Made by a program: the position numbers and the translations under genes
Origin: a virus
IMG/VR virus record: IMGVR_UViG_3300031251_000021
Span: 1-62,140 of that record
Direction: 5' to 3' (one strand)
Length of the DNA stretch: 62,140 nt
Part shown: in pieces, positions 1 to 62,140 of the stretch
How the letters are laid out: each line of letters opens with the position of its first letter
Numbering within the stretch: the stretch's first letter is position 1
The notes under the pieces: model-generated
Database searches by the model: none
The model's input: the letters and a program-made list of their open reading frames with translations, nothing else
What the model was told of the DNA's origin: nothing

Positions 1-127
1 CCGCGACGAGGGCATGAAGTTCATGAACTGGCTTGCCGTCCTGAGCGCCGACAAGGCCACGAGTGACGCGGACCCGTTTCAGCCCAAGTGGATGACGCCC
101 GAGCAGTATGCCAGGAGCGTGCGCCTA
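1..127. repeat. Left copy of 127-bp terminal direct repeat
   Basis: These 127 bases recur exactly at 62014-62140. An exact end overlap of this size is what an assembler leaves when it closes a circle, and 127 is a commonly used k-mer length, so I read it as proof of circularity rather than as a true packaged terminal repeat. It lies inside a protein gene. Confidence 0.9.
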
Positions 128-184
128 TGGCGAATGGAGAACTTCTCCGCCGCTGTGAAGCTCGGCTTCACCTGCTTCCAATAG
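2..184 (+). CDS. Hypothetical protein, C-terminal part (junction-spanning gene)
   Basis: This is the tail of the gene that starts at 61988. Joined across the circle it encodes 69 residues, beginning MTPEPDEPRRDEG and ending in the codons for CFQ before a TAG at 182-184. I do not recognise it. The window has no start for this copy. It is followed 11 bases later by the next small gene, so it heads a run of closely packed small early genes. Confidence 0.75.
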   Translation, partial: RDEGMKFMNWLAVLSADKATSDADPFQPKWMTPEQYARSVRLWRMENFSAAVKLGFTCFQ

Positions 185-195
185 GAGCTATCCTC

Positions 196-327
196 ATGAA
201 CTACAACGAGCACGTCATCGATTGGATACGCTACCATATACAGCGCTGCCTAGACCTCGGCATGGCTGAGTCCGCGAGGTTGTGGTTGCGTGAGTTCTAC
301 CTGGAGCATGAATACCTACGCAGGTAA
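196..327 (+). CDS. Hypothetical small protein (43 aa)
   Basis: A 43-residue protein starting MNYNEHVIDWIRYH, rich in charged and aromatic residues and probably helical. An AGGAG at 184-188 precedes the ATG. The last codons overlap a copy of the 18-bp palindrome (311-328), whose right arm supplies the TAA stop. No family is recognised. Confidence 0.55.
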   Translation: MNYNEHVIDWIRYHIQRCLDLGMAESARLWLREFYLEHEYLRR

Positions 328-340
328 TTTGGGGGCTGTC

Positions 341-643
341 ATGACGAGATACGAAGGTAACAGAGAGCCCGTCATTATCCGCGCTAGGGACGCGGGAGTT
401 CATTTCGGAGAGTTGGTCGCCTACGAAGAGCGTATGGTATGGTTGGAGGGGGCCATACGGCTATGGAAGTGGAAGGCTGCGGGGGGAATTGCACTAAGTG
501 GCGTTGCGACTGCCGGGATTGACCCAAGAGCGTCCAAGCTAGATGCCCTCCTACCAAGAATGGTCATCACCGACGCCTGTGAGCTTTTATTTTGCACCGA
601 GGAAGCTGCGGCTAGCATTCGGAGTGCGCTATGGGCAAAATAA
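341..643 (+). CDS. Hypothetical protein (100 aa)
   Basis: A 100-residue protein starting MTRYEGNREPVIIRARDAG. An upstream in-frame start at 290 exists, but it would overlap the preceding gene by 38 bases and the ATG at 341 has a purine-rich stretch before it. The stop at 641-643 overlaps the start of the next gene at 631, suggesting translational coupling. Function unknown. Confidence 0.6.
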   Translation: MTRYEGNREPVIIRARDAGVHFGELVAYEERMVWLEGAIRLWKWKAAGGIALSGVATAGIDPRASKLDALLPRMVITDACELLFCTEEAAASIRSALWAK

Positions 644-978
644 TAACCCTGCATTCTGATGGCGATGGCTATGGCAACGGCCATGGCGATGGCTATGGCG
701 ATGGCTATGGCGATGGCAATGGCGATGGCTATGGCAACGGCGATGGCGCTGGCGATGGCGCTGGCAAGGGCGATGGCTATGGCAACGGCAATGGCGATGG
801 CTATGGCAACGGCCATGGCGCTGGCTATGGCGATGGCGATGGCTATGGCGATGGCTATGGCGATGGCGCTGGCGATGGCTATGGCGATGGCGCTGGCAAT
901 GGCGCTGGCCATGGCGCTGGCTATGGCGATGGCGATGGCGCTGGCGCTGGCGCTGGCGATGGCGCTGGCGCTGGCTAA
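631..978 (+). CDS. Glycine/aspartate/tyrosine repeat protein
   Basis: A 115-residue protein. After a short leader (MGKIITLHSDGD) it is entirely built of two-residue steps in which every other residue is Gly and the alternate one is Asp, Tyr, Asn, Ala or His. The DNA is a degenerate tandem repeat of 6-base units (GGCGAT, GGCTAT, GGCAAC, GGCGCT), so unit gain or loss keeps the frame. Proteins of this composition occur in other phages without known function. Its start overlaps the preceding gene by 13 bases. The strict alternation could give an extended or beta-type fold; nothing in it suggests an enzyme. Confidence 0.6.
   Translation: MGKIITLHSDGDGYGNGHGDGYGDGYGDGNGDGYGNGDGAGDGAGKGDGYGNGNGDGYGNGHGAGYGDGDGYGDGYGDGAGDGYGDGAGNGAGHGAGYGDGDGAGAGAGDGAGAG
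660..975 (+). repeat. Tandem 6-bp unit repeat array (GGCNNN)n
   Basis: About fifty consecutive 6-base units of the form GGC-GAT/TAT/AAC/AAT/GCT encode the Gly-X protein. The other frames read as Met-Ala or Ala-Ile repeats and are by-products. Such an array is prone to slippage, always in multiples of two codons. Confidence 0.85.
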
Positions 979-995
979 CCTAGCAAGGTAACAAT

Positions 996-1010
996 TGTGA
1001 CACTGTCACA
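996..1010. promoter_or_regulatory. Perfect inverted repeat, possible operator
   Basis: TGTGAC-ACT-GTCACA has perfect 6-bp arms and a 3-bp centre. It lies in the gap upstream of the candidate promoter at 1063 and next to an 18-bp palindrome at 975-992. Its position suggests a regulator binding site; the protein is unknown. Confidence 0.4.
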
Positions 1011-1062
1011 TTACACTACCCAAACTGACAGCAAGCTGACGGGCATAGTTAGATATACCTAC

Positions 1063-1089
1063 TTGACATAGTAATAATGTTCGTGTAAT
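1063..1089 (+). promoter_or_regulatory. Candidate sigma70-type promoter
   Basis: TTGACA at 1063-1068 matches the -35 consensus. TGTAAT at 1084-1089 is a possible -10, but the 15-base spacer is short. It would drive the rightward early genes from 1115. The 18-bp palindrome variant at 1096-1113 lies just downstream, near the expected transcription start, and also supplies the GGAGGTAA ribosome binding site. Confidence 0.45.
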
Positions 1090-1114
1090 GCCCAGGTTAC
1101 AGTAGGAGGTAATC

Positions 1115-1576
1115 ATGGGCCAGCGGATACACGAAGACGCGACGAACCCCGCCGCCGTCTTCGGACACGAAGTGGGGCTGACTGATCGGGCGTTTGCGCG
1201 TTTTGCGATTATGATGTGCGAGGGTGCGGCGGACGGCTCAATCACGGCAGACGACACGGCGAAGATGCTGGAGGATTTCAATGAGGCGCGGCGCAAGGCT
1301 CGGGGGGATGCACGCAGGAGCGAGCCCCCTTCCAAGGTGCAGGCGAGCAAGCTGCGCTCAGTCATCAAGGCAGGCGAGATGTTTGGCCATCGAGCCGTGA
1401 AACTCTTGGAGCTGACGGCGAAGCTGCATGTGCGGGAGCTGTCGGCGGCGATCTATGAGGGCAAGCTGCGGTATAGTGGGGAGTATAATGCTCTCGTAGA
1501 GGTGGCGCGCTTCGCTGTCGCGCACAACCACATACCCACGCAGAAAGAGATCATCGAGCTTCTGACGTTTGAATAG
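1115..1576 (+). CDS. Hypothetical protein (153 aa)
   Basis: A 153-residue, largely helical, basic protein with no family I recognise. The ATG follows a strong AGGAGGTAATC ribosome binding site formed from a palindrome variant. It is the first gene after the candidate promoter at 1063, so it may be expressed early. The C-terminal half (residues about 80-150) contains two probable helices separated by a short turn; I cannot call it a helix-turn-helix with confidence. Confidence 0.6.
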   Translation: MGQRIHEDATNPAAVFGHEVGLTDRAFARFAIMMCEGAADGSITADDTAKMLEDFNEARRKARGDARRSEPPSKVQASKLRSVIKAGEMFGHRAVKLLELTAKLHVRELSAAIYEGKLRYSGEYNALVEVARFAVAHNHIPTQKEIIELLTFE

Positions 1577-1586
1577 GAGAGACGAT

Positions 1587-1718
1587 ATGAGATACCTAGT
1601 CGCGGCGCTGCTGTTCTTTTGCTCCGTGCCGGCTCTGGCCCAATTGAACCAGTCCCAGACCTGTTACACGAACTGTTGGGGGCCGAACAACCAATATTGC
1701 CAGACAACCTGCCACTGA
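1587..1718 (+). CDS. Secreted cysteine-rich microprotein
   Basis: A 43-residue protein. Residues 1-18 (MRYLVAALLFFCSVPALA) form a typical Sec signal peptide with an ALA-Q cleavage site. The mature part is about 25 residues and holds four cysteines in a CX3C-X7-CX3C pattern, which would suit two disulfides in a helical hairpin in the periplasm. It starts 10 bases after the previous gene, behind AGGAGAG, and is followed by a terminator-like hairpin. Function is unknown; the export signal suggests action on the host envelope or surroundings. Confidence 0.6.
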   Translation: MRYLVAALLFFCSVPALAQLNQSQTCYTNCWGPNNQYCQTTCH

Positions 1719-1724
1719 GCGGGG

Positions 1725-1745
1725 AGCGCCCTTAGTGGGCGCTTT
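1725..1745 (+). terminator. Rho-independent terminator-like hairpin
   Basis: AGCGCCC at 1725-1731 pairs with GGGCGCT at 1737-1743 over a 5-base loop, followed by only a short TTT. It lies 7 bases after the microprotein stop. The weak T-tract suggests partial termination. Confidence 0.5.
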
Positions 1746-1777
1746 CCAATCCACAAGATACCTACCGAGGTAACACC

Positions 1778-2377
1778 ATGAACGCACACGATAGCGGCGG
1801 GGACAACCCCAAGAAAGCCTACGGAGACGCCAAGCCCAGCGCTCACTTCTTCCCGAGCAACGTCCTGTTCGGCGTCTACGAAGTCATGCGGCAGGGGGCG
1901 GCGAAATACGGCCTCAAGAACTGGCGCAAGCAGCCGATCCGGGCAAGCACCTATTACGACGCCATCGACCGGCACCTAAAGCAGTGGTTCGAGCTGGGGG
2001 AGGATGCCGACATCGAGAGCAAGCGGCACCACCTGGAGCATATCATCGCCGGCGCGTCGCTGGTGCTGGACAGCATCGAGCGCGGCATTCTCATAGATGA
2101 CCGCGAACAGACCGAGGTCCTCACAGCGGGGGTCGGCAACTATCATCACACACAGGAGGAGCCCCATGAACCCGAAAAGAAAGAATCTCGATCCGAAAGG
2201 TTACCTACCGAGGTTGATCCGCTTGGTGAACTCATCCGAGCTGCCGCACGGCATGATCGCCACATTGGACAAGGGGTGGAACCTTGTAAAAGTGGACCGG
2301 GATTGGTGGGAGGGCGCGACGCCATCCGAGCGCAATATCATAGAGAGGGTGGAGGCCCCCTACCTCGAACAAGCTGA
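1778..2377 (+). CDS. DUF5664 / MazZ-like dATP/dGTP diphosphohydrolase
   Basis: Residues about 9-115 match the DUF5664 family, MazG-like nucleotide pyrophosphohydrolases to which cyanophage MazZ belongs: NPKKAYGDAKPSAH, then GAAKYGLKNWR, then YYDAIDRHLKQW and HHLEHIIAGA. Members remove diphosphate from dGTP or dATP. The family usually ends near residue 120. Here the frame runs on for about 80 low-complexity residues, the last 70 of which overlap the next gene at 2166, so the C-terminus may be a run-on or reflect a frameshift. The start follows a palindrome-derived GAGGTAACACC ribosome binding site. Confidence 0.75.
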   Translation: MNAHDSGGDNPKKAYGDAKPSAHFFPSNVLFGVYEVMRQGAAKYGLKNWRKQPIRASTYYDAIDRHLKQWFELGEDADIESKRHHLEHIIAGASLVLDSIERGILIDDREQTEVLTAGVGNYHHTQEEPHEPEKKESRSERLPTEVDPLGELIRAAARHDRHIGQGVEPCKSGPGLVGGRDAIRAQYHREGGGPLPRTS

Positions 2378-2408
2378 CTTCGTTCTGGCGTCGCGCTACG
2401 CGGCGTGA
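2166..2408 (+). CDS. Hypothetical protein (80 aa) overlapping the previous gene
   Basis: An 80-residue protein starting MNPKRKNLDPKGYLPRLI, preceded by CAGGAGGAGCCCC, a strong ribosome binding site. It overlaps the 3' end of the nucleotide hydrolase gene by 212 bases in another frame. Its codons look more natural than those of the other frame, so I think it is real. It contains a palindrome copy (2200-2217) read as YLPRLI. Function unknown. Confidence 0.6.
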   Translation: MNPKRKNLDPKGYLPRLIRLVNSSELPHGMIATLDKGWNLVKVDRDWWEGATPSERNIIERVEAPYLEQADFVLASRYAA

Positions 2409-2490
2409 CCGAGTCCGAAGGTGCTCGACGGACGCTCCCGACCCCAGGGAAAGCAGGCACCAAGGGGGAGCCGAGAGGCCGCGCCACGAA

Positions 2491-2507
2491 GCAGGCCGTA
2501 AGCCTGC
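2491..2507 (+). other. Small hairpin in 2409-2566 gap
   Basis: GCAGGC at 2491-2496 pairs with GCCTGC at 2502-2507 over CGTAA. No T-tract follows, so it is not a standard terminator. The rest of the 158-base gap between the 80-residue gene and the ATPase shows only the palindrome copy at 2546-2563, directly before the next ATG. Confidence 0.35.
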
Positions 2508-2566
2508 GGGGGTTGGCAGGGGATAGACGCTAGTCCCCACTCACTCTAACCTAGAAAGGTAACAGC

Positions 2567-3694
2567 ATGAAACTCGCCGACTTCATCAATCGCATCCCCA
2601 TGTATTATCAGATGAGCGCCGAGGACGATGGGCTCTCTGTGCATCTGGAGGGTGGCCCCGGTCGCGGCAAGACCAGCGCCATGCGCAAGGCCCCGGCGCT
2701 GACCGAGGCGAAGTTCCCCGAGCTGGCCAAGAAGGGCGTCGGGCTCGTCATCGTCAACGGCACGAACGTCTCGCTCACGACGATGACGGGTTATCTCTGG
2801 CCGGTCGAGATCGACGGCGTGGCTCACTCGCGCTTCACCAAGCCGGACTGGTGGTGCAAGACCTACAACTCGAAGGGCGAGTTCGTGGGGCTGCCGCTGG
2901 AGGCGTTCGACGCGGGCTATATCTTCGTGGACGAGGCGGACAAGATGCCGCTCGACGAGAAGAAAATCCTGGGCGACGCGCGGCTCTCCAAAATCTTCGC
3001 CTCTCACAGATTGCCGCCTGGATGGGTTGTCTGGTCTGCCGGCAACCGGGCGAAGGATCGTGCGGGCTCGACGAAAGAGTTCGACCACGATATCAACCGC
3101 CAGATGCGCCTCAACATCTCGGATGACCTACAAGGGTTGGCCGCGTTCATGCGCGAGATCGGCTGTCTGCCCGAGGTGATCCATTTCGCCGAAGAGCATC
3201 CCGAGATCGTATTCCCCGATGGTCCGCCCGAGGTGCAGGGTCCGTTCTGCACGCCTCGCTCGCTGTGCGCCGCCGACGCGAAGCTGCAAGGGCAGATGGA
3301 GTATGAGGGCACGAGCGAAATCCCGATGGACCCGACCACAGTGGAAGAGCTGAACGGGATCATCGGCGCGGGCGCAGCGGCGCAGCTCGCTGTGTCGATC
3401 AAGCTGGGGCAAGAGCTGCCGAGCTATGAGGAGATCATCAAGGCCCCGAAGACGATCCGCATCCCGACGCGGGCCGACGCTCGCGGGCTGGCCTGCATGA
3501 AGCTCGCACGGCAGGTGGAGGCGAAGGACGCGCCGGCAGTGATCGACTATGTTACCCGTCTAGGTGACGAGTTCGCCGTGATCTTCGCCAAGGACGCCAT
3601 CGCTCGCGACCGCAAGTTCGTCAACCTGCCGGCGTTCAGGGCGTGGGCGATGAAGAACGCGTCGCTCGTGAGCATCATCGGCGTGCTGAAATGA
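2567..3694 (+). CDS. MoxR-type AAA+ ATPase
   Basis: A 375-residue AAA+ ATPase. Walker A is GGPGRGKTS with K35; Walker B is IFVDEADK with D122 and E123; a sensor-1-like SAGN follows near residue 158. The architecture fits the MoxR group, chaperone-like ATPases that usually act with a VWA-domain partner. A VWA/metallopeptidase protein is encoded nearby at 4802, separated only by small genes, so the two probably work together on an unknown protein target. The start follows AAAGGTAACAGC, the right arm of a palindrome. A degenerate copy at 3551-3568 lies inside the gene. Confidence 0.8.
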   Translation: MKLADFINRIPMYYQMSAEDDGLSVHLEGGPGRGKTSAMRKAPALTEAKFPELAKKGVGLVIVNGTNVSLTTMTGYLWPVEIDGVAHSRFTKPDWWCKTYNSKGEFVGLPLEAFDAGYIFVDEADKMPLDEKKILGDARLSKIFASHRLPPGWVVWSAGNRAKDRAGSTKEFDHDINRQMRLNISDDLQGLAAFMREIGCLPEVIHFAEEHPEIVFPDGPPEVQGPFCTPRSLCAADAKLQGQMEYEGTSEIPMDPTTVEELNGIIGAGAAAQLAVSIKLGQELPSYEEIIKAPKTIRIPTRADARGLACMKLARQVEAKDAPAVIDYVTRLGDEFAVIFAKDAIARDRKFVNLPAFRAWAMKNASLVSIIGVLK

Positions 3695-4116
3695 TACGCA
3701 GCAAACACCTGATTAAGGGTGCGCCTGGGGTGTTGTGGGGTGCTCGCAGGAGGCTTCGCCCGCGACGCCCGAAACCTAAGCTCGTCGAAGTGACGTGCTC
3801 TGAGCACTATGAGAAACAATCCCGCTTCTCCGATTGGAGCGCCACAAGGGTAGAGGTTACTATGCGCAGCACATTCAAGATCGAACTCAAGATCGACATC
3901 GACCCCGACGACAAGGACACGACGGAGGCGATCAAGGAAGCCGCGCGCGAGGCCGCGCAGGTGCTCTACACGCAGGCGCTCATGCTCTCCGCAGCGAACG
4001 CCTCGCCGACTGGACGCCCGCGCCCCAAGCCGCAGATAGCTATCATCAGCGACAGCGTCTACATCGGCACGGATGAGATCGCGCTGTTCGAGCCCCAGAA
4101 AGCGGAGGCGGAGTGA
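3691..4116 (+). CDS. Hypothetical protein (141 aa)
   Basis: The ATG at 3691 overlaps the ATPase stop (ATGA), which favours coupled translation and a 141-residue product. An internal ATG at 3862 sits behind AGAGGTTACT, a degenerate version of the phage's usual palindrome-derived ribosome binding site, and would give an 84-residue acidic protein starting MRSTFKIELKIDIDPDDKD. I cannot decide between the two, and both may be made. No family recognised. It lies between the MoxR and VWA genes. Confidence 0.55.
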   Translation: MIRSKHLIKGAPGVLWGARRRLRPRRPKPKLVEVTCSEHYEKQSRFSDWSATRVEVTMRSTFKIELKIDIDPDDKDTTEAIKEAAREAAQVLYTQALMLSAANASPTGRPRPKPQIAIISDSVYIGTDEIALFEPQKAEAE

Positions 4117-4265
4117 TGTTCTATTTTGAGTTCCTAGTGGGGAGCATCGGCTATTCGCTCGCGACGTTCGTAACCAACCGCGTTTGTCCGCCCGAGCGTC
4201 GGGTGCATATCGGCTTCCTGATGGGCTTCCTGATGGGAGCCTGGGCGTTTTACCCGAAGGGGTAA
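4116..4265 (+). CDS. Small membrane protein (49 aa)
   Basis: A 49-residue protein with two hydrophobic stretches (residues about 3-20 and 36-47) separated by a basic loop, so probably two inner-membrane segments. The ATG overlaps the upstream TGA by one base. The stop codon lies within the palindrome copy 4249-4266. Function unknown. Confidence 0.55.
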   Translation: MFYFEFLVGSIGYSLATFVTNRVCPPERRVHIGFLMGFLMGAWAFYPKG

Positions 4266-4269
4266 CACC

Positions 4270-4668
4270 ATGACACCAGAAGAACTCCAGACATGCGCCG
4301 CCCAAATCCTCTTGCTTATGGCGGACGCCACGACGAGTGAGTGGGGCGCGGTGCTCGCCGTATGCCAGAAGGAAGTCCAGTGGGCGGAGTGGGCGGGCAT
4401 CATCGCCAAGACCAACTCTGGCGAGATGCAGGGCAAGCTGAATAACGCTGGCTTCGTCGTGCCGGTTTTCCGCGCTCGGCGGGACATGGAGAACGAGCTT
4501 CGAAACTCGGGCTTGTCACCAGTTGAATGCAACCAAGTGATCTATGAGGTGGGGCACATCGTCGCGAGTCAATTCTCCAGCCTTATCATCGCCGAGAAAG
4601 CGTCCGCCGAGCAGCGCAGGAAATACTCCGACGGCTCGATGGGAATAGTGAATGTGAGGGGGCCGTAA
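4270..4668 (+). CDS. Hypothetical protein (132 aa)
   Basis: A 132-residue soluble, mostly helical protein starting MTPEELQTCAAQILLLMADAT. The start sits behind GGGGTAACACC from the palindrome at 4249. It is part of the tight cluster between the MoxR-type ATPase and its VWA partner and may belong to that system, but shows no recognisable motif. Confidence 0.6.
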   Translation: MTPEELQTCAAQILLLMADATTSEWGAVLAVCQKEVQWAEWAGIIAKTNSGEMQGKLNNAGFVVPVFRARRDMENELRNSGLSPVECNQVIYEVGHIVASQFSSLIIAEKASAEQRRKYSDGSMGIVNVRGP

Positions 4669-4669
4669 C

Positions 4670-4795
4670 ATGCGCAGCGTTCTGTGGGCGGTCTATAAAC
4701 TCATTGCGTCGGTGCTCGCATCCCCAAGTGATGCCGAGCTGCGCGCGATCCAAGAGCGCGTGCTCGAAGAGAACGTGGACAACCTAGGAAGGTAA
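4670..4795 (+). CDS. Hypothetical small protein (41 aa)
   Basis: A 41-residue protein starting one base after the previous stop. The N-terminus is hydrophobic (VLWAVYKLIASVLA) and the rest acidic and helical, so it may be a small membrane-anchored peptide. Its stop is provided by the palindrome at 4779-4796. Confidence 0.5.
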   Translation: MRSVLWAVYKLIASVLASPSDAELRAIQERVLEENVDNLGR

Positions 4796-4801
4796 CACCC
4801 T

Positions 4802-6127
4802 ATGACCCAAGACCCCAATCCTTTCGACCAGATAAAAGCCAAGCACATCGAGCTGGAGCGCGTCGGGCTGACGCCTCAGGAGGAACGCGCGTGGCTTGAG
4901 ACGCGCACGGCGATGCAGTGGAGCACTCCCTGCTTCACGTCGCTGCTCTACTCGATGATGTCGGACGATCAAGATCGCCATGCGTTCTTCACCGAGGACA
5001 AGCGCGTGCCAGTGGCGGCGACCGACGACCGCCGCATGTTCATCAATCCGAAGACGTTCTTCGATGACAAGAAATACAACCTGCTCAATCGCATGTTCAT
5101 CGGCGCGCACGAGATACTCCATGCCGCGCTCAATCACTGCGGCCAGCTCCACATGCACAAGGCTCGCGGATATGTGCAGTATCCCGACGGCTCGCGCCTG
5201 CCCTATGATGGAGACGCGATGAACATTGCGCAGGACTTTGTCATCAACGCGCTCCTGGTCGAGAGCGACATTGGAGCCCTGCCGGATGGGGCGCTCTATG
5301 ATCTCAAGCTGGCGAAGCCCACGGACAGCGTCATCGACGCCTACCGCAAGGTCTATAAGGAAATGGAGAAGGGCAAGGGTAAGGGTGGCGAGGACCCCGG
5401 CAAGGGGCGCTTTGATAACCACCTGGAGCCCGGCACAGGCGATGGAGAGAGCCCGCAGGAGGCGGCAGACAAGCGCGACGAGGGGGCATGGGGGCAGGCC
5501 ATCGCTATCGCTGCGCAGGCGGCTCGCGTGCAGGGGAAGTTACCTGCCGGGTTAGATCGCTTCTTCAAGGAGCTGCTAGAGCCGAAAGTCGATTGGCGGG
5601 AGAAGCTGCGCACTGTCGTCTCGCGCTCGCTCGGAAGCTCCGCGACAAGCTGGAGCACGCTCGACCCGCAACTCGTCGTGCGGAAGATCGGCGCGCCTGG
5701 ACGCGTGGGCTTTGGCGCGGGGAGGATCATCGTCGGCGTGGATACGTCGGGGAGCATTACGCAGGGTATGATGGATCAGTTCATGGGCGAAGTGGCGGGG
5801 ATCATGGATGACGCCCGCCCGCGCGAGCTGTGGCTCATGCAGTGCGACGCAGAAGTCCAAGAACTATCACGCTGCGACGACAGCTCGGACTTGAAGGTGA
5901 AGAAGATCAAGGGCGGCGGCGGCACGGACTTCCGCCCCGTGTTCGACAGGATCGCTGAGGAGTTCGACAACGAGTGTGACTTCCTGATCTACCTGACCGA
6001 CGGCTATGGGAGCTTCCCGCAGGCGGCTCCGAGCTACCCGGTGATCTGGGGGAACATCAGCACGGGCGGTTACCGCCCGACATACCCATTCGGCGAAGTC
6101 GTCGATCTGCCATTCAAGGACACCTGA
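4802..6127 (+). CDS. VWA-domain protein with metallopeptidase-like N-terminus (DUF2201-like)
   Basis: A 441-residue protein. The N-terminal half has an HEILH zinc-site motif (H103, E104, H107) within AHEILHAALNH, typical of DUF2201-type putative metallopeptidases. A low-complexity linker rich in Gly, Lys and Asp follows near residues 190-225. The C-terminal half is a VWA-like domain with a MIDAS DTSGS (D314 to S318) and a later GGGGTDFRP and YLTDG. Such proteins pair with MoxR-type ATPases, here encoded at 2567. The role in a phage is unknown; remodelling or cleaving a host protein is my inference. The start follows AAGGTAACACCCT. Confidence 0.8.
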   Translation: MTQDPNPFDQIKAKHIELERVGLTPQEERAWLETRTAMQWSTPCFTSLLYSMMSDDQDRHAFFTEDKRVPVAATDDRRMFINPKTFFDDKKYNLLNRMFIGAHEILHAALNHCGQLHMHKARGYVQYPDGSRLPYDGDAMNIAQDFVINALLVESDIGALPDGALYDLKLAKPTDSVIDAYRKVYKEMEKGKGKGGEDPGKGRFDNHLEPGTGDGESPQEAADKRDEGAWGQAIAIAAQAARVQGKLPAGLDRFFKELLEPKVDWREKLRTVVSRSLGSSATSWSTLDPQLVVRKIGAPGRVGFGAGRIIVGVDTSGSITQGMMDQFMGEVAGIMDDARPRELWLMQCDAEVQELSRCDDSSDLKVKKIKGGGGTDFRPVFDRIAEEFDNECDFLIYLTDGYGSFPQAAPSYPVIWGNISTGGYRPTYPFGEVVDLPFKDT

Positions 6128-6269
6128 CGGGACCTTTCCCCGCAGCCGGCGCGAGGGCATCGGGCGAGCGTTAAAGGCGCTACAAGGTTCAGTTCGGGAC
6201 CCCGTCAGGGCGCATAGGCACCCGTGAAACTGAGCACACCCTCGTAACTATACCTAGAAAGGTAACACC
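6128..6269 (+). other. Non-coding gap, 142 bases, possible weak RNA structure
   Basis: No ORF. CAGTTCGGG near 6190 can pair imperfectly with CCCGTGAAACTG near 6222. I see no T-tract and no convincing promoter. The palindrome copy 6249-6266 lies directly before the next ATG. Confidence 0.3.
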
Positions 6270-6476
6270 ATGCTAATCCCCTCAACTATCACGCGGCTCA
6301 ATTCCCCCTCATTTGCTGAGACCGTGGACTTGTTCAACGCTACGCCGAACAACGCGAGCGCCAGCGAGCTACTCGGTTCGGCTCTGGCCCATTGGGAGAT
6401 TGAGAATATTAATGAGGGCGTATTCATAGCTGCAATCGAAGCTGTCCGCGACTATCTGGCATCGAGTGGGGAGTAA
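6270..6476 (+). CDS. Hypothetical protein (68 aa)
   Basis: A 68-residue acidic protein starting MLIPSTITRLNSPSFAE. The start is behind AAAGGTAACACC, the right arm of the palindrome at 6249. The next gene begins 4 bases after its stop, so they are probably co-translated. No family recognised. Confidence 0.55.
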   Translation: MLIPSTITRLNSPSFAETVDLFNATPNNASASELLGSALAHWEIENINEGVFIAAIEAVRDYLASSGE

Positions 6477-6480
6477 CAGC

Positions 6481-6918
6481 GTGCAGTGTCCTAAATGCGG
6501 AGCTGACTCCAAAGTCTACGACAGCAAGCCGGGGCGAGAGCCCTTCACAAGAATACGAGTGCGCGACTGCCCCAACGGGCATATGTTCAAGACGGTGGAG
6601 GGACTTCTGCCGGCGGAGGATGTGCCGCCTCGTGCTACGCAGACGCCGCGGGATGTGACGGATCGGATCATCCGCCTCATTGCGGATGAAGCCGGCATTG
6701 AAGTGGGGGCGATCTTGGGGCGGCAGCGCTCCCCCAAAGTCATCGAGGCGCGGGTGAGGGCGATACGAACCATCGCCGCCGAGTTTCCGGGCTGGAGCTT
6801 CGCGCGCATCGCGAAGATATTCAGCATGGACTATTCGACTGTGGGCTATTGGCTCAAAGATGACGCTTTCCGCACGGCCAAGCGGGCGGCGACGCGGGAG
6901 CGTAACCTAGAAAGGTAA
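6481..6918 (+). CDS. Zinc-ribbon protein with DnaA domain IV-like helix-turn-helix
   Basis: A 145-residue protein from a GTG start. Residues 3-42 hold an NrdR-style zinc ribbon: CPKCGAD, then VYDSKP, an arginine-rich stretch and CPNGH, with three cysteines and one histidine in place of the usual four cysteines. Residues about 95-135 (VIEARVRAIRTIAAEF, FARIAKIFSMDYSTVGYWL) resemble the C-terminal DNA-binding domain of DnaA, where DHSTV is the recognition signature and DYSTV stands here. No ATPase domain lies between. It could be a replication-initiation or transcription factor and is a candidate binder of the genome's repeated palindrome. A second GTG at 6466 is possible, but the ribbon fits a start at 6481. 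Confidence 0.65.
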   Translation: MQCPKCGADSKVYDSKPGREPFTRIRVRDCPNGHMFKTVEGLLPAEDVPPRATQTPRDVTDRIIRLIADEAGIEVGAILGRQRSPKVIEARVRAIRTIAAEFPGWSFARIAKIFSMDYSTVGYWLKDDAFRTAKRAATRERNLER

Positions 6919-6922
6919 CACC

Positions 6923-7720
6923 ATGCCAATCATTCCTTCCGACGCGATGCAGCCGATGTGCGGCGTTCTTAAACGTGCAATCGAGGGGCTCGCAGCGCAT
7001 GTCGAGCCGCAAGTCCAGGAACGCGACATACTATCGCTCTATGTGCGCCCGGAGGATCAAGATATCCTGGTCCAGGCCAAGAAGCTCACGCAGCCGGACG
7101 TCGGTTTCTCGCGCCGGCTTAATTATAAAAGCACCACATTCCTCGTGAGCATAACGTCCTTCCTCCTCCCGCACTATATGTATTCGAGCGAAGAAACCAC
7201 CACCTGCGACGTGGAGGCAGAGGGGCGGCTTGCGGCGTGGTGCGAGGCGCGGAGAGAGCTATCGCAAGAGTTCATGGAAGCGCAGCTCTTCCTCTATTAC
7301 ACACTTGTCAGGCTGTCCGACCCGCGGCTTCTCCCACTACTCTCCAAGTCCTATAGAACACTGTTCGACAGGAACAGTGAGCTTGGGCAGTCAGTCGCGC
7401 GCATCCTGCCCCATAAACTATTCACCCGCATCTCAGAAGAGATCGAGTCCGGGGCGCTCCCCAAGAATATTCCAGCGATCCCGAAAGTAGTTTGGGATGG
7501 CGGGAAAGTCCTTGACGGCCTTCTGCTGCGCGCTATGCTCCTGGGCGACGGCATCTCGACTGAGCCCAATCATACAATTTACAGCCTCGATAACCCGGCA
7601 AGCATCCGGGCGGACTCGGCGATGTCTTATCCGATCCCCGAGGATTGGTCCGAAGCTATCGGGCTTGACTGCATCGTCAGCGAGTGCCGCGAGTGGGCAC
7701 TACTCGACGTCTACCTGTAA
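6923..7720 (+). CDS. Hypothetical protein (265 aa)
   Basis: A 265-residue soluble protein without a family I know. It lies directly upstream of the DNA polymerase and follows AAAGGTAACACC, so it is probably made with the replication genes. Composition is mixed alpha/beta with one slightly hydrophobic region near residues 70-90. A replication accessory role is only suggested by position. Confidence 0.6.
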   Translation: MPIIPSDAMQPMCGVLKRAIEGLAAHVEPQVQERDILSLYVRPEDQDILVQAKKLTQPDVGFSRRLNYKSTTFLVSITSFLLPHYMYSSEETTTCDVEAEGRLAAWCEARRELSQEFMEAQLFLYYTLVRLSDPRLLPLLSKSYRTLFDRNSELGQSVARILPHKLFTRISEEIESGALPKNIPAIPKVVWDGGKVLDGLLLRAMLLGDGISTEPNHTIYSLDNPASIRADSAMSYPIPEDWSEAIGLDCIVSECREWALLDVYL

Positions 7721-7731
7721 GGGTAACACAT

Positions 7732-9651
7732 ATGAGATGGATATTCGGAGACGCGGAGACGTTCTACTCGAAAGAGTATTCGCTCCGCAAGATGACGCCA
7801 GTCGAATACATCCTCGATCCACGCTACGAGACGATTGGCTGGGCAGTGTGTGACGGCGACAAGAAATCGACCTGGATGCCGCGCGATAAGTTCGCCGATT
7901 GCCTGCGCGTGCATGGCAATGACTTCGCGTTCGTCTCCCACAACGCGCTCTTTGACGCGTGTATCTTGGCGTTCCGGTATGGGATTTATCCGAAGCTATG
8001 CGTCGATACGATGAGCATGGCACGGGCGCTGCTCATGCACAAACTGCCGGGGGGCCGCGTGTCGCTCGACAACGTCGGCGGCTATCTGGGTATCGGCAAG
8101 AAAGGCTCGGCGCTCGCTAGCGTGCTCGGCATGACTTACGACGAGATCGAGCGCTCGGGGCGGATGCGCGGGCTCGTGGAGTATGCGCTCAACGACGTGG
8201 AGATGTGCCGCGGCATCTACAAGCAGCTCGCGCCGCAGTTCCCGCCGCAGGAGTTCGTCATCAATCATATGGTGATCGAGATGGCCACCCGGCCTCAGTT
8301 TACGATTGACCAGGAGAAACTGCACGAGCACCTAGGGCAAATCCTCGCCGACAAAGAGAGCCTGTTGGATCGCGTGGGTCTCACGAGAGAGGACCTATCA
8401 TCAAACGACAAGTTCGCCGAGGCGCTCAGATCGCTGGGCGTGGAGCCGAGAACCAAAACTTCTCTCACGACGGGTCAGCCGATCTATGCGTTCGCCAAGA
8501 CCGACGAGTTCATGGATGAGCTGGAGGAACATCCCGACCCGGATGTGCAGGCGCTTGCCGCGGCGCGCACAGGCATAAAGTCTACGCTGGAAGAGAGCCG
8601 CACGCAGCGGTTCATCAACATCGCTCAAGTTACCCATGACGGTAACAACTCGTGGATGCCGATCCCGCTACGGTTCAGCGGGGCGCACACACATCGCTTC
8701 TCTGGCGACTGGAAGCTGAACGCACAGAACCTCCCGAGCCGCAAGAACAAGAAGCTGCGGCAAGCCCTCAAGGCCCCCGAGGGGCATGTGGTGCTGACCT
8801 GCGACGCGTCGCAGATCGAGGCGCGGCTGAATGCGTGGCTGTGCGGGCAGAGGAACCTGCTCGACATCTTCGAGACCGGCGGGGACCCCTACGGAGCGTT
8901 CGCTACGGACATCTATGGGGTGAAGGTAATCAAGGGGGATAAGACGACGGGGCACATGCGCCTGGGGGGTAAGATCGCGATCTTAGGGCTAGGCTTCGGC
9001 ATGGGGCGGGACAAGTTCCAAGCGACGTGGCGTATTCAGTCTGCCGATGCCGGCACGCCGATGTTCCTGGAGATCGAGGAAGCCGCGCGCATCGTCAATC
9101 TCTACCGCTCCAAATATGCAAGGATCAAGGCTCAGTGGAAAATCTTCACCGACATGATCCCCGAGATCGCCAACGGCCAAGCGGAGGGCAAGACGTTCGG
9201 CCCCTGCGTGTTCGAGAAGGGCGCGATACTCCTACCCTCTGGCATGCGGCTGTTCTATGAGGACCTGCGCTACGAAACGAACAAAGAGGGCAAGAAAGAG
9301 TGGCGCTTTACCTACGCGGGTAAGCGCAAGAAGCTCTACGGCGGGCTCACGCTGGAGAACATCGTGCAGTCGCTCGATAGGATTTGCGTCATAGACGCGG
9401 CGGTGCGGGTGCGCGCTCGCTTTAGAAGCGCCAACTTCATCAATCAGGCTCTCCATGCAGAGTGGGTAATGGACGGCCTGCGGCTTGCCCATCAAGTCCA
9501 CGACGAGAACGTCTATGTGGTGCCGCTGGAGGCTGTCGAGGAGGCCAAAGCCATCGTGCTCGAAGAGATGCGGCGGCGACCGGCGTGGGGGCCTGACCTG
9601 CCCCTCGATGCCGAGGCGGGTGTGGGGCCGACGTTCGGGGATGCGAAGTAG
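7732..9651 (+). CDS. Family A DNA polymerase with 3'-5' exonuclease
   Basis: A 639-residue DNA polymerase. The N-terminal exonuclease has DAETF (Exo I), SHNALFDACIL (Exo II) and YALNDVEMC (Exo III). In the polymerase domain motif A reads DASQIEARLNAWLCGQ, the helix O region is KIAILGLGFGMG, and motif C is HQVHDE. The SQIEAR form and the GLGFGMG segment place it nearer the PolA-like enzymes of many siphoviruses, including the DpoZ group, than phage T7 polymerase; that placement is from memory. It should be the main replicase with the PrimPol-helicase at 15371. An upstream in-frame start at 7684 overlaps the preceding gene; the ATG at 7732 follows GGGTAACACAT. Palindrome copies at 8629 and 9307 lie inside. 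Confidence 0.9.
   Translation: MRWIFGDAETFYSKEYSLRKMTPVEYILDPRYETIGWAVCDGDKKSTWMPRDKFADCLRVHGNDFAFVSHNALFDACILAFRYGIYPKLCVDTMSMARALLMHKLPGGRVSLDNVGGYLGIGKKGSALASVLGMTYDEIERSGRMRGLVEYALNDVEMCRGIYKQLAPQFPPQEFVINHMVIEMATRPQFTIDQEKLHEHLGQILADKESLLDRVGLTREDLSSNDKFAEALRSLGVEPRTKTSLTTGQPIYAFAKTDEFMDELEEHPDPDVQALAAARTGIKSTLEESRTQRFINIAQVTHDGNNSWMPIPLRFSGAHTHRFSGDWKLNAQNLPSRKNKKLRQALKAPEGHVVLTCDASQIEARLNAWLCGQRNLLDIFETGGDPYGAFATDIYGVKVIKGDKTTGHMRLGGKIAILGLGFGMGRDKFQATWRIQSADAGTPMFLEIEEAARIVNLYRSKYARIKAQWKIFTDMIPEIANGQAEGKTFGPCVFEKGAILLPSGMRLFYEDLRYETNKEGKKEWRFTYAGKRKKLYGGLTLENIVQSLDRICVIDAAVRVRARFRSANFINQALHAEWVMDGLRLAHQVHDENVYVVPLEAVEEAKAIVLEEMRRRPAWGPDLPLDAEAGVGPTFGDAK
8629..8646. repeat. 18-bp palindrome inside the polymerase gene, perfect arms
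   Basis: GTTACC-CATGAC-GGTAAC, read as VTHDGN. An intragenic copy cannot be explained as a ribosome binding site. Confidence 0.85.
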
Positions 9652-9706
9652 GCTTATGGTCAAGCTTACGCTATCGCATGGTTGCGGTAGCGTTATAAAT
9701 ATGTTG

Positions 9707-9733
9707 TTGACACAGTGGTAACAGTAATATAGA
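9707..9733 (+). promoter_or_regulatory. Candidate promoter for the winged-helix regulator
   Basis: TTGACA at 9707-9712 is a good -35; TATAGA at 9728-9733 is a possible -10 with a 15-base spacer. A half-site GTGGTAAC of the repeated palindrome lies in the spacer, reminiscent of the full site in the outer-membrane-protein promoter. It would transcribe the regulator at 9771 and the nuclease-helicase genes after it. Confidence 0.45.
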
Positions 9734-9770
9734 ACAGAAAACGCCACAGCGATTTGGAGATGGGCAGTAG

Positions 9771-10124
9771 ATGACCCCTGCATTTGCCAGCCATTCGGGG
9801 GCTACGCCCGAAGACGATAGTAAAGAGCGCGTGTCCGTTGAGACAATCTGCATCGTGCTACAGACGCCTGTAGTGCAAGCGCAGATGCTACAGACGCTCT
9901 TGTGTAACTCCGTCGCGACTACTGAGTTACTCGGGGCTGTAACCGGGCTAGATGCTCGGTTCCAACGTGTGATGATCCACCGACTGCGCTCAAGACTGGC
10001 GCGGCGGGACATCCAAATTCAAACGGTGCGCGGCGTGGGCTACTATCTCCTGCCCGAGGACCGCAGTCGCACCCTAGCAATGCTCGAAGCCTTTTCGAGC
10101 AGCCCCCTACCCCTTCCCGGCTGA
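9771..10124 (+). CDS. Winged-helix regulator, OmpR/PhoB C-terminal type
   Basis: A 117-residue protein with no receiver domain. Residues about 40-105 resemble the DNA-binding effector domain of OmpR/PhoB response regulators; the clearest part is MIHRLRSRLARRD, then IQTVRGVGYYLLPED, the recognition helix and wing. Such a stand-alone domain is expected to bind DNA and regulate transcription. It has its own candidate promoter at 9707. A degenerate palindrome at 9926-9943 lies inside. It is one of the possible readers of the repeated palindrome, although this fold usually binds direct repeats. Confidence 0.7.
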   Translation: MTPAFASHSGATPEDDSKERVSVETICIVLQTPVVQAQMLQTLLCNSVATTELLGAVTGLDARFQRVMIHRLRSRLARRDIQIQTVRGVGYYLLPEDRSRTLAMLEAFSSSPLPLPG

Positions 10125-10214
10125 TCCTCCCTCGCAGCCGGCCAACTGGCCGGGGCTACGGCTAAGCTTGCGCTTGTGTCGGCCCCGGCCTCTTTTACTC
10201 CAACAGGTAACACC

Positions 10215-10928
10215 ATGGCACTCGCTCCCTCCCGCTTCGCCCCGAAGCCCCGCGTCAGGAAGTTCTCCTGGTCGTATTCCAAGCTCAAGAACTTCGAGAG
10301 CTGCCCGAAACGCCACTACCATGCCGACATCAAGAAGGACTTCGTCGACGAGCTTGGCGACAATCTGATCGAAGGCAACCAAGTCCACGATGCAATGGCC
10401 GGGGCCATCGGCAAGAACATCCCGCTGCCGGATCGGTTCGCCAAGTTCCAGCCGTGGGTGGATAGGGTTACCGGCACAGGTAATGATGGGCGCATCGTCG
10501 CGGTAGAGCAGAAGCTCGCGATCACTGAGGACTTCCAGCCCTGCGAGTTCTTCGACGACAAGGCTTGGTTCCGCGGCGTGGTCGACGTGAGCATCCGCAT
10601 GGGGCCGGTAGCGGTGCTGCTGGATTGGAAGATGGGCAAGGTGCTCGATGACAGCGTGCAGCTCGCGCTATTCGCGCAACTTGCGTTCTCACACTACCCT
10701 GAGTTGCAGAAGGTCCGCACCGAGTTCGTGTGGCTCAAGAGCGGCGATCTGACGACGCGCGAGGACTTCGCCCGGAACGAGATGGCGGAGCTGTGGGCCG
10801 CGGTGCTCCCGCGCCTAGAGCCGGTCAAGCAAGCGTTCGTCACGGGCGAGTATCCGGTGACGCCTAATCGCCTGTGCCGGAAGTATTGCCCGGTGACGAT
10901 CTGCGCACATCATGGGGAGAGCAACTAA
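10215..10928 (+). CDS. Cas4/RecB-like PD-(D/E)XK exonuclease with iron-sulfur cysteines
   Basis: A 237-residue nuclease. SYSKLKNFESCPKRH at the N-terminus, GNQVHDAMAGAI, VEQKLAI, and the catalytic GVVDVS plus LLDWKMGK (D and DxK) are the signature of the RecB-like superfamily. A cysteine in ESCPKR and the C-terminal CRKYCPVTIC (CX3CX4C) match the four cysteines that hold the Fe-S cluster in Cas4 and AddB. It probably processes DNA ends in replication or recombination beside the VRR-NUC protein and helicase. No CRISPR array is present. The start is behind CAGGTAACACC; a palindrome copy at 10467 lies inside. Confidence 0.85.
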   Translation: MALAPSRFAPKPRVRKFSWSYSKLKNFESCPKRHYHADIKKDFVDELGDNLIEGNQVHDAMAGAIGKNIPLPDRFAKFQPWVDRVTGTGNDGRIVAVEQKLAITEDFQPCEFFDDKAWFRGVVDVSIRMGPVAVLLDWKMGKVLDDSVQLALFAQLAFSHYPELQKVRTEFVWLKSGDLTTREDFARNEMAELWAAVLPRLEPVKQAFVTGEYPVTPNRLCRKYCPVTICAHHGESN

Positions 10929-11113
10929 TGGCTAGTAAGACTACGCGATGGCCTCTGACCGGCCGCCGATGTGGGCACTGCTTCGGGTATTTCACCGCCC
11001 CTAATAGAGTATCGCCAGTCAGAGGCTACTGGGTATCGTGGTTTCCAGAGCCCGTATGCGCGGCCTGTGTCGAGCGCAACGGCTTCTATGAGAGACACTA
11101 TTGGGGGGCGTAA
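10928..11113 (+). CDS. Small zinc-finger-like protein (61 aa)
   Basis: A 61-residue protein with two CXXC pairs (CGHC near residue 15 and CAAC near residue 45), so probably a zinc ribbon. The ATG overlaps the nuclease stop by one base (TAATG), and the next gene overlaps its own stop the same way, so the three are translationally coupled. Function unknown. Confidence 0.6.
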   Translation: MASKTTRWPLTGRRCGHCFGYFTAPNRVSPVRGYWVSWFPEPVCAACVERNGFYERHYWGA

Positions 11114-11364
11114 TGGCTGATCTATTCCACGTCATTGACGACGCACACGTCATCCTGCGCAGTAAGGGCGTCTTCCGGCAGGTGAAACTATACCGCCGCG
11201 GGGTCATTCTTTTTGCCGGCTGGGGCACGGGCTTCGTCCGTTTGCTGCCGAGCGGGGGCACTTCCCACCCCAACGTGTCCTGGGAAGACATCGATGGGGT
11301 CTCGGTGCGCACGCAGAATTTAAGCGTCGTGCTGAGCGGCCCGAAGCTCGTCGCAGCAGAGTGA
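11113..11364 (+). CDS. Hypothetical protein (83 aa)
   Basis: An 83-residue, mostly beta protein starting MADLFHVIDDAHVIL. It shares TAATG start-stop overlap with the zinc-finger-like gene before it. It lies in the nuclease-helicase operon. No family recognised. Confidence 0.55.
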   Translation: MADLFHVIDDAHVILRSKGVFRQVKLYRRGVILFAGWGTGFVRLLPSGGTSHPNVSWEDIDGVSVRTQNLSVVLSGPKLVAAE

Positions 11365-11378
11365 CCTGAGAGGGTAAC

Positions 11379-11702
11379 ATGGCCCGCACCGCCGAGGGCG
11401 TAATCAAGGATATGGTCAATGCAGTTCTCAAGAGAAACGGGGCCTATTACTTCTGCCCGGTTCAAAATGGCTTGGGTGCCGCCGGCCTGGACTACCACTG
11501 CTGTCTCGGGCCAGTCGCCTTTTTTATTGAAACCAAAGCCCCAGGCAAAGCGCCTACGCCTCGTCAGGAGAAATTGATCGGCGAGCATAGAGCCCGCGGG
11601 ACGAAGGTGTTCGTGATCGACAGCCAAGCAGGCGCAATGGAGTTAGATCGATGGCTGGCGGAACGCTTATTGTTGACTATGACGACCGCATTGCCGGCCT
11701 GA
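11379..11702 (+). CDS. VRR-NUC domain nuclease
   Basis: A 107-residue PD-(D/E)XK nuclease of the VRR-NUC type. GLGAAGLDYH supplies the catalytic Asp and FFIETKAPG the ExK pair; RQEKLIGEHRARGTKVFVID is the usual C-terminal part. Such phage nucleases usually stand next to an SNF2-like helicase, as here, and may resolve or process branched DNA. Start behind AGGGTAAC from the palindrome at 11361. The end overlaps the helicase start by 52 bases. Confidence 0.85.
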   Translation: MARTAEGVIKDMVNAVLKRNGAYYFCPVQNGLGAAGLDYHCCLGPVAFFIETKAPGKAPTPRQEKLIGEHRARGTKVFVIDSQAGAMELDRWLAERLLLTMTTALPA

Positions 11703-13174
11703 TCCCCGACGCGGCGGTTACCCATGAAGGTAGCCTCGAAGTCCCACACAACTTCCAAGCCACGAAGCTCCTTCGGTCCCTCGGCATAGAGGCCCCCGCT
11801 CCGATCCTCACGCAGTATGGTTGGGCCGACAACACGCCATTCGACGTGCAGAAGAAGACGGCAGCGATGCTCACGACTGAGCGGCGCGCCTACGTTTTCA
11901 ATGGCCTGGGCACGGGCAAGACATTTACAGCGATTGGGGCGTTCGACTTTCTGCGCCAGGAGGGGCTCGCGCGGCGGATGCTCGTCGTCGCCCCATTGTC
12001 CACGCTGGAGTTCGTTTGGGAGGCGGAGGTGTTCAAGCGCTTCCCCCATCTCACTACGTCGGTCCTCTACGCTCCGAACAAAGCCAAGCGGCTCAAGAAG
12101 CTTGCTGTCGAGGCTGATGTCTACGTTATCAATTTCGACGGGATCAAGACGATAGGCGCGGAGCTGGCGGCGCGCGCGGACATAGACGTGCTGTGTATCG
12201 ACGAGATATCGAAGGCGTATCGGAACGGCAGCTCCGAGCGCACAAAGCAGATGCGCAAGTTCGCGCAGCGCTTCTCATGGGTATGGGGCATGACGGGCTC
12301 CCCTATGCCGAGGCACGTCACTGACATCTGGGGGCAGGCATCGATCATCACCCCCAACACTGTGCCGAAATACTTCAAGCATCTGGAGCAGGACCTCTGC
12401 TACAAGGCTGGCCCGTTTGAATGGAAGCCGAAGACCGGGGCCATCGAGCGCGCCATGCAGATGCTCCAGCCCTCGACACGCTTTGAGTTGTCGGACGTGT
12501 TGGAGTTACCTGAGCAGGTCATCCGCTATGTGGACGTGCCGCTCGGCCCCAAGCAGCAAGCTGCCTACGACGCCATGAAGAACGCGGCGCTGGCGTGCAT
12601 CGGCAACCACACCATCGATGCGCAGAACGCCGGCGCGGCGATGTCGAAGATGCTCCAGATCGCGCTGGGCTGGGTCTACACCCACGATGGCCGCGTGGTG
12701 GAGCTGGACAACGACCTGCGGCTCCAGACGGTCATCGACAAGATCGACGATGCCGCCCAGAAGGTGCTCGTGTTCGTGCCGTTCAAGTCGGCGCTGGCGG
12801 CGCTCGGCAAGCGGTTCGAGAAGGAGGGGCTTGACTACGCCCTCGTCTCTGGGGATACCCCCGCGGGTAAGCGGAGCGCGATCTTCTCCGACTTCCAGAA
12901 CACCGACCGCTACAAGGTGCTCGGGGCGCACCCCGACTGCATGGCGCACGGACTGACGCTCACCCGTGCCGACACGATCATATGGGGGGCTCCGGTGACG
13001 AACCTGGAGACCTTCATGCAGGCGAACGGCAGGATTACGCGTATCGGCCAGAAGCACAAGCAGCTCGTGCTGATGGTTGGTGGGTCGCCCATTGAGCGTA
13101 AAATATACAAGGCGCTGGGCGACAAAGAGAACGTGCAGAATAGGCTCTTGGAGTTGTTGGCGGAAGCCACCTGA
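11651..13174 (+). CDS. SNF2-family (superfamily 2) DNA helicase
   Basis: A 507-residue superfamily 2 ATPase. Walker A is GLGTGKT with K90; motif II is DEIS in place of DEAH; motif III region is WGMTGSPMP; the second RecA-like domain contains LVFVPFKSALAAL and ends with motif VI QANGRITRIGQ, which is typical of SNF2 proteins. It should move along or remodel DNA together with the VRR-NUC protein it overlaps. Palindrome copies at 11717, 12505 and 12854 lie within the coding sequence. Confidence 0.85.
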   Translation: MAGGTLIVDYDDRIAGLIPDAAVTHEGSLEVPHNFQATKLLRSLGIEAPAPILTQYGWADNTPFDVQKKTAAMLTTERRAYVFNGLGTGKTFTAIGAFDFLRQEGLARRMLVVAPLSTLEFVWEAEVFKRFPHLTTSVLYAPNKAKRLKKLAVEADVYVINFDGIKTIGAELAARADIDVLCIDEISKAYRNGSSERTKQMRKFAQRFSWVWGMTGSPMPRHVTDIWGQASIITPNTVPKYFKHLEQDLCYKAGPFEWKPKTGAIERAMQMLQPSTRFELSDVLELPEQVIRYVDVPLGPKQQAAYDAMKNAALACIGNHTIDAQNAGAAMSKMLQIALGWVYTHDGRVVELDNDLRLQTVIDKIDDAAQKVLVFVPFKSALAALGKRFEKEGLDYALVSGDTPAGKRSAIFSDFQNTDRYKVLGAHPDCMAHGLTLTRADTIIWGAPVTNLETFMQANGRITRIGQKHKQLVLMVGGSPIERKIYKALGDKENVQNRLLELLAEAT

Positions 13175-13193
13175 CCTAGAAAGGTAACACCCT

Positions 13194-13277
13194 ATGCTTG
13201 AGACTATACTCACGCTCATGATGGGCGCTTGTGTCGGATATCTTGTCTGCGCGCTGATGATCGCAGGCAGAGATTAA
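13194..13277 (+). CDS. Membrane microprotein (27 aa)
   Basis: MLETILTLMMGACVGYLVCALMIAGRD is 27 residues long with a single hydrophobic segment. The start lies behind AAAGGTAACACCCT, the standard ribosome binding site of this phage, which is the main reason for calling it a gene. Function unknown. Confidence 0.55.
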   Translation: MLETILTLMMGACVGYLVCALMIAGRD

Positions 13278-13289
13278 CAATGGAGGAAG

Positions 13290-13709
13290 ATGATGAATGC
13301 GCACACCCCCGTAGTTGATTTCGAGCTTAGAGTGGAGCAATATAGGAAGCTCCGCGCCAAGCAAGAGGAAATTGAAGAGCGCCACAAGGAAGAACTCGCG
13401 CCTTATAAAAAGGCGAAAGCCGACCTTGAGGCGCTGATGCTGGGATGGCTCAACGCTACCGGCCAGGAGAACGCCAAGACGAAGGCCGGGACAGTCTATA
13501 AAAAGACCGACTTCTCGGCCTCACTCGAAGACCCCGATGCTTTCATGCGGTATGTCATCGGCAGCGAGGCGTGGGACTTGATCGACCGCAAGGCGAACAA
13601 GACCGCCATCAAGGACTTCCTGGAGGAACACAAGACCCTTCCTCCCGGTGTGAAAGTGGCGACGGTCGTCAAGGTCGGCGTCACGGCACCTACGAAACCC
13701 AAGGGGTAG
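13290..13709 (+). CDS. Conserved phage protein, coiled-coil N-terminus
   Basis: A 139-residue protein. Residues about 10-50 form a charged helix (VEQYRKLRAKQEEIEERH). The C-terminal part (TVYKKTDFSASLEDPDAF, then KTLPPGVKVATV) resembles a family common near phage replication and single-strand-binding genes, known to me only as conserved hypothetical. Two adjacent ATGs at 13290 and 13293 are possible, behind GGAGGAAG. Confidence 0.65.
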   Translation: MMNAHTPVVDFELRVEQYRKLRAKQEEIEERHKEELAPYKKAKADLEALMLGWLNATGQENAKTKAGTVYKKTDFSASLEDPDAFMRYVIGSEAWDLIDRKANKTAIKDFLEEHKTLPPGVKVATVVKVGVTAPTKPKG

Positions 13710-13712
13710 GCT

Positions 13713-13820
13713 ATGGAAATCTTCTACTACGTCCCCATCCACGAGCCTTGGTATCAGGCATATCTCTGCTTCCTCTTGGCGGGGCTGGGCGCTGTATGGT
13801 TCGGCACCGAGCCCCGGTAA
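13713..13820 (+). CDS. Small membrane protein (35 aa)
   Basis: A 35-residue protein (MEIFYYVPIHEPWYQAYL...) with one hydrophobic segment near residues 17-29. It begins three bases after the preceding stop. Its stop codon TAA is part of the palindrome copy 13817-13834. Confidence 0.5.
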   Translation: MEIFYYVPIHEPWYQAYLCFLLAGLGAVWFGTEPR

Positions 13821-13853
13821 CCTACCAAGGTAACAACATCAAACGGAGCAATC

Positions 13854-14057
13854 ATGAAACACGACATCGCTGCCAATGTGAACGTCAGAAAAGAAGCCGA
13901 GGCCGAGCAGGCGAAGCAAGTCCGCCTCGTCTGCCTCGACAAGGCGCTGAACTACGCCGAGCATCGCTCGGGGACTTGGACGCCCCCGCAGGTCATCGAT
14001 GTGGCGGATCAATTCACCAAGTTCGTGCTGACGGGCGCTCCCACGCCGGAAGCGTAA
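13854..14057 (+). CDS. Hypothetical protein (67 aa)
   Basis: A 67-residue charged, helical protein starting MKHDIAANVNVRKEAEAEQAK. A GGAG lies shortly before the ATG; the palindrome copy at 13817 is about 20 bases upstream. It precedes the probable DNA-binding protein gene. No family recognised. Confidence 0.55.
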   Translation: MKHDIAANVNVRKEAEAEQAKQVRLVCLDKALNYAEHRSGTWTPPQVIDVADQFTKFVLTGAPTPEA

Positions 14058-14094
14058 CCCGTCTAGGTAACATCGATCTCAGGAGACAAACGAA

Positions 14095-15288
14095 ATGGCA
14101 AATGAAATCGCCCTACTCCCCCAGGGCTTCGGGAAGCTGTCAACTGTGCTCGCCCCTTCCGCCGAAGCGGCTAGCGAGTTCGGTGCTGGCATCGTCGCGG
14201 GGTTCCCGGTGCTCGGGTTCCGCGGCAAGGTGTGGCGGCTCAAATATCGCGGCGAGGAAATGCCGCTCCTCGATGAGAACGAAGACCCGCTGCCGAGCGT
14301 CGAGCTGATCCTCATTCGCGCCGCGCCGCATCTGAGCAAGAGCTTCTATGCCAACGGCTATGAGCAGGGCTCGAACAATCCTCCCGACTGCTGGTCGTCG
14401 AACGGCAAGACGCCGGACGCCACTGTGACGGAGCCCTGCGCCCAGGTCTGCGCGCTATGCCCGTATGACGAGTTCGGCTCGGGCACCAACGGCAAGGGGA
14501 AAGCCTGCGCCGATGTGAAGCGCCTTGCCGTCACGGTGCTCGGAGACATCGAGAACGAGACCTACGGTGGGCCGATGCTCCTTCGAGTGCCGGCAGCGTC
14601 CCTCGGGGAGCTGGCGACATACGAGACCAAGATGAAGGGCTTCGGCTTCCCCCTCTTCGCCATCGGCACGCGTGTCCGTTTCGATCCGAATAGCGAGTTC
14701 CCGAAGCTCCTGTTCAAGGAAATCCGCGCGCTGGGCGACGATGAAAGCGTCCACATTGCCTCTCTGCGCGAGGACCCTCGCGTGCTGCGCATCATCAATG
14801 AGATGGAGCATGTCGCCCAGGGCGAGCCTGCGGCGGCTGGCCCGCAGTTCGAGCAGGAGACCCCGAAGCCCGCCGCGGCCCCCGTTGCAAGACCCGCTGC
14901 TGCGGCTGCCAGACCGGCCCCGGCTCGCCCGGCTGGCGTTGCGAAGCCTGCTGCGGCCCCTGTCGTCGCCCCAGCTACCACCCCACAGGCTGCTCCGAAA
15001 GCCGCATCAGCGCGGCCCGGAGCCAAGCTGGGGGGTATTTCTCAGGCGATGGCTGCCCCCGAGAAGGTCGCGGCCCCTAGCTCAGAAGGGAAGCCGGCTA
15101 AGCCGGCAGGGGTGCGGATCAACCTCGCAGCGGCGAAAGCTGCGCCCGCTGCCGACCCGGAGATGACGGTCGCGCTGTCGCGGGACGAGATCAACCAGGC
15201 CATCACCGAGCACGAAGAGGCGAACGGTTCGGCGCTCCCTGGGGACTTCCAGTCGGCGCTGGACGCTACGCTTGAGGGTCTGATCTAG
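14095..15288 (+). CDS. Probable DNA-binding replication protein (SSB-like candidate)
   Basis: A 397-residue protein. Residues 1-240 form a globular domain with a cysteine cluster (CAQVCALCPY and a later C near residue 140) that could bind zinc. Residues about 245-345 are a linker of Pro and Ala, and the C-terminus is acidic (EEANGSALPGDFQSALDATLEGLI). A core followed by a flexible linker and an acidic tip is how many single-strand-binding proteins are built, and the gene sits directly before the PrimPol-helicase. The assignment is inference from architecture and position. Confidence 0.5.
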   Translation: MANEIALLPQGFGKLSTVLAPSAEAASEFGAGIVAGFPVLGFRGKVWRLKYRGEEMPLLDENEDPLPSVELILIRAAPHLSKSFYANGYEQGSNNPPDCWSSNGKTPDATVTEPCAQVCALCPYDEFGSGTNGKGKACADVKRLAVTVLGDIENETYGGPMLLRVPAASLGELATYETKMKGFGFPLFAIGTRVRFDPNSEFPKLLFKEIRALGDDESVHIASLREDPRVLRIINEMEHVAQGEPAAAGPQFEQETPKPAAAPVARPAAAAARPAPARPAGVAKPAAAPVVAPATTPQAAPKAASARPGAKLGGISQAMAAPEKVAAPSSEGKPAKPAGVRINLAAAKAAPAADPEMTVALSRDEINQAITEHEEANGSALPGDFQSALDATLEGLI

Positions 15289-15305
15289 TTACCTGATCCG
15301 GTAAC
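15288..15305. repeat. 18-bp palindrome, perfect arms, after the SSB-like gene
   Basis: GTTACC-TGATCC-GGTAAC starts at the last base of the stop codon of the gene ending at 15288. A further half-site ATGGTAACACG follows at once, then the 24-bp palindrome. Confidence 0.85.
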
Positions 15306-15322
15306 ATGGTAACACGCTAACA

Positions 15323-15346
15323 ATGGCCGGGGGCGCCCCCGGCCAT
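15323..15346. promoter_or_regulatory. Perfect 24-bp palindrome before the primase gene
   Basis: ATGGCCGGGGGC at 15323-15334 is followed immediately by its exact reverse complement. As RNA it would fold into a very stable hairpin 24 bases before the primase-helicase ATG; there is no T-tract. It could limit read-through or translation, or bind a protein as DNA. Confidence 0.6.
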
Positions 15347-15370
15347 GCGCAACTCTAGCGGCGTGCAACA

Positions 15371-18322
15371 ATGACAAAGACTTTAAATCACGACGCGCGG
15401 CGATATCTGGCTCGGGTTGTTCCTTGGGATGGCACAAGCCATGTGGGGCTGCATTATACGAAGTTTGGGGGAGGGAAGATTTATTGGGCGAGCCGCCCCT
15501 GTTTATCGCTCGATGAGGCTGCAAGCCAAGTCCAGTATCTCCTGACGCGTCAGGACACTCGCGACATCTATGTGAGCCTCGCCACGCAGCGCGAGGCGGA
15601 GACACGGACCAACGGAGGCACGGGGCGGTCCTATAAGGTCGCGATACGCTTGGCCGAGAACGCGGTGGCGCTGAACAGCCTGTTCATGGATATCGATGTC
15701 GGGAAGAAGGATGGCTACCAGACAGGGGCCGAGGCTGTTACCGCGCTGGGTAAGTTCATCGAGGATGCGAAGCTCCCGAAGGTCACAGCCGTCGTGCAAT
15801 CCGGCTCGGGCGGGCTCCACGTCTATTGGGTGCTCGCCGACGCACTCACGCCCGACGAGTGGCAGCCGCTCGCCAATGGGCTCTGCAATGCAGCACGCCA
15901 GCACGGGATGCACTTCGACAGCCAAGTGACGGTGGACCGCGTCCGCATCCTGCGAGTGCCGGGCACCTATCATTGGAAGACCGGCACGCCGAAGCCCGTC
16001 GAATTGAAACTTCTCCGCGACACGAACGTCCTCAATGAGAAGATGGTCGCAGCGCTGACGCCTTACATCACAGCCGAAGATATCGAACACAAGCCGGTGC
16101 TGGAGCGTCGCGCGCCCATAGTTGAAGAGAGCGAGTTCTCCGCGGGCATTCAGGTAGGAGCTGCGCCACGTCGCATCGCCGACTTGCAGAATGCGTGCCC
16201 GTGGATCAAGCACTCGCTCGATACTGGCGGCGCGGACAACGACAACATGCTCCGCCGCATCGCCTACCAGATCGCGACGTTCTGCGAAGAGACGGACGGC
16301 GTGGCATGGTCACTGATGGACCAGCGCGCGACGCTCACACAGGAAGAGTTCTGGGAGCAGCTCGATAGGGCCAAAGCGGATCGAGAGAAAGGGAACAGGG
16401 GCTTCCCGACCTGCGCCGCCATTAGTCGGGCTGGCGCAACACAATGCAAGACTTGCCCGCATCTCACCCTCGGCAAGACGCCGCTGACCGCGCCCGGCGC
16501 GCTCACTCCGACGAACACTCTCCCCGTCCCCACGGAGGACTTGGGTTGGGTGCCGCAGGGCTATAGCAAGAACGCTCTCGGGCAGATCGTGGCCATCATC
16601 ACAGACGCAGATGGCAGCCAGAAGCCGCAGCTCGTGTTTCCCCTGCCCATTAAGCACCCGTGGATCACCTCAGACGGGAAAGAACACTGTCTGCAATTCC
16701 AATCCACCTACCGCGACGGCACGGCCCTGGCGGTCTCGATCCCGATGTCTGCTTGCGGCACGAAGGACACGCTGACGCGAGCCCTCTTCAAGTCGCTCGT
16801 CCCCATCCGCGCCGATGAGAAAGTGTTGGCCTTCATGGAAGCCTTCTTGCAGAAACTTCAATCCGCCGCCAAAAGCGTCATTCAATCCGACCCCTTTGGC
16901 TGGAACTTCAAGGGAGCCGAATATGAGGGCTTTACCTACGGAGGTAAGCTGTTCAACGCCAAGGGCGAGCACCCTGCCCCGCCGCCCGAGCCGGCTCTGC
17001 GTGAGCAATATATGCCCTGCGGAGCGGATGGGAAGTGGATCGAAGCGGCTCGCCTTATTACAGACCAACAGCGTCCAGCACTCGACTGTATCCTGGCCTC
17101 CGCGTTTGCGTCGCCACTCGTTCGGCTGGTTGGGGAGGTTGACGGTGTTGTCATTGGAGCCGTGTCGCGAGCGAGTGGAGTCGGAAAAACAACAACACTC
17201 AAAATCGCCCAGGCTGTTTGGGGTAACCCGGTTACGGCCCCTCAAGGTCTGGATGATACGATCAATTCAGTCTTCGTCAAAGCGGGGAAGATCAAGAACT
17301 TGCCCATTTATTTTGATGAGATCAAGACGCCTAGCCAAACGCTAGGTTTCGTGAAGCTGATGTTCCAGCTTACGGGCGGCAAGGAGAAGTCCCGCGCTAC
17401 GCGCGAGGGGGGGCTCGCTAAGCAGCACTCCTGGAGCACGCTCCTAATTTATGCCTCGAACGAGAGCCTCTACGACGCGGTGCTCAAGAGCATGGCCACG
17501 TCGAACGCGGGCCACATGCGCATGTTCGAGTTCACAGTGCCGCCGATCACAGAGGATCAGCGCTGCCCCATGCTCGGGGAGATGGTCCGAAAGCTGCGCG
17601 ACAATTATGGAGAGGCCGGTCTACGTTACGCGAAATACATCGGCGAGAACTATGAAGCGATGCACGACCGGATCAATCAGACGCGCATCGATTGGGAGAA
17701 CTACCTCCATGCCGAGCCAGACGAGCGCTTCTGGGTCGCGGCTCTCACCGTGCTCACCGTGGGCGCGCAAGTCGCGAACGAGATCGGGCTCACTTCGTTT
17801 GATGTGGACGGCCTGACCGGGTTCCTAGAGAGCGAGTTCCTGCGGATGCGCGGCGAGAAGAACATGGCCCCGAACGACCTGAGCAAGACGGGTAACGTGG
17901 CGTCGATCCTGGGCGACTTCCTGGCTGAGCGCATGTTGGCGCACTCGATCACGACGAACCGCGTGCTCATAACGCGTGGCAAGCCCGCCGCGAATGCGGT
18001 TGCTGTTGAGGGCGAAGGGACTTCCAGGCTCGACCGGCTTCAAGGTCTGGAAATCCAGTTCGGGCGTGAGAACCAGTTGCTCCGCATCTCGGACAGCGCG
18101 CTCGGGATTTGGTTGAAGGCGAGGGAGATATCCAAGTCGAGTTTCCTACAAGCGATGGAGGCGCAGTTGGGGGCGAAGAGCACCCATGGGCGTTTGGGTT
18201 CAGGCACAAAGTATGCCGATCAAATCACACGCAAGCTCTGGCAAATCCCCCTCGCCGGCACGGAGCTTGAGCAGTTCCTCGAAGGCAACGAAGTGTCGCC
18301 CGCGGCAAGTGAGGCCGCGTAA
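15371..18322 (+). CDS. Primase-polymerase (PrimPol) fused to SF3-like helicase
   Basis: A 983-residue replication protein. The N-terminal archaeo-eukaryotic primase domain has the hhhDhD motif (LFMDIDVG, D107 and D109), SGSGGLHVYWVL with its conserved histidine, and RILRVPGTYHWK. A cysteine-rich segment (CAAISRAGATQCKTCPH) near residue 350 may bind zinc. The C-terminal helicase has Walker A SGVGKTT (K606) and Walker B IYFDEIK, like DUF927/superfamily 3 proteins. It should unwind DNA and make primers for the polymerase at 7732. The ATG at 15371 has no strong ribosome binding site. Palindrome copies lie at 15737 and 16931. Confidence 0.85.
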   Translation: MTKTLNHDARRYLARVVPWDGTSHVGLHYTKFGGGKIYWASRPCLSLDEAASQVQYLLTRQDTRDIYVSLATQREAETRTNGGTGRSYKVAIRLAENAVALNSLFMDIDVGKKDGYQTGAEAVTALGKFIEDAKLPKVTAVVQSGSGGLHVYWVLADALTPDEWQPLANGLCNAARQHGMHFDSQVTVDRVRILRVPGTYHWKTGTPKPVELKLLRDTNVLNEKMVAALTPYITAEDIEHKPVLERRAPIVEESEFSAGIQVGAAPRRIADLQNACPWIKHSLDTGGADNDNMLRRIAYQIATFCEETDGVAWSLMDQRATLTQEEFWEQLDRAKADREKGNRGFPTCAAISRAGATQCKTCPHLTLGKTPLTAPGALTPTNTLPVPTEDLGWVPQGYSKNALGQIVAIITDADGSQKPQLVFPLPIKHPWITSDGKEHCLQFQSTYRDGTALAVSIPMSACGTKDTLTRALFKSLVPIRADEKVLAFMEAFLQKLQSAAKSVIQSDPFGWNFKGAEYEGFTYGGKLFNAKGEHPAPPPEPALREQYMPCGADGKWIEAARLITDQQRPALDCILASAFASPLVRLVGEVDGVVIGAVSRASGVGKTTTLKIAQAVWGNPVTAPQGLDDTINSVFVKAGKIKNLPIYFDEIKTPSQTLGFVKLMFQLTGGKEKSRATREGGLAKQHSWSTLLIYASNESLYDAVLKSMATSNAGHMRMFEFTVPPITEDQRCPMLGEMVRKLRDNYGEAGLRYAKYIGENYEAMHDRINQTRIDWENYLHAEPDERFWVAALTVLTVGAQVANEIGLTSFDVDGLTGFLESEFLRMRGEKNMAPNDLSKTGNVASILGDFLAERMLAHSITTNRVLITRGKPAANAVAVEGEGTSRLDRLQGLEIQFGRENQLLRISDSALGIWLKAREISKSSFLQAMEAQLGAKSTHGRLGSGTKYADQITRKLWQIPLAGTELEQFLEGNEVSPAASEAA

Positions 18323-18337
18323 CCTGTGGAGGTAACA

Positions 18338-18451
18338 ATGGTCGAGACGTGGTTCGTCCCGTGTTGGCGTGAAATTCGGTGGTATGAGCGCCCGAAAGGG
18401 GAATGGCCCATGATCGTGTGGGTGACCGAAGCTTTCTATTGGGGCGCATAA
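18338..18451 (+). CDS. Hypothetical microprotein (37 aa)
   Basis: A 37-residue tryptophan-rich protein (MVETWFVPCWREIRWYERPK...). Palindromes lie at both ends: the copy at 18319 gives its GGAGGTAACA ribosome binding site and the copy at 18448 contains its stop. Function unknown. Confidence 0.5.
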   Translation: MVETWFVPCWREIRWYERPKGEWPMIVWVTEAFYWGA

Positions 18452-18466
18452 CCTGTGGGGGTAACA

Positions 18467-19033
18467 ATGAACACATCAGTAGCAGTGAAGACTATCGTTG
18501 GTCCCACCATTCGGCTCGTGGGGGGAACATATTTTGACTTCCTTGACCCGGATGGGAGCCACTACACGATTGAGGATATCGCCCACGGGCTCGCAATGAC
18601 GTGCCGCTTCGCCGGCCAGTGCCCTCGCTTCTACAGCGTCGCCGAGCATAGTGTTCACGTCAGCAACATCGTCCCGCCTGAGTTCGCCTTCGCGGGCTTG
18701 ATGCACGATGCGGCAGAGGCGTTTCTCGGAGACGTTTCTCGGCCCCTAAAGGGACTGCTGCCAGAATACAAGGCCATCGAGAACCGCGTTGAGTGGTCGA
18801 TCTTTGACCGTTTCGGCGTGGTCGGTGCGTGGTCACTGGAGGTCAAGGAGGCAGACAACATCATGCTCGCGACTGAGCAAAAAAGACTTCTGCACAATGA
18901 CGATGATTGGGAGGTCCTGCGCGGTGTGCGGATCGCGGATGTTCAGATCGAGTGCCTGGACCCTGAGCGTGCCCGCAGTGCGTTTCTTTCTCGCTTCCTA
19001 GAGCTGCGCCCCTGGATGGCTACTCAGTCGTAG
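18467..19033 (+). CDS. HD-domain phosphohydrolase, DatZ/YfbR-like
   Basis: A 188-residue HD-superfamily protein. DIAHGLAMTCRFAGQ, then FYSVAEHSVHVS (first His), LMHDAAEAFLGDVSRPLK (HD pair) and a later Asp near residue 128 match the family that includes phage DatZ, a dATP triphosphohydrolase, and bacterial YfbR, a 5'-nucleotidase. It likely acts on deoxynucleotides. Together with the MazZ-like protein at 1778 it could reshape the nucleotide pool. No PurZ is present. Start behind GGGGGTAACA. Confidence 0.75.
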   Translation: MNTSVAVKTIVGPTIRLVGGTYFDFLDPDGSHYTIEDIAHGLAMTCRFAGQCPRFYSVAEHSVHVSNIVPPEFAFAGLMHDAAEAFLGDVSRPLKGLLPEYKAIENRVEWSIFDRFGVVGAWSLEVKEADNIMLATEQKRLLHNDDDWEVLRGVRIADVQIECLDPERARSAFLSRFLELRPWMATQS

Positions 19034-19272
19034 CCCTTCTTGCCCTTCCGCCATGCGCGATTTGCGCTCTCACTCTTGACGCGCAAATTGCTCGGGGCGT
19101 TCGTTCCGCCGCTGCGGATCGGGCGCTTGTGGTCGATATCTTTCCCGTCACCCTTCTTGACGCGACCGGCTTTCTCGGCATCGCGGCGCGCGGCATTTCG
19201 CTGCGCCCGCTTTTTCTTCTGCTCGGGCGACGAGTGGTAGCTCTCATATTCGTGCTTGTAATCGCGAGCCAT
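19024..19272 (-). CDS. HNH endonuclease
   Basis: An 82-residue basic protein with an HNH signature: IDHKRPIRSGGTNAPSNLRV. It is the last gene of the leftward structural transcript and converges with the HD hydrolase, overlapping its end by 10 bases. Small HNH proteins often assist terminase in packaging; here terminase is far away at 52 kb, so this could also be a selfish homing nuclease. Confidence 0.8.
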   Translation of the reverse strand: MARDYKHEYESYHSSPEQKKKRAQRNAARRDAEKAGRVKKGDGKDIDHKRPIRSGGTNAPSNLRVKSESANRAWRKGKKGYD

Positions 19273-19279
19273 CGCGCCC

Positions 19280-19495
19280 TCACTTGATTGTGCGAATATC
19301 AGCGGTGCTCGACACCCTGACGCTATTGATGAGTTTGCGCATCATTTCGAGTGCGAGGGTATGCACGTCCCCATCCTCCGTGTCGGTCGCCAGCCGCCCC
19401 ACATGGCAGAGGGCATAGGCTCGTTGCGCGAGCCAATCATCCATCGGCATCGGCGGCGTGGCATCAGTCGTGGCATCATCAGCCCCATCCGACAT
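19280..19495 (-). CDS. Hypothetical protein (71 aa)
   Basis: A 71-residue acidic protein starting MSDGADDATTDATPPMPMDD. It lies in the leftward virion-gene transcript between the HNH gene and a small basic protein. No family recognised. Confidence 0.55.
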   Translation of the reverse strand: MSDGADDATTDATPPMPMDDWLAQRAYALCHVGRLATDTEDGDVHTLALEMMRKLINSVRVSSTADIRTIK

Positions 19496-19504
19496 CCCAA
19501 CCCC

Positions 19505-19693
19505 CTATTTCTTATGTTTTCCAAGATCGAGTTTCGGCTCAACTGGTTTCGACTTCTTAGGAGCGTGCTTTTTCAGCTCCCCCTCGAAGGTGGCCCTTTC
19601 ACTCTTGCCGCCCTTCGATCTCCCTCCCCCCTTACCGCCTAATTTGACGGTGCCGAGCTTGCCCCCCTTCGTCGCGAATGGGTCCTTGGCCAT
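19505..19693 (-). CDS. Small basic lysine/glycine-rich protein (62 aa)
   Basis: A 62-residue protein with about one third Lys and Gly (MAKDPFATKGGKLGTVKLGG...), similar in style to the small Lys/Gly proteins at 48944 and 49246, so probably a virion or DNA-associated component. The palindrome at 19694-19711 touches its ATG and gives AGGAGGGTAAC as ribosome binding site. Confidence 0.55.
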   Translation of the reverse strand: MAKDPFATKGGKLGTVKLGGKGGGRSKGGKSERATFEGELKKHAPKKSKPVEPKLDLGKHKK

Positions 19694-19710
19694 GTTACCC
19701 TCCTAGGTAA

Positions 19711-22700
19711 TCACTGCACATTAAACGTATCGCGATACTTCTGCAAGACAGCTCGGTTCTGCGCAGTGACCGGCATCCCGAGGATGTTGTTGCCCGACGC
19801 CGACGCCTTCTCTCGCTTCGATGCTGCGTGATCGAGCATCTTGTGCGTGATGCGAGCCTCGGCGGGCTGTGTGTCGTTGTAGGCGCTGATCCGCGCCATG
19901 GCGCGCGCCCGGTCGCCGGGGGTCCGCGCTCCAGCCCAATCGTTGATGAGCTTATGGTTCTGTTCGCCTTGTGTGCGGATCGTCTTCTTCGCCGCCCAGC
20001 TCGCCTCGTCGTATTTCGCCACCGACGCCGGCTTGAACCCGAGCGCCTGCGTGAACATCTGCGCAGCGCCCATGGGCTCCATCCCACCCCCACGCGCGCT
20101 AGGCTTGCCATCAGACCCCAGGCGGTAGGCTTTCGCCAGATCGTCGAACTGTTTGATGGGGATGAGGTGCTCCGCGGCCTTCCCAAAGTCGCCATTCATG
20201 AGCGCCTGCCCACCAGTGAAGGCGTCCTGCGCCATCGACGCGGGAGCGCCGCCCACCGTTTGCAGTATCCAGTTCATGCTGTCTTCGGGCTTGTTCGACT
20301 TCGGCTCGCCGAACGTCAGCAGCGAGTTCAGGCCGAGCCTATGGTGCACGTCCACACTGAATGGGCCGAGCGCCCGAGAGAGCCCGTGCATGACGACTTC
20401 TGCCACCTGCGGGCCAAACATCTCGGTGGCCTGCTCCTGCGCCTTCTCTTCGATGTCGGCCCAGCTCGTATTCGTAACGCCCAGGGCGTTCGCGAGCATG
20501 ATCGGGGCCTTGATTACCTCCATGGGTAAGCCGAGCGCTCCAGCCATGGCGGCATGGGTGGTGATGACGCCAGCGAACGCCCTCACCGCTTCGGCACGCA
20601 CCTTGGGGTCCTCGTTCTTGAACATATTGTAGAGGCTCTTCCCGAGCAGGCTGTAGACCATCTGCGGGAACTGCTTGAACTGTAGGAAGGGCCGCAGCGC
20701 CGGATTGCGGAACGCGGGGGCGGCGTTGGTCGGAGAGTAGAGCCCCTGCGTGTTGGCAAGCGTGTCCTTCGCATAGCGCACGGCCTTATCGAAGTCGCCC
20801 CCGTTGCGCTCATGCTCCAGGCGGAATGCGGCGACCGCCTCCGCGACGCGGTTGATGCTCTCCGTCGCGCCTGTGATCTCGCGCACCGCGGTATCGACGC
20901 GGGAGAGCCCGCGATCCGCCGCCGTCCCGAACTCGTTGAGGCGCGTGGCCTCGAAGCCGGCATCGGGGTGGATGTGTCCAGTCTCCATCAGCGCGTCGAG
21001 CATCTTACCGATCTTCGCGCCATCCGCAGACTTCGCAAGGCGTTGCTTGAAACCATCGACGAAGTTCGTGGGCTCCGCCGCAGGGTTCCGGGCAGTGCGC
21101 ACCGCACCCTTAGCCCCTTCCTTTAGAGCGTCCATCGCACCCATGTCGCCATAGGCGCGAGCGAGCGAGGCGTAGGCTTTCGCGAAGCCGTGGCGCGAGC
21201 CGAGCACCGGAGCCGAGATCATCCCCGGATGCGTCATGTGCAGGAGGATGTGGGCGCTGCTCGCCATGCGCATGAGGAACGAGGCGGTCATGAGCCGCGA
21301 CCACACCGGGGCCATGCGCCCGGTATATTCGGGCGAGCCGAAGCCGTAGAGCCGCCCCTCCATCTCTTGCAGGACGCGCTGCCGCTCTATCGTGGTGTCC
21401 TGATACTCATTGTCCTTGATGTGTTCGCGCATGTCCTTGAGCGCGCCGTCCACGGTAGAGCGGTAGTCTTGCCTGGACAGGTAACGCGAGGCGCTGTTCG
21501 AATAGTCGATGGTGTTGCGCACAACGTCGCGTGACGCGCCCGCCACGTTCCGCCTGGGGAGCCTTCGCTGCTCGACACGCGTGCCGGCCTTCATACCGAT
21601 CGATGCTTCGAGAAGCGAGCGCTCCATGATCCCGCGCTGCTCGGGGCTCAGGTCCTTCCGCTTGCGCAAGTTATCCACAAGTTTTTGTATTTGGGGCGAC
21701 GAGATTTCGTAGTCGAGCTTGTTATTGAGGTCGCGCTTGGTGACCGCCTTGATGTCCTCAAAGCCTCCGTGATCCACAAGCTCCTGACGGCGCGCGTTCG
21801 CCCCCCGCTCTGTCTCGTGCAGCTCCATCAGCTCGCGCTGGACGCGCGTCTGGAATTTCTGGACGGGGCTCCCCGTCGTGCTCTCATTGTCCTTCGTCGT
21901 TTTCGCGCCGGTCTCCGGGTCGTAATAGACGGTCTTGGTGCGCGCCGGCAGGCCGACTTCGCGCGCGAACTTATTCGCCTCCTGGCGCGAGCCGAACTCC
22001 CAAGTGTTCTCGTCGATCTTCTTGCCCCCCGTGGGGGCCTCGACCTTGAACTTCGCACGAACGACGTGCTCTCCCTGGCGCATGAGCGGGAAATATGCGC
22101 CCTTCTTCACCTTCAACTCTTCCGCGTTCTTGATCGCCTTGCCGAGTTCAGGCTTATCGGCGAACAACTTGTCGTCGTCCTCCGTCATCGCATCGTTCAT
22201 GATCCGCTCGGCGAGCGCGCTCTTGCTTACCCCATCAGGTAAGTCGACGGTGCTTAGGACTTGATCGACGTTGGAGCGCGTGATCTTGTCCTGCATCTCC
22301 TTGTAGTAGTCGCGGTCGTTGCGGAACTGGCGCCGGAGATCGCTCGGCAGGCTATCGTAAAGCGCGCTCAGTTCTCTGTGTTTTTGGCGGCTCTGCCACA
22401 CATCCATCGCCGTCTCGTGCTCAGAGTCCCTGCCCTTGGCGAGCTTATTCGCGACATCCTTGCTGGCGCGCAGGTGGGCGTTGGCCGAGCTGTCGAGGTC
22501 CTTGTCGGGGTGCAGGTCGTAGATCGTGCTCTCTTCGCGCAGGCGGGCGTATTCGTCCCACTGCGGGCCTTGGTATTTCTTCGAGAGCGTGAAGTTGTCG
22601 CGCGCGATCTTGTCGCCCTCCTCCCGATACTTCCGCATCTTGACGCCCATCTTCTCGATGGTGTCGGTCAGCTTGCGCAGGGGGTTGCTCTCGTCGGCAC

Positions 22701-25700
22701 TACCAAAGAGCCACTCTCGCGCTTGGCGGAGCTGATCGTTCGTCTGGAGCTTCATGCCCCATTCTTTGAGCTTGCCCACGGTCGGGGTGTGTTCGATAGC
22801 GGCGTTCACCACATTACCCATCTGGGTAATCGGCAGCTCGATGCCCGCTCGCGCGGTCTTCTTAGGCTCGTTCGTCGCGTCCGCCGCATCCTCGAACGCG
22901 GGGAGGAACTTGATCGCCTGCTGCCGCGACTGCATCTGCCGCTGGCGCATCGCATATTCGATCTTGTGGCCGGGGCTCTTGTCCCAGCTTGCGCGCTCGC
23001 CAACGGCCATCGCCGCCTCCAGCGCCGAATACTCGTGCGCTTTTAGCCCCAGCATCCGGGAGATCGTGTGCACGACGCCGCCCCAAATGGAGTTCTGCCG
23101 AAACTCGGGGAGGCCCAGCTCGCGCACGAGCCCCTCGGATAGTGGGACTTTCGCCAGAGCGCGCTGGAACACACCATTCGAGAGGGCCTCCGACATGAAT
23201 TCGTGAGCGTCGGTCCAGCCATAGTGGGACCCCGGCGGGCGGGGGGTGAGGAACTGGTCAGAGTAGGGGAGGGCCTCGTCTTTCAGCGCCTCCTTCGCCT
23301 CCGCCATGATCTTCTCAACGTGTCCGCGGATCGTCGCATTGCGCGAGAGAGTGTCTTGGAGCAGTCCGTGCAGACCCTCGTGCAAGAGAATGTGGGGCAG
23401 CGCAGCTTGGGGCGTGTCAGCACTGATGACGATGTGCTTGTAGAGGGGGTCGTGGTAGCCGAAGGGCGGCTTGCGCACGCCTAGGAGGTTCTGCATGTCC
23501 TCCCTGGAGACCACATGCACGGGGTAGTCGCCCAGCGCCGCCTGGACGCGCTCAGAGAGCTTGCGGCTCACAGCGCCCGTCCGCCCCTCACCAACGGGGA
23601 GCCCGCGAAGGAGTTCGGAGAGCGAAGCCGTGTGCGCCGCCTCGGCCTTCCCTTCCGGCCCCAGGACCGTCGCAGGCTCATCGGGTCGCTCCAGAGCCTT
23701 GATGCCCTCGGAGGTAACATCTTTCGGCCCGACTTTCCACGGCTTCGATCCGACCTCCGGCAGGGACTTCTTCCCCGGCTGCCAGGACTTACGCTTCGTT
23801 TCGACCTTGAATGTGCCGGCCTTGTCCTCGCCAGCGGTGACGCGGGTCGATGCAACCTTTTCAACGATGCGCTCGATAGCGGCTTGCCCAGCGGCTCGCT
23901 CGCCCTCCGTCTTCCCCTCCATCGCATAGCGCCGCGCCTTCTCGATACGGGCCAGCGCCTCGGGGCTCAGTAGATCGGGGGCCGACCGCACAGCGGCCTC
24001 AGCAAGGCGCTTCTCGAAGTTATGGAGGACCGTCGCTTCGTTGTGGCTCTCCTCGGCGTGCTCTTTTGCCTCCAGCGCCGCCTCGGGAGTGTTGTGATCG
24101 GCAAGTGCATCCGCGACGTTACCTAGGGGTGCAGATACGTCCCCCTGATCGGTGCGCTTAGCGATATCGCCCTCGGCGCGGCGCTCGCCCTTGACGGCTT
24201 CGACGTTGCCCTCGCGCAGGTCCTTCTCACGCCCGATGAAGCGCTGGAAGTCCGCCCCCTTCTTGACCTTCTTGCCCACGAGTGAGCGGGCCTCCGCGAG
24301 CAGCATGGTCGCCGGGCTGTGGTTCATCAGCTCGTCGAGGTTGTCGCGGATGGTCGCCGGGATTTCGACGCCCTTCTCCTTGGCCGCGTCAACCATGGCT
24401 TGCGCCCGCGCCAGGATCGCCTTGCGTGCGTCATTGGCCCCCTTGGCGCGACCGTCGAAGTAATTCGCTTCGGCGTCGGTCGGGAGGTGCTTCCCATTGA
24501 TGATGTCCTCGGCGGTGGCGTTGTTCTGGGTGCGCGCCGCTTTCTCGTCCTTGTCGCGGTTCTTGCCCTTGGGCTCCTTCGGGGCTGTCTCCTTGTTCGC
24601 CGCGATCTTCTTGTTCCACGCCTTCTGGTTCGTGGCGTCGGCCTTCTTACCTTCTGGGGTAACATCGCGGAGGACTTGCGGCTTGCGCGGCGGCTCCTTG
24701 TCCCCAGGGCCACCAGGGAACGAAGGCTTGGCGGCGGGCTCTTGGGGCGCGGGAGCTTGGGCCTCCTGGCGATCCGCGATTACCTGCGCCGGGCTCTCCA
24801 CCTGCACCGTGTTCTCGGGCGCGGCCTTGTTCGCTTCGAGCGCCTGGGTCTGGTCGGGGGCCGTCCGGTCAGTGCCGGCAGCGGCTTTGACTTCTGTGCC
24901 GTCAGGTGTCCGCTCGGTCACAGCGACAGGGGTCTCCCCCGATGCGGCTCGTTGGACCGCCTCCTCCTGCGTCGTGTCGCCATAACCCAGGAACTCGCCA
25001 ACAGAGCCGTCCTTGATCTTGGCGCGCAGGTCCTTGGGTGAGGTCTGCTCGGGGTCGTAGTCGTAAATATCGCCGCGGATATTCGTCCGCTTCAAGCCCT
25101 CGGGGGGCTTGCTCGGCTTGTCGGTGCCCTTCGGATAGACGACGGCGGGGCGCTTCTGCTCCTGCGTCGCCTGCTGCTGCGCCTGGATCGTCTCCGGGCT
25201 CTCAGTGACGGGCGTGATCTCGGGCGTCGCCTCCGGGGGAGCCTGGGGTGTTACCTGTGCAGGTTGCCCGGCGGGCGGCGGCGTATCGCCGGGCGGCGGG
25301 TTGCGCGCTTCGACCGCATCGGCCTGGGCCGGGTCGAGCCCGACTTCCGGGACCACGGTGGGCGCATCGGGCCTGGGTTTCGGTATGGCCTCGGGTGCCG
25401 CGTGCATGAGCCCATGCGCCGCGCCGGGGAGGCCCGTGAGTGCGCCCGCCTCCAGGGTGCGGTTCAGCCATCCGCGGGCGTCGAACTCCTTCTGGGTGCC
25501 TGCCTCTAGCCCGGCCTGCTGCTCTGCATAGTCACCGACGCCGGTCTGGAGCGCGCCGGCACCGCCAGCCTCCCCAAGGCCGAACGCCGCGCGACGGAGA
25601 GCCGTGCCCGTGAGCACGCTGCCGCGCGCCATCATGCCGCCGAGGCCAGCTCCACCCGCGACGCCGCCGGCGAGAGCTGTGAGCGCCAGCCGCCCATCCC

Positions 25701-26280
25701 CATCCGTGACGAAGTGCGTCAGTTCGCGCCGCGCATCTTCCTCAGTCATGCGGTCGCGCAGGCCGTTGTAGAGCGCGCTGTCCTTTCGCAGGTCGTCGTC
25801 GGACGCGTCTGCGATCTTCGAAGAAACCGCGTCGACATACTGCGTGGCGCTCAGTCCGGCATTGGAGGCTATCGCCATACCCGTGCCAGCCGCCGCACCG
25901 AACGCCTCTGCCACGATGCCGGCCGGCAGAGCCGAGGCAATGAGCGCAGGCGACATCTGTGCGCCCTTGAGGCCGAGCGCGCGACCGGGATGCTCCCAGA
26001 AGTCCGAGCCCGTGATGTTCGAGTTCATGGACTTCTGCGCCGCGGGCGTCATGCTCGCGATGGTGTCCTGCTCGTCGCGATGCTGGAGGGCCGCGCGACC
26101 GCGGATCAGGTCCCCCGTCTCGGGCTCTCCGACGTTGTCCGCGATATAGGCGATGCCGCTCTGCGCCGCGCCGCTTAGCCCTTGCAGCGCGCCGTAGGCT
26201 GCCTTGGGGTAATCACTCCACTCCGTATCGTCGCTCTGGTTCGCGCCGGGCTGGTTGAGGTAGCTGATATCGACGGCCAT
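19711..26280 (-). CDS. Giant polyvalent ejection-type protein with metallopeptidase motif
   Basis: A 2189-residue protein, the largest in the genome. The first 300 residues contain several glycine/alanine-rich hydrophobic stretches. A Pro/Gln/Glu-rich disordered region spans about 300-560. A gluzincin-like site reads LLHEGLHGLL (H967, E968, H971) with a downstream DAHEFMSEAL that could give the third ligand. The rest is mostly helical and charged. This architecture resembles phage polyvalent or internal virion proteins that are ejected into the cell and carry enzymatic passengers. It ends the leftward virion operon behind two other ejection-type proteins. Seven palindrome copies lie inside. 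Confidence 0.7.
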   Translation of the reverse strand: MAVDISYLNQPGANQSDDTEWSDYPKAAYGALQGLSGAAQSGIAYIADNVGEPETGDLIRGRAALQHRDEQDTIASMTPAAQKSMNSNITGSDFWEHPGRALGLKGAQMSPALIASALPAGIVAEAFGAAAGTGMAIASNAGLSATQYVDAVSSKIADASDDDLRKDSALYNGLRDRMTEEDARRELTHFVTDGDGRLALTALAGGVAGGAGLGGMMARGSVLTGTALRRAAFGLGEAGGAGALQTGVGDYAEQQAGLEAGTQKEFDARGWLNRTLEAGALTGLPGAAHGLMHAAPEAIPKPRPDAPTVVPEVGLDPAQADAVEARNPPPGDTPPPAGQPAQVTPQAPPEATPEITPVTESPETIQAQQQATQEQKRPAVVYPKGTDKPSKPPEGLKRTNIRGDIYDYDPEQTSPKDLRAKIKDGSVGEFLGYGDTTQEEAVQRAASGETPVAVTERTPDGTEVKAAAGTDRTAPDQTQALEANKAAPENTVQVESPAQVIADRQEAQAPAPQEPAAKPSFPGGPGDKEPPRKPQVLRDVTPEGKKADATNQKAWNKKIAANKETAPKEPKGKNRDKDEKAARTQNNATAEDIINGKHLPTDAEANYFDGRAKGANDARKAILARAQAMVDAAKEKGVEIPATIRDNLDELMNHSPATMLLAEARSLVGKKVKKGADFQRFIGREKDLREGNVEAVKGERRAEGDIAKRTDQGDVSAPLGNVADALADHNTPEAALEAKEHAEESHNEATVLHNFEKRLAEAAVRSAPDLLSPEALARIEKARRYAMEGKTEGERAAGQAAIERIVEKVASTRVTAGEDKAGTFKVETKRKSWQPGKKSLPEVGSKPWKVGPKDVTSEGIKALERPDEPATVLGPEGKAEAAHTASLSELLRGLPVGEGRTGAVSRKLSERVQAALGDYPVHVVSREDMQNLLGVRKPPFGYHDPLYKHIVISADTPQAALPHILLHEGLHGLLQDTLSRNATIRGHVEKIMAEAKEALKDEALPYSDQFLTPRPPGSHYGWTDAHEFMSEALSNGVFQRALAKVPLSEGLVRELGLPEFRQNSIWGGVVHTISRMLGLKAHEYSALEAAMAVGERASWDKSPGHKIEYAMRQRQMQSRQQAIKFLPAFEDAADATNEPKKTARAGIELPITQMGNVVNAAIEHTPTVGKLKEWGMKLQTNDQLRQAREWLFGSADESNPLRKLTDTIEKMGVKMRKYREEGDKIARDNFTLSKKYQGPQWDEYARLREESTIYDLHPDKDLDSSANAHLRASKDVANKLAKGRDSEHETAMDVWQSRQKHRELSALYDSLPSDLRRQFRNDRDYYKEMQDKITRSNVDQVLSTVDLPDGVSKSALAERIMNDAMTEDDDKLFADKPELGKAIKNAEELKVKKGAYFPLMRQGEHVVRAKFKVEAPTGGKKIDENTWEFGSRQEANKFAREVGLPARTKTVYYDPETGAKTTKDNESTTGSPVQKFQTRVQRELMELHETERGANARRQELVDHGGFEDIKAVTKRDLNNKLDYEISSPQIQKLVDNLRKRKDLSPEQRGIMERSLLEASIGMKAGTRVEQRRLPRRNVAGASRDVVRNTIDYSNSASRYLSRQDYRSTVDGALKDMREHIKDNEYQDTTIERQRVLQEMEGRLYGFGSPEYTGRMAPVWSRLMTASFLMRMASSAHILLHMTHPGMISAPVLGSRHGFAKAYASLARAYGDMGAMDALKEGAKGAVRTARNPAAEPTNFVDGFKQRLAKSADGAKIGKMLDALMETGHIHPDAGFEATRLNEFGTAADRGLSRVDTAVREITGATESINRVAEAVAAFRLEHERNGGDFDKAVRYAKDTLANTQGLYSPTNAAPAFRNPALRPFLQFKQFPQMVYSLLGKSLYNMFKNEDPKVRAEAVRAFAGVITTHAAMAGALGLPMEVIKAPIMLANALGVTNTSWADIEEKAQEQATEMFGPQVAEVVMHGLSRALGPFSVDVHHRLGLNSLLTFGEPKSNKPEDSMNWILQTVGGAPASMAQDAFTGGQALMNGDFGKAAEHLIPIKQFDDLAKAYRLGSDGKPSARGGGMEPMGAAQMFTQALGFKPASVAKYDEASWAAKKTIRTQGEQNHKLINDWAGARTPGDRARAMARISAYNDTQPAEARITHKMLDHAASKREKASASGNNILGMPVTAQNRAVLQKYRDTFNVQ

Positions 26281-29200
26281 TTAGTGCCCCATTGCGGAGT
26301 CAACTTCATCCGCGGTGTAGTAGCTCGGGAACCCATGCTTGAGCGCATACTGCTGATCGGGGCTGATCGCGGGCGACGGGATCGCGCCCTGCCCCCGGCT
26401 CTTCCAGTCCGTCTCGCGCTTCGCCTGCGCCGCATCCTGCTTGCTGCGCTTCTCAGTCGTCAGATCGTCCTGCGACTGCTTGGTGTTCGCCATGCCGCGG
26501 ATCGTGGTGATCGTCTGGAGCGTGCTCGAAGGGATGCGGATCGTCGGCATGAGGCTGTCGCGGAACCGCACCTGCACAGAACCATATTGGTCGCCCGGCA
26601 GCGGGTGGATGGTGAAGGGGGCCTGGTCTCCCTTCTGCGGCGCGGTCATCTCCTTGAACGCATCCGCCGCCATATCGGGAGTGAAGCCCTTATTGCGGGA
26701 CACGATGTCGCGCGCCACGCCGAGGATCGCGTTGTTGAGGCGCGGGTTACCCGTGCCGGCACTCGGCTTGCCCTTGGCGTCGTCGGCCCATCCGAACGCG
26801 GTCTTATACTGTGTCAGCGTGTCCGGGTCGCTCAGGTCCACATCGGTCGGCTTCTGCTGGGCGTTCTGGAGCATCCGCGTCTCGTGCGCCTGCTGCGCGT
26901 TCTGGCGAGCAGTCTGCTGCGACTGCGAGAAAGCTTCCCGCTGCGCCGCATTGGTGTCTGCGTTCTGGGCGGTCGTCGTCGCGACGGTCTGCGCCCTGCG
27001 CGCGGCGAACTCCTTGTCCCATCCTTGCTGCTGGTTATGCACGACGGCCATGACGCGCTTCTGGTTCTCGGGCGTCATCTCGCCGATGTTGGGCGGCAGG
27101 GCGGGGCGCTCCGGCAGCCCAAGAGCCGCGGGGGTGATCTGCGGGGCTGCGCGCTGCACGACGGGCATGGGTGTGGGCTGGCCGGGCGCGGGGATCGCTC
27201 CCTGCGGCGCTTGCTGGGGTTGTCCCTGTGGGGCTCCTTGAGCGACGGGCATGGGTGCAGGCGGGATCGCGCCCTGTGGGGCTTGCTGGGGCGCGGGCAT
27301 GGGGGGCTGCGCAGGGCCGTTACTCACGGGGGTAACCTGTCCGCCCTGGGGCGCGCCTTGGGGCGCTCCTTGGGGCGCTCCCTGAGACGCGGGCCTCGCT
27401 CCGCCCTGCGTCCACGCCTCGAAAGCTGGATCGTGGTCCTCCTGGCCCGCGTCCTCCGCATACTTCCCCGACGCCGCGTTGCCGAGCTGCTGCCAGTATG
27501 CGCTGCCGTCCTTGAGCCCGGTCGCCGCCTGCATGATCTGCTGCGGCGTTGCACGGAACGAGTTCAGCACCTTACCCGAGGCCGTCTTGTGGGTAACGTC
27601 CGCGCTGCCATCCTCGTTGGCCTTCGCCTCGACCGTGGTGCCATCGGGGATCGAGTCCTGCCCCTTCACCATCGCATCGACGCCGGCCTTGGTGTCGCCC
27701 TGCTGGAAGTATTTCGCGGCTCGATCTCCATATTGCGACGCGAGCATGCGCGAGTGCTGCATAAGCGCCTTGGCGATTTTCGTCGCCTTCTCAGGCTCTC
27801 CTTGGGACAGATAGTATTTGTAGGCTGCGTTGAGGCCGGCAGCGGTGCGCAGCCCATCCGTGAGCTTTCCATCGGGATCGACGGCGTCGCCTACAGCCTT
27901 CACCTCGTCGGGGTGCGCAGCGCCTTCGCCCGACATGAACCGCCGCAGCCCCTCCGCCACGCCAGGGCTCGGAGGCACGCCGGATGCGGTCGAGTTGAGC
28001 CCGAGGCCGCTCTGGATCGTCAGGAGGGTGTGGTGGAGCGCATCGCCAAGGCCATTGAAGAGATCGCTGACGCCGTTACCCACGGAGGTCACTGCATCGG
28101 ATATCGGGTTCGAGCTATCATCCTGCGCGCCGTCCTGCCCGCTGTCCTGTGAGCCAGAGACAAGCCCGCCGCCCGCAAAGCTCTGCGACGGGATCGCGCC
28201 CTGGGGTGCGGCCTGCGGCAGGTTGAGCTTGTTGCCCGGCTCTACCCGGTCAAAGTATTTCTGGAGCTGTTGCGGCGGCATGTTCTTTAGGTTGGTCTGG
28301 CTTGGAGTATAGGACCATCCCTGCGTATCATCTCCACCCCAGGAGCCGCCCATATTCCCATCGACGCCGTTATACTGGCTCTGCACCGAGAACGTCGGGT
28401 GATTGGGCTTCTTGAACTGATCCGTGAAATGGCCATTAGCCGCCTGCCCATTACCGGACGCATACCACCCACGAAGGTCGTAATCCGCCAAGTCCCCCTG
28501 GCGGTCGTTATCTTTAAGCCATTTCTGGAACTGCGCCTCCTTCTTAGGAGGGAGCTGTGTATTGTATTTATCCGTGTAGTCGGGGCGACCATCGGGGAGC
28601 ACCCCCGGTGCCGAGACAACTCCGCCATCCGCATAGCCGGGCGAGGTCGCACGCGTCGCCTGATATCCGCCGCCGGGCCGCGTCCCCACATCCAGCGAAA
28701 CATCCTTGATGCCGGGGATCGCCTGCGCGGTGCGATCCGGGCGAGAGACGAGACCGCCGCTCGCGTGCGCCGGCACGAGATCGCTCGTCTGCATAAATGT
28801 TGCGTTCTTGTCGTCGTCTCCATCGTCGGCGTAAGCGGTCGGTGTGCCGCCCGCTGCGGGGGATGGGAGTGCGCCCTGCGCGACCGGGGAGATCGTCGCG
28901 GGTGCATTGACAGCGCTCCAGACCCTATTCCCATTCGGTGTCCGGGCCTTTATCTGGCCGGGGATGTCGGCGGGGACTTCAAAATAGCGTGTGTGCGCAG
29001 CAACGCCATCGGCGACCGTCTTGCCCTGCTTGAGCGCCTGGAGCGCGCCCGCATGGGTGGTATCCAGCTCCTTCCCGAAGAACTTCAACTGCGTGTCGAG
29101 CGGTATCTTCTTGATGTCGTTCGTGCCGGCAAACGCATAGAGCCCATTCGGCCCCGTCAGGCGCTCCTTGTGCCAATTCATGATGCCGGCGCTGGGGCTG

Positions 29201-29562
29201 CCGTTATCGTCGGGGTTGTAGGATGCAGGGTCGAGGTTCTGGCCACTCTCCCCCATCGCGCTGCCAGCCGCACCAGCGGCGACTTCGGGGGCGACCCCGC
29301 GGTCCGTGAGAATTTTTATGATGCCTTTGTGGGCGTCATTCAGCTCGAAATCCCCGCCGCCCCCACCGCCAGTGTTACCCTCGGAGGTAGTGCCGAGCGA
29401 GCCCTCCGCAGGGGGCGTGAAGTTGTTCTTCCCGTCGATCATCGCTTGGTTCGCGCCGTTATCGAGCGCGGACTTGTCCGAGGTCTTGTCGTTATTCTTG
29501 AGCGCGTTCCGAGTCTGCGTAAACGCGTTCACGAATTGGGTGATCTCAGCGCCGATGGACAT
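26281..29562 (-). CDS. Virion protein with phage tail lysozyme domain
   Basis: A 1093-residue protein. Residues about 75-210 match the phage tail lysozyme family: GVAPEVAAGAAGSAMGESG, LDPASYNPDD, SAGIMNWHKERL. The remainder has long Pro/Gln/Gly tracts, five copies of the peptide QGA(I/L)P, and GGLVS or GGVVS patches. It should cut peptidoglycan during DNA entry and be part of the ejected set with its neighbours. Its stop is followed directly by the start of the giant protein. Confidence 0.75.
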   Translation of the reverse strand: MSIGAEITQFVNAFTQTRNALKNNDKTSDKSALDNGANQAMIDGKNNFTPPAEGSLGTTSEGNTGGGGGGDFELNDAHKGIIKILTDRGVAPEVAAGAAGSAMGESGQNLDPASYNPDDNGSPSAGIMNWHKERLTGPNGLYAFAGTNDIKKIPLDTQLKFFGKELDTTHAGALQALKQGKTVADGVAAHTRYFEVPADIPGQIKARTPNGNRVWSAVNAPATISPVAQGALPSPAAGGTPTAYADDGDDDKNATFMQTSDLVPAHASGGLVSRPDRTAQAIPGIKDVSLDVGTRPGGGYQATRATSPGYADGGVVSAPGVLPDGRPDYTDKYNTQLPPKKEAQFQKWLKDNDRQGDLADYDLRGWYASGNGQAANGHFTDQFKKPNHPTFSVQSQYNGVDGNMGGSWGGDDTQGWSYTPSQTNLKNMPPQQLQKYFDRVEPGNKLNLPQAAPQGAIPSQSFAGGGLVSGSQDSGQDGAQDDSSNPISDAVTSVGNGVSDLFNGLGDALHHTLLTIQSGLGLNSTASGVPPSPGVAEGLRRFMSGEGAAHPDEVKAVGDAVDPDGKLTDGLRTAAGLNAAYKYYLSQGEPEKATKIAKALMQHSRMLASQYGDRAAKYFQQGDTKAGVDAMVKGQDSIPDGTTVEAKANEDGSADVTHKTASGKVLNSFRATPQQIMQAATGLKDGSAYWQQLGNAASGKYAEDAGQEDHDPAFEAWTQGGARPASQGAPQGAPQGAPQGGQVTPVSNGPAQPPMPAPQQAPQGAIPPAPMPVAQGAPQGQPQQAPQGAIPAPGQPTPMPVVQRAAPQITPAALGLPERPALPPNIGEMTPENQKRVMAVVHNQQQGWDKEFAARRAQTVATTTAQNADTNAAQREAFSQSQQTARQNAQQAHETRMLQNAQQKPTDVDLSDPDTLTQYKTAFGWADDAKGKPSAGTGNPRLNNAILGVARDIVSRNKGFTPDMAADAFKEMTAPQKGDQAPFTIHPLPGDQYGSVQVRFRDSLMPTIRIPSSTLQTITTIRGMANTKQSQDDLTTEKRSKQDAAQAKRETDWKSRGQGAIPSPAISPDQQYALKHGFPSYYTADEVDSAMGH

Positions 29563-29574
29563 CGATTTTCTCGC

Positions 29575-30732
29575 TTAGGCTGCGCGGGGGACGGGGATCG
29601 CGCCTTGGCCGGATACGAACCGAGCGGGACCGGGGATCGCGGGGCGCATCTGCGGCTTCGTCTGCGTCGTCGCTTCGTTCTGGGCGCGGTCGGCGCGCGC
29701 CTTATCGATGAACTTGTGGATGGCCTTCTCGCCTTCCCATGACACGACTTCACGCGGGATGACGAACTCGCCCGCATTAAGTCGCGCGTTGATGTCGTCG
29801 GTCACCTGCCCGCCGGACGGTGACGCGTGCGGGGGCACATAGCCTCCCGTCTGAGGCGTCGGGATCGCGCCCTGTGCGGGGACTTCGCCGCCGTCCTCCA
29901 GAGACGCCAGAAGCCCGGTGCCCTTTCCAGCCGAAGCAATTCCACCCAGGAAGCCAAGCCCGGCACCGACGCCCGAACTCTGGTTCGCATAGGCGTTCAT
30001 GGCGCTGTTGTAGCCGTTGTAGGCGCTCCCGAACGTGCTCGACGCGCCCGCCATCGAGGCGTTGCCCGAGTTGAACCACGCATTTGCGCCATTCATCGCG
30101 CCAGCGCCCGTGCCGTAGGCGCTCGTGAGCCCACTTGAAGACGCGCTGCCCGCCCCCGTGCCCGCGCCCGATAGCGCCGCCGACTGATTGGGGAGGCCCT
30201 GGCCCTGGCTGATCGCGCCGGCCTCCAATCCCATCCCCTGAAGTTTTGTGTTCTGGATCGCCTGCGTGCCCTGGCCGGCCTCTGCTGCCGCCTGCTGCGT
30301 GCGCGTGCCAATGTCGAGCGCCGCATATCGCGTGCTCGACGGATCGACGCCGAAGCTCTCCAACTGAGAAGCCGCCGAGTTGCGCGCCTGTGTGAACTGG
30401 TCGGAGACCATCTCCTGCGCAGCGCCGGCGTTCTGCAACTCAGTTTGTGGGGTGTCCCAATTCTGAACCTGCTGGGCGTATTTCTGCTGGAGCGGCTCGT
30501 AGGTGCTGGTGTAGAGGTCCTGCTGCCCCTTGGCGAACGTGTCAGCGTTCTGCTGCGCCGTCAGGCTCTCCTGCGACGCCTGCTGGATGTAGGGCTCGTT
30601 CTGGTTGTAGACCTGCTTGGCCCAATCGAGCTGCTGCTGCCCGAGCTGATATTGGTTGTTCGCGGCCTGCGCCTGGGCCATTCCAGTGAACAACCCTGCG
30701 TAATCGGGCTGCGGCTGTGCCTGTTTTCCCAC
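29575..30732 (-). CDS. Internal virion / ejection-type structural protein
   Basis: A 385-residue protein from a GTG start behind AGGGAGACGACC. The N-terminal 130 residues are a Gln/Ala-rich helical region; the middle is low complexity in Gly, Ala, Ser and Asn; the C-terminal part contains GGEVPAQGAIP and DINARLNAGEFVIPREVV, a segment common in phage virion proteins. It shares the QGAIP peptide with the lysozyme protein encoded next to it. The palindrome 30766-30783 lies upstream. Confidence 0.65.
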   Translation of the reverse strand: MGKQAQPQPDYAGLFTGMAQAQAANNQYQLGQQQLDWAKQVYNQNEPYIQQASQESLTAQQNADTFAKGQQDLYTSTYEPLQQKYAQQVQNWDTPQTELQNAGAAQEMVSDQFTQARNSAASQLESFGVDPSSTRYAALDIGTRTQQAAAEAGQGTQAIQNTKLQGMGLEAGAISQGQGLPNQSAALSGAGTGAGSASSSGLTSAYGTGAGAMNGANAWFNSGNASMAGASSTFGSAYNGYNSAMNAYANQSSGVGAGLGFLGGIASAGKGTGLLASLEDGGEVPAQGAIPTPQTGGYVPPHASPSGGQVTDDINARLNAGEFVIPREVVSWEGEKAIHKFIDKARADRAQNEATTQTKPQMRPAIPGPARFVSGQGAIPVPRAA

Positions 30733-30787
30733 GGTCGTCTCCCTAGAGGGCGGTATTCTACAGGAGTTACCCTGGTAGGTAAAGCGG

Positions 30788-31231
30788 TTATCGCATCTGA
30801 ATGGGGCGTAGCTTCGCAGGCGGGACGAGATATCGGCAGCGATCTGGGCGCATCGTCATGACGAGCGCCGCCCCATCGGGGAAGATGTCCTTGATGCAGG
30901 CTTCGGGCTTGAAGCCGATGTGCGTATTGAGCCGCACCGCGCGTGCGTTCTTCGAGTTGACGATGCCCACAACCTTCTTCACCTTGAGCGCTGTGAAGGC
31001 ATAGTCGAAGATATAGAAGAGTAGGTCGCGCGATAGCCAGTGTGGCGTGAAGCCTGCACAGTGGATTTGCACGCTCCCACCTTCACCATGGTAGTCTGTG
31101 AAGATTACGCCCCCCAGCACAACACCCTTCTCGTTCTCTCGGGAGATACATCGATGCTGCTTGTAAATCGCTGCGACCTGCGCCGCTTTCGCGATATGTG
31201 AGTGCGCTAGTATATCGTCGAAATAGATCAT
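30788..31231 (-). CDS. GNAT-like acetyltransferase-fold protein
   Basis: A 147-residue protein. VVGIVNSKNARAVRLNTHIGFKPEA matches the acetyl-CoA-binding region and C-terminal strand of the GNAT fold. Proteins of this kind occur in the ejection-protein cluster of T7-like and other podoviruses, often without proven enzyme activity. The ATG at 31231 overlaps the stop of the upstream gene by four bases. Confidence 0.65.
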   Translation of the reverse strand: MIYFDDILAHSHIAKAAQVAAIYKQHRCISRENEKGVVLGGVIFTDYHGEGGSVQIHCAGFTPHWLSRDLLFYIFDYAFTALKVKKVVGIVNSKNARAVRLNTHIGFKPEACIKDIFPDGAALVMTMRPDRCRYLVPPAKLRPIQMR

Positions 31232-31746
31232 TGGCCGAACCCTATGATGGTGGCATATAAGCCGCTGAGACCAGTCGTTGTATTGACGCTTAGATTGTGC
31301 AGCCCGGAGCCCACGTTCGCGAGCACCGCCGAGCCTTGGAGGGGGTAAGCACTGCCCCCGGTCCTGGCCAGAGGGATCACCGATACCGTGCCCCCGTCCA
31401 AGACTGCCTGGAGGTTGCCTGCGGCGCTCGTCGCGATGCCAGTGTAGCCGAACGTCAGAAGGACAATACTGGAGGCCGACAGCGTAAACTGTATCGAGCA
31501 TAGGGCTCCGGTCGAAGAGTTCGATCCCCACCCCGTAAGTTTCCCGGTCTGGCCGGCAAGGGCGAATATCTGACTAGACGCGTCGCCGCCCGCGTTGCTG
31601 GTGATGATATCCATGTTGTGCTTGAGCACGGCGACTGCCGCCTGGAGCGAGGCCAGATCGGCCATCGGCTGCGGGACCATCGTCAGCTTGGGCTTCTTGC
31701 TAAGGAGGAACGCCTGGGGGCCAGTGCTCGGGGTGTAGGTCGCCAT
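31228..31746 (-). CDS. Tail-associated structural protein (172 aa)
   Basis: A 172-residue protein. The first 60 residues are mainly helical; the rest is rich in Ser, Thr, Gly and Val as in beta-sandwich fibre or decoration domains. It lies between the nozzle-like protein and the GNAT-like gene. The palindrome 31754-31771 is directly upstream. Confidence 0.55.
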   Translation of the reverse strand: MATYTPSTGPQAFLLSKKPKLTMVPQPMADLASLQAAVAVLKHNMDIITSNAGGDASSQIFALAGQTGKLTGWGSNSSTGALCSIQFTLSASSIVLLTFGYTGIATSAAGNLQAVLDGGTVSVIPLARTGGSAYPLQGSAVLANVGSGLHNLSVNTTTGLSGLYATIIGFGQ

Positions 31747-31773
31747 GAGGTCCTCTACCTAGACAGGTAACAA

Positions 31774-33627
31774 CTAGATGCCTTGGAGTTCCTTAATACT
31801 TGTCGCCGCCTGGAAGTTCAAGAGTTCTACCTGCCCCTCGAACTGGAACTGCCACATATCTGCTTTGAAGCCGCTCGGGAATAGTATCTGCTCCCCCGAG
31901 GTCTGCACCTCACGCACGAGCACTTCCCTGCCATCTGCGAAGACGCGCATCAGAAGGTATTGCGAGGTCGGATCGAACGCCTGCGTCTGCGAAGTGTTCC
32001 GCGCGCCGAGAGTGATCGTCACCGAGGAGGGGATATTGAAAAACACCTTCGCCCCCACAAACTGACGCTTGTAGGGGAATTGGAAGACCTTCGAGCGCCA
32101 AGTATAGGAGCTGAACACCGTCTGAGAGGGCGTGTCCCACTGGTAGACGCCGCCATTGTAGAGGAGGAGCACCTCACCAGTATACTCGTCTTGGATCGTG
32201 TTGATGACCGGGTAGGGGATATTGAGGAGGCTGAATGCCACCTCTGAGCCCGTCCCGTCCACAATAAATCCATTGTCGCCCTGGTTCGCGTCCGGGGAGA
32301 ACTGTGCGTGGAGGCCGTCGATGATGGGGTTGCCCCCCGTCAAGCCGTCGATAACGCCACCGTTCGCCGGACCTGTCGCACCGTCATAGGTGGTGCCGCC
32401 CGTCAGCACGCCCTTCTCGACGAATGAAATATAGGCCGTGCCCAGCTTCGCCCCTTGGAAGAGCGATGGTCCGAGGGCCGACCAGTCCTGCCGCGAGAAG
32501 ACAGTTTTTGAGGCGATATCACCGCCGAGCGTCGCCGCTGGGATGAGAACGAGCCCGTTCGCCGACGCATACCAAACGCCGACGGAGTCCGACGCGATAG
32601 AGTGCCTGGATAGACAGGGCTCGTGCAGTTGGACTTTAGAGGGCGTCATCGTCGCCGGCGTGGTGCCGGAGATCACATAGGGGATGCCCGCGGTCAGCAC
32701 GATGAGCGACTGCCCCACCGCAGCCATGCCGACGATGGGGTAATCCAGAGAGATCGTATAGGGCGACGGCCACGCATGCGGGCGGTAGGGCTCGCAGAAC
32801 CAAATCTCTTTGGAGTTCGCCCAGCCAGCGAGCATCCCGCCCGGCATAGAGACACAGCCCTGTAAGTTGGGTGGGGCTGTCCAGTATGTGCTCTGGAGCT
32901 GCGTGCCCCCGGAGATACTCACATCCGTCGCAGTGTCTACATAGGTCGTCGTGGCGATGGGGAGCGTCGTCACGAGGAAGAACGAAGACGTGCCCTGGGC
33001 GTTCGCAATCGTGCGATAGATGTTGACGTTCGTGAGGTTGCGCCCCGTCGTATCGCCGGACCCAGGAGCCGAGAGATTGACCTGCCACGTATTCGACGCC
33101 GAGTTCGACTGCACGACAGGGGGGCTCGGCGGGCCTTCCTCGCCATAGGCGGTGACCCACGTATAGACGTAGGCGCGCGTGAGCTGCGTGTCGGTCGCAG
33201 ACCCCGTAATGGTCAGCGTCGGCGCGTTGGAGGGGGCCGTCACGCCGAGGACATAGGGGGAGCTGCTCGATAGTATTCTGGCGAGCGTGTTGTATTGTGG
33301 GGCGGTCGAGGGGGAGAAGAAGTAGTATCGCGAGAAGCTATCCGCGATCACGGGCGAGCGGATAACATCCGTATAGGGGTCGGCGAACTCCATCCACGTC
33401 GAGTAGTCAAAGCTGCCGGGGAGCGTATTCGTGCTCGGTATCCGGTAGACTTTGGTCGTCGTTGTCGGATTGGCGAGGGTGTATCGAAGATAGGGCCGGC
33501 GGAAACCTTGGACCGTCCCATGATACAGCCATGTATTCTGTGCATAGGCTGCGAAGTCATTGGGGAGGAGCGTGGGAGCCCGGCTTGGGGCCATCCCTCC
33601 GAAGTTCTCGATCTTGAGAGGGGGCAT
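31774..33627 (-). CDS. Tail nozzle/hub-like structural protein
   Basis: A 617-residue, beta-rich protein starting MPPLKIENFGGMAPSRAPTLL. Segments such as GMLAGWANSKEIWFCEPYRPHAWP and SLIVLTAGIPYVISG are typical of the large beta-propeller-like proteins that form the podovirus tail hub or nozzle. An upstream in-frame extension to 33768 exists, but the ATG at 33627 sits behind GGTAACACC. The palindrome here (33631-33647) has a 5-base centre. Confidence 0.65.
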   Translation of the reverse strand: MPPLKIENFGGMAPSRAPTLLPNDFAAYAQNTWLYHGTVQGFRRPYLRYTLANPTTTTKVYRIPSTNTLPGSFDYSTWMEFADPYTDVIRSPVIADSFSRYYFFSPSTAPQYNTLARILSSSSPYVLGVTAPSNAPTLTITGSATDTQLTRAYVYTWVTAYGEEGPPSPPVVQSNSASNTWQVNLSAPGSGDTTGRNLTNVNIYRTIANAQGTSSFFLVTTLPIATTTYVDTATDVSISGGTQLQSTYWTAPPNLQGCVSMPGGMLAGWANSKEIWFCEPYRPHAWPSPYTISLDYPIVGMAAVGQSLIVLTAGIPYVISGTTPATMTPSKVQLHEPCLSRHSIASDSVGVWYASANGLVLIPAATLGGDIASKTVFSRQDWSALGPSLFQGAKLGTAYISFVEKGVLTGGTTYDGATGPANGGVIDGLTGGNPIIDGLHAQFSPDANQGDNGFIVDGTGSEVAFSLLNIPYPVINTIQDEYTGEVLLLYNGGVYQWDTPSQTVFSSYTWRSKVFQFPYKRQFVGAKVFFNIPSSVTITLGARNTSQTQAFDPTSQYLLMRVFADGREVLVREVQTSGEQILFPSGFKADMWQFQFEGQVELLNFQAATSIKELQGI

Positions 33628-33638
33628 GGTGTTACCTC

Positions 33639-34160
33639 TCAGGTAATTGTCACGGTGACGGAACCAGAGCCGCCGGCGTTGGCCCCGTTCACTGGATGGC
33701 CCCCCGTTCCGACGACAATGGCGATGGTATCTTGCGGTCGGGGCGCACCCGCAGCGCCGGGCGTCCAAGTCTTCACCGCGTCGCCGCCTCCGCCGCCTGT
33801 CGCAGAGCCCGCTCCGGTGCCGCCATTGCCCGCCCCACCAGTCGTATTGGTGTCGCCCCCCGAGGCTGTGCCGCCCGCGCCTGGGTAGGTTGTCCAGGTA
33901 TAAGGGTAGTAGGTCCAGTTCGTGCTAGCGCCACTCCCGCCGTTGCCAACGACCGGAGTCGAGGAGCCGAATAAGGATGCCGTGCCATTGCCAGCGCCGC
34001 CCGAAGGTCCGCCCGCGCCGCCACCGCCTGCGCCTTTCGCCTCGACCTTGAGGGCGTGGTAGCGGGGGATGGTGAGGTAGTAAGTTCCCGGTGCCGCAAA
34101 CGTAATCGTCTGCGGCGTCACATCGGCACCTGCCATTGCTCTGCCTATCCCCGGAAACAT
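33639..34160 (-). CDS. Glycine-rich tail-tip or fibre protein
   Basis: A 173-residue protein with a short beta-type N-terminus (TITFAAPGTYYLTIPRYHALKVEAKGAG) followed by a glycine-rich domain and a beta-strand C-terminus (GGSGSVTVTIT). This resembles glycine-rich adhesin tips of phage fibres. The start overlaps the upstream stop (ATGA). A related but signal-peptide-bearing protein is encoded at 41159. Confidence 0.6.
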   Translation of the reverse strand: MFPGIGRAMAGADVTPQTITFAAPGTYYLTIPRYHALKVEAKGAGGGGAGGPSGGAGNGTASLFGSSTPVVGNGGSGASTNWTYYPYTWTTYPGAGGTASGGDTNTTGGAGNGGTGAGSATGGGGGDAVKTWTPGAAGAPRPQDTIAIVVGTGGHPVNGANAGGSGSVTVTIT

Positions 34161-34813
34161 CAGTAGATGCCCTTCGAGAGGACGTAGTGGATGTTCCCGC
34201 TGTTGAACACGACGTAGTCTAGGCGGTCGACGGCGTTGGCATATGTCGAGAGCCCCGGCCACGCGCCCGATCCGCCCGGAGTCCTCCAGTTCGAGGACAG
34301 CGTGAGCGTGCGCGAGCCGGTTGCGTCTTGGAAGATGAAGATAGACCCACTCTGCCCCGGCTTCGTGTTGGCGGGGTTCCCCAGCGTCCTGTTACCTGCA
34401 AGGGTCACATAGGCGTTGATGAACGTGCTCATGTCCACAGAGATCGTGGCCGCGTCCGTGAGCCCGACCGGAGCGGCAGCCCCCCACACCTGATCGGTCG
34501 TCAGGAGCGTGCTCGCCACGTTAGAGAGGAACTGTGCTGTCGTTGCGACCGCCGCCGTTGCGATCTTGGCGAGGGTCACGACGCCCGCAGCAATGGTCGT
34601 CGCGAGAGAGCCGCCGGGCGTCGTCACGTCGCCTGTCAACGCCGGCATCTGTGCCGCCGTGATCGCCACGGGGAGGAGTGCTGTATAATGCACTGCGCCG
34701 GTGTTGTCCGCCCAATAGAGGCGACCATTCAGCTCATCCAAATATATCTCGCCTGGAGCGAGAGAAGTGGGGGCGACGCCGGTCGCACTGCGGTTGAGCT
34801 GAATAGTGGCCAT
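34160..34813 (-). CDS. Tail fibre or tailspike protein (217 aa)
   Basis: A 217-residue protein with an N-terminus typical of phage fibres (LNRSATGVAPTSLAPGEIYLDELNGRLYWAD) and a middle with GDVTTPGG...ATTIAAGVVTLAKIATAAV, as in trimeric fibre shafts. The C-terminal 80 residues are beta-rich. It probably works with the glycine-rich tip protein whose gene overlaps its end. Confidence 0.7.
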   Translation of the reverse strand: MATIQLNRSATGVAPTSLAPGEIYLDELNGRLYWADNTGAVHYTALLPVAITAAQMPALTGDVTTPGGSLATTIAAGVVTLAKIATAAVATTAQFLSNVASTLLTTDQVWGAAAPVGLTDAATISVDMSTFINAYVTLAGNRTLGNPANTKPGQSGSIFIFQDATGSRTLTLSSNWRTPGGSGAWPGLSTYANAVDRLDYVVFNSGNIHYVLSKGIY

Positions 34814-34836
34814 TTATCGTCCCCGAAGATCGCGTG

Positions 34837-35298
34837 TTAGTGGCGAGCCGCCCGCTTCGCAGCGAGTTCCGTAGCATCTCGGCCGGCTCTCAGCTCCGCC
34901 TCATGCCGCGAAGCGAACGCCGCCGTCCGGTTCTGCCCCGCCACGATTTCAGCCCGCGTCGCTTCGGGAAGGTGCTCCGAAGCGACTTCCGGGGCCTCTT
35001 CGGGCTCGTCCTCGGGCTCATCTTCGAGTGCGGGGGCTGGCTTAGGCTCGGGATGGCCGGGCTCTCCGCGTTCGATGGCCTTCTGCACGAATATGTCCGT
35101 CTGTGCTCGCCCAGCCTCGATCTCAGCCTGCGTCGACTCCGGCAAGTGAGACAGGTCCTCGACCGCGGGGGTGGGCTCGGGCGCGGCTTCGGGGGGAGTG
35201 GGGGCAGGCTCAACGTGCGGCGGCTCAACGACGACCGTTGTTCTGGGGATTTTCACGCGGATCGGGGTCGGCTTCGGGCTCACGCTAATGGTTGTCAT
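34837..35298 (-). CDS. Pro/Glu-rich protein with duplicated motif
   Basis: A 153-residue acidic protein. Residues about 20-45 are a proline stretch. The segment HLPE(S/A)T(Q/R)AEI-x-AG occurs twice, about 60 residues apart, showing an internal duplication. It lies between fibre genes and the spanin genes and overlaps the Rz1-like gene by 14 bases. Function unknown. Confidence 0.55.
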   Translation of the reverse strand: MTTISVSPKPTPIRVKIPRTTVVVEPPHVEPAPTPPEAAPEPTPAVEDLSHLPESTQAEIEAGRAQTDIFVQKAIERGEPGHPEPKPAPALEDEPEDEPEEAPEVASEHLPEATRAEIVAGQNRTAAFASRHEAELRAGRDATELAAKRAARH

Positions 35299-35617
35299 TG
35301 ACAGTCTCCTGTTCGCTCGGCGCGGGCGCTGTGAACGCCTGCCGGACATCCTGATAGAATTGTCGGTCGCTCTCCAGGCGCTCCGCATTGATAAGACGCC
35401 CACGGCGCTCGCGCGCTGAATATGCACGAGCGTCCTCCCCCTCCTTCGGGGGATCAACATCCACCGGCACTCCGAACCCCGCAGGGGGGCTAGGGAGTAG
35501 GGGCGGCGGGGGCGTGACGGACACTGCGAGGGGCTGGTGCAATGTCCCGCAAGCGCTGCACGTCGCTGCGATTAAGAGCACAGTGCTTATCGACAGCAGC
35601 GCGGATTTGGTTCTCAT
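35285..35617 (-). CDS. Rz1: Outer-membrane spanin lipoprotein (Rz1-like)
   Basis: A 110-residue protein with a lipoprotein signal (LLIAATCSACGTL) and a proline-rich mature N-terminus, as in Rz1-type o-spanins. The start lies inside the Rz-like gene in another frame, the classic nested arrangement, although here Rz1 extends well past it. At lysis it would link to the inner-membrane spanin and fuse the membranes. Confidence 0.7.
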   Translation of the reverse strand: MRTKSALLSISTVLLIAATCSACGTLHQPLAVSVTPPPPLLPSPPAGFGVPVDVDPPKEGEDARAYSARERRGRLINAERLESDRQFYQDVRQAFTAPAPSEQETVNDNH

Positions 35618-35897
35618 AGTCAGAGACTTTCTTCTGCAACGCTTCGGCGTCGGCTTGGATCAAGTCCGCTCGGTTGGCGGCTTCATTAAGCGCCGTGTCA
35701 CTCGCAAGCACCTGCTTCCACTGCGTATCGAGAGCCTCCCTCGTAGAGGCGAGCTGTGCGGCGAGGACGCTGTTCTCCTGTTGCAACGCCACAACCTTCT
35801 CCTCGTTGTTGCCGGCGTGATACCCCCGCAGGTAACCTCCAATGAAGGAACCCACGAGCGCTAGGACGGCGACGAGGAGAAGGTAGGGGCGGAGCAT
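35490..35897 (-). CDS. Rz: Inner-membrane spanin (Rz-like)
   Basis: A 135-residue protein with one N-terminal membrane segment (YLLLVAVLALVGSFIGGYL) and a long periplasmic coiled coil (VVALQQENSVLAAQLASTREAL and following), as in i-spanins. Its 3' end overlaps the Rz1-like gene by 128 bases. The start overlaps the upstream stop by one base. A palindrome copy (35819-35836) encodes YLRGY inside the membrane-proximal region. Confidence 0.75.
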   Translation of the reverse strand: MLRPYLLLVAVLALVGSFIGGYLRGYHAGNNEEKVVALQQENSVLAAQLASTREALDTQWKQVLASDTALNEAANRADLIQADAEALQKKVSDYENQIRAAVDKHCALNRSDVQRLRDIAPAPRSVRHAPAAPTP

Positions 35898-36121
35898 CAG
35901 GGCTTCTTTCCTTTTTCCGCCATCGCCACACCGAGGCTGGAGACACCGGCACAGATGAGTAGGTAGTTCGCCTGCCTGTCCGGGGGGACATGGGCAAGCG
36001 TCAGACATGCAGCGACCGCACCCGCACTGCCGAAGGTGGAGGGCTCTTTGCAGCGGGCGACGGCCCAATCCTTCGCCGTCCCGATATAGGGGTCGATGGT
36101 ATCTTTGATCTTCGTTAGCAT
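35897..36121 (-). CDS. Small lysis-cassette membrane protein, holin candidate
   Basis: A 74-residue protein with two weakly hydrophobic segments (residues about 32-45 and 53-67) and a basic tail (EKGKKP). Its position between endolysin and spanins suggests a holin or antiholin. The protein at 36541 is the stronger holin candidate. Confidence 0.5.
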   Translation of the reverse strand: MLTKIKDTIDPYIGTAKDWAVARCKEPSTFGSAGAVAACLTLAHVPPDRQANYLLICAGVSSLGVAMAEKGKKP

Positions 36122-36122
36122 C

Positions 36123-36566
36123 TTAGTCTCCTGCGCCGAGAAACTGGTTCATCTCGCCGGTCCGACGTGGCTTCAATTCCGGCGGATGCACCCACATCAT
36201 GAAGGCGCGCGCGGCCCCCTCATAGTCGCCGAAGTTCAGCCGATAGATCACCGACGAGTGGGCTAGGCCCCGGCAGCCAATGTTGAAGCCGAGACTGGCG
36301 AGCGCGTCGAACTGGTCCTGCGAGATGTCCACATGGACACACGCATTGATCGTCCGCTCGACCTCCCCAAGATCGTGCGCCAGAAGCTCCAGCGCCTTCT
36401 CCTTCGAGATCATCAAACCGGGACGGACCGGGAAGTAGTCATTGGAAAGGTGGCCAACGCCAATCGTCCAGAGCCCACGCGTGTCAGGGTAGGCGACGAG
36501 CCGAAAGCCCTCGCGCTCGGCAAGTCGAGCGATCCCCGCTTCACTCGTGGTCGTCGGACGTGTCAT
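36123..36566 (-). CDS. Endolysin, GH24 (T4-type) lysozyme
   Basis: A 147-residue muramidase. EREGFRLVAYPDTRGLWTIGVGH carries the E-x8-D-x5-T catalytic triad of GH24 lysozymes and is followed by SQDQFDALASLGFNIG. There is no clear signal or SAR segment, so release should need a holin. A start further upstream (36620) is possible, but the ATG at 36566 follows GAGAGGTAATACCG from the palindrome at 36571. Confidence 0.9.
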   Translation of the reverse strand: MTRPTTTSEAGIARLAEREGFRLVAYPDTRGLWTIGVGHLSNDYFPVRPGLMISKEKALELLAHDLGEVERTINACVHVDISQDQFDALASLGFNIGCRGLAHSSVIYRLNFGDYEGAARAFMMWVHPPELKPRRTGEMNQFLGAGD

Positions 36567-36792
36567 CGGTATTACCTCTCCGGGTAACCTCCAAATACCA
36601 CGATCTAACAGTCTTCGCAAGCTGCGCTAGGCCCAGCACGCAACCGATGATCGGGGCGGCGAAAGCTGCCCCCTCGTGAATATTATTGAGCCAAGCTCCC
36701 CATATAGGATAAGACATCAGACCACCGGCAATCCACCACACAGTATCCGACGCACTCGTGGTGACTTCATGAAGTTTGTGAGGAATATCCAT
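36541..36792 (-). CDS. Putative holin
   Basis: An 83-residue protein with two membrane segments (residues about 17-35 and 43-60) and a charged C-terminal tail (TRRGNTDDTSDDHE), as in class II holins. It overlaps the endolysin start by 26 bases. Confidence 0.65.
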   Translation of the reverse strand: MDIPHKLHEVTTSASDTVWWIAGGLMSYPIWGAWLNNIHEGAAFAAPIIGCVLGLAQLAKTVRSWYLEVTRRGNTDDTSDDHE

Positions 36793-36804
36793 GACCGGCT
36801 CCGC

Positions 36805-37167
36805 TTAGGCCGACGAGATGGGGGCCGACACCTGGAGGAAGAATGTGTCCGTTTTCGACTGGCCTGTGCTCGTCGAGAGCGTCACATTGATGGCGTAGCG
36901 GGTGGCGTCCGTGCCACCTGAAAGCTGAAAGAACGCCAGAGTGCCCCCTGAGAGGGAGGCGAGCGATGCGCTCAGAGCCGGCGTGGTGCTGGGGTTGATG
37001 TTGAAGGTGGGCGTCCCCACCACCGTCTCCCCCGGTGCGAGCCACTGCGAATAGTCGACCGCATAGGTGATCGTCTCCGTCGTCTGCTGTGCGAGCGAGC
37101 CGATGGGCGTCTCCGTCACAGAGGCGTAGAGATACTGTTGGCTGGAGGGGTTTATTGCGAGCGTCAT
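36805..37167 (-). CDS. Virion protein, immunoglobulin-like/fibre-associated
   Basis: A 120-residue, Thr/Ser-rich all-beta protein starting MTLAINPSSQQYLYASVTETPIG. The composition and even spacing of strands suggest one immunoglobulin-like domain, as in head-fibre or decoration proteins. It lies between the lysis cassette and the connector genes. Confidence 0.55.
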   Translation of the reverse strand: MTLAINPSSQQYLYASVTETPIGSLAQQTTETITYAVDYSQWLAPGETVVGTPTFNINPSTTPALSASLASLSGGTLAFFQLSGGTDATRYAINVTLSTSTGQSKTDTFFLQVSAPISSA

Positions 37168-37183
37168 CCGTCAACACCCCCCG

Positions 37184-37828
37184 TTAATATCGTTGCGAGC
37201 GCATGCGGAACGTCCGCGGGTAGCGCCAGGAGTTTTGGTCGAAGACGTTGCCGTTCGACACTTCGGCGCGGGCTAGGTTCATGCCCTTGCGGAACTGCCC
37301 CTGATGGTATGAGGCGAGCTTCAAGTTCGAGTAGGGCTTGCTTGGCGCAGACATCATGCGCGAGAGCACTCCGCTCAGAAGCGCGTCGGAGTATTTATCG
37401 ATGATCCAATCCGGGATGGTGGGGAGCCCCTCGGCGTTCGTCGGATCGGCAATGGTATATGCGACATGCGCATACCACAGCTCACTCGTCGACGGCGGGG
37501 AGAGGATGCGGAGCCCCACGCGGAGCGATCCGGGAAGAGTGAGCTGCCCGGCGCGGGAGCTGCCCGAGCCAACCTGGGTCAGGTTGTTCGTGCTGCGGAT
37601 GCCCTCCAGCCACAGGAGCCGATTGATGAGCGCGTTCGCCTCCGCGGCGACGGCGTAATCCCACACGTTCGGATTGACCGTGATACCTATCACGTCTTGC
37701 CAAACATTCGAGCGCTGCGTGAACTCTTTAATGGCGGCGAACAGCGACATGCGAATTTGCCCGTCGAGCGCCCCAGGAAGGGACACCCTCGCGGTGTCGC
37801 ACAGTCGGATGATGGTCGCGGTCGCCAC
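37184..37828 (-). CDS. Head-tail connector / tail tube adaptor (podovirus type)
   Basis: A 214-residue protein. The N-terminus (IRLCDTARVSLPGALDGQIRMSLFAAIKEF) and the C-terminal segment with PDWIIDKYSDALLSGVLSRMM resemble podovirus adaptor proteins that occupy the gp11 or tail-tubular-A position. Its place between coat and tail genes supports this. Confidence 0.65.
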   Translation of the reverse strand: MATATIIRLCDTARVSLPGALDGQIRMSLFAAIKEFTQRSNVWQDVIGITVNPNVWDYAVAAEANALINRLLWLEGIRSTNNLTQVGSGSSRAGQLTLPGSLRVGLRILSPPSTSELWYAHVAYTIADPTNAEGLPTIPDWIIDKYSDALLSGVLSRMMSAPSKPYSNLKLASYHQGQFRKGMNLARAEVSNGNVFDQNSWRYPRTFRMRSQRY

Positions 37829-37831
37829 GGC

Positions 37832-38224
37832 TTATGCCTCGATTGTTAGGAGCTGCGCCGTGAACTTGTTCAGGAACTCCGAAGCGCGCTTGTCCGACAC
37901 GTCCTCCGTATCGCGTAGCTGGGCGTTGCCGACGACGTAGTAGACGACCGACACCTTGTATTGCGGCGGGAGCGGGATGACTGTGCTCTCCGAGGCACTA
38001 GAGTAGGTGGGGGGCGACGGCACAGAGAGCTGGGTGCGAGGCGCGGTGTTCGTGGTGTATTTCGCGTCGAGGAAGATATCGGGCCGCAGCCGGTCGATCT
38101 CCGCCATCGCGAGATTGAGTGCAGTCACCAGATCATCATCTGGATAGCGATATGGCGACACCGTGTCCTGTAGCAGCACTCTCGCTTCTGCGATGTAATC
38201 TGCCACGGTGACGAGCGCCGCCAT
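37832..38224 (-). CDS. Head-tail adaptor protein (DUF6682-like)
   Basis: A 130-residue protein, starting MAALVTVADYIAEARVLLQDTVSPYRYPDDDLVTALNLA. The helical bundle implied by this pattern is typical of phage adaptors that dock under the portal. It ends 3 bases before the next connector gene starts and lies just after the coat gene. Confidence 0.65.
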   Translation of the reverse strand: MAALVTVADYIAEARVLLQDTVSPYRYPDDDLVTALNLAMAEIDRLRPDIFLDAKYTTNTAPRTQLSVPSPPTYSSASESTVIPLPPQYKVSVVYYVVGNAQLRDTEDVSDKRASEFLNKFTAQLLTIEA

Positions 38225-38266
38225 ATCAGTTCTCCTACACTGCGAGAATTACCCCTGCGGGTAACC

Positions 38267-39262
38267 TTACGCAGCACCCTGCGTGATGATCGCCTGGGCG
38301 ATGGCCTTATTGTCGAGCACCTGCCGACCGTAGACCTGGAGTCCGCGGAAGACGTTGCCGAACGTGCGCTCCGAGCGGATCGTCTCGATCTTGGTCATCT
38401 GCGACGCGAAGGTGAGCGCGTGCGGGTGGCCGGCGTAGACGGCGAACTGACCCGCGCTGAGACCGCCGGCGACGCCGCTGGGCAGCAGGTTGCTGACGTA
38501 GATCGTGAAGCGATCCACCATGCCCAGCCGCCCGTTGCGCAGCATCGTGATGTTGTCGCCGGACAGATAGACCTGACGGAGTTCCGAACGCTTGATCTGC
38601 GTCGCAGCCCACGTCGGCAGGACAACCCAACGTCCGCTCTCCGGGATGTTCATCTCGTCGAGCGCCTGCGCGAGGCGCAGGAGAACGTCGGTGATCTCCA
38701 CCTGACCATTGCCGGGGTTGCGGCTCACAGTCGCAATCGGGGCGCCGGTCGTGCCGAGGTTGATGTTGCCCGAGATCGCGCCAGCCGTCGCGCCCTGGTT
38801 GGCCGTGGCCGGCGTGTTCAGCAGGAAAGCGAGCACGTCCACGTCAATCGCGAGCTTCATCTGCTCGGACGCGTCATCCGCCCAGATCGACAACAGGTTC
38901 AGGTCGCTTTGCAGCTCCATGATGTCGTCGAGGATCGTGGCGAAATACTTGCCCTTGTTGATGTAAAGCTCGACGTTGCCGCCCGCCGGACGATCCAGCG
39001 TGAGGTCGCCATCGGCGAGATAGTCATTGATGGCGATGGTCGGCTTGGTGCGGATTTTGATCCGGTCGCCGAAGCTGCGGATTTCGTCCTCATGATCCGT
39101 GTTCGAGATCGCGGCGAGCACCGTGGCGGCGTAGAACTTCTCGATCAGCTTGCCCGACCAGATTTCGGGGATGAAGCCGATGTTCGAATAGTCCGTAGCC
39201 GGCGAGCCGACCGGATAGAGCGGGGGCGTAGTGCCCGCGCCAGCGATGGGGTAAACAGCCAT
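38267..39262 (-). CDS. Major capsid protein
   Basis: A 331-residue protein with the features of podovirus coat proteins of the P22/N4-like type: IPEIWSGKLIEKFYAATVLAA near the N-terminus, a long extended region with FGDRIKIRTKP, and a C-terminal KIETIRSERTFGNVFRGLQVYG. It follows the scaffold gene and precedes the connectors. Palindrome copies lie on both sides (38248 and 39286). Confidence 0.85.
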   Translation of the reverse strand: MAVYPIAGAGTTPPLYPVGSPATDYSNIGFIPEIWSGKLIEKFYAATVLAAISNTDHEDEIRSFGDRIKIRTKPTIAINDYLADGDLTLDRPAGGNVELYINKGKYFATILDDIMELQSDLNLLSIWADDASEQMKLAIDVDVLAFLLNTPATANQGATAGAISGNINLGTTGAPIATVSRNPGNGQVEITDVLLRLAQALDEMNIPESGRWVVLPTWAATQIKRSELRQVYLSGDNITMLRNGRLGMVDRFTIYVSNLLPSGVAGGLSAGQFAVYAGHPHALTFASQMTKIETIRSERTFGNVFRGLQVYGRQVLDNKAIAQAIITQGAA

Positions 39263-39285
39263 TGGAGTGCCTCATCAAGAGCTTG

Positions 39286-39303
39286 GTTACCCTTATAGGT
39301 AAC
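39286..39303. repeat. 18-bp palindrome, perfect-arm example; family list
   Basis: GTTACC-CTTATA-GGTAAC upstream of the coat gene. Start positions of all 79 copies found by eye (18 bases each unless noted): 311, 975, 1096, 1757, 2200, 2546, 3551, 4249, 4779, 5539, 6249, 6902, 7710, 8629, 9307, 9926, 10194, 10467, 11361, 11717, 12505, 12854, 13171, 13817, 14054, 15288, 15737, 16931, 18319, 18448, 19694, 20513, 21468, 22226, 22813, 23701, 24646, 25250, 27319, 28075, 29374, 30766, 31754, 33631 (17), 34391, 35819, 36571, 38248, 39286, 39536, 40232, 41122, 42420, 46159, 47185, 48920, 49205, 50612, 51721, 52185, 53059 (17), 53800, 54846, 55280, 55907, 57551, 57788, 57964, 58324, 58879, 59213, 59366, 59588, 59948, 60207, 60535, 61378, 61607, 61967. 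Copies vary by up to four or so bases. Confidence 0.9.
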
Positions 39304-39307
39304 CTGA

Positions 39308-40372
39308 TTATTCTCGGACGCGCCCCTCGGCCTGTGCGGCGAAGATTTCAGCTTCGATCCGGTTTTTCTCCGCCTCGCGACCCACGAATTTCTTCTGGTT
39401 CACGTCAGCGTAGAACTGGCGAATTTGGGCGCGGGTGATGGAAGGCTTCCCAGCGGGAGGATTGACTGCCGCAGTCTTGGCTCGGCCCGGCGCTGCGAGG
39501 GTTTCGAGCGGGATGCGCCTGCTCTCTTGTCCGGTGTTACCCGGCGAGGTAAGCGTCTGTGTATCCGGCTCCAGCCGTGCAGGGCTTGTGACCGCCTCAT
39601 CAGAAATGAAGCCCTTGAAGAACGCGGCTACTCGTCTGCCATCGTTGGCGTTGAAGGCGGCGTTCAGCAAGTCCCTCCTTATACGTCCAGAATACGCGTC
39701 TGGCAAGCCCAGCCACGCAGCAAAATCGGAATTATTATTCACCGCCTCCCAATTCGGGACTTGCTCGGCGAGGACCGCATACATCTTCTGCTGGGCGTCC
39801 ATCGTAACGACGCCCGTAACACCCTGCACCTGCCCCCGAAGTTGCGCCAGCTCTGCTTCCAGTTGGGCGATTTTCGGGGTGACTTTCTCCTCTGCCCTCT
39901 TACCGACGACCTCCAGAAACTCGGACCCATACTCCGCCTCTTCTTCGGGCGTGACGAGCTTCGAGAACTTCACGTCGCCACGAGCGGGGGGCGGCGTGGT
40001 CGCTGCCTGCGTCGCTAGGAGACGCTGGAGATTGACGATCTCGTCGGCGAGGCGCAGGCGCTCCTGTCGCTCTCGGTCGAAGTGGCCCTTGAGAGAGTTG
40101 TATTTGTGCTCCCAATTCTCACCCGGCCTCTGGGCCGGAGCCGGAGGGGGCGGAGGCGGAGGCGGGGGCGGGGGTGGAGAAGCGGGTGCGGGGGCCGGCT
40201 GCGCAAGGGTGGTGGGTGCGTCGCTTGAGAGGTTACCTTCGGAGGTATCCTGCGGGGCATTTGCCTGCTTGATGAGGGCTTCCGACCGTGCGGCTGCGGC
40301 GCGGACGGCGGCAGGGAGACGAACTCCAGGATCGATACGATCCGCGGGAGCAGTATTTGGGGCAGTCGTCAT
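39308..40372 (-). CDS. Scaffolding protein
   Basis: A 354-residue protein. It is acidic and helical with a coiled coil near residues 150-190, and has a run of twelve prolines around residues 65-76 within a disordered N-terminal third. Position directly upstream of the coat gene and composition support a scaffold. Palindrome copies at 39536 and 40232 are inside. Confidence 0.75.
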   Translation of the reverse strand: MTTAPNTAPADRIDPGVRLPAAVRAAAARSEALIKQANAPQDTSEGNLSSDAPTTLAQPAPAPASPPPPPPPPPPPPAPAQRPGENWEHKYNSLKGHFDRERQERLRLADEIVNLQRLLATQAATTPPPARGDVKFSKLVTPEEEAEYGSEFLEVVGKRAEEKVTPKIAQLEAELAQLRGQVQGVTGVVTMDAQQKMYAVLAEQVPNWEAVNNNSDFAAWLGLPDAYSGRIRRDLLNAAFNANDGRRVAAFFKGFISDEAVTSPARLEPDTQTLTSPGNTGQESRRIPLETLAAPGRAKTAAVNPPAGKPSITRAQIRQFYADVNQKKFVGREAEKNRIEAEIFAAQAEGRVRE

Positions 40373-40427
40373 AATTTACTCCTTGGGCGCGGACAGCGTT
40401 CGCACGGGATGTGGGAAGCGGTTCGAG

Positions 40428-40694
40428 CTATTTGGCGCGTTGTCGAGCCTCGGCAGTGCGCAGTTTCTCGACGCGCTCGGCGAGCTTTGAGAAATTATCC
40501 CGAAGGCCGAGCAGCACCCGCGCGCGACCCTGAGCTATGTGGGCTTCGGCAGTCGGTGGGGCGTCCGCGATATCGATGCAATACGACACCGCGAGTGCGC
40601 CAAGGGCCTCCCTAAACGCCTCCCACTGGCCGGGCGCAGCGTGCGACAGGTCGTGGGCGGCGTAGAGGAAGGCTTTCTCGACGGCAGAAGTCAT
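40428..40694 (-). CDS. Hypothetical helical protein (88 aa)
   Basis: An 88-residue helical protein starting MTSAVEKAFLYAAHDLSHAAPG with a basic C-terminus. It lies between a coiled-coil protein and the scaffold gene, so it may be a virion or assembly factor. No family recognised. Confidence 0.55.
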   Translation of the reverse strand: MTSAVEKAFLYAAHDLSHAAPGQWEAFREALGALAVSYCIDIADAPPTAEAHIAQGRARVLLGLRDNFSKLAERVEKLRTAEARQRAK

Positions 40695-40697
40695 GGA

Positions 40698-40754
40698 TCA
40701 CCAGAAGTGCGTGGCGGTCGCATAGACGACCACCGATATGAGCCCGAGGCTCAC
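40698..40754 (-). CDS. Possible membrane micropeptide (18 aa or slightly longer)
   Basis: The 80-base gap between two genes encodes HWGVSLGLISVVVYATATHFW in one open frame ending in TGA. A GTG start at 40754 would give VSLGLISVVVYATATHFW, a single hydrophobic helix. No good ribosome binding site is visible, so this is tentative. Confidence 0.3.
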   Translation of the reverse strand: MSLGLISVVVYATATHFW

Positions 40755-40774
40755 CCCCCAATGAAAGGTGGCGA

Positions 40775-41095
40775 TTAGCCCTTGGCCGCGTTGTAGATCG
40801 CCGTCAGGTCGACGGACTCCGGCAAAGGGGGGATGCTCTGAGCCACCTCCTGCTTGTGGGCGGCGAGGCGCTGCTCGAAGTCCTCGGCGAAATGCTGGAA
40901 GGCTGTGGCGATGCGCCCCTCAACTTCCTTCGTGCGTTCCTCGACGTGGGCCTTCACCTTGTCAATCGACCACGTATTGCCTCCGCCGGCGGCGGCTTCG
41001 TCGTTGATGACGGAGTTCAGCGCGTCGGTGATCCCCTTCACGTCTTTGGCGACAGTCGCCGCAAGCTCCTTCACGGCCTCATGCAAGAGTGTCAT
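40775..41095 (-). CDS. Coiled-coil virion-associated protein (106 aa)
   Basis: A 106-residue helical protein starting MTLLHEAVKELAATVAKDVKGI with heptad-like spacing and the C-terminus SVDLTAIYNAAKG. It lies in the virion operon near scaffold. The palindrome 41122-41139 is upstream of its ATG. Function unknown. Confidence 0.55.
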   Translation of the reverse strand: MTLLHEAVKELAATVAKDVKGITDALNSVINDEAAAGGGNTWSIDKVKAHVEERTKEVEGRIATAFQHFAEDFEQRLAAHKQEVAQSIPPLPESVDLTAIYNAAKG

Positions 41096-41158
41096 CGTCC
41101 TAATCTCCTTGTTGGACTGGTGTTACCTTAGCAGGTATCTTTGGAGCGAACAAGCGCA

Positions 41159-42124
41159 CTATTGGAATGTCACCGTGCCGCTACCGCTCGTCGCCGAAAC
41201 GGTCAGCGTGCAGTTGTAGATGTTGCTACCGCCGGAGGAGGTATGAGCACAGGTCACGCCAGAGAGCGAACTGAAAACTGCCGTGCGCGGTTGAACAACA
41301 CTGAAAATAAGAGCACCCCCACCGCCCGCGCTTGCGTCCTGAGCGCCCGTGCTGCCAGCGCCGCCGCCGCCGCTACCCGTCCCGTTGACGCCGGCTGTGC
41401 CGGTCACCTGGGTAATATGACCACCAGCGCCGCCGTTGCCATTGCCGCCGACTGCATAGGGCGAGGTGACGTTATATTCGCCGCCGCCGCCGCCCTCTCC
41501 ATAATAGACAGCCAAGCCAGTTATCGATGACGCATAGCCAACGCCACCGTTACCGCCCTGCGAACCGTTTCCCGCCGCGCCCGCGCCGCCTGCGCCGCCA
41601 CCGCCGCCACCGCCATAAGCTTGTGAGGCGTTATTACCGCTGCCGCCCGTGAAGCCGTTCGTTCCGGTCGCTGAGCCTCCGCTGCTATGAGAACCCCCAC
41701 TGCCGCCTGCGCCGCCGCCGCCGGACGCGCCGCTAGCGCCGGGCGTCGTTGTTGACCCTGGTGCGCCGCCACCGCCGCCCGCCGAAGTTACGCTATTGAA
41801 CGTCGAAGAACTTCCATTGCTGCCTATCGTGCCCGCAGATGTTCCTGCTGCACCCCCGCCGCCGACGGTAAACGCATAGCCTGAGTTTGTGTTAAGCGTC
41901 GCGCTGCCAGGCTTAACGTCACCACCACCACCGCCACCGCCAGAGCCGCCCGTCTTTCCGCCGCCGCCAGCTCCGCCGCCGACCACAAGAGAAGTGACGG
42001 TAAGCGTTGGTGGAGTTGAGCCGCCTCCCCCTCCACCACCCGACGGGATGGCGAAGGGGAAGATCGCGAAGGCCGGCGAGGCTAGGGCAAGCGCCAGCCC
42101 TGTGCCGAAAAGCAGTTTACGCAT
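41159..42124 (-). CDS. Glycine-rich adhesin-like protein with signal peptide
   Basis: A 321-residue protein. Residues 1-20 (MRKLLFGTGLALALASPAFA) form a clear Sec signal peptide. The rest is dominated by glycine-rich patches separated by Ser, Thr, Asn and Ala, with a beta C-terminus (CTLTVSATSGSGTVTF). Glycine-rich domains like this form lattices at fibre tips. An N-terminal signal peptide is not expected for a phage fibre made in the cytoplasm. It is the last of three adjacent genes that all encode signal peptides. Confidence 0.7.
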   Translation of the reverse strand: MRKLLFGTGLALALASPAFAIFPFAIPSGGGGGGGSTPPTLTVTSLVVGGGAGGGGKTGGSGGGGGGGDVKPGSATLNTNSGYAFTVGGGGAAGTSAGTIGSNGSSSTFNSVTSAGGGGGAPGSTTTPGASGASGGGGAGGSGGSHSSGGSATGTNGFTGGSGNNASQAYGGGGGGGAGGAGAAGNGSQGGNGGVGYASSITGLAVYYGEGGGGGEYNVTSPYAVGGNGNGGAGGHITQVTGTAGVNGTGSGGGGAGSTGAQDASAGGGGALIFSVVQPRTAVFSSLSGVTCAHTSSGGSNIYNCTLTVSATSGSGTVTFQ

Positions 42125-42125
42125 G

Positions 42126-45100
42126 TCAGAAGCCCTTGTTGGCAACGGAGCAGTGCAAGCTCGTCGCGGTATAGGCGTAGCAGACATAGTCATCGATCAG
42201 ATTGGCACCCGTCGATTGTGCCGGCGAACCTACAGCCGCCCAATCGAAATAGGAGCCCCACGTAGAGATCGTTCGGCTCCCCGAAACATCCTGCCCAACC
42301 GAGAGCATGTAGGTCGCGCCCGGCTTGATGTTCGTTGGATTACTCACGGTCGCGCCCGTGCAACCAGAGCCAAGAGCCAGCGTCGCATTGACGATCACTG
42401 ACATATCCCAAGACACGGTATTACTCGCGCAGGTAAGTGCGTTCGGATTTACCGCATCTGCGAGCGCCTTCGGCGTGATGGGCTTTGTCGAGGAGTTCAT
42501 CGCCGCCACGTCACTGCCCGTCGCTAGCGTCGTGACGGGCGCTCCGCCAAGCACCAAACCGTAGTTCAGGTTCGGCACAGCGGCGATCTGCAAGCTGTCG
42601 GCTGCGCCAAACGACGCGGAGAACGTCCCAGCGCCGACCAGAGGAAGCGCACTGGCGGCGCATGCGCCGGAGAGCCTCCCAATGAGGGTCGGGGTCGCCA
42701 GCGACGTGTCCCAAACCCCCATGCCTGCCGCCGTTCCCGCTGGACAGGACGCCACGGGGATACTCGTCGCGGCAAGTGCAAAGCTGCTACTGGCGGTCGC
42801 CGTTAGCGTCACGCCGCTCTGTAGATTAGCGAAGGACCAAGTCGTCCCCGCCGTATCCAGCGCGACAGGAGCCGCGGGATAGAAAGCGGCATGGGCATTA
42901 TCCGTATTCACCCATTCAGCCGTTCCGCCGGGGGCCGGGGCGCTATTTTCGCGCACGTCGCCCTTCATGCCGAGGCCGATACTGAGCACGTCGGCAGCGC
43001 CCGCCGAAGCGAACGCTGCGCCGCCAGTTCCCTTGAGGGTCAGGACGCCCGCAGCGCAGGATGCGACAGAGCCTATACGACGTGCCGGAGCTGTCGTATC
43101 ATAGATGTTCTGGCCAGCAGCCACCGCCGGGGCTGATGGGCAGACGCCTCCCGAAAGGGAGATTGTCGTATCGCCGGCCGCCCAGGACGCCGCGGCCGTC
43201 ACCGAGATTGTCGCGACATCCGCCGGGCGAACCGATACGGGCGCGCCGAAGTAAATCTCAGTGCCGGGAACCCCAATTCCGTAGCCATACTGCCAATCTG
43301 GAAGCCCGTAACTGTTCGACGATCCGGCGTCGAGTCGACCTTTCCAGTTATAGGACGGATAGCCTAGCCACCACCCAAGATAGGTGTTTGTGGGCATATT
43401 AATGATGCCGCCGATGCCCGGAGCGTATGCCCAGCTCACCGCACCACTGGTGGTGCCGGTGCATGTCGGCTCAAGAGACAGGAGATAGGGAGAGTCGATC
43501 TGATTGGTCACCTCGGTGCAGGGCTCGCCGACGTTGCGCGAGAAACTCCAGCTTCCCTGAAGATAGCCGGGGCCAATCGAGTAGCCGTCCGATGGTGTCT
43601 GGACTACCGGGTTGATGTTCAGAAATCCGTTAGCCCCAACGCCCTTCATGGCCGGCGGCACCATATACGGCGAGCTTTGGGTGACGCACGTCCACTGGTC
43701 GCCCCACACATACTGCACCGTTGGGGTCGTAGTGTTCAAGTTGGCGCAATTCTCAAGGCGCGGCAGCAAGCAGGTTCCGCCATCCTCCGCGCACTCCGCA
43801 AGATCGCCAGGGTTCCACTCCCCAAGCTCCCCGAGCGACGCGATATCGGTGAGAAAATTGTAGACGTAAAAGCCGTTGCCGTATGTCGATCCGCTCGTGT
43901 TGTTGGAAACGTCAAAGCGTCCGATCAAGCCCTGGGACGCGTCGACCATATCTATCTTAACCGACGTGCAATTGAAGGCGGGGGCACCGCCACCCGCACA
44001 CGGTAGTGCGACATTGATCGGGAAACCCTGAACATACATATGATCTGCACGAGCTGTATTTTGTATCTCGAAACCATAGGGCACAGCCCACGCAGAATAG
44101 GTTCCGTTCGCAAAGCCCGACAGAGGTTGCTGCGCTGCCGTGTCTACGGCCGTCTCCAGAGTGTAGGTCCGAACCGGCGGGACGGAAGAACTCGCGCCCG
44201 CGGTAGCCCTGACATAAAAGATGATCGTGCCGAACGGAAACGGCTGCGTGTAGATCGTGTCGCCGGCCAACCACGACTGCTGCGGCGTTGCCGCCATCGC
44301 TTGCGCGTTACATCCCGTTCCATTCGTGCTGCTGGAAGTCGTGCAGGTCGCGTTTTGCGACAGCGTGTAGCTCCCACCACCGTTTACCGAGAGCACTGTT
44401 GTCGAGATGCCGAACTGCGGAGCGGTAATATTCGCACCGACCGCCAGCGCCGCGCCCGTGCAAGTCCCGCCAGAGATAACAGGACTTCCAGTCGTGAATT
44501 GGACCCCGGTGCAGATCGTGTTCTGCGACGCTGTGAAATCTTCCGTGACGGTGTTCACTCCGTTCGTCACGACGATGCTGTGCGCTTCGGAAGCAGGGAG
44601 CCTCCAGAGCATGAGACTGCGAGGCCCATATACGTAGTATGGCTGCGCCGTGCTAAAGGTCTGAGATTGGATAGTGGTTATCTTGGTCGTCAGATAGAAC
44701 GCGGCGACGTCGCCTTGATATAGGGCCGCGCCTGTGGCGGAAATCGCAATGCTCTGCGCGGGAGTCGCGTTTCCAGGACTAGGAACACCCGTTCCGGTCA
44801 GAATATCCCCAACAGCGATTGTGCCGGTCCCCGTCGACGTTTGGTGGAAGATATTCCCATAGACATAGCCCGTGCCAGTCCACGTGCGAGGCGTCGCATT
44901 ACACGTGCCGCCATTCACGGTGAAACACGTCATCGTCGCCGAAGTAGAGCCGAGCGTTCCCGTCGTCGCCGACGAGCACGCCGCCGATGTTGTCCCGATA
45001 ACTTGGCCCGTCGTCGTGTCAGTGATCGTCGACCCGGAAACTCCGGCGGCTTGGAGAGAGCTTGGGACATTCGAGTTCCCGCAGGCATTGACGAAGACGT

Positions 45101-46544
45101 TCGCGTCACCAGCATTCCACGCCTTAAAAGCAGTCGTTGTGACGGTCGCCTGAGCCGTCTTGCTGATCGTGATTGTGTCGCCGGCAGAGCCGGCGAACGC
45201 GGCAGAGCCGCCGGTGATTTGCAGAGAGCCCTCAAGCGTTCCAACGAGCGTCCCGCCGAGATAGACCTGTGCTCCCGGAAGAAGTGGAGGAACAAAGGAG
45301 ATCTTATTGTTTTTTGGCCAAGCGAAGGACGATGTCAGGGTCCAGACCGTGCTATCCCCGGTCGGGCTATTCCCGGCCGCGACCGTAAACCCGGCGCTGG
45401 AGGCGAGGCAGTTTCCACTGCCGCCATTGATAATCGCGGACGTGCCAAACGGAGGGCAGGGTTGTGGCGCAGTGCCAAGCGTCAGAGCTGTTGAGCTGGC
45501 TGCGGTAAGCGTCTCGCCGAAAGGCAGCGCAAGGCCGAAGTCATCCCACCATACTTTAGTGGCGGTCGAGCCAATAACTGCATCGCCGGGCTGAAACCCC
45601 GGATTTATAACGCCCGCGGCAGCCATAAGGGAGAGAGGATTAGTGATGGCGGTCGAACCCAGAGACGCCTCCTGATACCACTGCGTCGGTGTCGGGATGC
45701 TGGCCGAAGCGCCTTGGTATTGAATGCCGCAACCACTAAAGGTCACATTGGAGGCTAATCCTTTTTCCCAAGGAGAAGCTAGCGTGGTATCTGCGCGCAC
45801 TCCAGGAACGCCCGCCGGGAAAATCAAATATACGTTCGCAGCGCCATAAGCTGCTGTGCCTTCGCAGGTAACAGCGCCAGTTCGGGAAATATCGAGCGGC
45901 TGTGAGAAGTAATACGCTGTCGGATTTTGCGGCACGCTAACGGGGAAAAACAATTCACGCCCGCAACCAGTGGCCGTGGCGCTCGCGCACAGCGCTTGGT
46001 TCATGAGCGGGATGAACTGCGTGTTGTCGTAATTAACCTTGATCGTCTGTGAGCCGCTCGTCGAGCCTGTGAAATTGATTGGCGTGCCGCCGGGCGTCGT
46101 CGCGATATTGAAGCTGTTCTGCGAAGTCGTCTGGGCGACGTAATAGACGACCCCCGAGGTTACCCCTGTAGGTAATACCCCACCAGTGAAGCTGATCGGC
46201 GATCCATTGGTGGGGAAGTTCGCGCCAGTCCAGTTCACGACACCGGGTGAGCCAAGCGTCAGGAGGGCCGTCCCGCTCTCGGTCTGCGGTGATGGCGTGA
46301 CGCATTGTGACAGGCCCCCAGGGCCGATATTGCCACAGACGCGCGTCGCATCAATGCGACCGGGATTGACGCTGGTGAGCTGCCCCTGGGAGTTCCAGCC
46401 CGCCATGTAGCCTGAGGGGCCGGTTATGCTGCTACTGCCGCCCCCGCCGTTAACCCCCGGTGTCGGACCATATGCGCTCTGCGCGACCGCCGGAACGGAG
46501 AGAAGCGACAGAAAGGCCGCGGAGACGAAGCGCTTGAAAGACAT
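42126..46544 (-). CDS. Large tail fibre/spike-like protein with signal peptide
   Basis: A 1472-residue protein. MSFKRFVSAAFLSLLSVPAVAQ at the start is a Sec signal peptide with AVA-Q cleavage. The body is beta-rich, Gly/Ser/Thr-rich, with repeated pieces such as GGVLPTGVTSGVVYYVAQ and several cysteines; the C-terminal 60 residues include IKPGATYMLSVGQDVSGSRTIS, similar to the ends of phage fibres. Codon use is less GC-biased than in neighbours. It contains the longest stretch (3.7 kb) without a copy of the repeated palindrome, which suggests recent acquisition. Confidence 0.7.
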   Translation of the reverse strand: MSFKRFVSAAFLSLLSVPAVAQSAYGPTPGVNGGGGSSSITGPSGYMAGWNSQGQLTSVNPGRIDATRVCGNIGPGGLSQCVTPSPQTESGTALLTLGSPGVVNWTGANFPTNGSPISFTGGVLPTGVTSGVVYYVAQTTSQNSFNIATTPGGTPINFTGSTSGSQTIKVNYDNTQFIPLMNQALCASATATGCGRELFFPVSVPQNPTAYYFSQPLDISRTGAVTCEGTAAYGAANVYLIFPAGVPGVRADTTLASPWEKGLASNVTFSGCGIQYQGASASIPTPTQWYQEASLGSTAITNPLSLMAAAGVINPGFQPGDAVIGSTATKVWWDDFGLALPFGETLTAASSTALTLGTAPQPCPPFGTSAIINGGSGNCLASSAGFTVAAGNSPTGDSTVWTLTSSFAWPKNNKISFVPPLLPGAQVYLGGTLVGTLEGSLQITGGSAAFAGSAGDTITISKTAQATVTTTAFKAWNAGDANVFVNACGNSNVPSSLQAAGVSGSTITDTTTGQVIGTTSAACSSATTGTLGSTSATMTCFTVNGGTCNATPRTWTGTGYVYGNIFHQTSTGTGTIAVGDILTGTGVPSPGNATPAQSIAISATGAALYQGDVAAFYLTTKITTIQSQTFSTAQPYYVYGPRSLMLWRLPASEAHSIVVTNGVNTVTEDFTASQNTICTGVQFTTGSPVISGGTCTGAALAVGANITAPQFGISTTVLSVNGGGSYTLSQNATCTTSSSTNGTGCNAQAMAATPQQSWLAGDTIYTQPFPFGTIIFYVRATAGASSSVPPVRTYTLETAVDTAAQQPLSGFANGTYSAWAVPYGFEIQNTARADHMYVQGFPINVALPCAGGGAPAFNCTSVKIDMVDASQGLIGRFDVSNNTSGSTYGNGFYVYNFLTDIASLGELGEWNPGDLAECAEDGGTCLLPRLENCANLNTTTPTVQYVWGDQWTCVTQSSPYMVPPAMKGVGANGFLNINPVVQTPSDGYSIGPGYLQGSWSFSRNVGEPCTEVTNQIDSPYLLSLEPTCTGTTSGAVSWAYAPGIGGIINMPTNTYLGWWLGYPSYNWKGRLDAGSSNSYGLPDWQYGYGIGVPGTEIYFGAPVSVRPADVATISVTAAASWAAGDTTISLSGGVCPSAPAVAAGQNIYDTTAPARRIGSVASCAAGVLTLKGTGGAAFASAGAADVLSIGLGMKGDVRENSAPAPGGTAEWVNTDNAHAAFYPAAPVALDTAGTTWSFANLQSGVTLTATASSSFALAATSIPVASCPAGTAAGMGVWDTSLATPTLIGRLSGACAASALPLVGAGTFSASFGAADSLQIAAVPNLNYGLVLGGAPVTTLATGSDVAAMNSSTKPITPKALADAVNPNALTCASNTVSWDMSVIVNATLALGSGCTGATVSNPTNIKPGATYMLSVGQDVSGSRTISTWGSYFDWAAVGSPAQSTGANLIDDYVCYAYTATSLHCSVANKGF

Positions 46545-46933
46545 CACTGCGGAAGCTCCTGGTAGAACTGCACGTTGACGGTGGATGACCCCTGCGAGGC
46601 CATCTTGAATTGCTTGAGCGCGCTGCAATACAGGCCGGAGAAACCCACCGGCCAATAGAGCGTCGAAGGAGTCGCGGAGGTCGTCGGACTGGTCACGCCA
46701 TCGTCGGTGTAATTCACCGACGCGCCCCACACATTTATCATCGCGCAGTGCGCGTTCGTGGGGATCGATGGGAAGCCGATGGGCGATGAGGAGACTGCGA
46801 TAGACTGCACAGTGCCGACAGGCTGGTAGGTCCTGACGGGCTCGGCAGCGAGGAGCGGTGTCGCACTAAGGAGGAGCGCCAAGGCTAGTGTGCCGCCTCC
46901 AGCTTTCTTCGTGCCCGACTTCCTGGGGTCCAT
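46544..46933 (-). CDS. Small exported virion-type protein
   Basis: A 129-residue protein. After a basic start (MDPRKSGTKKAGGG) a hydrophobic segment (TLALALLLSATPLLAAEPV) forms a signal peptide. The mature part is beta-rich with two cysteines and ends in NVQFYQELPQ, like a small decoration or trimeric fibre domain. Its stop overlaps the start of the large fibre gene by one base. The start overlaps the HNH gene by 49 bases. Confidence 0.6.
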   Translation of the reverse strand: MDPRKSGTKKAGGGTLALALLLSATPLLAAEPVRTYQPVGTVQSIAVSSSPIGFPSIPTNAHCAMINVWGASVNYTDDGVTSPTTSATPSTLYWPVGFSGLYCSALKQFKMASQGSSTVNVQFYQELPQ

Positions 46934-47193
46934 GTCCCGCGCCTCTCGTGCGTCCTGATACGGTGGCAGTTCGCGCAGACCACGTCGCACTTGGCGATCT
47001 CAGCGAGGATGACTTCGGCGGAGTAGCCGCCGCTGATTAGCCTGCTGACAGCTCCGATCTTCTCCCCCCGACAATGGTCGAAGTCCATGACGTAGGGGGG
47101 ATACTCTGCCTTGCAGTCTGCACAGGGTTGGTCTTTGATCTGGTATACGAGGCGGCGGAGTTTCTCCCGCCGCCCCCTATTCCAGTTACCCAC
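46885..47193 (-). CDS. HNH endonuclease with zinc-binding cysteine pairs
   Basis: A 102-residue HNH protein: CADCKAEYPPYVMDFDHCRGEKIG holds the first CXXC and the DH pair, and CDVVCANCHRIRTHERR the second CXXC and NCH. It starts at a GTG within the palindrome 47185-47202. Its 3' end overlaps the next gene. It may be a homing-type nuclease inserted into the virion operon next to the foreign-looking fibre genes. Confidence 0.8.
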   Translation of the reverse strand: MGNWNRGRREKLRRLVYQIKDQPCADCKAEYPPYVMDFDHCRGEKIGAVSRLISGGYSAEVILAEIAKCDVVCANCHRIRTHERRGTWTPGSRARRKLEAAH

Positions 47194-47198
47194 TCAGG

Positions 47199-48062
47199 TT
47201 ACGCGCCAGCCGCCGAGATACCGATCGACTGGAGAGTGACCGTGGTGGCGGAGGTGACGGTCACAATGAAGTCGCGCGTCACGGTCTGCGCGATGGTCAT
47301 GGTGCCCGTGAGCGTGACGCCGGTGTTGGTCGTGATCGTCGCCGTGTTGGCCGAACCCGAGCTGTTGCGGATTTTGAGCAGGTAGCTCTGGCCGACGAAA
47401 GCGTTCGGGATCGCGTTGATGATGTTGGCCGCGGTGTCCACCTGGAGGTTGGCCGGCGTAGTGCCGGTGTTGTCGAAGGCGACGATCTTCGCGCCAGTCA
47501 GGTTGGCCGCCGGGATCACAGCACTCTGGAGCGCCGCGGTCGAATACTTGGCGTCCGCCGTAGCGGGCAGGGACACGTTGTAGAGCGTGACCGCATAGGA
47601 GCCGGCAGTGGCGTTGGTGACGATGGCCTTGAAGAAGAGCGCGGCACCGGGCGGGATAACCGTGGCGCTATCGATGGTGACGCCGGAGCCAGCCGCCAGC
47701 GTGGCGACAGCCGCAGCGGCGGGGTAGCTGTTCTTCAAGATGAAGTCGAACGTGGAACCGATCTGGAGGTTCGGGACCAGCGCCACGATATTCGCCGCAG
47801 TGTCCGTCGTGACGGTCTGCGCGGTCGTCTGCGTGGTTAGGTCCACCGCGCCACCGACCATCTGCGCCGCAGTCAGGGTGGGGGCCGCAGTCGCAACATC
47901 GTTATAGGAGAACTGTGAAGCCGCCGCCGCCGCCGCCGCCGCGATGGAAATCGCCGAGGTCTCGGACATCGGGTTGTTCTGGGCGTTGGGCGTATAGATG
48001 TTGTTGCCCGTGACGATGTTGGTGGCGAAGCCGGTGGGAGAGGGCGTGGCGAACGTAGTCAT
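47199..48062 (-). CDS. Virion protein with internal duplication
   Basis: A 287-residue Ala/Thr/Val-rich beta protein. Two segments, about residues 85-160 and 205-275, align: each begins with VDTAANI or TDTAANI, followed by a proline-ended helix and a GSTFDF or GQSYLL strand and an ATI or TI strand. It was probably built by domain duplication and could decorate the capsid. Position is between portal-side and fibre genes. Confidence 0.6.
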   Translation of the reverse strand: MTTFATPSPTGFATNIVTGNNIYTPNAQNNPMSETSAISIAAAAAAAASQFSYNDVATAAPTLTAAQMVGGAVDLTTQTTAQTVTTDTAANIVALVPNLQIGSTFDFILKNSYPAAAAVATLAAGSGVTIDSATVIPPGAALFFKAIVTNATAGSYAVTLYNVSLPATADAKYSTAALQSAVIPAANLTGAKIVAFDNTGTTPANLQVDTAANIINAIPNAFVGQSYLLKIRNSSGSANTATITTNTGVTLTGTMTIAQTVTRDFIVTVTSATTVTLQSIGISAAGA

Positions 48063-48074
48063 GGGGGGCTCCTA

Positions 48075-48287
48075 TTAGGGCTTCTGCCCTGCGCTGATGA
48101 AGACTTCCGGGGCGATATTGGGGAAGTCATGTTCCCCGCCAGGGACTTGCTTGCCCTTGCGGTAGTCGTTTGCGAGTCGACGGCGATGGGGATCGCCGCC
48201 AGTGTTCTGCGCAGTCCACGCGGGGCTGTTGAACTCTTCGACCTTGTGCCCCTTGCCGCCGGTGGGCTCGCGTGCGATCCTAACCAT
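48075..48287 (-). CDS. Hypothetical protein (70 aa)
   Basis: A 70-residue basic protein starting MVRIAREPTGGKGHKVEE. The ATG at 48287 was chosen because the open frame beyond it lacks a ribosome binding site. It lies among virion genes. Function unknown. Confidence 0.5.
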   Translation of the reverse strand: MVRIAREPTGGKGHKVEEFNSPAWTAQNTGGDPHRRRLANDYRKGKQVPGGEHDFPNIAPEVFISAGQKP

Positions 48288-48309
48288 CGGTCCCCCTGTT
48301 TCCCGTGAG

Positions 48310-48900
48310 TTACGCCAGCGCATCCACTTCAAAGTATTGAAGCGACGCATCGGAGGCGTTCGTGACGTTATTGATGGTGACGGCGATGGTGATCGCAGCA
48401 CCGTCAGCGAACGTCAGATCGACCGGAGCCGCGGTGCCGAGATGCGTGACGTTCGCGATGAGGCCATCCACGACGGCAATCTGGTGGGATGCGTCGACGC
48501 GGAGGATTTGCGTCTGGAGCAGGAAGCCGCCGGTGTTCGCTCCAGTCGTCTGAGCCCCAGAGTCCGCGACCACCGTGCCGCCAGACACGGCCTGTCCGAC
48601 CACCGGGTTCGTCGCGCCTGCGATGATCTTCACGCGCTTGCTGTTGTTGTTCGCAGCGAACTTACCAGCGACGGAGATGTAGATGTCCTGCACCTGCTGC
48701 TTGCCCGACCCGAAGGCGTTCGCGGGCACCGTGTAGGTCGCCACGACATAGTCGCCGCCGGTATTGGCGGGGGCGACCGCGTTGGCGGCGGCGAAAGCAA
48801 CGCGATACCAGGCGGTATCCGAAGCAGCTTGCGCTTCGTTAAGCCGGCTGGCGATGTTCTGATCATCGACATCGATGAATTGCGGTTGGGGCTGTGCCAT
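48310..48900 (-). CDS. Virion structural protein (196 aa)
   Basis: A 196-residue Ala/Val/Thr-rich protein starting MAQPQPQFIDVDDQNIASRLNE, helical at the N-terminus and beta after residue 40. It resembles capsid decoration or minor head proteins in composition. It lies just downstream of portal-associated small genes. The palindrome 48920-48937 is upstream. Confidence 0.55.
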   Translation of the reverse strand: MAQPQPQFIDVDDQNIASRLNEAQAASDTAWYRVAFAAANAVAPANTGGDYVVATYTVPANAFGSGKQQVQDIYISVAGKFAANNNSKRVKIIAGATNPVVGQAVSGGTVVADSGAQTTGANTGGFLLQTQILRVDASHQIAVVDGLIANVTHLGTAAPVDLTFADGAAITIAVTINNVTNASDASLQYFEVDALA

Positions 48901-48943
48901 GATCCTAGCTTTCTATTGGGTGACCTATTCAGGTAACCGTGTG

Positions 48944-49180
48944 TTACTGGCTCTTGCGCGCCGTGACGCCGGGCTCTTGCGTCCGGGCGCTGCCCTGACC
49001 GAACATCTTCGTCTTGCCGCCGGCGGCGAACTTGCCCGAGCCCTTGCCGCTGTCTTTCGACTGCCGGGCGGTGACGCCCTCCGGCGCGGGGCCTGCGTAG
49101 CCGGGACCATACATCTTCGTATTGCCGCCCTTGGCGAACTCGAAACCCTTCTCATGGGCTCCGCCCGTGACCTTACCCAT
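48944..49180 (-). CDS. Small repeat protein, K/G-rich (78 aa)
   Basis: A 78-residue protein with two tandem repeats of about 28 residues, each with GG(N/K)TKM(Y/F)G and ending in GVTAR(Q/K)S. Small GG-x-TKM-(Y/F)-G proteins are common near phage portal genes and are probably structural. The ATG at 49180 lies 24 bases after a palindrome with perfect arms (49205). Confidence 0.6.
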   Translation of the reverse strand: MGKVTGGAHEKGFEFAKGGNTKMYGPGYAGPAPEGVTARQSKDSGKGSGKFAAGGKTKMFGQGSARTQEPGVTARKSQ

Positions 49181-49204
49181 CGTCGTCTCCCAATAGTGAA
49201 GGAT

Positions 49205-49222
49205 GTTACCGTTCCAGGTAAC
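49205..49222. repeat. 18-bp palindrome, perfect arms, between virion genes
   Basis: GTTACC-GTTCCA-GGTAAC lies in the gap between two small virion genes. Confidence 0.85.
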
Positions 49223-49245
49223 ACGCATCTGCGAATTTGTAAAGG

Positions 49246-49596
49246 CTAGACCTTGAAGTTTCCGCCCTTGCCCGGAGCCTTCTTGCCGCGGGTCTGGGTG
49301 TCATTCGCGCCACCCTTCTTGTCCTCGCCCTTCTTACCGTCCTGCTTGTCGGAGTGCTTGGGCGCAGAGCCGTCCTTCGCCTCCTTTTTGCCGAAGGGGA
49401 TGAAGCCGCCCTTGGCGCAGGCGCGCACCTTGCCGCCCTTCTTAAAGGCCGGGCCACTGCCCGAACCAGGGGGCAGCGCGCCCTCGTCGCCGTCGTTATC
49501 GGAAGGCATCGGCTTGCCCGGCTTCTTGCCAGGACCGCCCATCTTGAAGGAGCCTGCGCCGGAGCCGGCCTTCTTGTTCCCTGCTTTCACGCCCAT
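49246..49596 (-). CDS. Low-complexity Lys/Gly-rich protein (116 aa)
   Basis: A 116-residue protein, over 40 percent Gly and Lys, starting MGVKAGNKKAGSGAGSFKMGG. Probably disordered and nucleic-acid-binding or a virion component. It is preceded by AAGGAGAACTCCA, a good ribosome binding site, and follows the portal gene. Confidence 0.6.
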   Translation of the reverse strand: MGVKAGNKKAGSGAGSFKMGGPGKKPGKPMPSDNDGDEGALPPGSGSGPAFKKGGKVRACAKGGFIPFGKKEAKDGSAPKHSDKQDGKKGEDKKGGANDTQTRGKKAPGKGGNFKV

Positions 49597-49608
49597 TGGA
49601 GTTCTCCT

Positions 49609-51702
49609 TTAATGCCCGCCCGCTATACGCGTGCGCGGCCCTATGTCTTTCGTCACCGGCGACTGGTCGCCGCCAGCCCCCGCACCTTGCGCCTGTTGCG
49701 GCTGATCGCCGCCCTGCGAGTGGCCAACCTGCCCCTGCTGTGCCGCCATCTGCTGTGCGGCCTTCTGCTGCTGATCCATCTCGTCGTCAGACGGCACGAT
49801 CTCTTCGCCCGGCAGTCCGAGGGATTGAGCGACAGGGCGCAGCACCGCGGCGCGGCCCTTCGGCCCGATGATCGCCATATCGATCGGATTGGCCGTCGTC
49901 TGGAGAAATTCGAGCTGTCTGGCCCGCTGCGTCTCCTTCTGGATCGCCACGGCCACGCCTTTCACCTGAATATCTTCCTCGCCCGTAAGGAGTCCGCTCG
50001 TGTCCGTCAGGAGCACCATGTCCGAGAGGCCGGTCAGGACGGGCTCGATCACATCGCCATCGATGTTCGCCGCCACCGTTTGAAGGATTTTATTGGCGTT
50101 GCCCATCAGCATCGAGAGGCCCGACGCCGTGCGCCCGGCAGCTCCGGCCTGCGCTCCCGTCAGGTATCGGGGAATGGCGCTCTGCTCGTCAGCGATATTC
50201 GTGAATTGCGTGAAGATCGCCATCAGCTCTTGCGCGTTGCTGGACGGCTGGAAGAAGGATATGGGCGGAAGCGTCTGCCCCGATATCTCGGGTGATGTGC
50301 AGCGCCAGCGTTTCCAGGGGTATAGGTTCGCACCATCTTCGTCATCCGCGAGGCGATCCTCATTGATGACGACTTGCGGCCCCGATGACATTGCGATGTT
50401 ATTGACCAACGCGCGCAGTGTCGCGTTCGCCGCGTCCTGCATGTCCGACAGAATGTCGGGGAGGCCGTTGCCCACGGGCGTTCCGGGGACCTTCTCGAAG
50501 CTCGTCACGTAATATTGGTGGCGCTTGCGCGGCGAGGGGGCGAGCTGCACTTTGATGACGTGCCGACCTATCATCCAAGCCTGAACGAAGTGGTCGCGCA
50601 CCGGATCGCGGATTACCTTCTCGGGTAACCCATGCTCTAGGAGGAGGCTCCCCTGGACGTTCCCTTGGAACTCCAAGCACGAAATAAGCCCCGAGCGGTT
50701 GATGTGCGGGTTCTCGCGGTTCTCCTGGACGGCTCTCTCTTGGTCGACAATGTCCCAATTATCATTAAGGCCACCACGACCATACTCAGTGAGCACCTCG
50801 CGAACTGCTTCATGGTTATACCCTGGCAGATCGAGGAGGTCGTTGAGGTCCGCGCGCGTCACCCGCGAGCGCTCGATCATATTGGCGTCTTCGATCTTCG
50901 AGGCCCCCGGCGTCCAATAGAGATCGAACGGAGAGATACGCTGCCAGAACAATTTGGGGGTGTCGATTGTAGTCGCGGTGCCGTCCGGTCCCCATTTGAC
51001 CTGGGGAACGATCCGCACCACTGGCCCCTTTATGCACGCGAATGGGAACAGGGGAACGTCGGATAGGAACTCGGCGAGTGCGTCATAGAAGCCGCCCTCG
51101 GTGAGGATTTCGTCGAGCTTGTCTTCGGCGATGCTCGCCTGCTGCGCCGCCTTTTTCTTCGCGGCCTGACGCGCGGCCTCTGTGAGCTGCGCCATGCGGT
51201 CGCGGATCGCGCCTGCGTCCGGGGGCTGGCCCGCCTGCGCCGCCGATGTGATCTCGATATCGACGAGCTGTGAGATGGCGGCGTGGACGGTGGCGGGGAC
51301 TTTCGGATCGGAGGGGGGCACCACCGACCACGAGCGGTCGCCGTTCAGATAAATGTCGCGCAGAAGGGAGCTGGCTCCGCGCGCCTTGGGCGCGATGATC
51401 TTCGCGTAAATATCACTGCCGCCGAACCTGCGAATGTCGTCGAGCTGCTGGGGCGCGTATGTGCCGTTGAACGCGCGCATCGCCGCGAGAAGGCGCTCAT
51501 CCCAGCCCGCTTGCGGGTTGGCCCGATGCAGCCGCATGATCTCGTATTGCGAGCGGATGAAGCCCGCGAGGCCGGTGTATTCGGCCTCCGTGGTCTGCGC
51601 CTGCGCTTGAGCGCGTGCATCCGCAGCCGCTTTCTCAGCAGCGTCGATGCCTGCATTGGAGACAACTCGCAGCACGGAGCCGCCGGGGATTGCCTGGGCC
51701 AT
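49609..51702 (-). CDS. Portal protein
   Basis: A 697-residue portal protein of the podovirus head-tail connector type. The N-terminus is helical; KLFWQRISPFDLYWTPGASKIEDANM and the region around GTPVGNGLPDILSDMQDAANATLRALVNN are characteristic, followed by a long helix and a Gln/Gly-rich C-terminal tail. It is the first gene of the leftward virion operon and is divergent from the terminase genes, 45 bases away. Confidence 0.8.
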   Translation of the reverse strand: MAQAIPGGSVLRVVSNAGIDAAEKAAADARAQAQAQTTEAEYTGLAGFIRSQYEIMRLHRANPQAGWDERLLAAMRAFNGTYAPQQLDDIRRFGGSDIYAKIIAPKARGASSLLRDIYLNGDRSWSVVPPSDPKVPATVHAAISQLVDIEITSAAQAGQPPDAGAIRDRMAQLTEAARQAAKKKAAQQASIAEDKLDEILTEGGFYDALAEFLSDVPLFPFACIKGPVVRIVPQVKWGPDGTATTIDTPKLFWQRISPFDLYWTPGASKIEDANMIERSRVTRADLNDLLDLPGYNHEAVREVLTEYGRGGLNDNWDIVDQERAVQENRENPHINRSGLISCLEFQGNVQGSLLLEHGLPEKVIRDPVRDHFVQAWMIGRHVIKVQLAPSPRKRHQYYVTSFEKVPGTPVGNGLPDILSDMQDAANATLRALVNNIAMSSGPQVVINEDRLADDEDGANLYPWKRWRCTSPEISGQTLPPISFFQPSSNAQELMAIFTQFTNIADEQSAIPRYLTGAQAGAAGRTASGLSMLMGNANKILQTVAANIDGDVIEPVLTGLSDMVLLTDTSGLLTGEEDIQVKGVAVAIQKETQRARQLEFLQTTANPIDMAIIGPKGRAAVLRPVAQSLGLPGEEIVPSDDEMDQQQKAAQQMAAQQGQVGHSQGGDQPQQAQGAGAGGDQSPVTKDIGPRTRIAGGH

Positions 51703-51720
51703 CTTTTAGCGTATACTACA

Positions 51721-51738
51721 GTTACCCTGACAGGTAAA
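51721..51738. promoter_or_regulatory. 18-bp palindrome in the portal/terminase divergent gap
   Basis: GTTACC-CTGACA-GGTAAA lies in the middle of the 45-base gap between the divergent portal and terminase starts. In this position a bound protein would control both directions at once. TATACT at 51712-51717 could act as a -10 for the rightward genes, though I see no convincing -35. Confidence 0.6.
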
Positions 51739-51747
51739 GAGCGAAAT

Positions 51748-52233
51748 ATGGCACTTCCCACCGCCTTCGATGATCTCGACAACACGATACGCGAACTGGC
51801 CTACCAGCTCGCAACGGGCATCCACTCCGAAGACGCTCTGCGCCAGCGGTTCAATCTGACCGTTGTGCAGTATGAGGCGGTCTGCCGGCACCCGAAGTTC
51901 CACAAGCTGCTCCACGCCGCGCGCGTCGAGTGGGATGGGGCGCAGAACACAGTGCTGCGCGCCGAACTCAAGGGCGCAATCGCCGCGGAAGAGGCGATCC
52001 CGCACGTCTACGCGATGATCACGGACAAGACTGTGGCCGGCACGGCGCGCGTCGAAGCGTTCAAGGCGCTCTCCAAGATCGGGCGTGTGGGCGAGCGCGC
52101 CGAGAAGGGCGGAGCTGGCGCGGGTGAGGTGTTCAAGATCACGATCAACCTCGGTGAGGACAGGAAACTGGAGATCGTGAAGGAGTTACCCGTTCAGGTA
52201 ATCGAACACGACGCGGATTATGCCGATGCCTGA
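51748..52233 (+). CDS. terS: Terminase small subunit (putative)
   Basis: A 161-residue protein. The N-terminus resembles a helix-turn-helix (DALRQRFNLTVVQYEAVCRHPKFHKLL); the middle is helical and the C-terminus beta-like with VFKITINLGED. Position directly before the large subunit, with an 8- to 14-base overlap, supports this. It should recognise packaging DNA. Palindrome copy 52185-52202 is inside. Confidence 0.7.
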   Translation: MALPTAFDDLDNTIRELAYQLATGIHSEDALRQRFNLTVVQYEAVCRHPKFHKLLHAARVEWDGAQNTVLRAELKGAIAAEEAIPHVYAMITDKTVAGTARVEAFKALSKIGRVGERAEKGGAGAGEVFKITINLGEDRKLEIVKELPVQVIEHDADYADA

Positions 52234-53692
52234 GATTAATTACACAGCGCCGCCGACATGCGCTCGATTTATGAAGTCCGACAGCTTCGGACGGCTCATT
52301 GCCGGCCCCGTGGGCTCGGGAAAGACGACAGCGTGCATTCTGGAGCTGCTTCGCCGCGCTTGCCAGCAAGATATTGGCCCAGACGGCTTCCGTCACACCC
52401 GTTTCGCCATCACCCGACAGACGCTTTCGCAGTTGATGATGACTGTGAAGAAGGACATCGATGATTGGCTGCGCGATGGGGCGGAATTTAAGGTCTCGGA
52501 GAAGACTTTCTACGTCTCGATTGGCGATGTGCGCTCGGAATGGGTGCTGATCCCCCTGGAGACGCCCGAAGATCAGCAAAGACTGCTCTCAATGCAGCTC
52601 ACGGGCGCGTGGATGTCCGAATGTATCGAGCAAGATGTCAATCTGGTGGCTCCGCTGGCCGCGCGCACCGGGCGATACCCCAACAACGACATAGTGGGCC
52701 TCTGCACGCACAAATTTCTGATCGCGGATACCAATATGCCGACCGAAGGGAGCCCCTGGCACACCTTCATGGAGAGCCCGCCGGCCTCCTGGCAGATTTT
52801 CCGGCAGCCTTCGGGGCTCTGTGTGCAGGCAGAGAACCTGGATTGGCTCAATCAGACCCCCGAAACACGCGCGCTGCCCGTAGGCTCCCCGGTTCGGCTC
52901 GCGCAGGGGCGGAAATACTATGAACTCGCCGCCGAAAACACCAATCCCGATTGGGTGCGCCGCTATGTCCACGCCGAATACGGTAATGACCCCTCGGGAA
53001 CAGCCGTTTTCCGAGCCACTTTCAAGCGCAGCTTTCACGTTCAGCCCTCTATCGAGGTGTTACCTGGAAGGTTACTTGTGGTGGGGCAGGATTTTGGGCG
53101 TGATCCTTGCTCAATCATCACTCAATTGGACGCTCGGGGACGACTTTTAGTCCTTGAAGAAGTCATGGCGGAGGATTGTGGGCTCGAACTCCACATCCAG
53201 AACGCTCTCAGGCCCGCGCTTTATTCGGAGCGATACTCGGGCTGCGCCGTAATCATCGTCGGCGATCCTGCCGGGAACGCGAAAGACAGCATCTATGAAA
53301 CGAACTCGTTCGACATCCTGCACGAGAATGGCTTCGCGGCCATCCCAGCCCCCACAAACGAGATCGGCAAGCGATTGGCCGCAGTGGATCGCTTCCTGCT
53401 GGAGCATCGGCAGGGGGAGCCGGCGCTGGTATTTGATGAGGAGCATTGTCCTATGCTCGTGCGCGCTATGGATGGCGGCTATCGCTACGCCAAGACCCGC
53501 CAAGGCGTCCGCAAACCAACCCCCGACAAGACAAATGGCCCATGGTCGCACATTGCGGATGCCCTGCAATATGCCTGCCTGGGTAACTCAGGGGAGATGC
53601 GTGGCAAGCTGGTAGGGTGGATGACGCGCACCGGGCGCAATCGCTCGCGGGCTCGGGCGAGGCCACAGATCAGCGCGAGGGGCTGGACCTAG
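52226..53692 (+). CDS. terL: Terminase large subunit
   Basis: A 488-residue packaging motor. Walker A is AGPVGSGKT (K33 from this start); the nuclease domain contains VVGQDFGRDPCS (first Asp), VIIVGDPAG and SHIADALQYA (last Asp). A second ATG at 52220 is equally possible. It lacks a helicase-like insertion and fits the short-tailed phage type. A palindrome variant with a 5-base centre is at 53059. Confidence 0.85.
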   Translation: MPEINYTAPPTCARFMKSDSFGRLIAGPVGSGKTTACILELLRRACQQDIGPDGFRHTRFAITRQTLSQLMMTVKKDIDDWLRDGAEFKVSEKTFYVSIGDVRSEWVLIPLETPEDQQRLLSMQLTGAWMSECIEQDVNLVAPLAARTGRYPNNDIVGLCTHKFLIADTNMPTEGSPWHTFMESPPASWQIFRQPSGLCVQAENLDWLNQTPETRALPVGSPVRLAQGRKYYELAAENTNPDWVRRYVHAEYGNDPSGTAVFRATFKRSFHVQPSIEVLPGRLLVVGQDFGRDPCSIITQLDARGRLLVLEEVMAEDCGLELHIQNALRPALYSERYSGCAVIIVGDPAGNAKDSIYETNSFDILHENGFAAIPAPTNEIGKRLAAVDRFLLEHRQGEPALVFDEEHCPMLVRAMDGGYRYAKTRQGVRKPTPDKTNGPWSHIADALQYACLGNSGEMRGKLVGWMTRTGRNRSRARARPQISARGWT

Positions 53693-53796
53693 TCGAAGAT
53701 CGGGAAGAAAGTGAGCAGCGCGAACCACTCGAAGTAGTCGGCTACGACAAGCGCGAACACAAGCAGGGCCGCGAGAGCTAGGATAAGTTTTTTCAT
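53689..53796 (-). CDS. Membrane microprotein (35 aa)
   Basis: A 35-residue protein (MKKLILALAALLVFALVVAD...) with one strong membrane segment and an aromatic C-terminus. The start sits behind GGGGTAACACC from the palindrome at 53800, the standard signal of this phage. It ends within the last codons of terL on the other strand. Function unknown. Confidence 0.6.
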   Translation of the reverse strand: MKKLILALAALLVFALVVADYFEWFALLTFFPIFD

Positions 53797-53820
53797 GGTG
53801 TTACCCCTGTGGGTAAGAAA

Positions 53821-53846
53821 ACGCCCCGGTTCTTAGGCCGGGGCGT
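53821..53846 (-). terminator. Intrinsic terminator for the outer-membrane-protein transcript
   Basis: ACGCCCCGG (53821-53829) pairs with CCGGGGCGT (53838-53846) over an 8-base loop. On the minus strand it is followed by TTTTCTT. It lies 210 bases after the outer-membrane-protein stop and before the 35-residue gene, so the moron is a self-contained transcription unit. Confidence 0.75.
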
Positions 53847-54055
53847 ATTACTCTCGTTCCCGCGGGGTCGTCCCGCTTCTCGAAAGCTGGCTAGCGTCTC
53901 ACTGCCCTGGCCGTTGACGGTGGCTCCGTGAGCAACATGATCTGCCCATACCCGCGGCTGGTTTTCGGACCCCGCGCCTCTCCCGTGACCGTAGTCGCTT
54001 GTTGCGAGCGGGGCTCCGTCACCGACCCCCTTCCTAACCCGAGCACGACTTCGGA
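53847..54055 (-). ncRNA. Candidate structured RNA in the 3' region of the moron
   Basis: These 209 bases between the outer-membrane-protein stop and its terminator have no ORF that I believe and are full of short complementary GC blocks, such as CGGG/CCCG near 53860 and GCGAG/CTCGC-type pairs near 54010. I read this as a possible 3'-UTR-derived RNA. It matches no RNA family that I recognise. Confidence 0.3.
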
Positions 54056-54817
54056 TTAGAAATGGTAGTTCGCACCGATGCGAACGAGAGCGCCATTCAC
54101 GCCTTGAGCGCCCGGAAGCTGGCCGGCTTTCCAGAAGTTCAGGTCCGTGCCCTGGAGGTTGTAGTAGAGCGCTTCCAACTTCACGCCGACCTTCGGAGCG
54201 ATGCTCGGGAGCGGGATCGCCTCGACGCCACCGCCGGCGACCCAGCCAAAGCGCACGTTGCGCGTCGAGGACTCGACTGCTGAGATCACGAGCGGAGCCG
54301 CCTTGGAGACGCTGACGCCGTAGAGCGACGCCTGCTGCGCCAGACCGCCCGCCGCCAGACCGCCGGTGCCGTAGACCAGCACGTTCGTCCAGGGCGACCA
54401 GCCGATGCGGCCACGCGCCGTGCCGAGCCAGCTCAACTGACCAGCCGTCGCGACCGACACGTTCGAGGTCGTCGTCGCGCTCACCGAAGCTCCGACCGGC
54501 TTCGCAATCGAGGACTGCGCGAGCACTCCATCGAGGTCGCCCTCGACGCCGACCAGGAAGTGATCGATCATCAGGTTGTAGCCGGCCTGCGCGCCAGCGG
54601 CGAAGCCCGAAGGCTGCGAGACCCAGCCCGTGTTCAAACCGCCGTAGAAGCCGTTGAACGGGGAGATCGCCGGAGCCGCGGGGACAGCAATCGGGGGGAG
54701 GCGGCTGGGAAGGTCAGCGGCGAAAGCGCTCTTGGTGCTCAGGCCGAGGAAGAACAGCAGCGCTCCGAGAACAATGCCGGCAGCGAGGCTGCGCAGATTG
54801 ACGTTCAGACTATTCAT
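54056..54817 (-). CDS. Outer-membrane beta-barrel protein, Omp25/31-like moron
   Basis: A 253-residue protein with a long Sec signal peptide ending SAFA-ADLPSR, the start of mature Rhizobiales Omp25/31-type proteins. WTGFYGG is here FNGFYGGLNTGWVSQ. The body has alternating beta strands with Gly and aromatic residues, and the last residue is Phe (GANYHF), the signal for outer-membrane insertion. The ribosome binding site AAGGAGACACAC is canonical, unlike most genes here. It has its own promoter and terminator, so it is a moron expressed in the lysogen. It might alter surface receptors and block superinfection; this is inference. Confidence 0.85.
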   Translation of the reverse strand: MNSLNVNLRSLAAGIVLGALLFFLGLSTKSAFAADLPSRLPPIAVPAAPAISPFNGFYGGLNTGWVSQPSGFAAGAQAGYNLMIDHFLVGVEGDLDGVLAQSSIAKPVGASVSATTTSNVSVATAGQLSWLGTARGRIGWSPWTNVLVYGTGGLAAGGLAQQASLYGVSVSKAAPLVISAVESSTRNVRFGWVAGGGVEAIPLPSIAPKVGVKLEALYYNLQGTDLNFWKAGQLPGAQGVNGALVRIGANYHF

Positions 54818-54842
54818 GTGTGTCTCCTTTTCGAGAGTAGGC

Positions 54843-54871
54843 GTTGTAACCTACGTAGGTAACTAGGTCAA
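54843..54871 (-). promoter_or_regulatory. Moron promoter with palindrome operator in the spacer
   Basis: Read on the minus strand: TTGACC (-35, 54871-54866), exactly 17 bases, then TACAAC (-10, 54848-54843). The 18-bp palindrome at 54846-54863 fills most of the spacer and enters the -10. This is the usual geometry of a repressor operator and is the best local evidence that the repeated palindrome is a protein-binding DNA site. Confidence 0.7.
54846..54863. repeat. Copy of the 18-bp palindrome (extended symmetry)
   Basis: GTAACC-TACGTA-GGTAAC. The centre TACGTA is itself palindromic, so symmetry runs over sixteen of the eighteen bases. Confidence 0.85.
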
Positions 54872-54881
54872 GTGTGTTATA

Positions 54882-55055
54882 TTAGTCACACCCAGCGACG
54901 ACGGATACACGGCTCGGGCATGCGTCCTGATAGGGCTCCTGCGCACGTTCGGCGACGAAGGCCACGCAGGTCAGCACGACAATCGCCACGGCAAGTGCGC
55001 CGAATGTGAGCCAGAGCAGCTCCCATATCTCCTGGACGGCTTCCCAAGTGCTCAT
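54882..55055 (-). CDS. Small membrane protein (57 aa)
   Basis: A 57-residue protein with one membrane segment (residues about 12-34, LLWLTFGALAVAIVVLTCVAFVA) and a short exported or cytoplasmic tail with two cysteines. The start overlaps the sponge gene's stop (ATGA), so the two are coupled. Function unknown; it might assist the sponge or act in superinfection exclusion. Confidence 0.55.
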   Translation of the reverse strand: MSTWEAVQEIWELLWLTFGALAVAIVVLTCVAFVAERAQEPYQDACPSRVSVVAGCD

Positions 55056-55279
55056 ACCTCATCTCTCCAGGTGATCGCCTTCACGGCCCACATCTGAGCC
55101 GTCTGGGCTTCGGTGATGGCGGTGGAATAATATCGATAGCTCCCCGCGGTCACGCCCTGCTGGGTCCGCGCGTTGTGCAGGTGGTCGATGATATCGGCGT
55201 AGAGCCTCTTCACCTTCGCCACTTCATCGTCGCCGGACGGATTGAAGCTCAGTCCGACAGCTTTCTCACCGAACGTCAT
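55052..55279 (-). CDS. acb2: Acb2/Tad1-family cyclic-nucleotide sponge (anti-CBASS/Thoeris)
   Basis: A 75-residue protein. GLSFNPSGDDEVAKVK near the N-terminus and AITEAQTAQMWAVKAITW at the C-terminus match the small hairpin family that includes Acb2, which binds cyclic di- and trinucleotides and disarms CBASS, with reported binding of Thoeris signals too. The fold is two helices with a loop. It lies in the lysogeny block between excisionase-side genes and the moron, so it could protect the phage on entry or the lysogen. The palindrome 55280-55297 touches its start. Ligand specificity cannot be read from the sequence. Confidence 0.75.
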   Translation of the reverse strand: MTFGEKAVGLSFNPSGDDEVAKVKRLYADIIDHLHNARTQQGVTAGSYRYYSTAITEAQTAQMWAVKAITWRDEV

Positions 55280-55308
55280 GTTACCCTCCTAGGTATCTCT
55301 ACGTAGTG

Positions 55309-55605
55309 CTAGTGCCGCACCTGCATGCACGGGGAGACCAGATATGCCATCAGCCCGCCATCCATCGAGACAATCGCGAATGTCGCTTTCTCTTTCGGGA
55401 CCTGGACGCCGTGCATCGTAACCCATCTCTCGACCGCCACCATGTCTCCACTCAACATGAGGATGAACTCCCCTTCGAGGGAGATGTAGTGCGGCCTGCG
55501 GGTGATGTCCCCAAAGTCGTGCGCTCGATATATCCGCTCCGCGGCTTCGGGGGACACCTCGAAGTCGTCTTCGGTCTCTTCGCTCAAAACGGCGGGGTCG
55601 CCCAT
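55309..55605 (-). CDS. Hypothetical protein (98 aa)
   Basis: A 98-residue acidic protein starting MGDPAVLSEETEDDFEV with a beta-rich C-terminal half (ISLEGEFILMLSGDMVAVERW). The start overlaps the excisionase stop by one base. It sits between the excisionase and the Acb2-like gene, a place where phages often keep anti-defence genes, but there is no family evidence. Confidence 0.55.
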   Translation of the reverse strand: MGDPAVLSEETEDDFEVSPEAAERIYRAHDFGDITRRPHYISLEGEFILMLSGDMVAVERWVTMHGVQVPKEKATFAIVSMDGGLMAYLVSPCMQVRH

Positions 55606-55901
55606 CACGCGTCTCCCAACGTCTTCGACTCGCGCCTATCGAGCATCCAAATATGCACGTCGGCCATGAGGTAATAGGTGAGGCGTCCGACGCGGATGAA
55701 CTGCGGCCCCTCGCCGGTCTTGCGCCAATCGCGCAGTGTCCGCTCCGCGACTTCAAGCATCAGCGACAACTCTAGCTCGCTAATGACGCCGAGCACTTCG
55801 CGTAGCATCCGTCCTCTGTTTCGCCCGAACGTATTCACCGGCTCACTGCCCGCCGCATCAGTCACCGCTGCCTCCCTATCGTCGAGCTGAAGCATACACA
55901 T
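55605..55901 (-). CDS. Excisionase / MerR-type helix-turn-helix protein
   Basis: A 98-residue protein whose second half (ELSLMLEVAERTLRDWRKTGEGPQFIRVGRLTYYLMADVHIWML) is the AlpA/excisionase-type winged helix-turn-helix. Directly downstream of the integrase it is the natural Xis, directing excision by bending the attachment DNA. The N-terminal 40 residues look disordered. Confidence 0.75.
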   Translation of the reverse strand: MCMLQLDDREAAVTDAAGSEPVNTFGRNRGRMLREVLGVISELELSLMLEVAERTLRDWRKTGEGPQFIRVGRLTYYLMADVHIWMLDRRESKTLGDA

Positions 55902-55912
55902 CCAAAGTTACC

Positions 55913-55954
55913 TTGCAAGTTATTTATATGTTACGTAAGGACAATAACTTGCAA
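55913..55954. repeat. Perfect 12-bp inverted repeat at the integrase-excisionase junction
   Basis: TTGCAAGTTATT (55913-55924) and its exact reverse complement (55943-55954) flank 18 bases. It covers the last integrase codons and adjoins a degenerate 18-bp palindrome at 55907. It may be an operator or a hairpin that limits int-xis read-through; there is no T-tract. Confidence 0.55.
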
Positions 55955-57255
55955 TAATATCGTGCGAGCAACTCCATCGCATCACGATGTTCTTTCTGGT
56001 AGCGAGACTTGTTGTAGACACTGGCGATCCGGCTGTGCGCCGTCGTGTGTCCGAGCACAACTTCAACGATGTGAGGCGCAACCCCACTCCGCCCCAATAT
56101 CGTCGCCGCGGTCCGGCGCAAGTCATGGCGATGCCAGCCGGCAGTGTCAGTGCGCTCGAAGAGTTTCTTCTGGTATCGGTCCCAATTCCCGTTACGCCCC
56201 GCGAGCCTCCCATCCCACAACCTAACACCCTGACACGCTCTCCCCTCTGTGTGCTCGCGCACATCCTGCTCCCGAACCAAACCTAACACCCTAACAGCCT
56301 CGGAACTGAGCGGGACCACATGCGCTCGCTTCTGCTTCGTGCGCTCTCTCGGGATCGTCCATAGCGCGGCCTCCCCACCCTCTCCGTGTGCGCCACCCAG
56401 CGCGAACTCATCCCACCTCGCGCCGCATATCTCTTCTCGCCGGCACGCCGTCAGCAGCATGATGCGCACAGCCGCATCGTGACCTGCGTGGGTAAGTTCC
56501 GTCAGCACTGCTCGCAGCTCGTCGTCGGACAGCACGCGCTCCCGCACGACGTTCGATCTCTTGGGCTGCTCCAGATCACGCGCGTCGAGCGACAAGTATC
56601 CGCGCTTCCTCCCCCACCTCAGAACCGGGCGAACGTATCGGACGCAAGCCGCGGCAGAGGATCGCGATGGGTGTGCATCGATGGTGCGCTGCAAAGTGGG
56701 CAGCGTCAGTCGGGCGAGTGGCGTGGCTAGGAGGGCTGCGAGCACATGGCGGATTCGCTTGTCAGCGTCATACCATGAAGGTTGTAACGATCCATTCGTG
56801 CTACCATAGGTTGCAACTAATTCAGACAGGGTTAGGGGGCTCCCTGATGAGCTGTCGCTCGGAGAGCTACTAGGGTAGCTCTTAGCTTCATCTCGCTTGT
56901 GGGCGGCTAGTCTCCGCGCCACGGCAAGGGTGATTTGGGGGTAGGGGCCGATTTCATAGCGTCGCCGGGGCTGGCCGGGCGCGGTGCGAACTTGCAAGGT
57001 CCAGAGGGTAGAGGTCGGACCTGCGCGCAGAACGAGACCTGGACAAGCTCCATCCCGGAGTTCGAGGCGCTGGGCCGGCAGTCGAGTGCGGATGGCGGCG
57101 TTGATTTCGGCAATGGTGAGCGGCGGCAGTGTCTTGGGCAATGGGGTCGGACCGGCTGGGGGCCAAAATCGGGGGTGCTGGGGGCCAAAGCGTCGTGGCG
57201 GCTCGTGGTAGGGAGGCGGCGGGCGATTGTCAAGAGGGCGACTAAAATAACACAT
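55924..57255 (-). CDS. int: Tyrosine integrase
   Basis: A 443-residue tyrosine recombinase. An N-terminal arm-binding region of the DUF4102 type (LTIAEINAAIR...LELRDGACPGLVLR) is followed by a core-binding domain and the catalytic domain with ACRREE, HRHDLRRTAATILG, LGHTT and the nucleophile Tyr in SVYNKSRY. A longer ORF reaches 57351, but its extra N-terminus is translated through the tRNA-like attachment site and looks spurious, so I chose the ATG at 57255. It inserts the phage into a host tRNA gene. Confidence 0.85.
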   Translation of the reverse strand: MCYFSRPLDNRPPPPYHEPPRRFGPQHPRFWPPAGPTPLPKTLPPLTIAEINAAIRTRLPAQRLELRDGACPGLVLRAGPTSTLWTLQVRTAPGQPRRRYEIGPYPQITLAVARRLAAHKRDEAKSYPSSSPSDSSSGSPLTLSELVATYGSTNGSLQPSWYDADKRIRHVLAALLATPLARLTLPTLQRTIDAHPSRSSAAACVRYVRPVLRWGRKRGYLSLDARDLEQPKRSNVVRERVLSDDELRAVLTELTHAGHDAAVRIMLLTACRREEICGARWDEFALGGAHGEGGEAALWTIPRERTKQKRAHVVPLSSEAVRVLGLVREQDVREHTEGRACQGVRLWDGRLAGRNGNWDRYQKKLFERTDTAGWHRHDLRRTAATILGRSGVAPHIVEVVLGHTTAHSRIASVYNKSRYQKEHRDAMELLARYYCKLLSLRNI

Positions 57256-57317
57256 TACAGTAGGGTTGCAATTGGGTAACGGTTGGTCTCTGGGGGCTGG
57301 GATTTTTCGGACGATAA

Positions 57318-57358
57318 CTTCTAAGCAGTAGGTCGTGGGTTCGAGCCCCACCGGAGTC
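57318..57358 (+). other. attP: attP core: 3' half of tRNA-Arg(UCU)
   Basis: From the anticodon loop onward the sequence is tRNA: CTTCTAA (anticodon TCT), GCAGT, AGGTC, T-stem GTGGG, loop TTCGAGC, CCCAC, then CGGAGTC as the acceptor strand. Bases upstream of the loop do not pair with GCAGT, so the phage carries only the 3' half and identity probably begins at the anticodon loop, as in many tRNA-integrating phages. It lies 63 bases from the integrase ATG. Confidence 0.8.
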
Positions 57359-57869
57359 TCTTGAGATTGTTGGGGTTATGGGTTGGCAGGGTGTTAGGTT
57401 GTGAGGTTGGGGGCCAAATTGGGGGCCAACGGACAAGTGTTATGCAAGTGTAATACTTCGTCCTTTCTCCCAAAAATATTTCCAACTTCCCTAAGAGAGG
57501 GGCGGGCCTGGGGTGGCCGGCCTGTCCATATAGGGGGGCGGGGGCCGGGGGCTACCTCTCAAGGTAACACTCTCCCCCTCCCTAGTCTGTCAACCGGGAC
57601 TTCCCCGCCACTGACTAGGGTCTCCCTGGCCCGAATAGCTCCCCGATTGAGCGCAGGGAACGAATGTCACCGTTAGACGGTCGGACCGCGACTTGGCCAG
57701 GCGATAGCAAGCCTGGGGTCACCCCGGAGCAGGGGCCAAGCGACGCCAACCTATAACGCACCATGCGCCAACCAGAGCGCTAGCCTTGTTACCGGGACGG
57801 GTAACACGGTGACACTTGCGAATAGATGCGGGGAGAGCAAAAGCCGCGTCGAATAAGCAGGGTTGCGTC
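57359..57869. other. Non-coding attachment/leader region
   Basis: No convincing gene. It holds a GTGTTAGGTTGTG repeat (57391), two palindrome copies (57551 and 57788, the latter with perfect arms), a G-rich run near 57535 and small hairpins such as AGGC/GCCT near 57700. A frame of 91 codons from 57401 has no ribosome binding site and a random-looking product. Confidence 0.5.
57788..57805. repeat. 18-bp palindrome, perfect arms, in the non-coding leader
   Basis: GTTACC-GGGACG-GGTAAC lies about 180 bases from any start codon, so it has no translational role there. Confidence 0.85.
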
Positions 57870-57950
57870 GTGAAGCCTCCTACCGCCATGCGCCGCCAAG
57901 GCAACGGTATCAGACACCTCGGGCAATTGCATCGCGGTGGGAGGTTTCAC
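57870..57950 (+). ncRNA. Large hairpin RNA candidate in the leader of the 57987 gene
   Basis: A 17-base arm at 57870-57886 pairs with 57934-57950 with two mismatches, and ATGC/GCAT extends the stem inward. The loop is about 40 bases. It ends 36 bases before the next ATG and could be a leader regulator or a small RNA. It matches no family I recognise. Confidence 0.5.
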
Positions 57951-57986
57951 GGGGCAATTTCGTCCTACCTTGAAAGGTAACAGGCT

Positions 57987-58307
57987 ATGAAAATTCATGT
58001 CAATAAGCAAGAGCTTCAAGCCCTTGGCATGAAGGCGCGAGTTTGCGCCAAGTTCACGCGCTTCGAAGGCAAGAGCGTCACGGCTCTTGATGTTGTTAGG
58101 TTAGCGGAGCGCCACAAGCGCGAACGCGAGCGCGACGTGTATCTGACTAAGCGTCGCGCTCTTATCGACGCTCTGGACGCGCAGTTCACAAGCGAAGAGC
58201 GCCATACGCTCGCCAAGAAGCTTCCCGCCGGCAAGGCATATGGCTGGAATGATCTTCACATCAAGAAGGCTCGCGGCCTTCCCATGACAACTGAAATCGG
58301 CTGCTAA
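57987..58307 (+). CDS. Hypothetical basic protein (106 aa)
   Basis: A 106-residue basic helical protein starting MKIHVNKQELQALGMKARVC. It is the first rightward gene after the attachment region, behind AAAGGTAACAGGCT, with a structured leader. A role in the lysis-lysogeny decision is possible from position, but there is no recognisable DNA-binding motif. Confidence 0.6.
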   Translation: MKIHVNKQELQALGMKARVCAKFTRFEGKSVTALDVVRLAERHKRERERDVYLTKRRALIDALDAQFTSEERHTLAKKLPAGKAYGWNDLHIKKARGLPMTTEIGC

Positions 58308-58501
58308 TCAATTCCGGCAAGGTGTTACCTTGCCGGGTTAGTTTCTTGTTTCGATCCTGTTTTGGGCTTCTAATTGCTATGGTTGCTAGCAAGCATAGTG
58401 CTAGCAAAGTAATTGATATCTAACGAAAGATCAATGAAAACAAGGTGTTAGAGTGTTAGGTTGTGGTCAATTAAGAATGCAACCGACAGTAATAAGTCGG
58501 C

Positions 58502-58525
58502 ACAAAGGGGGCGCTAAGCCTTTGT
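58502..58525 (+). terminator. Terminator-like hairpin
   Basis: ACAAAGG (58502-58508) pairs with CCTTTGT (58519-58525) across a 10-base loop, followed by TTATATTATAT. It would end the transcript of the 57987 gene and shield the AT-rich region. Confidence 0.45.
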
Positions 58526-58591
58526 TTATATTATATATGTAATGTAATTACTATTATTACTAATTAAGAATGAGAGGCTAGAGCAAATGTT

Positions 58592-58713
58592 CCTATGATT
58601 GTATGCTACACGCTAGCAGTTTGCGAGCTACCTAACACCTAACACCCGATACTTGCAAGCGCTTTGTAAGCATTATGCTAGCATAATGCTAGCGTATAGC
58701 TTACAATCATAGG
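58592..58713. repeat. Nested inverted repeats with 26-base arms
   Basis: The arms 58592-58617 and 58688-58713 are complementary in 24 of 26 positions; both contain GCTAGC. Between them lies a perfect 16-bp palindrome at 58672-58687 and a CTTGCAAGCG block. The whole could extrude as a cruciform. Confidence 0.7.
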
Positions 58714-58843
58714 TGCAGCTCTATGATTTTGCCCTAGTAATAAACACAATTAGCAAACCATTGATCTATAAGGCGCTTTAATTCTGCGCCCATTTGAATT
58801 AAGAATGCACAATTAGCCCCTTGCAAGCCTCTCATAAGCCCCT

Positions 58844-58874
58844 TGACTGCTAGCTAACAGTGTGCTAGCAGTCA
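58844..58874. repeat. Perfect 11-bp inverted repeat
   Basis: TGACTGCTAGC at 58844-58854 and GCTAGCAGTCA at 58864-58874 are separated by 9 bases, 33 bases upstream of the ribbon-helix-helix gene start. Its position fits an autoregulatory operator. Confidence 0.65.
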
Positions 58875-58906
58875 TTGTGTTAGCTAGCAAGGTAATGGGG
58901 TCAGGC

Positions 58907-59374
58907 ATGAAACAGATACTACTTCGCGTAGAGGACGATGAATATGCCGCCGTCAAAGCGTCGGCGGACCAGAACGGGCGAAGCCTCAACCGCGAGCTTC
59001 GCCATATGATCCGCACGGCTCTTGCTGCGCCGGGCGAAGCCCCGCTACCAGGGGCGAAGCTCTTCACCCTTGCCGAGCGCACCCGCTCCTATGGAAGCGC
59101 CAAAGAGGACGCGAAGCAAAAGCGATGGCAGCAAATGGCCATTGAGCAGGGTGAGAGGGAAGGCTTGCGCGTCACATTCGACGAGCGCGGCTTTGAGCAA
59201 GTAGCCAAGCTCTATACCTTGAACGGTAACAAGGTCACGCTCGCAGAGGCACAAGCCTATGCCGAGAGCAACGGCTTCTGGGTAGAGATGAACGGCGACG
59301 TGCCGCACATAGACCCCGAAGGGGAGATCATGCTTGGCTGCGCGCCAGACGAAGACGAAGGCGAACCTACCTAG
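58907..59374 (+). CDS. Arc-like ribbon-helix-helix DNA-binding protein
   Basis: A 155-residue protein. Residues 1-39 (MKQILLRVEDDEYAAVKASA, then DQNGRSLNRELRHMIRTAL) match the Arc/MetJ ribbon-helix-helix fold: strand, then NGRSLNREL as in Arc. Such proteins bind palindromic DNA as dimers or tetramers. The C-terminal 110 residues are unrelated and end in a very acidic tail. The upstream region has GCTAGC inverted repeats and a palindrome copy, so it may bind one or both. I chose the ATG at 58907; an earlier in-frame start at 58862 would run through the inverted repeat. Confidence 0.75.
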   Translation: MKQILLRVEDDEYAAVKASADQNGRSLNRELRHMIRTALAAPGEAPLPGAKLFTLAERTRSYGSAKEDAKQKRWQQMAIEQGEREGLRVTFDERGFEQVAKLYTLNGNKVTLAEAQAYAESNGFWVEMNGDVPHIDPEGEIMLGCAPDEDEGEPT

Positions 59375-59386
59375 AAAGGTAACACC

Positions 59387-59596
59387 ATGGCGCTCGATCA
59401 CTTCAAAGGCGTTCGGCGCGGAGACGCGCCCCACTGCCGAAGCGTGTCTGGCTATGGCCGAAAGCTGCCCACGGGATACAAAGTTATGCTGTGGGGAGAG
59501 AACAGATGGCGGCGTGTTTATGCCTGCCGCTATGGGAACGCTGCAACGCTCTATGTTGTTAAGCGCGGCCAATGGCTTATTGTCGAGCTAACCTAA
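59387..59596 (+). CDS. Hypothetical basic protein (69 aa)
   Basis: A 69-residue, Arg/Tyr/Trp-rich, beta-like protein starting MALDHFKGVRRGDAPHCRS. Behind AAAGGTAACACC. It is the first of four similar small basic genes in a row, each with the same ribosome binding site or a short gap. Function unknown. Confidence 0.6.
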   Translation: MALDHFKGVRRGDAPHCRSVSGYGRKLPTGYKVMLWGENRWRRVYACRYGNAATLYVVKRGQWLIVELT

Positions 59597-59608
59597 AAGG
59601 GTAACACC

Positions 59609-59758
59609 ATGACACACGTGACCTCGCGCTTCTTTGCGCTGCTGCCGAACGGCGTGCGCATGCGCGTTGACCTGCCGATGCGGGATAGGCTCTACAATCG
59701 CAATCGCATTTGGCCGGGCGCAGCGATCCGCCGCCCGCTCGCTCGCATTGGAGGGTAG
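59609..59758 (+). CDS. Hypothetical basic microprotein (49 aa)
   Basis: A 49-residue protein rich in Arg (MTHVTSRFFALLPNGVRMRVDLP...), behind AGGGTAACACC. It ends one base before the next ATG. Function unknown. Confidence 0.55.
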   Translation: MTHVTSRFFALLPNGVRMRVDLPMRDRLYNRNRIWPGAAIRRPLARIGG

Positions 59759-59759
59759 C

Positions 59760-59951
59760 ATGCGACAGTATACGCCTATCAAGTCCCGCCCGTTCAGCGT
59801 GACGCTGGAGCTGTGGGACTATCCCTCTCATGGCGTGCGCTATCGCGGCGTCGGTTTCATTGTGACGGTGCGAGTGAGCCGAACGCGCGTCAAGCATTTC
59901 TATCCGCGCTTCTATCTGGCGGGGCTGCGCCCGCACTTCGAGCTGGGCTAA
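59760..59951 (+). CDS. Hypothetical basic protein (63 aa)
   Basis: A 63-residue beta-rich basic protein starting MRQYTPIKSRPFSVTLELWDY. Tightly linked to the preceding gene. Its stop lies in the palindrome 59948-59965. Function unknown. Confidence 0.6.
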   Translation: MRQYTPIKSRPFSVTLELWDYPSHGVRYRGVGFIVTVRVSRTRVKHFYPRFYLAGLRPHFELG

Positions 59952-59968
59952 CCTAGAAAGGTAACACC

Positions 59969-60118
59969 ATGACACACTACAGCACGCGAGCGCTGGGCGT
60001 CTGTGCCGGCGCGGCTTCCCGATGGGGTATGCAGGTATGGTATTGCCGCGTGAGCCCTGAGCTTGCGGCTCGCGTGACGTGGTGGATCATTCCCGGCACG
60101 CTGGACTTGAACGCATAG
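59969..60118 (+). CDS. Hypothetical microprotein (49 aa)
   Basis: A 49-residue protein (MTHYSTRALGVCAGAASRWGMQVWYCR...) with two cysteines and several tryptophans, behind AAAGGTAACACC. It starts with the same MTH as the gene at 59609, which may reflect a duplicated start region. Function unknown. Confidence 0.55.
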   Translation: MTHYSTRALGVCAGAASRWGMQVWYCRVSPELAARVTWWIIPGTLDLNA

Positions 60119-60189
60119 CGCGTGCAACTATCATCACGCGCCACCCACAACCCCAAGCTGTAAACATAACACGTTTGCACGCTAAGAAT

Positions 60190-60222
60190 TACCTAGCCGG
60201 GACGGTGTTACCGTGCTAGGTA
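60190..60222. promoter_or_regulatory. Composite hairpin built from palindrome half-sites
   Basis: TACCTAGC (60190-60197) pairs with GCTAGGTA (60215-60222); inside, ACGGT (60202-60206) pairs with ACCGT (60210-60214) over GTT, with CGGG bulged. A normal palindrome copy (60207-60224) overlaps its right half. It lies about 45 bases before the ATG at 60269 and could be a double operator or an RNA hairpin. Confidence 0.5.
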
Positions 60223-60268
60223 TCGTTTCGCAACACCAATCCAACCCACAACCACAGGAGAGAACCAC

Positions 60269-61381
60269 ATGGCTCGCAAGGCTAAGAAGATGATTGTGTC
60301 CGACGAGATCGTGACTGAGGCTCTGGCTGCCGAAGCCCCGGAGTTTGTCCTTGCCGACGGAACAGGCGAAGAGGGCGAGACGCTGAACGGCGTTGAAGCC
60401 GCGCACACCATTGAACTCGCGCCGGACGAAGCGACGGAGAACCTGAGCGACGAAGAGTTGCTGGCGCAGCTCGCCGCCGAGACCGTGTCCCACACGGATG
60501 TGTTCCCCGACCCCGTCGTTCTGCCGGAGCAGGAGGAACCTGCGCAGGTAACACCTGCCATCGCTGCCCAGGCGAAGCAGATCGAGGAGGAGGACAGCGC
60601 GCTCATTGCGAAGTCTGGGGACAACGCCTTGATCGCGGCGCGCAAGAAGTTCTTGCAGCGCGTCGCCAAGCTCGGCGAGGACGCTGGAGCTGGCGTGCAG
60701 TCGCTTCCCACACTCGCTCGCGAAGCCGTGCGCGCCGCGGCGGACAGGCTCTTTGGGTCGGACGAAGCCGAGGACCTGTATGTGCGCTTCCAGAAGCGGC
60801 GTCATGCGCGCATGGGGAAAATCTACGAGAAAGAGGACAGCATCAAGAACCAAGTCTCGAAGCTGCGCCAGATCATGCTCGTGGGCGCGGCGTTCGGCGA
60901 GGAAGGCGTGGACATGATCGAGCTTGCCTACGAGCTTCGCATCGCTGCCGCCGCCCAGCCCGAGACGGCTAAAGCCATGAAGCCCGGCACGACCTATGCG
61001 TTCCTCGTGGACGTGGCGCGCGAGCAGCTTGACGACAAGAACAAGGGGATCGTGCTGGACCAGGGCGGGATCGAGCGCGTCATGTTCCCGGAGAAGAAGG
61101 AGAAGACGCTCGCCGATGAAGCCAAGCGCCTCTATGAGGGAGCCGTCAAGCTCAAGAAGGGGAAGAAGGCGACGGGCGATAAGGACGCCGTGCCGGGCGT
61201 GGACAGCGCCTCACTCGAAGCCGCCATCGACTACCTTCAAGAGACTTGGTTCGAGCTGGACCCGGAGGCCCGCGCCGCCTGGCAGGCTGCCGAGCAGGCC
61301 CGTCGCGACAAGATCGCGAAGGAGCAGGCTGCGCTCGCCGCGTTCAAGAGCCGCCCGCTGCACATTAACCTGGGCCGGTAA
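60269..61381 (+). CDS. Hypothetical acidic-to-basic helical protein (370 aa)
   Basis: A 370-residue protein. The first 100 residues are acidic and probably disordered (LAAEAPEFVLADGTGEEGE...), the rest is helical with a lysine-rich part near residues 280-310. The ribosome binding site ACAGGAGAG is canonical. A palindrome copy at 60535 lies inside. The large size and position at the head of an early rightward stretch suggest an abundant early product; no family recognised. Confidence 0.6.
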   Translation: MARKAKKMIVSDEIVTEALAAEAPEFVLADGTGEEGETLNGVEAAHTIELAPDEATENLSDEELLAQLAAETVSHTDVFPDPVVLPEQEEPAQVTPAIAAQAKQIEEEDSALIAKSGDNALIAARKKFLQRVAKLGEDAGAGVQSLPTLAREAVRAAADRLFGSDEAEDLYVRFQKRRHARMGKIYEKEDSIKNQVSKLRQIMLVGAAFGEEGVDMIELAYELRIAAAAQPETAKAMKPGTTYAFLVDVAREQLDDKNKGIVLDQGGIERVMFPEKKEKTLADEAKRLYEGAVKLKKGKKATGDKDAVPGVDSASLEAAIDYLQETWFELDPEARAAWQAAEQARRDKIAKEQAALAAFKSRPLHINLGR

Positions 61382-61447
61382 CCTGCGCAGGTAACACGCT
61401 GACACGCTGCGCCCTACGGGGCGCGGCTCACATCCTTGGAGGGACAC

Positions 61448-61579
61448 ATGACCGAGATACATGCCGAGACGAATTGGGAGAAGCTCTGCCCGTCACCCGC
61501 CCCGGAGATCGGCACGGGGATCGCGGGCGTCGCCTTCCTGGTGTTCATCCTGGTGTTCGCTGCGTTCCGACGCCGCTGA
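61448..61579 (+). CDS. Small membrane protein (43 aa)
   Basis: A 43-residue protein with an acidic, Cys-containing N-terminus and one C-terminal membrane segment (GIAGVAFLVFILVFAAF) ending in RRR, so probably inner-membrane with the tail in the cytoplasm. GGAGGGACAC precedes the ATG. Function unknown. Confidence 0.6.
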   Translation: MTEIHAETNWEKLCPSPAPEIGTGIAGVAFLVFILVFAAFRRR

Positions 61580-61624
61580 GCCAAGCACCTATCATCATCG
61601 CACGCTGCAACCTAGGAGGGTAAC

Positions 61625-61975
61625 ATGGATCACACTACGACCATCGCGCTCGAAAAGAGCATCGATCATTGGGAGCAGAACCTCTTCGGGCCGTTCGAGG
61701 AGGCTAGGGTTTATGGCGACGACTGCGCGCTGTGTGGGTTATTCAGTGGGGACAATTGCGACGGTTGCCCCGTCGCAGAGCGGACGGGGGAGAGTGAGTG
61801 TGACGACTCGCCTTGGAACGAGGCGCGGTGGGCTTTTGATAAGGTCCGAGGGATCGACGGGGGCTCGACATACCCTCGGTATTTCGGCCAGAGCCGCACG
61901 CTTGCCGAGCTTGCGTTCCGCGAGGCGGCGCGTAAAGAGCTGGAGTTCCTGATCTCCCTGCGAGACGATACCTGA
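61625..61975 (+). CDS. Hypothetical cysteine-containing protein (116 aa)
   Basis: A 116-residue acidic protein. A cysteine cluster (CALCGLFSGDNCDGCPV, about residues 34-50, with another Cys near 59) could bind zinc or an iron-sulfur centre. The C-terminus is helical. Behind CCTAGGAGGGTAAC, one of the best ribosome binding sites in the genome. No family recognised. Confidence 0.6.
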   Translation: MDHTTTIALEKSIDHWEQNLFGPFEEARVYGDDCALCGLFSGDNCDGCPVAERTGESECDDSPWNEARWAFDKVRGIDGGSTYPRYFGQSRTLAELAFREAARKELEFLISLRDDT

Positions 61976-61987
61976 GGGGGTAACACC

Positions 61988-62140
61988 ATGACACCGGAGC
62001 CCGACGAGCCCCGCCGCGACGAGGGCATGAAGTTCATGAACTGGCTTGCCGTCCTGAGCGCCGACAAGGCCACGAGTGACGCGGACCCGTTTCAGCCCAA
62101 GTGGATGACGCCCGAGCAGTATGCCAGGAGCGTGCGCCTA
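61988..62140 (+). CDS. Hypothetical protein, N-terminal part (continues at window start)
   Basis: The first 51 codons of the 69-residue protein whose end lies at 2-184. The ATG follows GGGGGTAACACC from the palindrome at 61967. Function unknown. Confidence 0.75.
   Translation, partial: MTPEPDEPRRDEGMKFMNWLAVLSADKATSDADPFQPKWMTPEQYARSVRL
62014..62140. repeat. Right copy of 127-bp terminal direct repeat
   Basis: Identical to bases 1-127. One copy should be removed to obtain the 62,013-bp circle. Confidence 0.9.

Follow-up and report, generated by a model that had tools for sequence, protein, structure and literature searches.

Upstream of a gene for an outer-membrane protein, a palindrome lies inside a pair of promoter-like hexamers, which raises the question of whether it is the operator of that gene or one copy of something wider. 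The window, by which we mean the whole stretch of DNA that was analysed (62,140 nucleotides), is a 62-kb tailed-phage record with portal, capsid, terminase, polymerase, and helicase genes. The features around the palindrome are the following:

54846-54863, minus strand: 18-bp dyad, plus-strand sequence GTAACCTACGTAGGTAAC, a copy of the genome-wide GTTACC-N6-GGTAAC element.
54866-54871, minus strand: -35-like hexamer TTGACC, matching TTGACA at 5 of 6 positions, at chance level genome-wide.
54843-54848, minus strand: -10-like hexamer TACAAC, matching TATAAT at 4 of 6 positions, no T at -7, 3 bases overlapped by the dyad.
54056-54817, minus strand: gene for a 253-aa host-like outer-membrane protein with Bradyrhizobium-family relatives, a probable moron.
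53821-53846, minus strand: terminator-like hairpin behind the outer-membrane-protein gene, 9-bp stem, 8 GC, T-rich tail.
55924-57351, minus strand: tyrosine integrase, pointing to a temperate lifestyle (PF00589 3.9e-15; phrog_1 5e-37).

An HTH_17 excisionase-like gene (55605-55901) adjoins the integrase. Identical ends of 127 bp are present in the window (1-127 and 62014-62140) and in the related phage G013, and ends of 206 bp in G005, as in circular or terminally redundant assemblies.

The first-pass annotation had described a textbook promoter whose spacer and -10 are filled by a palindrome with a symmetric centre, acting as an operator. The geometry is as it claimed: on the minus strand, TTGACC (54871-54866) is followed by 17 bases and TACAAC (54848-54843), and the dyad covers 15 of the 17 spacer bases and 3 bases of the -10. 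The ATG of the gene lies 25 bases past the -10 and is preceded by GGAG. As a promoter, the pair is weak rather than textbook; its hexamers match at 9 of 12 positions, and a consensus scan omits it because the scan rule wants the missing T at -7. With a promoter matrix, 78 positions of the genome score equally well or better versus about 51 expected, and for this intergenic strand alone the chance of such a pair is roughly 2-3%. Promoter-like spacers overlap 7% of the 40 non-coding dyads of the window versus 6% of control positions. When dyads were compared with promoter scores in eight genomes, the median was higher in two (the window and G008), and strong scores were enriched only in G008. 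The symmetric centre does not hold up either, as 4 of the 73 dyads of the window are symmetric in their inner four bases versus 4.6 expected, these four bases carry near zero information, and the palindrome at 54846-54863 is itself imperfect, pairing at 8 of 9 positions. It nevertheless ranks second of the 73 by position weight matrix, with no equal copy in any of 10 shuffled genomes. One part of the operator claim stands: the reading of the palindrome as a protein-binding operator has good support in its genome-wide occurrence, its independently varying half-sites, and its co-occurrence with one protein family, all discussed below. The other part, that this copy is the operator of a promoter, is plausible but does no better than chance.

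Calling the gene a moron was reasonable. Relatives of the protein, which has no Pfam match, were found in 56 of 61 Bradyrhizobium-family genomes and neither in the related phages compared nor among phage records; together with the terminator-like hairpin of its own, this distribution makes acquisition from a host a reasonable reading. If the proposed promoter is used, the expected transcription start is near 54836, with RNA polymerase contacts falling on the dyad, a layout that favors repression; the choice between repression and activation at this dyad is beyond what the sequence can tell. Repression had seemed strange for a moron expressed in lysogens, an apparent paradox that is gone if the candidate binder introduced below, fam68, does not act as a repressor in lysogeny alone or if the promoter lies elsewhere. 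The binder may activate at 54846-54863, or the promoter may be elsewhere and the dyad a road-block or a neutral copy. We consider this possible, somewhat short of probable, and not exclusive of any reading of the array as a whole. It would accommodate a -10/-35 pair at chance level genome-wide and a dyad that precedes the ATG by 37 nt, a spacing also found for other copies. It sits less well with the second-best site of the genome falling in the spacer of a local promoter candidate and with an isolated gene that has its own terminator-like hairpin.

The palindrome belongs to a large family. GTTACC-N6-GGTAAC occurs at 73 sites with at most two mismatches in the 62-kb phage, where 0.3 are expected, and 82 matrix matches of 8 bits or more were found in the window versus 1.8 expected. 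The median distance between the 73 copies is 754 bp, and 29 of them (~40%) lie wholly within genes, in both transcription blocks. Nineteen of the 73 lie 5-30 nt upstream of start codons versus 2.2 expected (9-fold), and the same interval holds 17 versus 0.9 in phage G006, counts that are approximate near starts because the genes were called with a simple in-house finder. The site at the outer-membrane-protein gene had been regarded as the single link between the repeat and transcription control; stronger links had been overlooked, namely the enrichment at ribosome-binding sites and gene starts and the sites upstream of the candidate binder gene. Many start-associated copies read TAACCTAGAAAGGTAACACCATG, and their 3' arm doubles as a Shine-Dalgarno sequence; a search of viral contigs for the exact start-associated 21-mer gave no match. 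Positions 2-6 of the half-site hold 1.2-1.9 bits over the 73 copies, and the centre is almost random. In eight genomes, half-site pairs with both halves changed numbered 11 versus 10.9 expected; both halves are conserved and vary independently, in a test weakened by the use of sites picked by consensus similarity. Independent change of this kind fits recognition of DNA half-sites better than an RNA hairpin. A reading-frame bias of intragenic dyads was dropped from the analysis, as certain frames are closed to the dyad by the stop codons it contains. We also noted an ORF at 631-978 of the window in which a 12-bp tandem repeat gives rise to glycine/aspartate/tyrosine repeats (GDGYGDGYG); a dyad lies at the end of this ORF.

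Related phages were collected by a portal protein search, and dyads were then counted without bias. Each lineage has its own spelling. Rhizobium phage RHph_TM27A and the Bradyrhizobium genomes G021 and G019 carry GTTACC-N6 or N5 dyads; G004, G005, and G009 carry TTACCG-N3/N2; G006 and G007 carry TGTTCC-N2/N1; and G008 carries TGATCC-N2. On the same counting, G002, G003, G012, and G013 have no comparable array. We discounted ACCGGT-N3 "dyads" in G002, G003, and G009 and CGACGA in G013 as repeats of low complexity or of a collagen-like kind, a reading that is partly presumed for G002, which retains a CCGG-N5 excess after masking. The scan also recovered the published array of 17-bp Cluster O dyads in Firecracker (25 perfect copies in 31 kb), so the counting method works.

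The dyads are confined to phage DNA. All 9 perfect TTACC-N6-GGTAA sites of the 7.9-Mb Bradyrhizobium sp. 139 genome are on two prophage contigs (one of which, C111, is equated with JADPKS010000067 from position only), and five of the six perfect sites of G021 (8.7 Mb) are in its phage contig. In Bradyrhizobium sp. 139 the phage is integrated: its early genes are followed by a 559-aa recombinase-like protein, identified by reading its sequence, and then by chromosomal genes. The gene at which this prophage ends (G019 C166:23486-25165, L126) is serine-recombinase-like; tyrosine integrases are found instead in the window, G006, and G008. We found no description of such dyad arrays in rhizobial phages in the open-access literature, subscription papers being mostly outside the scope of the search.

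The ortholog groups of all genomes were ranked, unsupervised, by their co-presence with dyads. One group, fam68, is the sole one found in all 8 complete dyad phages and in none of the 4 dyad-free phages, in a comparison of about 12 genomes from one phage group in which two of the dyad-free phages, G012 and G013, belong to the most distant members. The core-gene tree places G003, which lacks dyads, as sister to G004, G005, and G009, which have them (100% support), so dyads and fam68 switched together within one clade. The elements of this family in the window are:

60269-61381, plus strand: candidate binder fam68, 370 aa, helical core, the ortholog group that matches dyad presence and absence.
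60207-60224, plus strand: dyad whose centre lies 53 nt before the ATG of the candidate binder gene, a possible autoregulatory site.
61365-61395, plus strand: pair of dyads that overlap each other, at the 3' end of the fam68 gene.
1115-1576, plus strand: short fam68 paralog, 153 aa, identified by profile matches.
1096-1113, plus strand: dyad over the ribosome-binding site of the paralog, upstream of 1115-1576.
1063-1089, plus strand: TTGACA-15-TGTAAT, the best sigma70-like promoter score in the window, upstream of the paralog; a consensus match only.

In a partial test of prediction, five new loci were found by fam68 alone, and three of the five have a dyad array of the type expected from their fam68 helix (see below): 19 TTACCG-N3 dyads in one (control 0) and 9 perfect TTACC-N6 dyads in each of the other two. 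A fourth, L129, is a weak case that carries fam68 and 1 perfect dyad in 15.5 kb, and the fifth, L130, is too short for its dyads to be judged. A search of 392 Bradyrhizobium-family genomes was positive only for G019, and searches of plasmids gave no match. In 7 of 8 genomes, the fam68 start has a dyad within the 60 nt before it, the exception being G005 with none near the start, and dyads upstream of fam68 were also found in G019, L134, L135, and G009. Against a background of many starts with a nearby dyad, this is supportive, not decisive. Taken from these patterns of occurrence, the product of 60269-61381 is the prime suspect for the dyad binder. The clustering may have overlooked a helix-turn-helix protein that is small and evolves fast. 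The window does encode other potential DNA binders: a small protein at 6583-6918 with a DnaA C-terminal-type helix-turn-helix (PF08299 4.5e-7, phrog_27829) is possibly an origin-binding protein and a rival binder, though no relative turned up in the other phages, and an Arc/FitA-like ribbon-helix-helix protein at 58907-59374, with a dyad just upstream, also has no relative in the other phages compared.

The fam68 proteins resemble no recognised DNA-binding family. AlphaFold models of the window and Bradyrhizobium members are helical, with a core pLDDT of about 90 or more. No significant Pfam, PHROGs, or NCBIfam family and no recognised DNA-binding or helix-turn-helix domain was found, nor any fold match in the PDB, where sequence searches were also without a usable match. 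A PHROG match to a tape-measure family (9.5e-4) and a match to a designed helical protein (3.7e-05) were both dismissed as composition. A viral structure library returned two strong matches, both unnamed or uncharacterised, which from their length and identity are probably fam68 members themselves. One helix of the family holds a near-invariant arginine, and the residues around it vary with the dyad type. This candidate contact helix reads SKLRQ or SKLKQ with GTTACC, ST(V/L)R and similar with TTACCG, VATLR with TGTTCC, and VSKLRT with TGATCC. Between the window, TM27A-like, and Bradyrhizobium groups, the GTTACC-type proteins have only ~25-41% identity and share helix and site, whereas those of G006 and G008 share 53% of their residues, yet differ in both. 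Since helix and site types largely follow clades, their match is not independent evidence, and the correspondence, confounded with phylogeny, is suggestive only.

These data are best read as a stoperator-like system of dispersed operators for which a new candidate binder has emerged. In its specific form, we consider it about evenly balanced between right and wrong that the approximately 70 dispersed sites are an operator network whose binder is phage-encoded, probably dimeric, and most likely the product of 60269-61381, and through which transcription would be blocked along the phage genome. A fam68 dimer would sit on dyads within genes as well as at their starts and in the short gaps between them, and this occupancy would block transcription along the genome, serving to silence the prophage or to time expression. 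The protein would also control its own expression. Bound upstream of the outer-membrane-protein gene, it would hide the putative -10 and the spacer and either repress that gene or put it under the common switch. The dyad family, its restriction to phage DNA, the spelling specific to each lineage, and the joint inheritance with fam68 are directly observed. DNA binding by fam68, its dimerisation, road-block repression, and any role at the outer-membrane-protein promoter are what we infer from the sequences. No integrase was detected in the TTACCG phages or in TM27A, so a role in lysogeny would not be general, and we are warned against labelling fam68 outright as an immunity repressor. TM27A, negative for both integrase families searched, does contain a gene annotated "putative integrase" (EVB29_077, L106 42248-45331); by position and size, its product is apparently a relative (35% identity) of the DUF927 protein of the window.

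The chief rival to an operator network is the organisation of phage DNA. The dyads would then be genome-organising or compaction sites, as in a phage nucleoid or a partition-like system, bound by fam68 or another protein, and regulation of single genes would be secondary. The ~40% of dyads that are intragenic, in both transcription blocks, and the majority that are away from promoters are in line with such a role, as are the TTACCG phages, which keep their dyads without a detected integrase, and the Cluster O phages, apparently not temperate, which have similar arrays (PMC4351075). However, enrichment 5-30 nt upstream of starts, in both the window (19 vs 2.2) and G006 (17 vs 0.9), is a regulatory pattern, no ParB-type match was found among the window proteins checked, and the dyads are kept in a chromosomally integrated prophage, where partition is unneeded. 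On balance, we regard DNA organisation as an unlikely primary function.

A further alternative is that the element acts in RNA, the start-associated copies sequestering the ribosome-binding site in a hairpin for translational control, comparable to the start-associated sequences of Cluster K. In the GTTACC phages, the 3' arm of the dyad does provide the Shine-Dalgarno sequence at a near-constant distance from the ATG, and in the window this downstream arm carries fewer mismatches than the other (32 versus 48). Nevertheless, the TGTTCC, TGATCC, and TTACCG sites precede starts and supply no Shine-Dalgarno sequence, many dyads are mid-gene, and transcription from the proposed promoter would leave out the copy at the outer-membrane-protein gene. 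The half-sites show no compensatory change, a point weakened by the consensus-based choice of sites. Control through RNA thus seems improbable. Short repeats do spread in some phages, but functionless drift of a mobile or low-complexity repeat is scarcely credible given a half-site spelling conserved around a near-random centre and a different dyad maintained in each lineage.

Among known systems, the operator network has its nearest match in architecture in the mycobacteriophages of Cluster O, whose 17-bp dyads (TGTTCGG-N3-CCGAACA in Corndog) occur in more than 30 dispersed perfect copies, both intergenic and, for about one third, in genes; they are predicted dimer sites, mostly off promoters and not tied to start codons, with binder and function unknown (PMC4351075). 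Both arrays consist of more than 30 dispersed, dyad-symmetric, partly intragenic repeats (here 73, with 29 fully coding). The phages are unrelated and the sequences differ, although TGTTCC-N2 of G006/G007 is similar, not identical, to the Cluster O site. Moreover, the dyads of the window are strongly linked to starts, and fam68 is absent from the 31 kb of Firecracker tested. By proposed mechanism, the stoperators of Cluster A are nearest. In L5 and Bxb1, these are 20-30 genome-wide sites at promoters and in short intergenic gaps, 13-mers that are asymmetric, point in the direction of transcription, and bind a helix-turn-helix monomer (PMC6550527, PMC9283540). Many dispersed copies, a site upstream of the (candidate) repressor gene, and a lineage consensus that tracks the binder are common to both, the last seen here as four dyad types with four helix types, confounded with phylogeny. 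The defining features of stoperators are not found here: the sites are palindromic with both halves conserved and spacers of 1 to 6 bases, and fam68 has neither a helix-turn-helix family nor a PDB fold match. With the start-associated sequences of Cluster K, asymmetric 13-mers nearly confined to starts (PMC3203893), the dyads share only their position directly upstream of start codons; they differ in being palindromic, on both strands, and also mid-gene. As for ParB/parS systems, fam68 has no ParB match. Phage phiC31 has multiple conserved inverted-repeat operators for one phage repressor, some of them at promoters; the sites are fewer than in the window, and the protein is unrelated.

More tentatively, and with slightly less than even confidence, we propose that fam68 is a new sequence-specific DNA-binding family, with a fold unlike known ones, through which alphaproteobacterial phages operate a genome-wide dispersed-operator switch. 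Along with the protein, the spelling of the operator and its spacer would have split into four or more forms with immunity-type specificities, and the switch would capture host-derived cargo such as the outer-membrane protein. If this is true, it would be a second, apparently unrelated route to stoperator-like control and would provide ready operator/binder pairs from Rhizobium and Bradyrhizobium phages. When the Cluster O dyads were described in 2015, neither their binder nor their function was known; in the present data, one candidate family and four operator types open the questions of the dyad binder and of genome silencing to direct laboratory test. A possible fifth operator spelling was seen in L007, an 11.9-kb relative in which the commonest dyad is TTACT-N6-AGTAA, with 3 copies.

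Follow-up and report, generated by a model that had tools for sequence, protein, structure and literature searches.

The window (the whole 62,140-nucleotide stretch of viral DNA analyzed here) codes for a 75-residue protein that is in good probability a phage-made sponge of cyclic-nucleotide immune signals of the Acb2/Vs.4 type, hexameric by analogy, as judged from its sequence and a structural model. The protein joins a known sponge family and falls within a widespread branch of it. Sponges with the Acb2/Tad1 hairpin enable phages to survive the CBASS and Thoeris defenses. In the structural model, the window protein is a helical hairpin preceded by a short helix at the N terminus. By analogy, a conserved face of alanines would join its copies into a hexamer, and cyclic-nucleotide signals (CBASS di- or trinucleotides, or possibly related ones) would be held in pockets that the N-terminal loop (FNPSG), together with K24 and the final part of the second helix (Q62, K67, and T70), may form. 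A captured signal would be unable to switch on the host suicide effectors, and the phage cycle could be completed. Production of the sponge probably takes place on infection or induction and is kept low in the lysogen.

Family membership and relatives

The reading frame begins with ATG and has SFNPSGD at residues 11 to 17 and MWAVKA at residues 63 to 68, two motifs that an earlier note made from the DNA letters had named in this 75-residue protein. The note assigned the protein to the Acb2/Tad1 hairpin family and suggested a profile search as a check, and the assignment is borne out: PF24729 matches with 34.1 bits (33.1 in the genome search) against a curated Pfam cutoff of 27 bits, all 70 aligned relatives match it at an E value of ≤0.1, PHROG 717 matches with an E value of 1.2e-5, and the top matches of the structural model among the viral models of BFVD are named Acb2/Tad1 hairpin. 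PHROG 717 is the family to which Jenson et al. 2023 (PMC10097602) assign Vs.4 of phage T4, a cGAMP sponge. When a profile of the 70 relatives is compared with the PDB, 7uq2 (Vs.4 with cGAMP) is recovered at an E value of 0.005, with MWACRAV aligned to MWAVKAI; the sole better row is 7mcd, a designed repeat protein, whose score is the sum of four short matches, none passing alone. Profile-profile comparisons of the subfamily are weak, both with Vs.4 (probability 39%, 26 columns) and with the hairpin type of the sister phages described below, and single-sequence searches of the PDB and of NCBIfam with the window protein give no match.

Two closely named identities were discarded, that of Tad1 because 75 residues leave no room for its N-terminal antiparallel β-sheet (and the model has no strand), and that of Tad2 because the window protein has no match to PF11195 (Tad2-like), Tad2 being seen only as a neighbor of relatives. 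The sole PADLOC row, PycTM at an E value of 0.011, is weak and was treated as a chance match.

Relatives with identities of up to 71% are present in 158 phage records, 288 IMG/VR stretches (80 of which were kept), and 16 bacterial contigs, and with these relatives and a PF24729 match above the curated cutoff, the reading frame is a real gene and not a chance one. Members of the SFNPSGD...MWAVKA subfamily (37 to 71% identity) include those of phages EcP1, Pmp11, PS3, and Flavobacterium FCV-1 and of many IMG/VR contigs, and the subfamily extends over phages and prophages of Proteobacteria, Bacteroidota, Acidobacteriota, Actinomycetota, and Patescibacteria, while its sequence varies less between phyla than would be usual for a gene in an arms race, a point against the sponge reading. 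The reading of both motifs as family marks at their usual places stands within this subfamily, but SFNPSGD is absent from Vs.4 (GYKPHTEE) and from the sister-phage type (FEYLKPT), whereas MWAVKA is the counterpart of MWACRA in Vs.4. Judged by these alignments, SFNPSGD is the marker of a separate, large subfamily and not a signature of the characterized sponge Vs.4. No binding test on the SFNPSGD branch was found in the open papers searched. Also against the sponge reading, just one of the 15 bacterial genomes that encode a relative has a SMODS-type CD-NTase (PF18144), in a search with a single model that is narrower than a full CBASS search.

Predicted fold, hexamer face, and pocket

The AlphaFold2 model built with 70 sequences (pLDDT 96) has helices at residues 3 to 8, 18 to 38, and 45 to 70; the latter two form the long antiparallel pair typical of the family, and the first precedes the hairpin as in the Acb2 layout. 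VIA-align gives Z scores of 6.9 for 7uq2, 5.5 for Acb2 (8h2j), and 5.5 for Tad1 (7uav), with unrelated structures reaching 7.1. The fold alone does not decide the identity of the protein, because unrelated hairpins score equally high, and a Foldseek search of the PDB returns nothing at an E value of ≤0.001, as expected for a bare hairpin.

In Vs.4, the contacts with cGAMP are Y8, H11, K23, R79, and F82, of which Y8 and F82 are tested stacking residues; S74N disturbs this contact, and the hexamer is held by L29, A66, A73, and A77. We transferred these sites by a gapless mapping in two blocks, offset by +1 in the first and by −12 in the second, that agrees with the HMMER alignment to 7uq2 and with the first aligned pair of VIA-align. 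The hexamer sites fall on I30, A54, A61, and A65, the three alanines being Ala in 93 to 96% of the 70 sequences, and the ligand sites, including S74, fall on columns that are invariant among the 70 aligned relatives, as is N13. Only K23 is retained among the ligand sites (as K24), R79 is conservatively replaced by K67, and Y8 and F82 are replaced; in Flavobacterium phage FCV-1, the position of T70 (F82 in Vs.4) is occupied by Phe in a distant relative. The mean conservation of nine mapped sites, the three alanines and the six ligand positions, is matched by 2 in 100,000 random column choices. Among 1,458 slid mappings, ours comes 2nd for these nine sites; for the ligand positions alone its rank is 1 of 918. 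The conserved sites point to a likely hexameric nucleotide sponge. They make the hexamer a fairly strong prediction but do not predict the ligand, and with the pocket residues changed it would be unsafe to assume 3′,3′-cGAMP.

The pocket-position signature is nearly constant in the subfamily and unlike that of T4 Vs.4, and Acb2 has been described as relatively rare and limited to certain phage groups (PMC11722364). We tentatively suggest, as a possibility somewhat short of even, that the SFNPSGD subfamily is a distinct and widespread branch in which the hexamer is kept and the pocket rebuilt (FN...K...Q..K..T), capturing an immune signal other than those bound by Vs.4 and Acb2, perhaps a signal shared by many phyla. 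If true, a branch this common, with a pocket of its own, would widen the counter-defense range, and one small protein suffices to test it.

The genes around relatives of the sponge gene bear on its role. A Tad2-like gene (PF11195, up to 87.6 bits) adjoins it in two records (L044 and L093), and in L034 and L040, which are near-copies of each other, the two genes are ∼0.7 kb apart, giving three independent loci; Tad2 is present in 3 of 50 whole records, each time within ∼1 kb of the sponge gene, and most relatives are without a recognized anti-defense neighbor. In L078 a second, weaker Acb2/Tad1-hairpin-like protein (positions 2025 to 2225; PF24729 at 19 bits, below the cutoff) is encoded directly after the sponge gene. 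These neighbors support an anti-defense role, as does the different Acb2-type hairpin near the terminase of the sister phages described below.

It is unlikely, in our estimation, that the window protein shares fold and ancestry with the sponges but has lost immune-nucleotide binding, serving instead as a late or lysis-region accessory protein or regulator whose invariant face contacts protein or nucleic acid. The very high constancy across phyla and the replaced stacking residues would fit such a role, as would the relatives encoded beside lysis and terminase genes (between the lysis genes and terS in Pmp11, and between Rz1 and terS in Aaphi23), but in other phages the gene is placed elsewhere and its genome position varies, as for an accessory gene. 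Loss of binding also sits poorly with the counterparts of the Vs.4 hexamer alanines and ligand positions being among the most constant sites, and with Tad2 and the second hairpin protein as neighbors.

The phage, its gene neighborhood, and a genome-wide palindrome

An exact 127-base terminal direct repeat (positions 1 to 127 and 62014 to 62140) makes it probable that this IMG/VR virus record is complete, with a circular genome of ∼62.0 kb. The large terminase subunit was used for placing the phage and finding sister phages, and its closest matches among named phages are Rhizobium phage RHph_TM3_14A and its kin, to which the portal (57% identity) and capsid (66%) are also related. The earlier note took the phage to be temperate and of Rhizobiales type, and the data agree on both counts, with an integrase gene adjoining a tRNA-Arg 3′-half, a terminase about 50% identical to those of Rhizobium phages, and matches of a nearby reading frame to Rhizobiales outer membrane proteins (Table 1). 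The tRNA-Arg 3′-half is likely the attachment site, as read from its letters; ARAGORN finds no whole tRNA there. Elsewhere in the genome, a 115-codon reading frame (631 to 978, plus strand) arising from a 12-base tandem array at ∼613 to 1014 codes almost entirely for Gly-X repeats (GDGYGNGHG...), and a 2,189-codon frame (19711 to 26280, minus strand) has a weak match, below the cutoff, to a large-polyvalent-protein-associated domain (LPD39).

Table 1. Features of the window around the predicted sponge gene
Feature	Position	Strand	Basis or remark
Terminase large subunit	52220..53692	+	phrog_2, E 3.9e-20; 49.7% identity to Rhizobium phage RHph_TM3_14A
Outer-membrane β-barrel-like protein, 253 aa, signal peptide	54056..54817	-	tblastn to Rhizobiales outer membrane proteins, 28-36% identity
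57-aa ORF, one hydrophobic segment	54882..55055	-	ATGA overlap with sponge stop
Predicted Acb2/Tad1-hairpin sponge protein, 75 aa	55052..55279	-	PF24729, PHROG 717, AF2 model
Palindrome copy TACCTAGGAGGGTAAC	55281..55296	-	Over sponge Shine-Dalgarno region, directly before ATG
99-aa ORF (GTG)	55309..55608	-	No relatives or family
HTH_17-type, excisionase-like DNA-binding protein, 98 aa	55605..55901	-	HTH_17, E 9.6e-6, just under cutoff; phrog_66, E 4.9e-5
Tyrosine integrase (longest ORF, GTG; start provisional)	55924..57351	-	PF00589, E 3.9e-15; phrog_1, E 5e-37
Candidate attP core, 3′-half of tRNA-Arg(TCT) gene	57310..57359	+	Read from sequence, beside integrase

Reading from the terminase, the order is the outer-membrane-protein-like frame, the 57-codon frame, the sponge gene, the 99-codon frame, the HTH/excisionase-like gene, and the integrase. 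The outer-membrane-protein-like frame is possibly a lysogenic-conversion or superinfection-exclusion gene. Four records akin to the window by terminase (54 to 55% identity) encode another hairpin type of the family, marked by FEYLKPT, 2 to 3 kb beyond the terminase and on the opposite strand; three pass the Pfam cutoff, and two are identical in sequence here. A search of PDB sequences with the sister-phage hairpin gives no match. The window and its sister phages thus have distinct members of the family in broadly the same part of the genome, and the surrounding genes differ, so that one fixed site is not claimed.

The coupling of the sponge gene to a 57-residue membrane protein, which the earlier note had described, is seen in the sequence as a four-base ATGA overlap (start codon at 55055 to 55053, sponge stop at 55054 to 55052) and one hydrophobic segment (mean Kyte-Doolittle value of 2.65 over 19 residues). 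The other neighbor, given there as 98 residues, has 99 from its GTG and 98 from the next ATG, and is distinct from the HTH gene that also codes for 98 residues. The proposal that these two proteins form an anti-defense island with the sponge, acting jointly or against different defenses, is improbable. The ATGA overlap and the shared strand of the three genes, between terminase and integrase, speak for it, but overlapping genes are commonplace in phages, searches with the two neighbors find no relatives and no family match, and neither matches a defense or anti-defense family in Pfam, PHROG, NCBIfam, or PADLOC. A small membrane protein as a fixed sponge partner was likewise dropped, being present in only a few of ∼80 relatives, with a highly variable downstream gene. 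The single-sequence model of the 99-residue protein (pLDDT 41) is unusable. It is scarcely credible that the sponge itself is an unrelated helical hairpin resembling Acb2 by chance. Such hairpins do match many unrelated structures, but here the curated Pfam cutoff is passed, every aligned relative and PHROG 717 match, and functional sites coincide with those of Vs.4.

The palindrome TTACC-N6-GGTAA, with its spacer fixed at six, occurs in the window 24 times exactly, 70 times with ≤1 mismatch, and 87 times with ≤2 (0.0, 0.3, and 9.6 expected, respectively), for example, at 2547, 6250, 6903, 13172, 55281, 59367, and 61608. The copies are found in coding and intergenic DNA, and their spacing is a little more even than chance would give (P = 0.004). 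Many directly precede a start codon and enclose the Shine-Dalgarno region, and others lie upstream of the HTH gene (∼55908) and the outer-membrane-protein-like gene (54847 to 54862). At ≤1 mismatch, 42 sites are present in Rhizobium phage RHph_TM3_14A (control, 7). Comparable arrays in mycobacteriophages are the Cluster A stoperators, the 17-bp palindromes of Cluster O, and the start-associated sequences of Cluster K. We infer that a phage repressor or a similar protein may bind the palindromes and hold the sponge down in a lysogen; with an operator-like copy over its ribosome-binding site, the sponge would probably be expressed on infection or induction, despite the adjoining integrase gene. 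A review describes Acb2 as acting at induction and not in lysogeny maintenance (PMC12043709).

Comparison with characterized sponges

Tad1 (PDB 7UAV, 8SMD, and 8KBF) shares its C-terminal helical hairpin with the window protein (Z scores of 4.6 to 5.5 over 50 to 57 residues), but the window protein is without the N-terminal antiparallel β-sheet, which in Tad1 helps to form the gcADPR pocket (PMC12043709). Acb2 of Pseudomonas phages (PDB 8H2J and 8H2X) is alike in fold (VIA-align Z score of 5.5 over 63 residues, 22% identity), although its sequence is too distant for a direct PDB sequence match. The fullest comparison is with T4 Vs.4/Acb2 (PDB 7UQ2, PHROG 717), from which the window protein differs in its shorter hairpin arms, an overall identity of ∼19 to 23%, the FNPSGD loop in place of YKPHT, and the replacement of Y8, H11, S74, R79, and F82 by G9, F12, Q62, K67, and T70. 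The two proteins are nevertheless alike in their PHROG match, in the two long antiparallel helices after a short N-terminal element, in the hexamer alanines corresponding to A66, A73, and A77, in K23 (K24 in the window protein), and in the M-W-A-x-[KR]-A motif at the C-terminal end.
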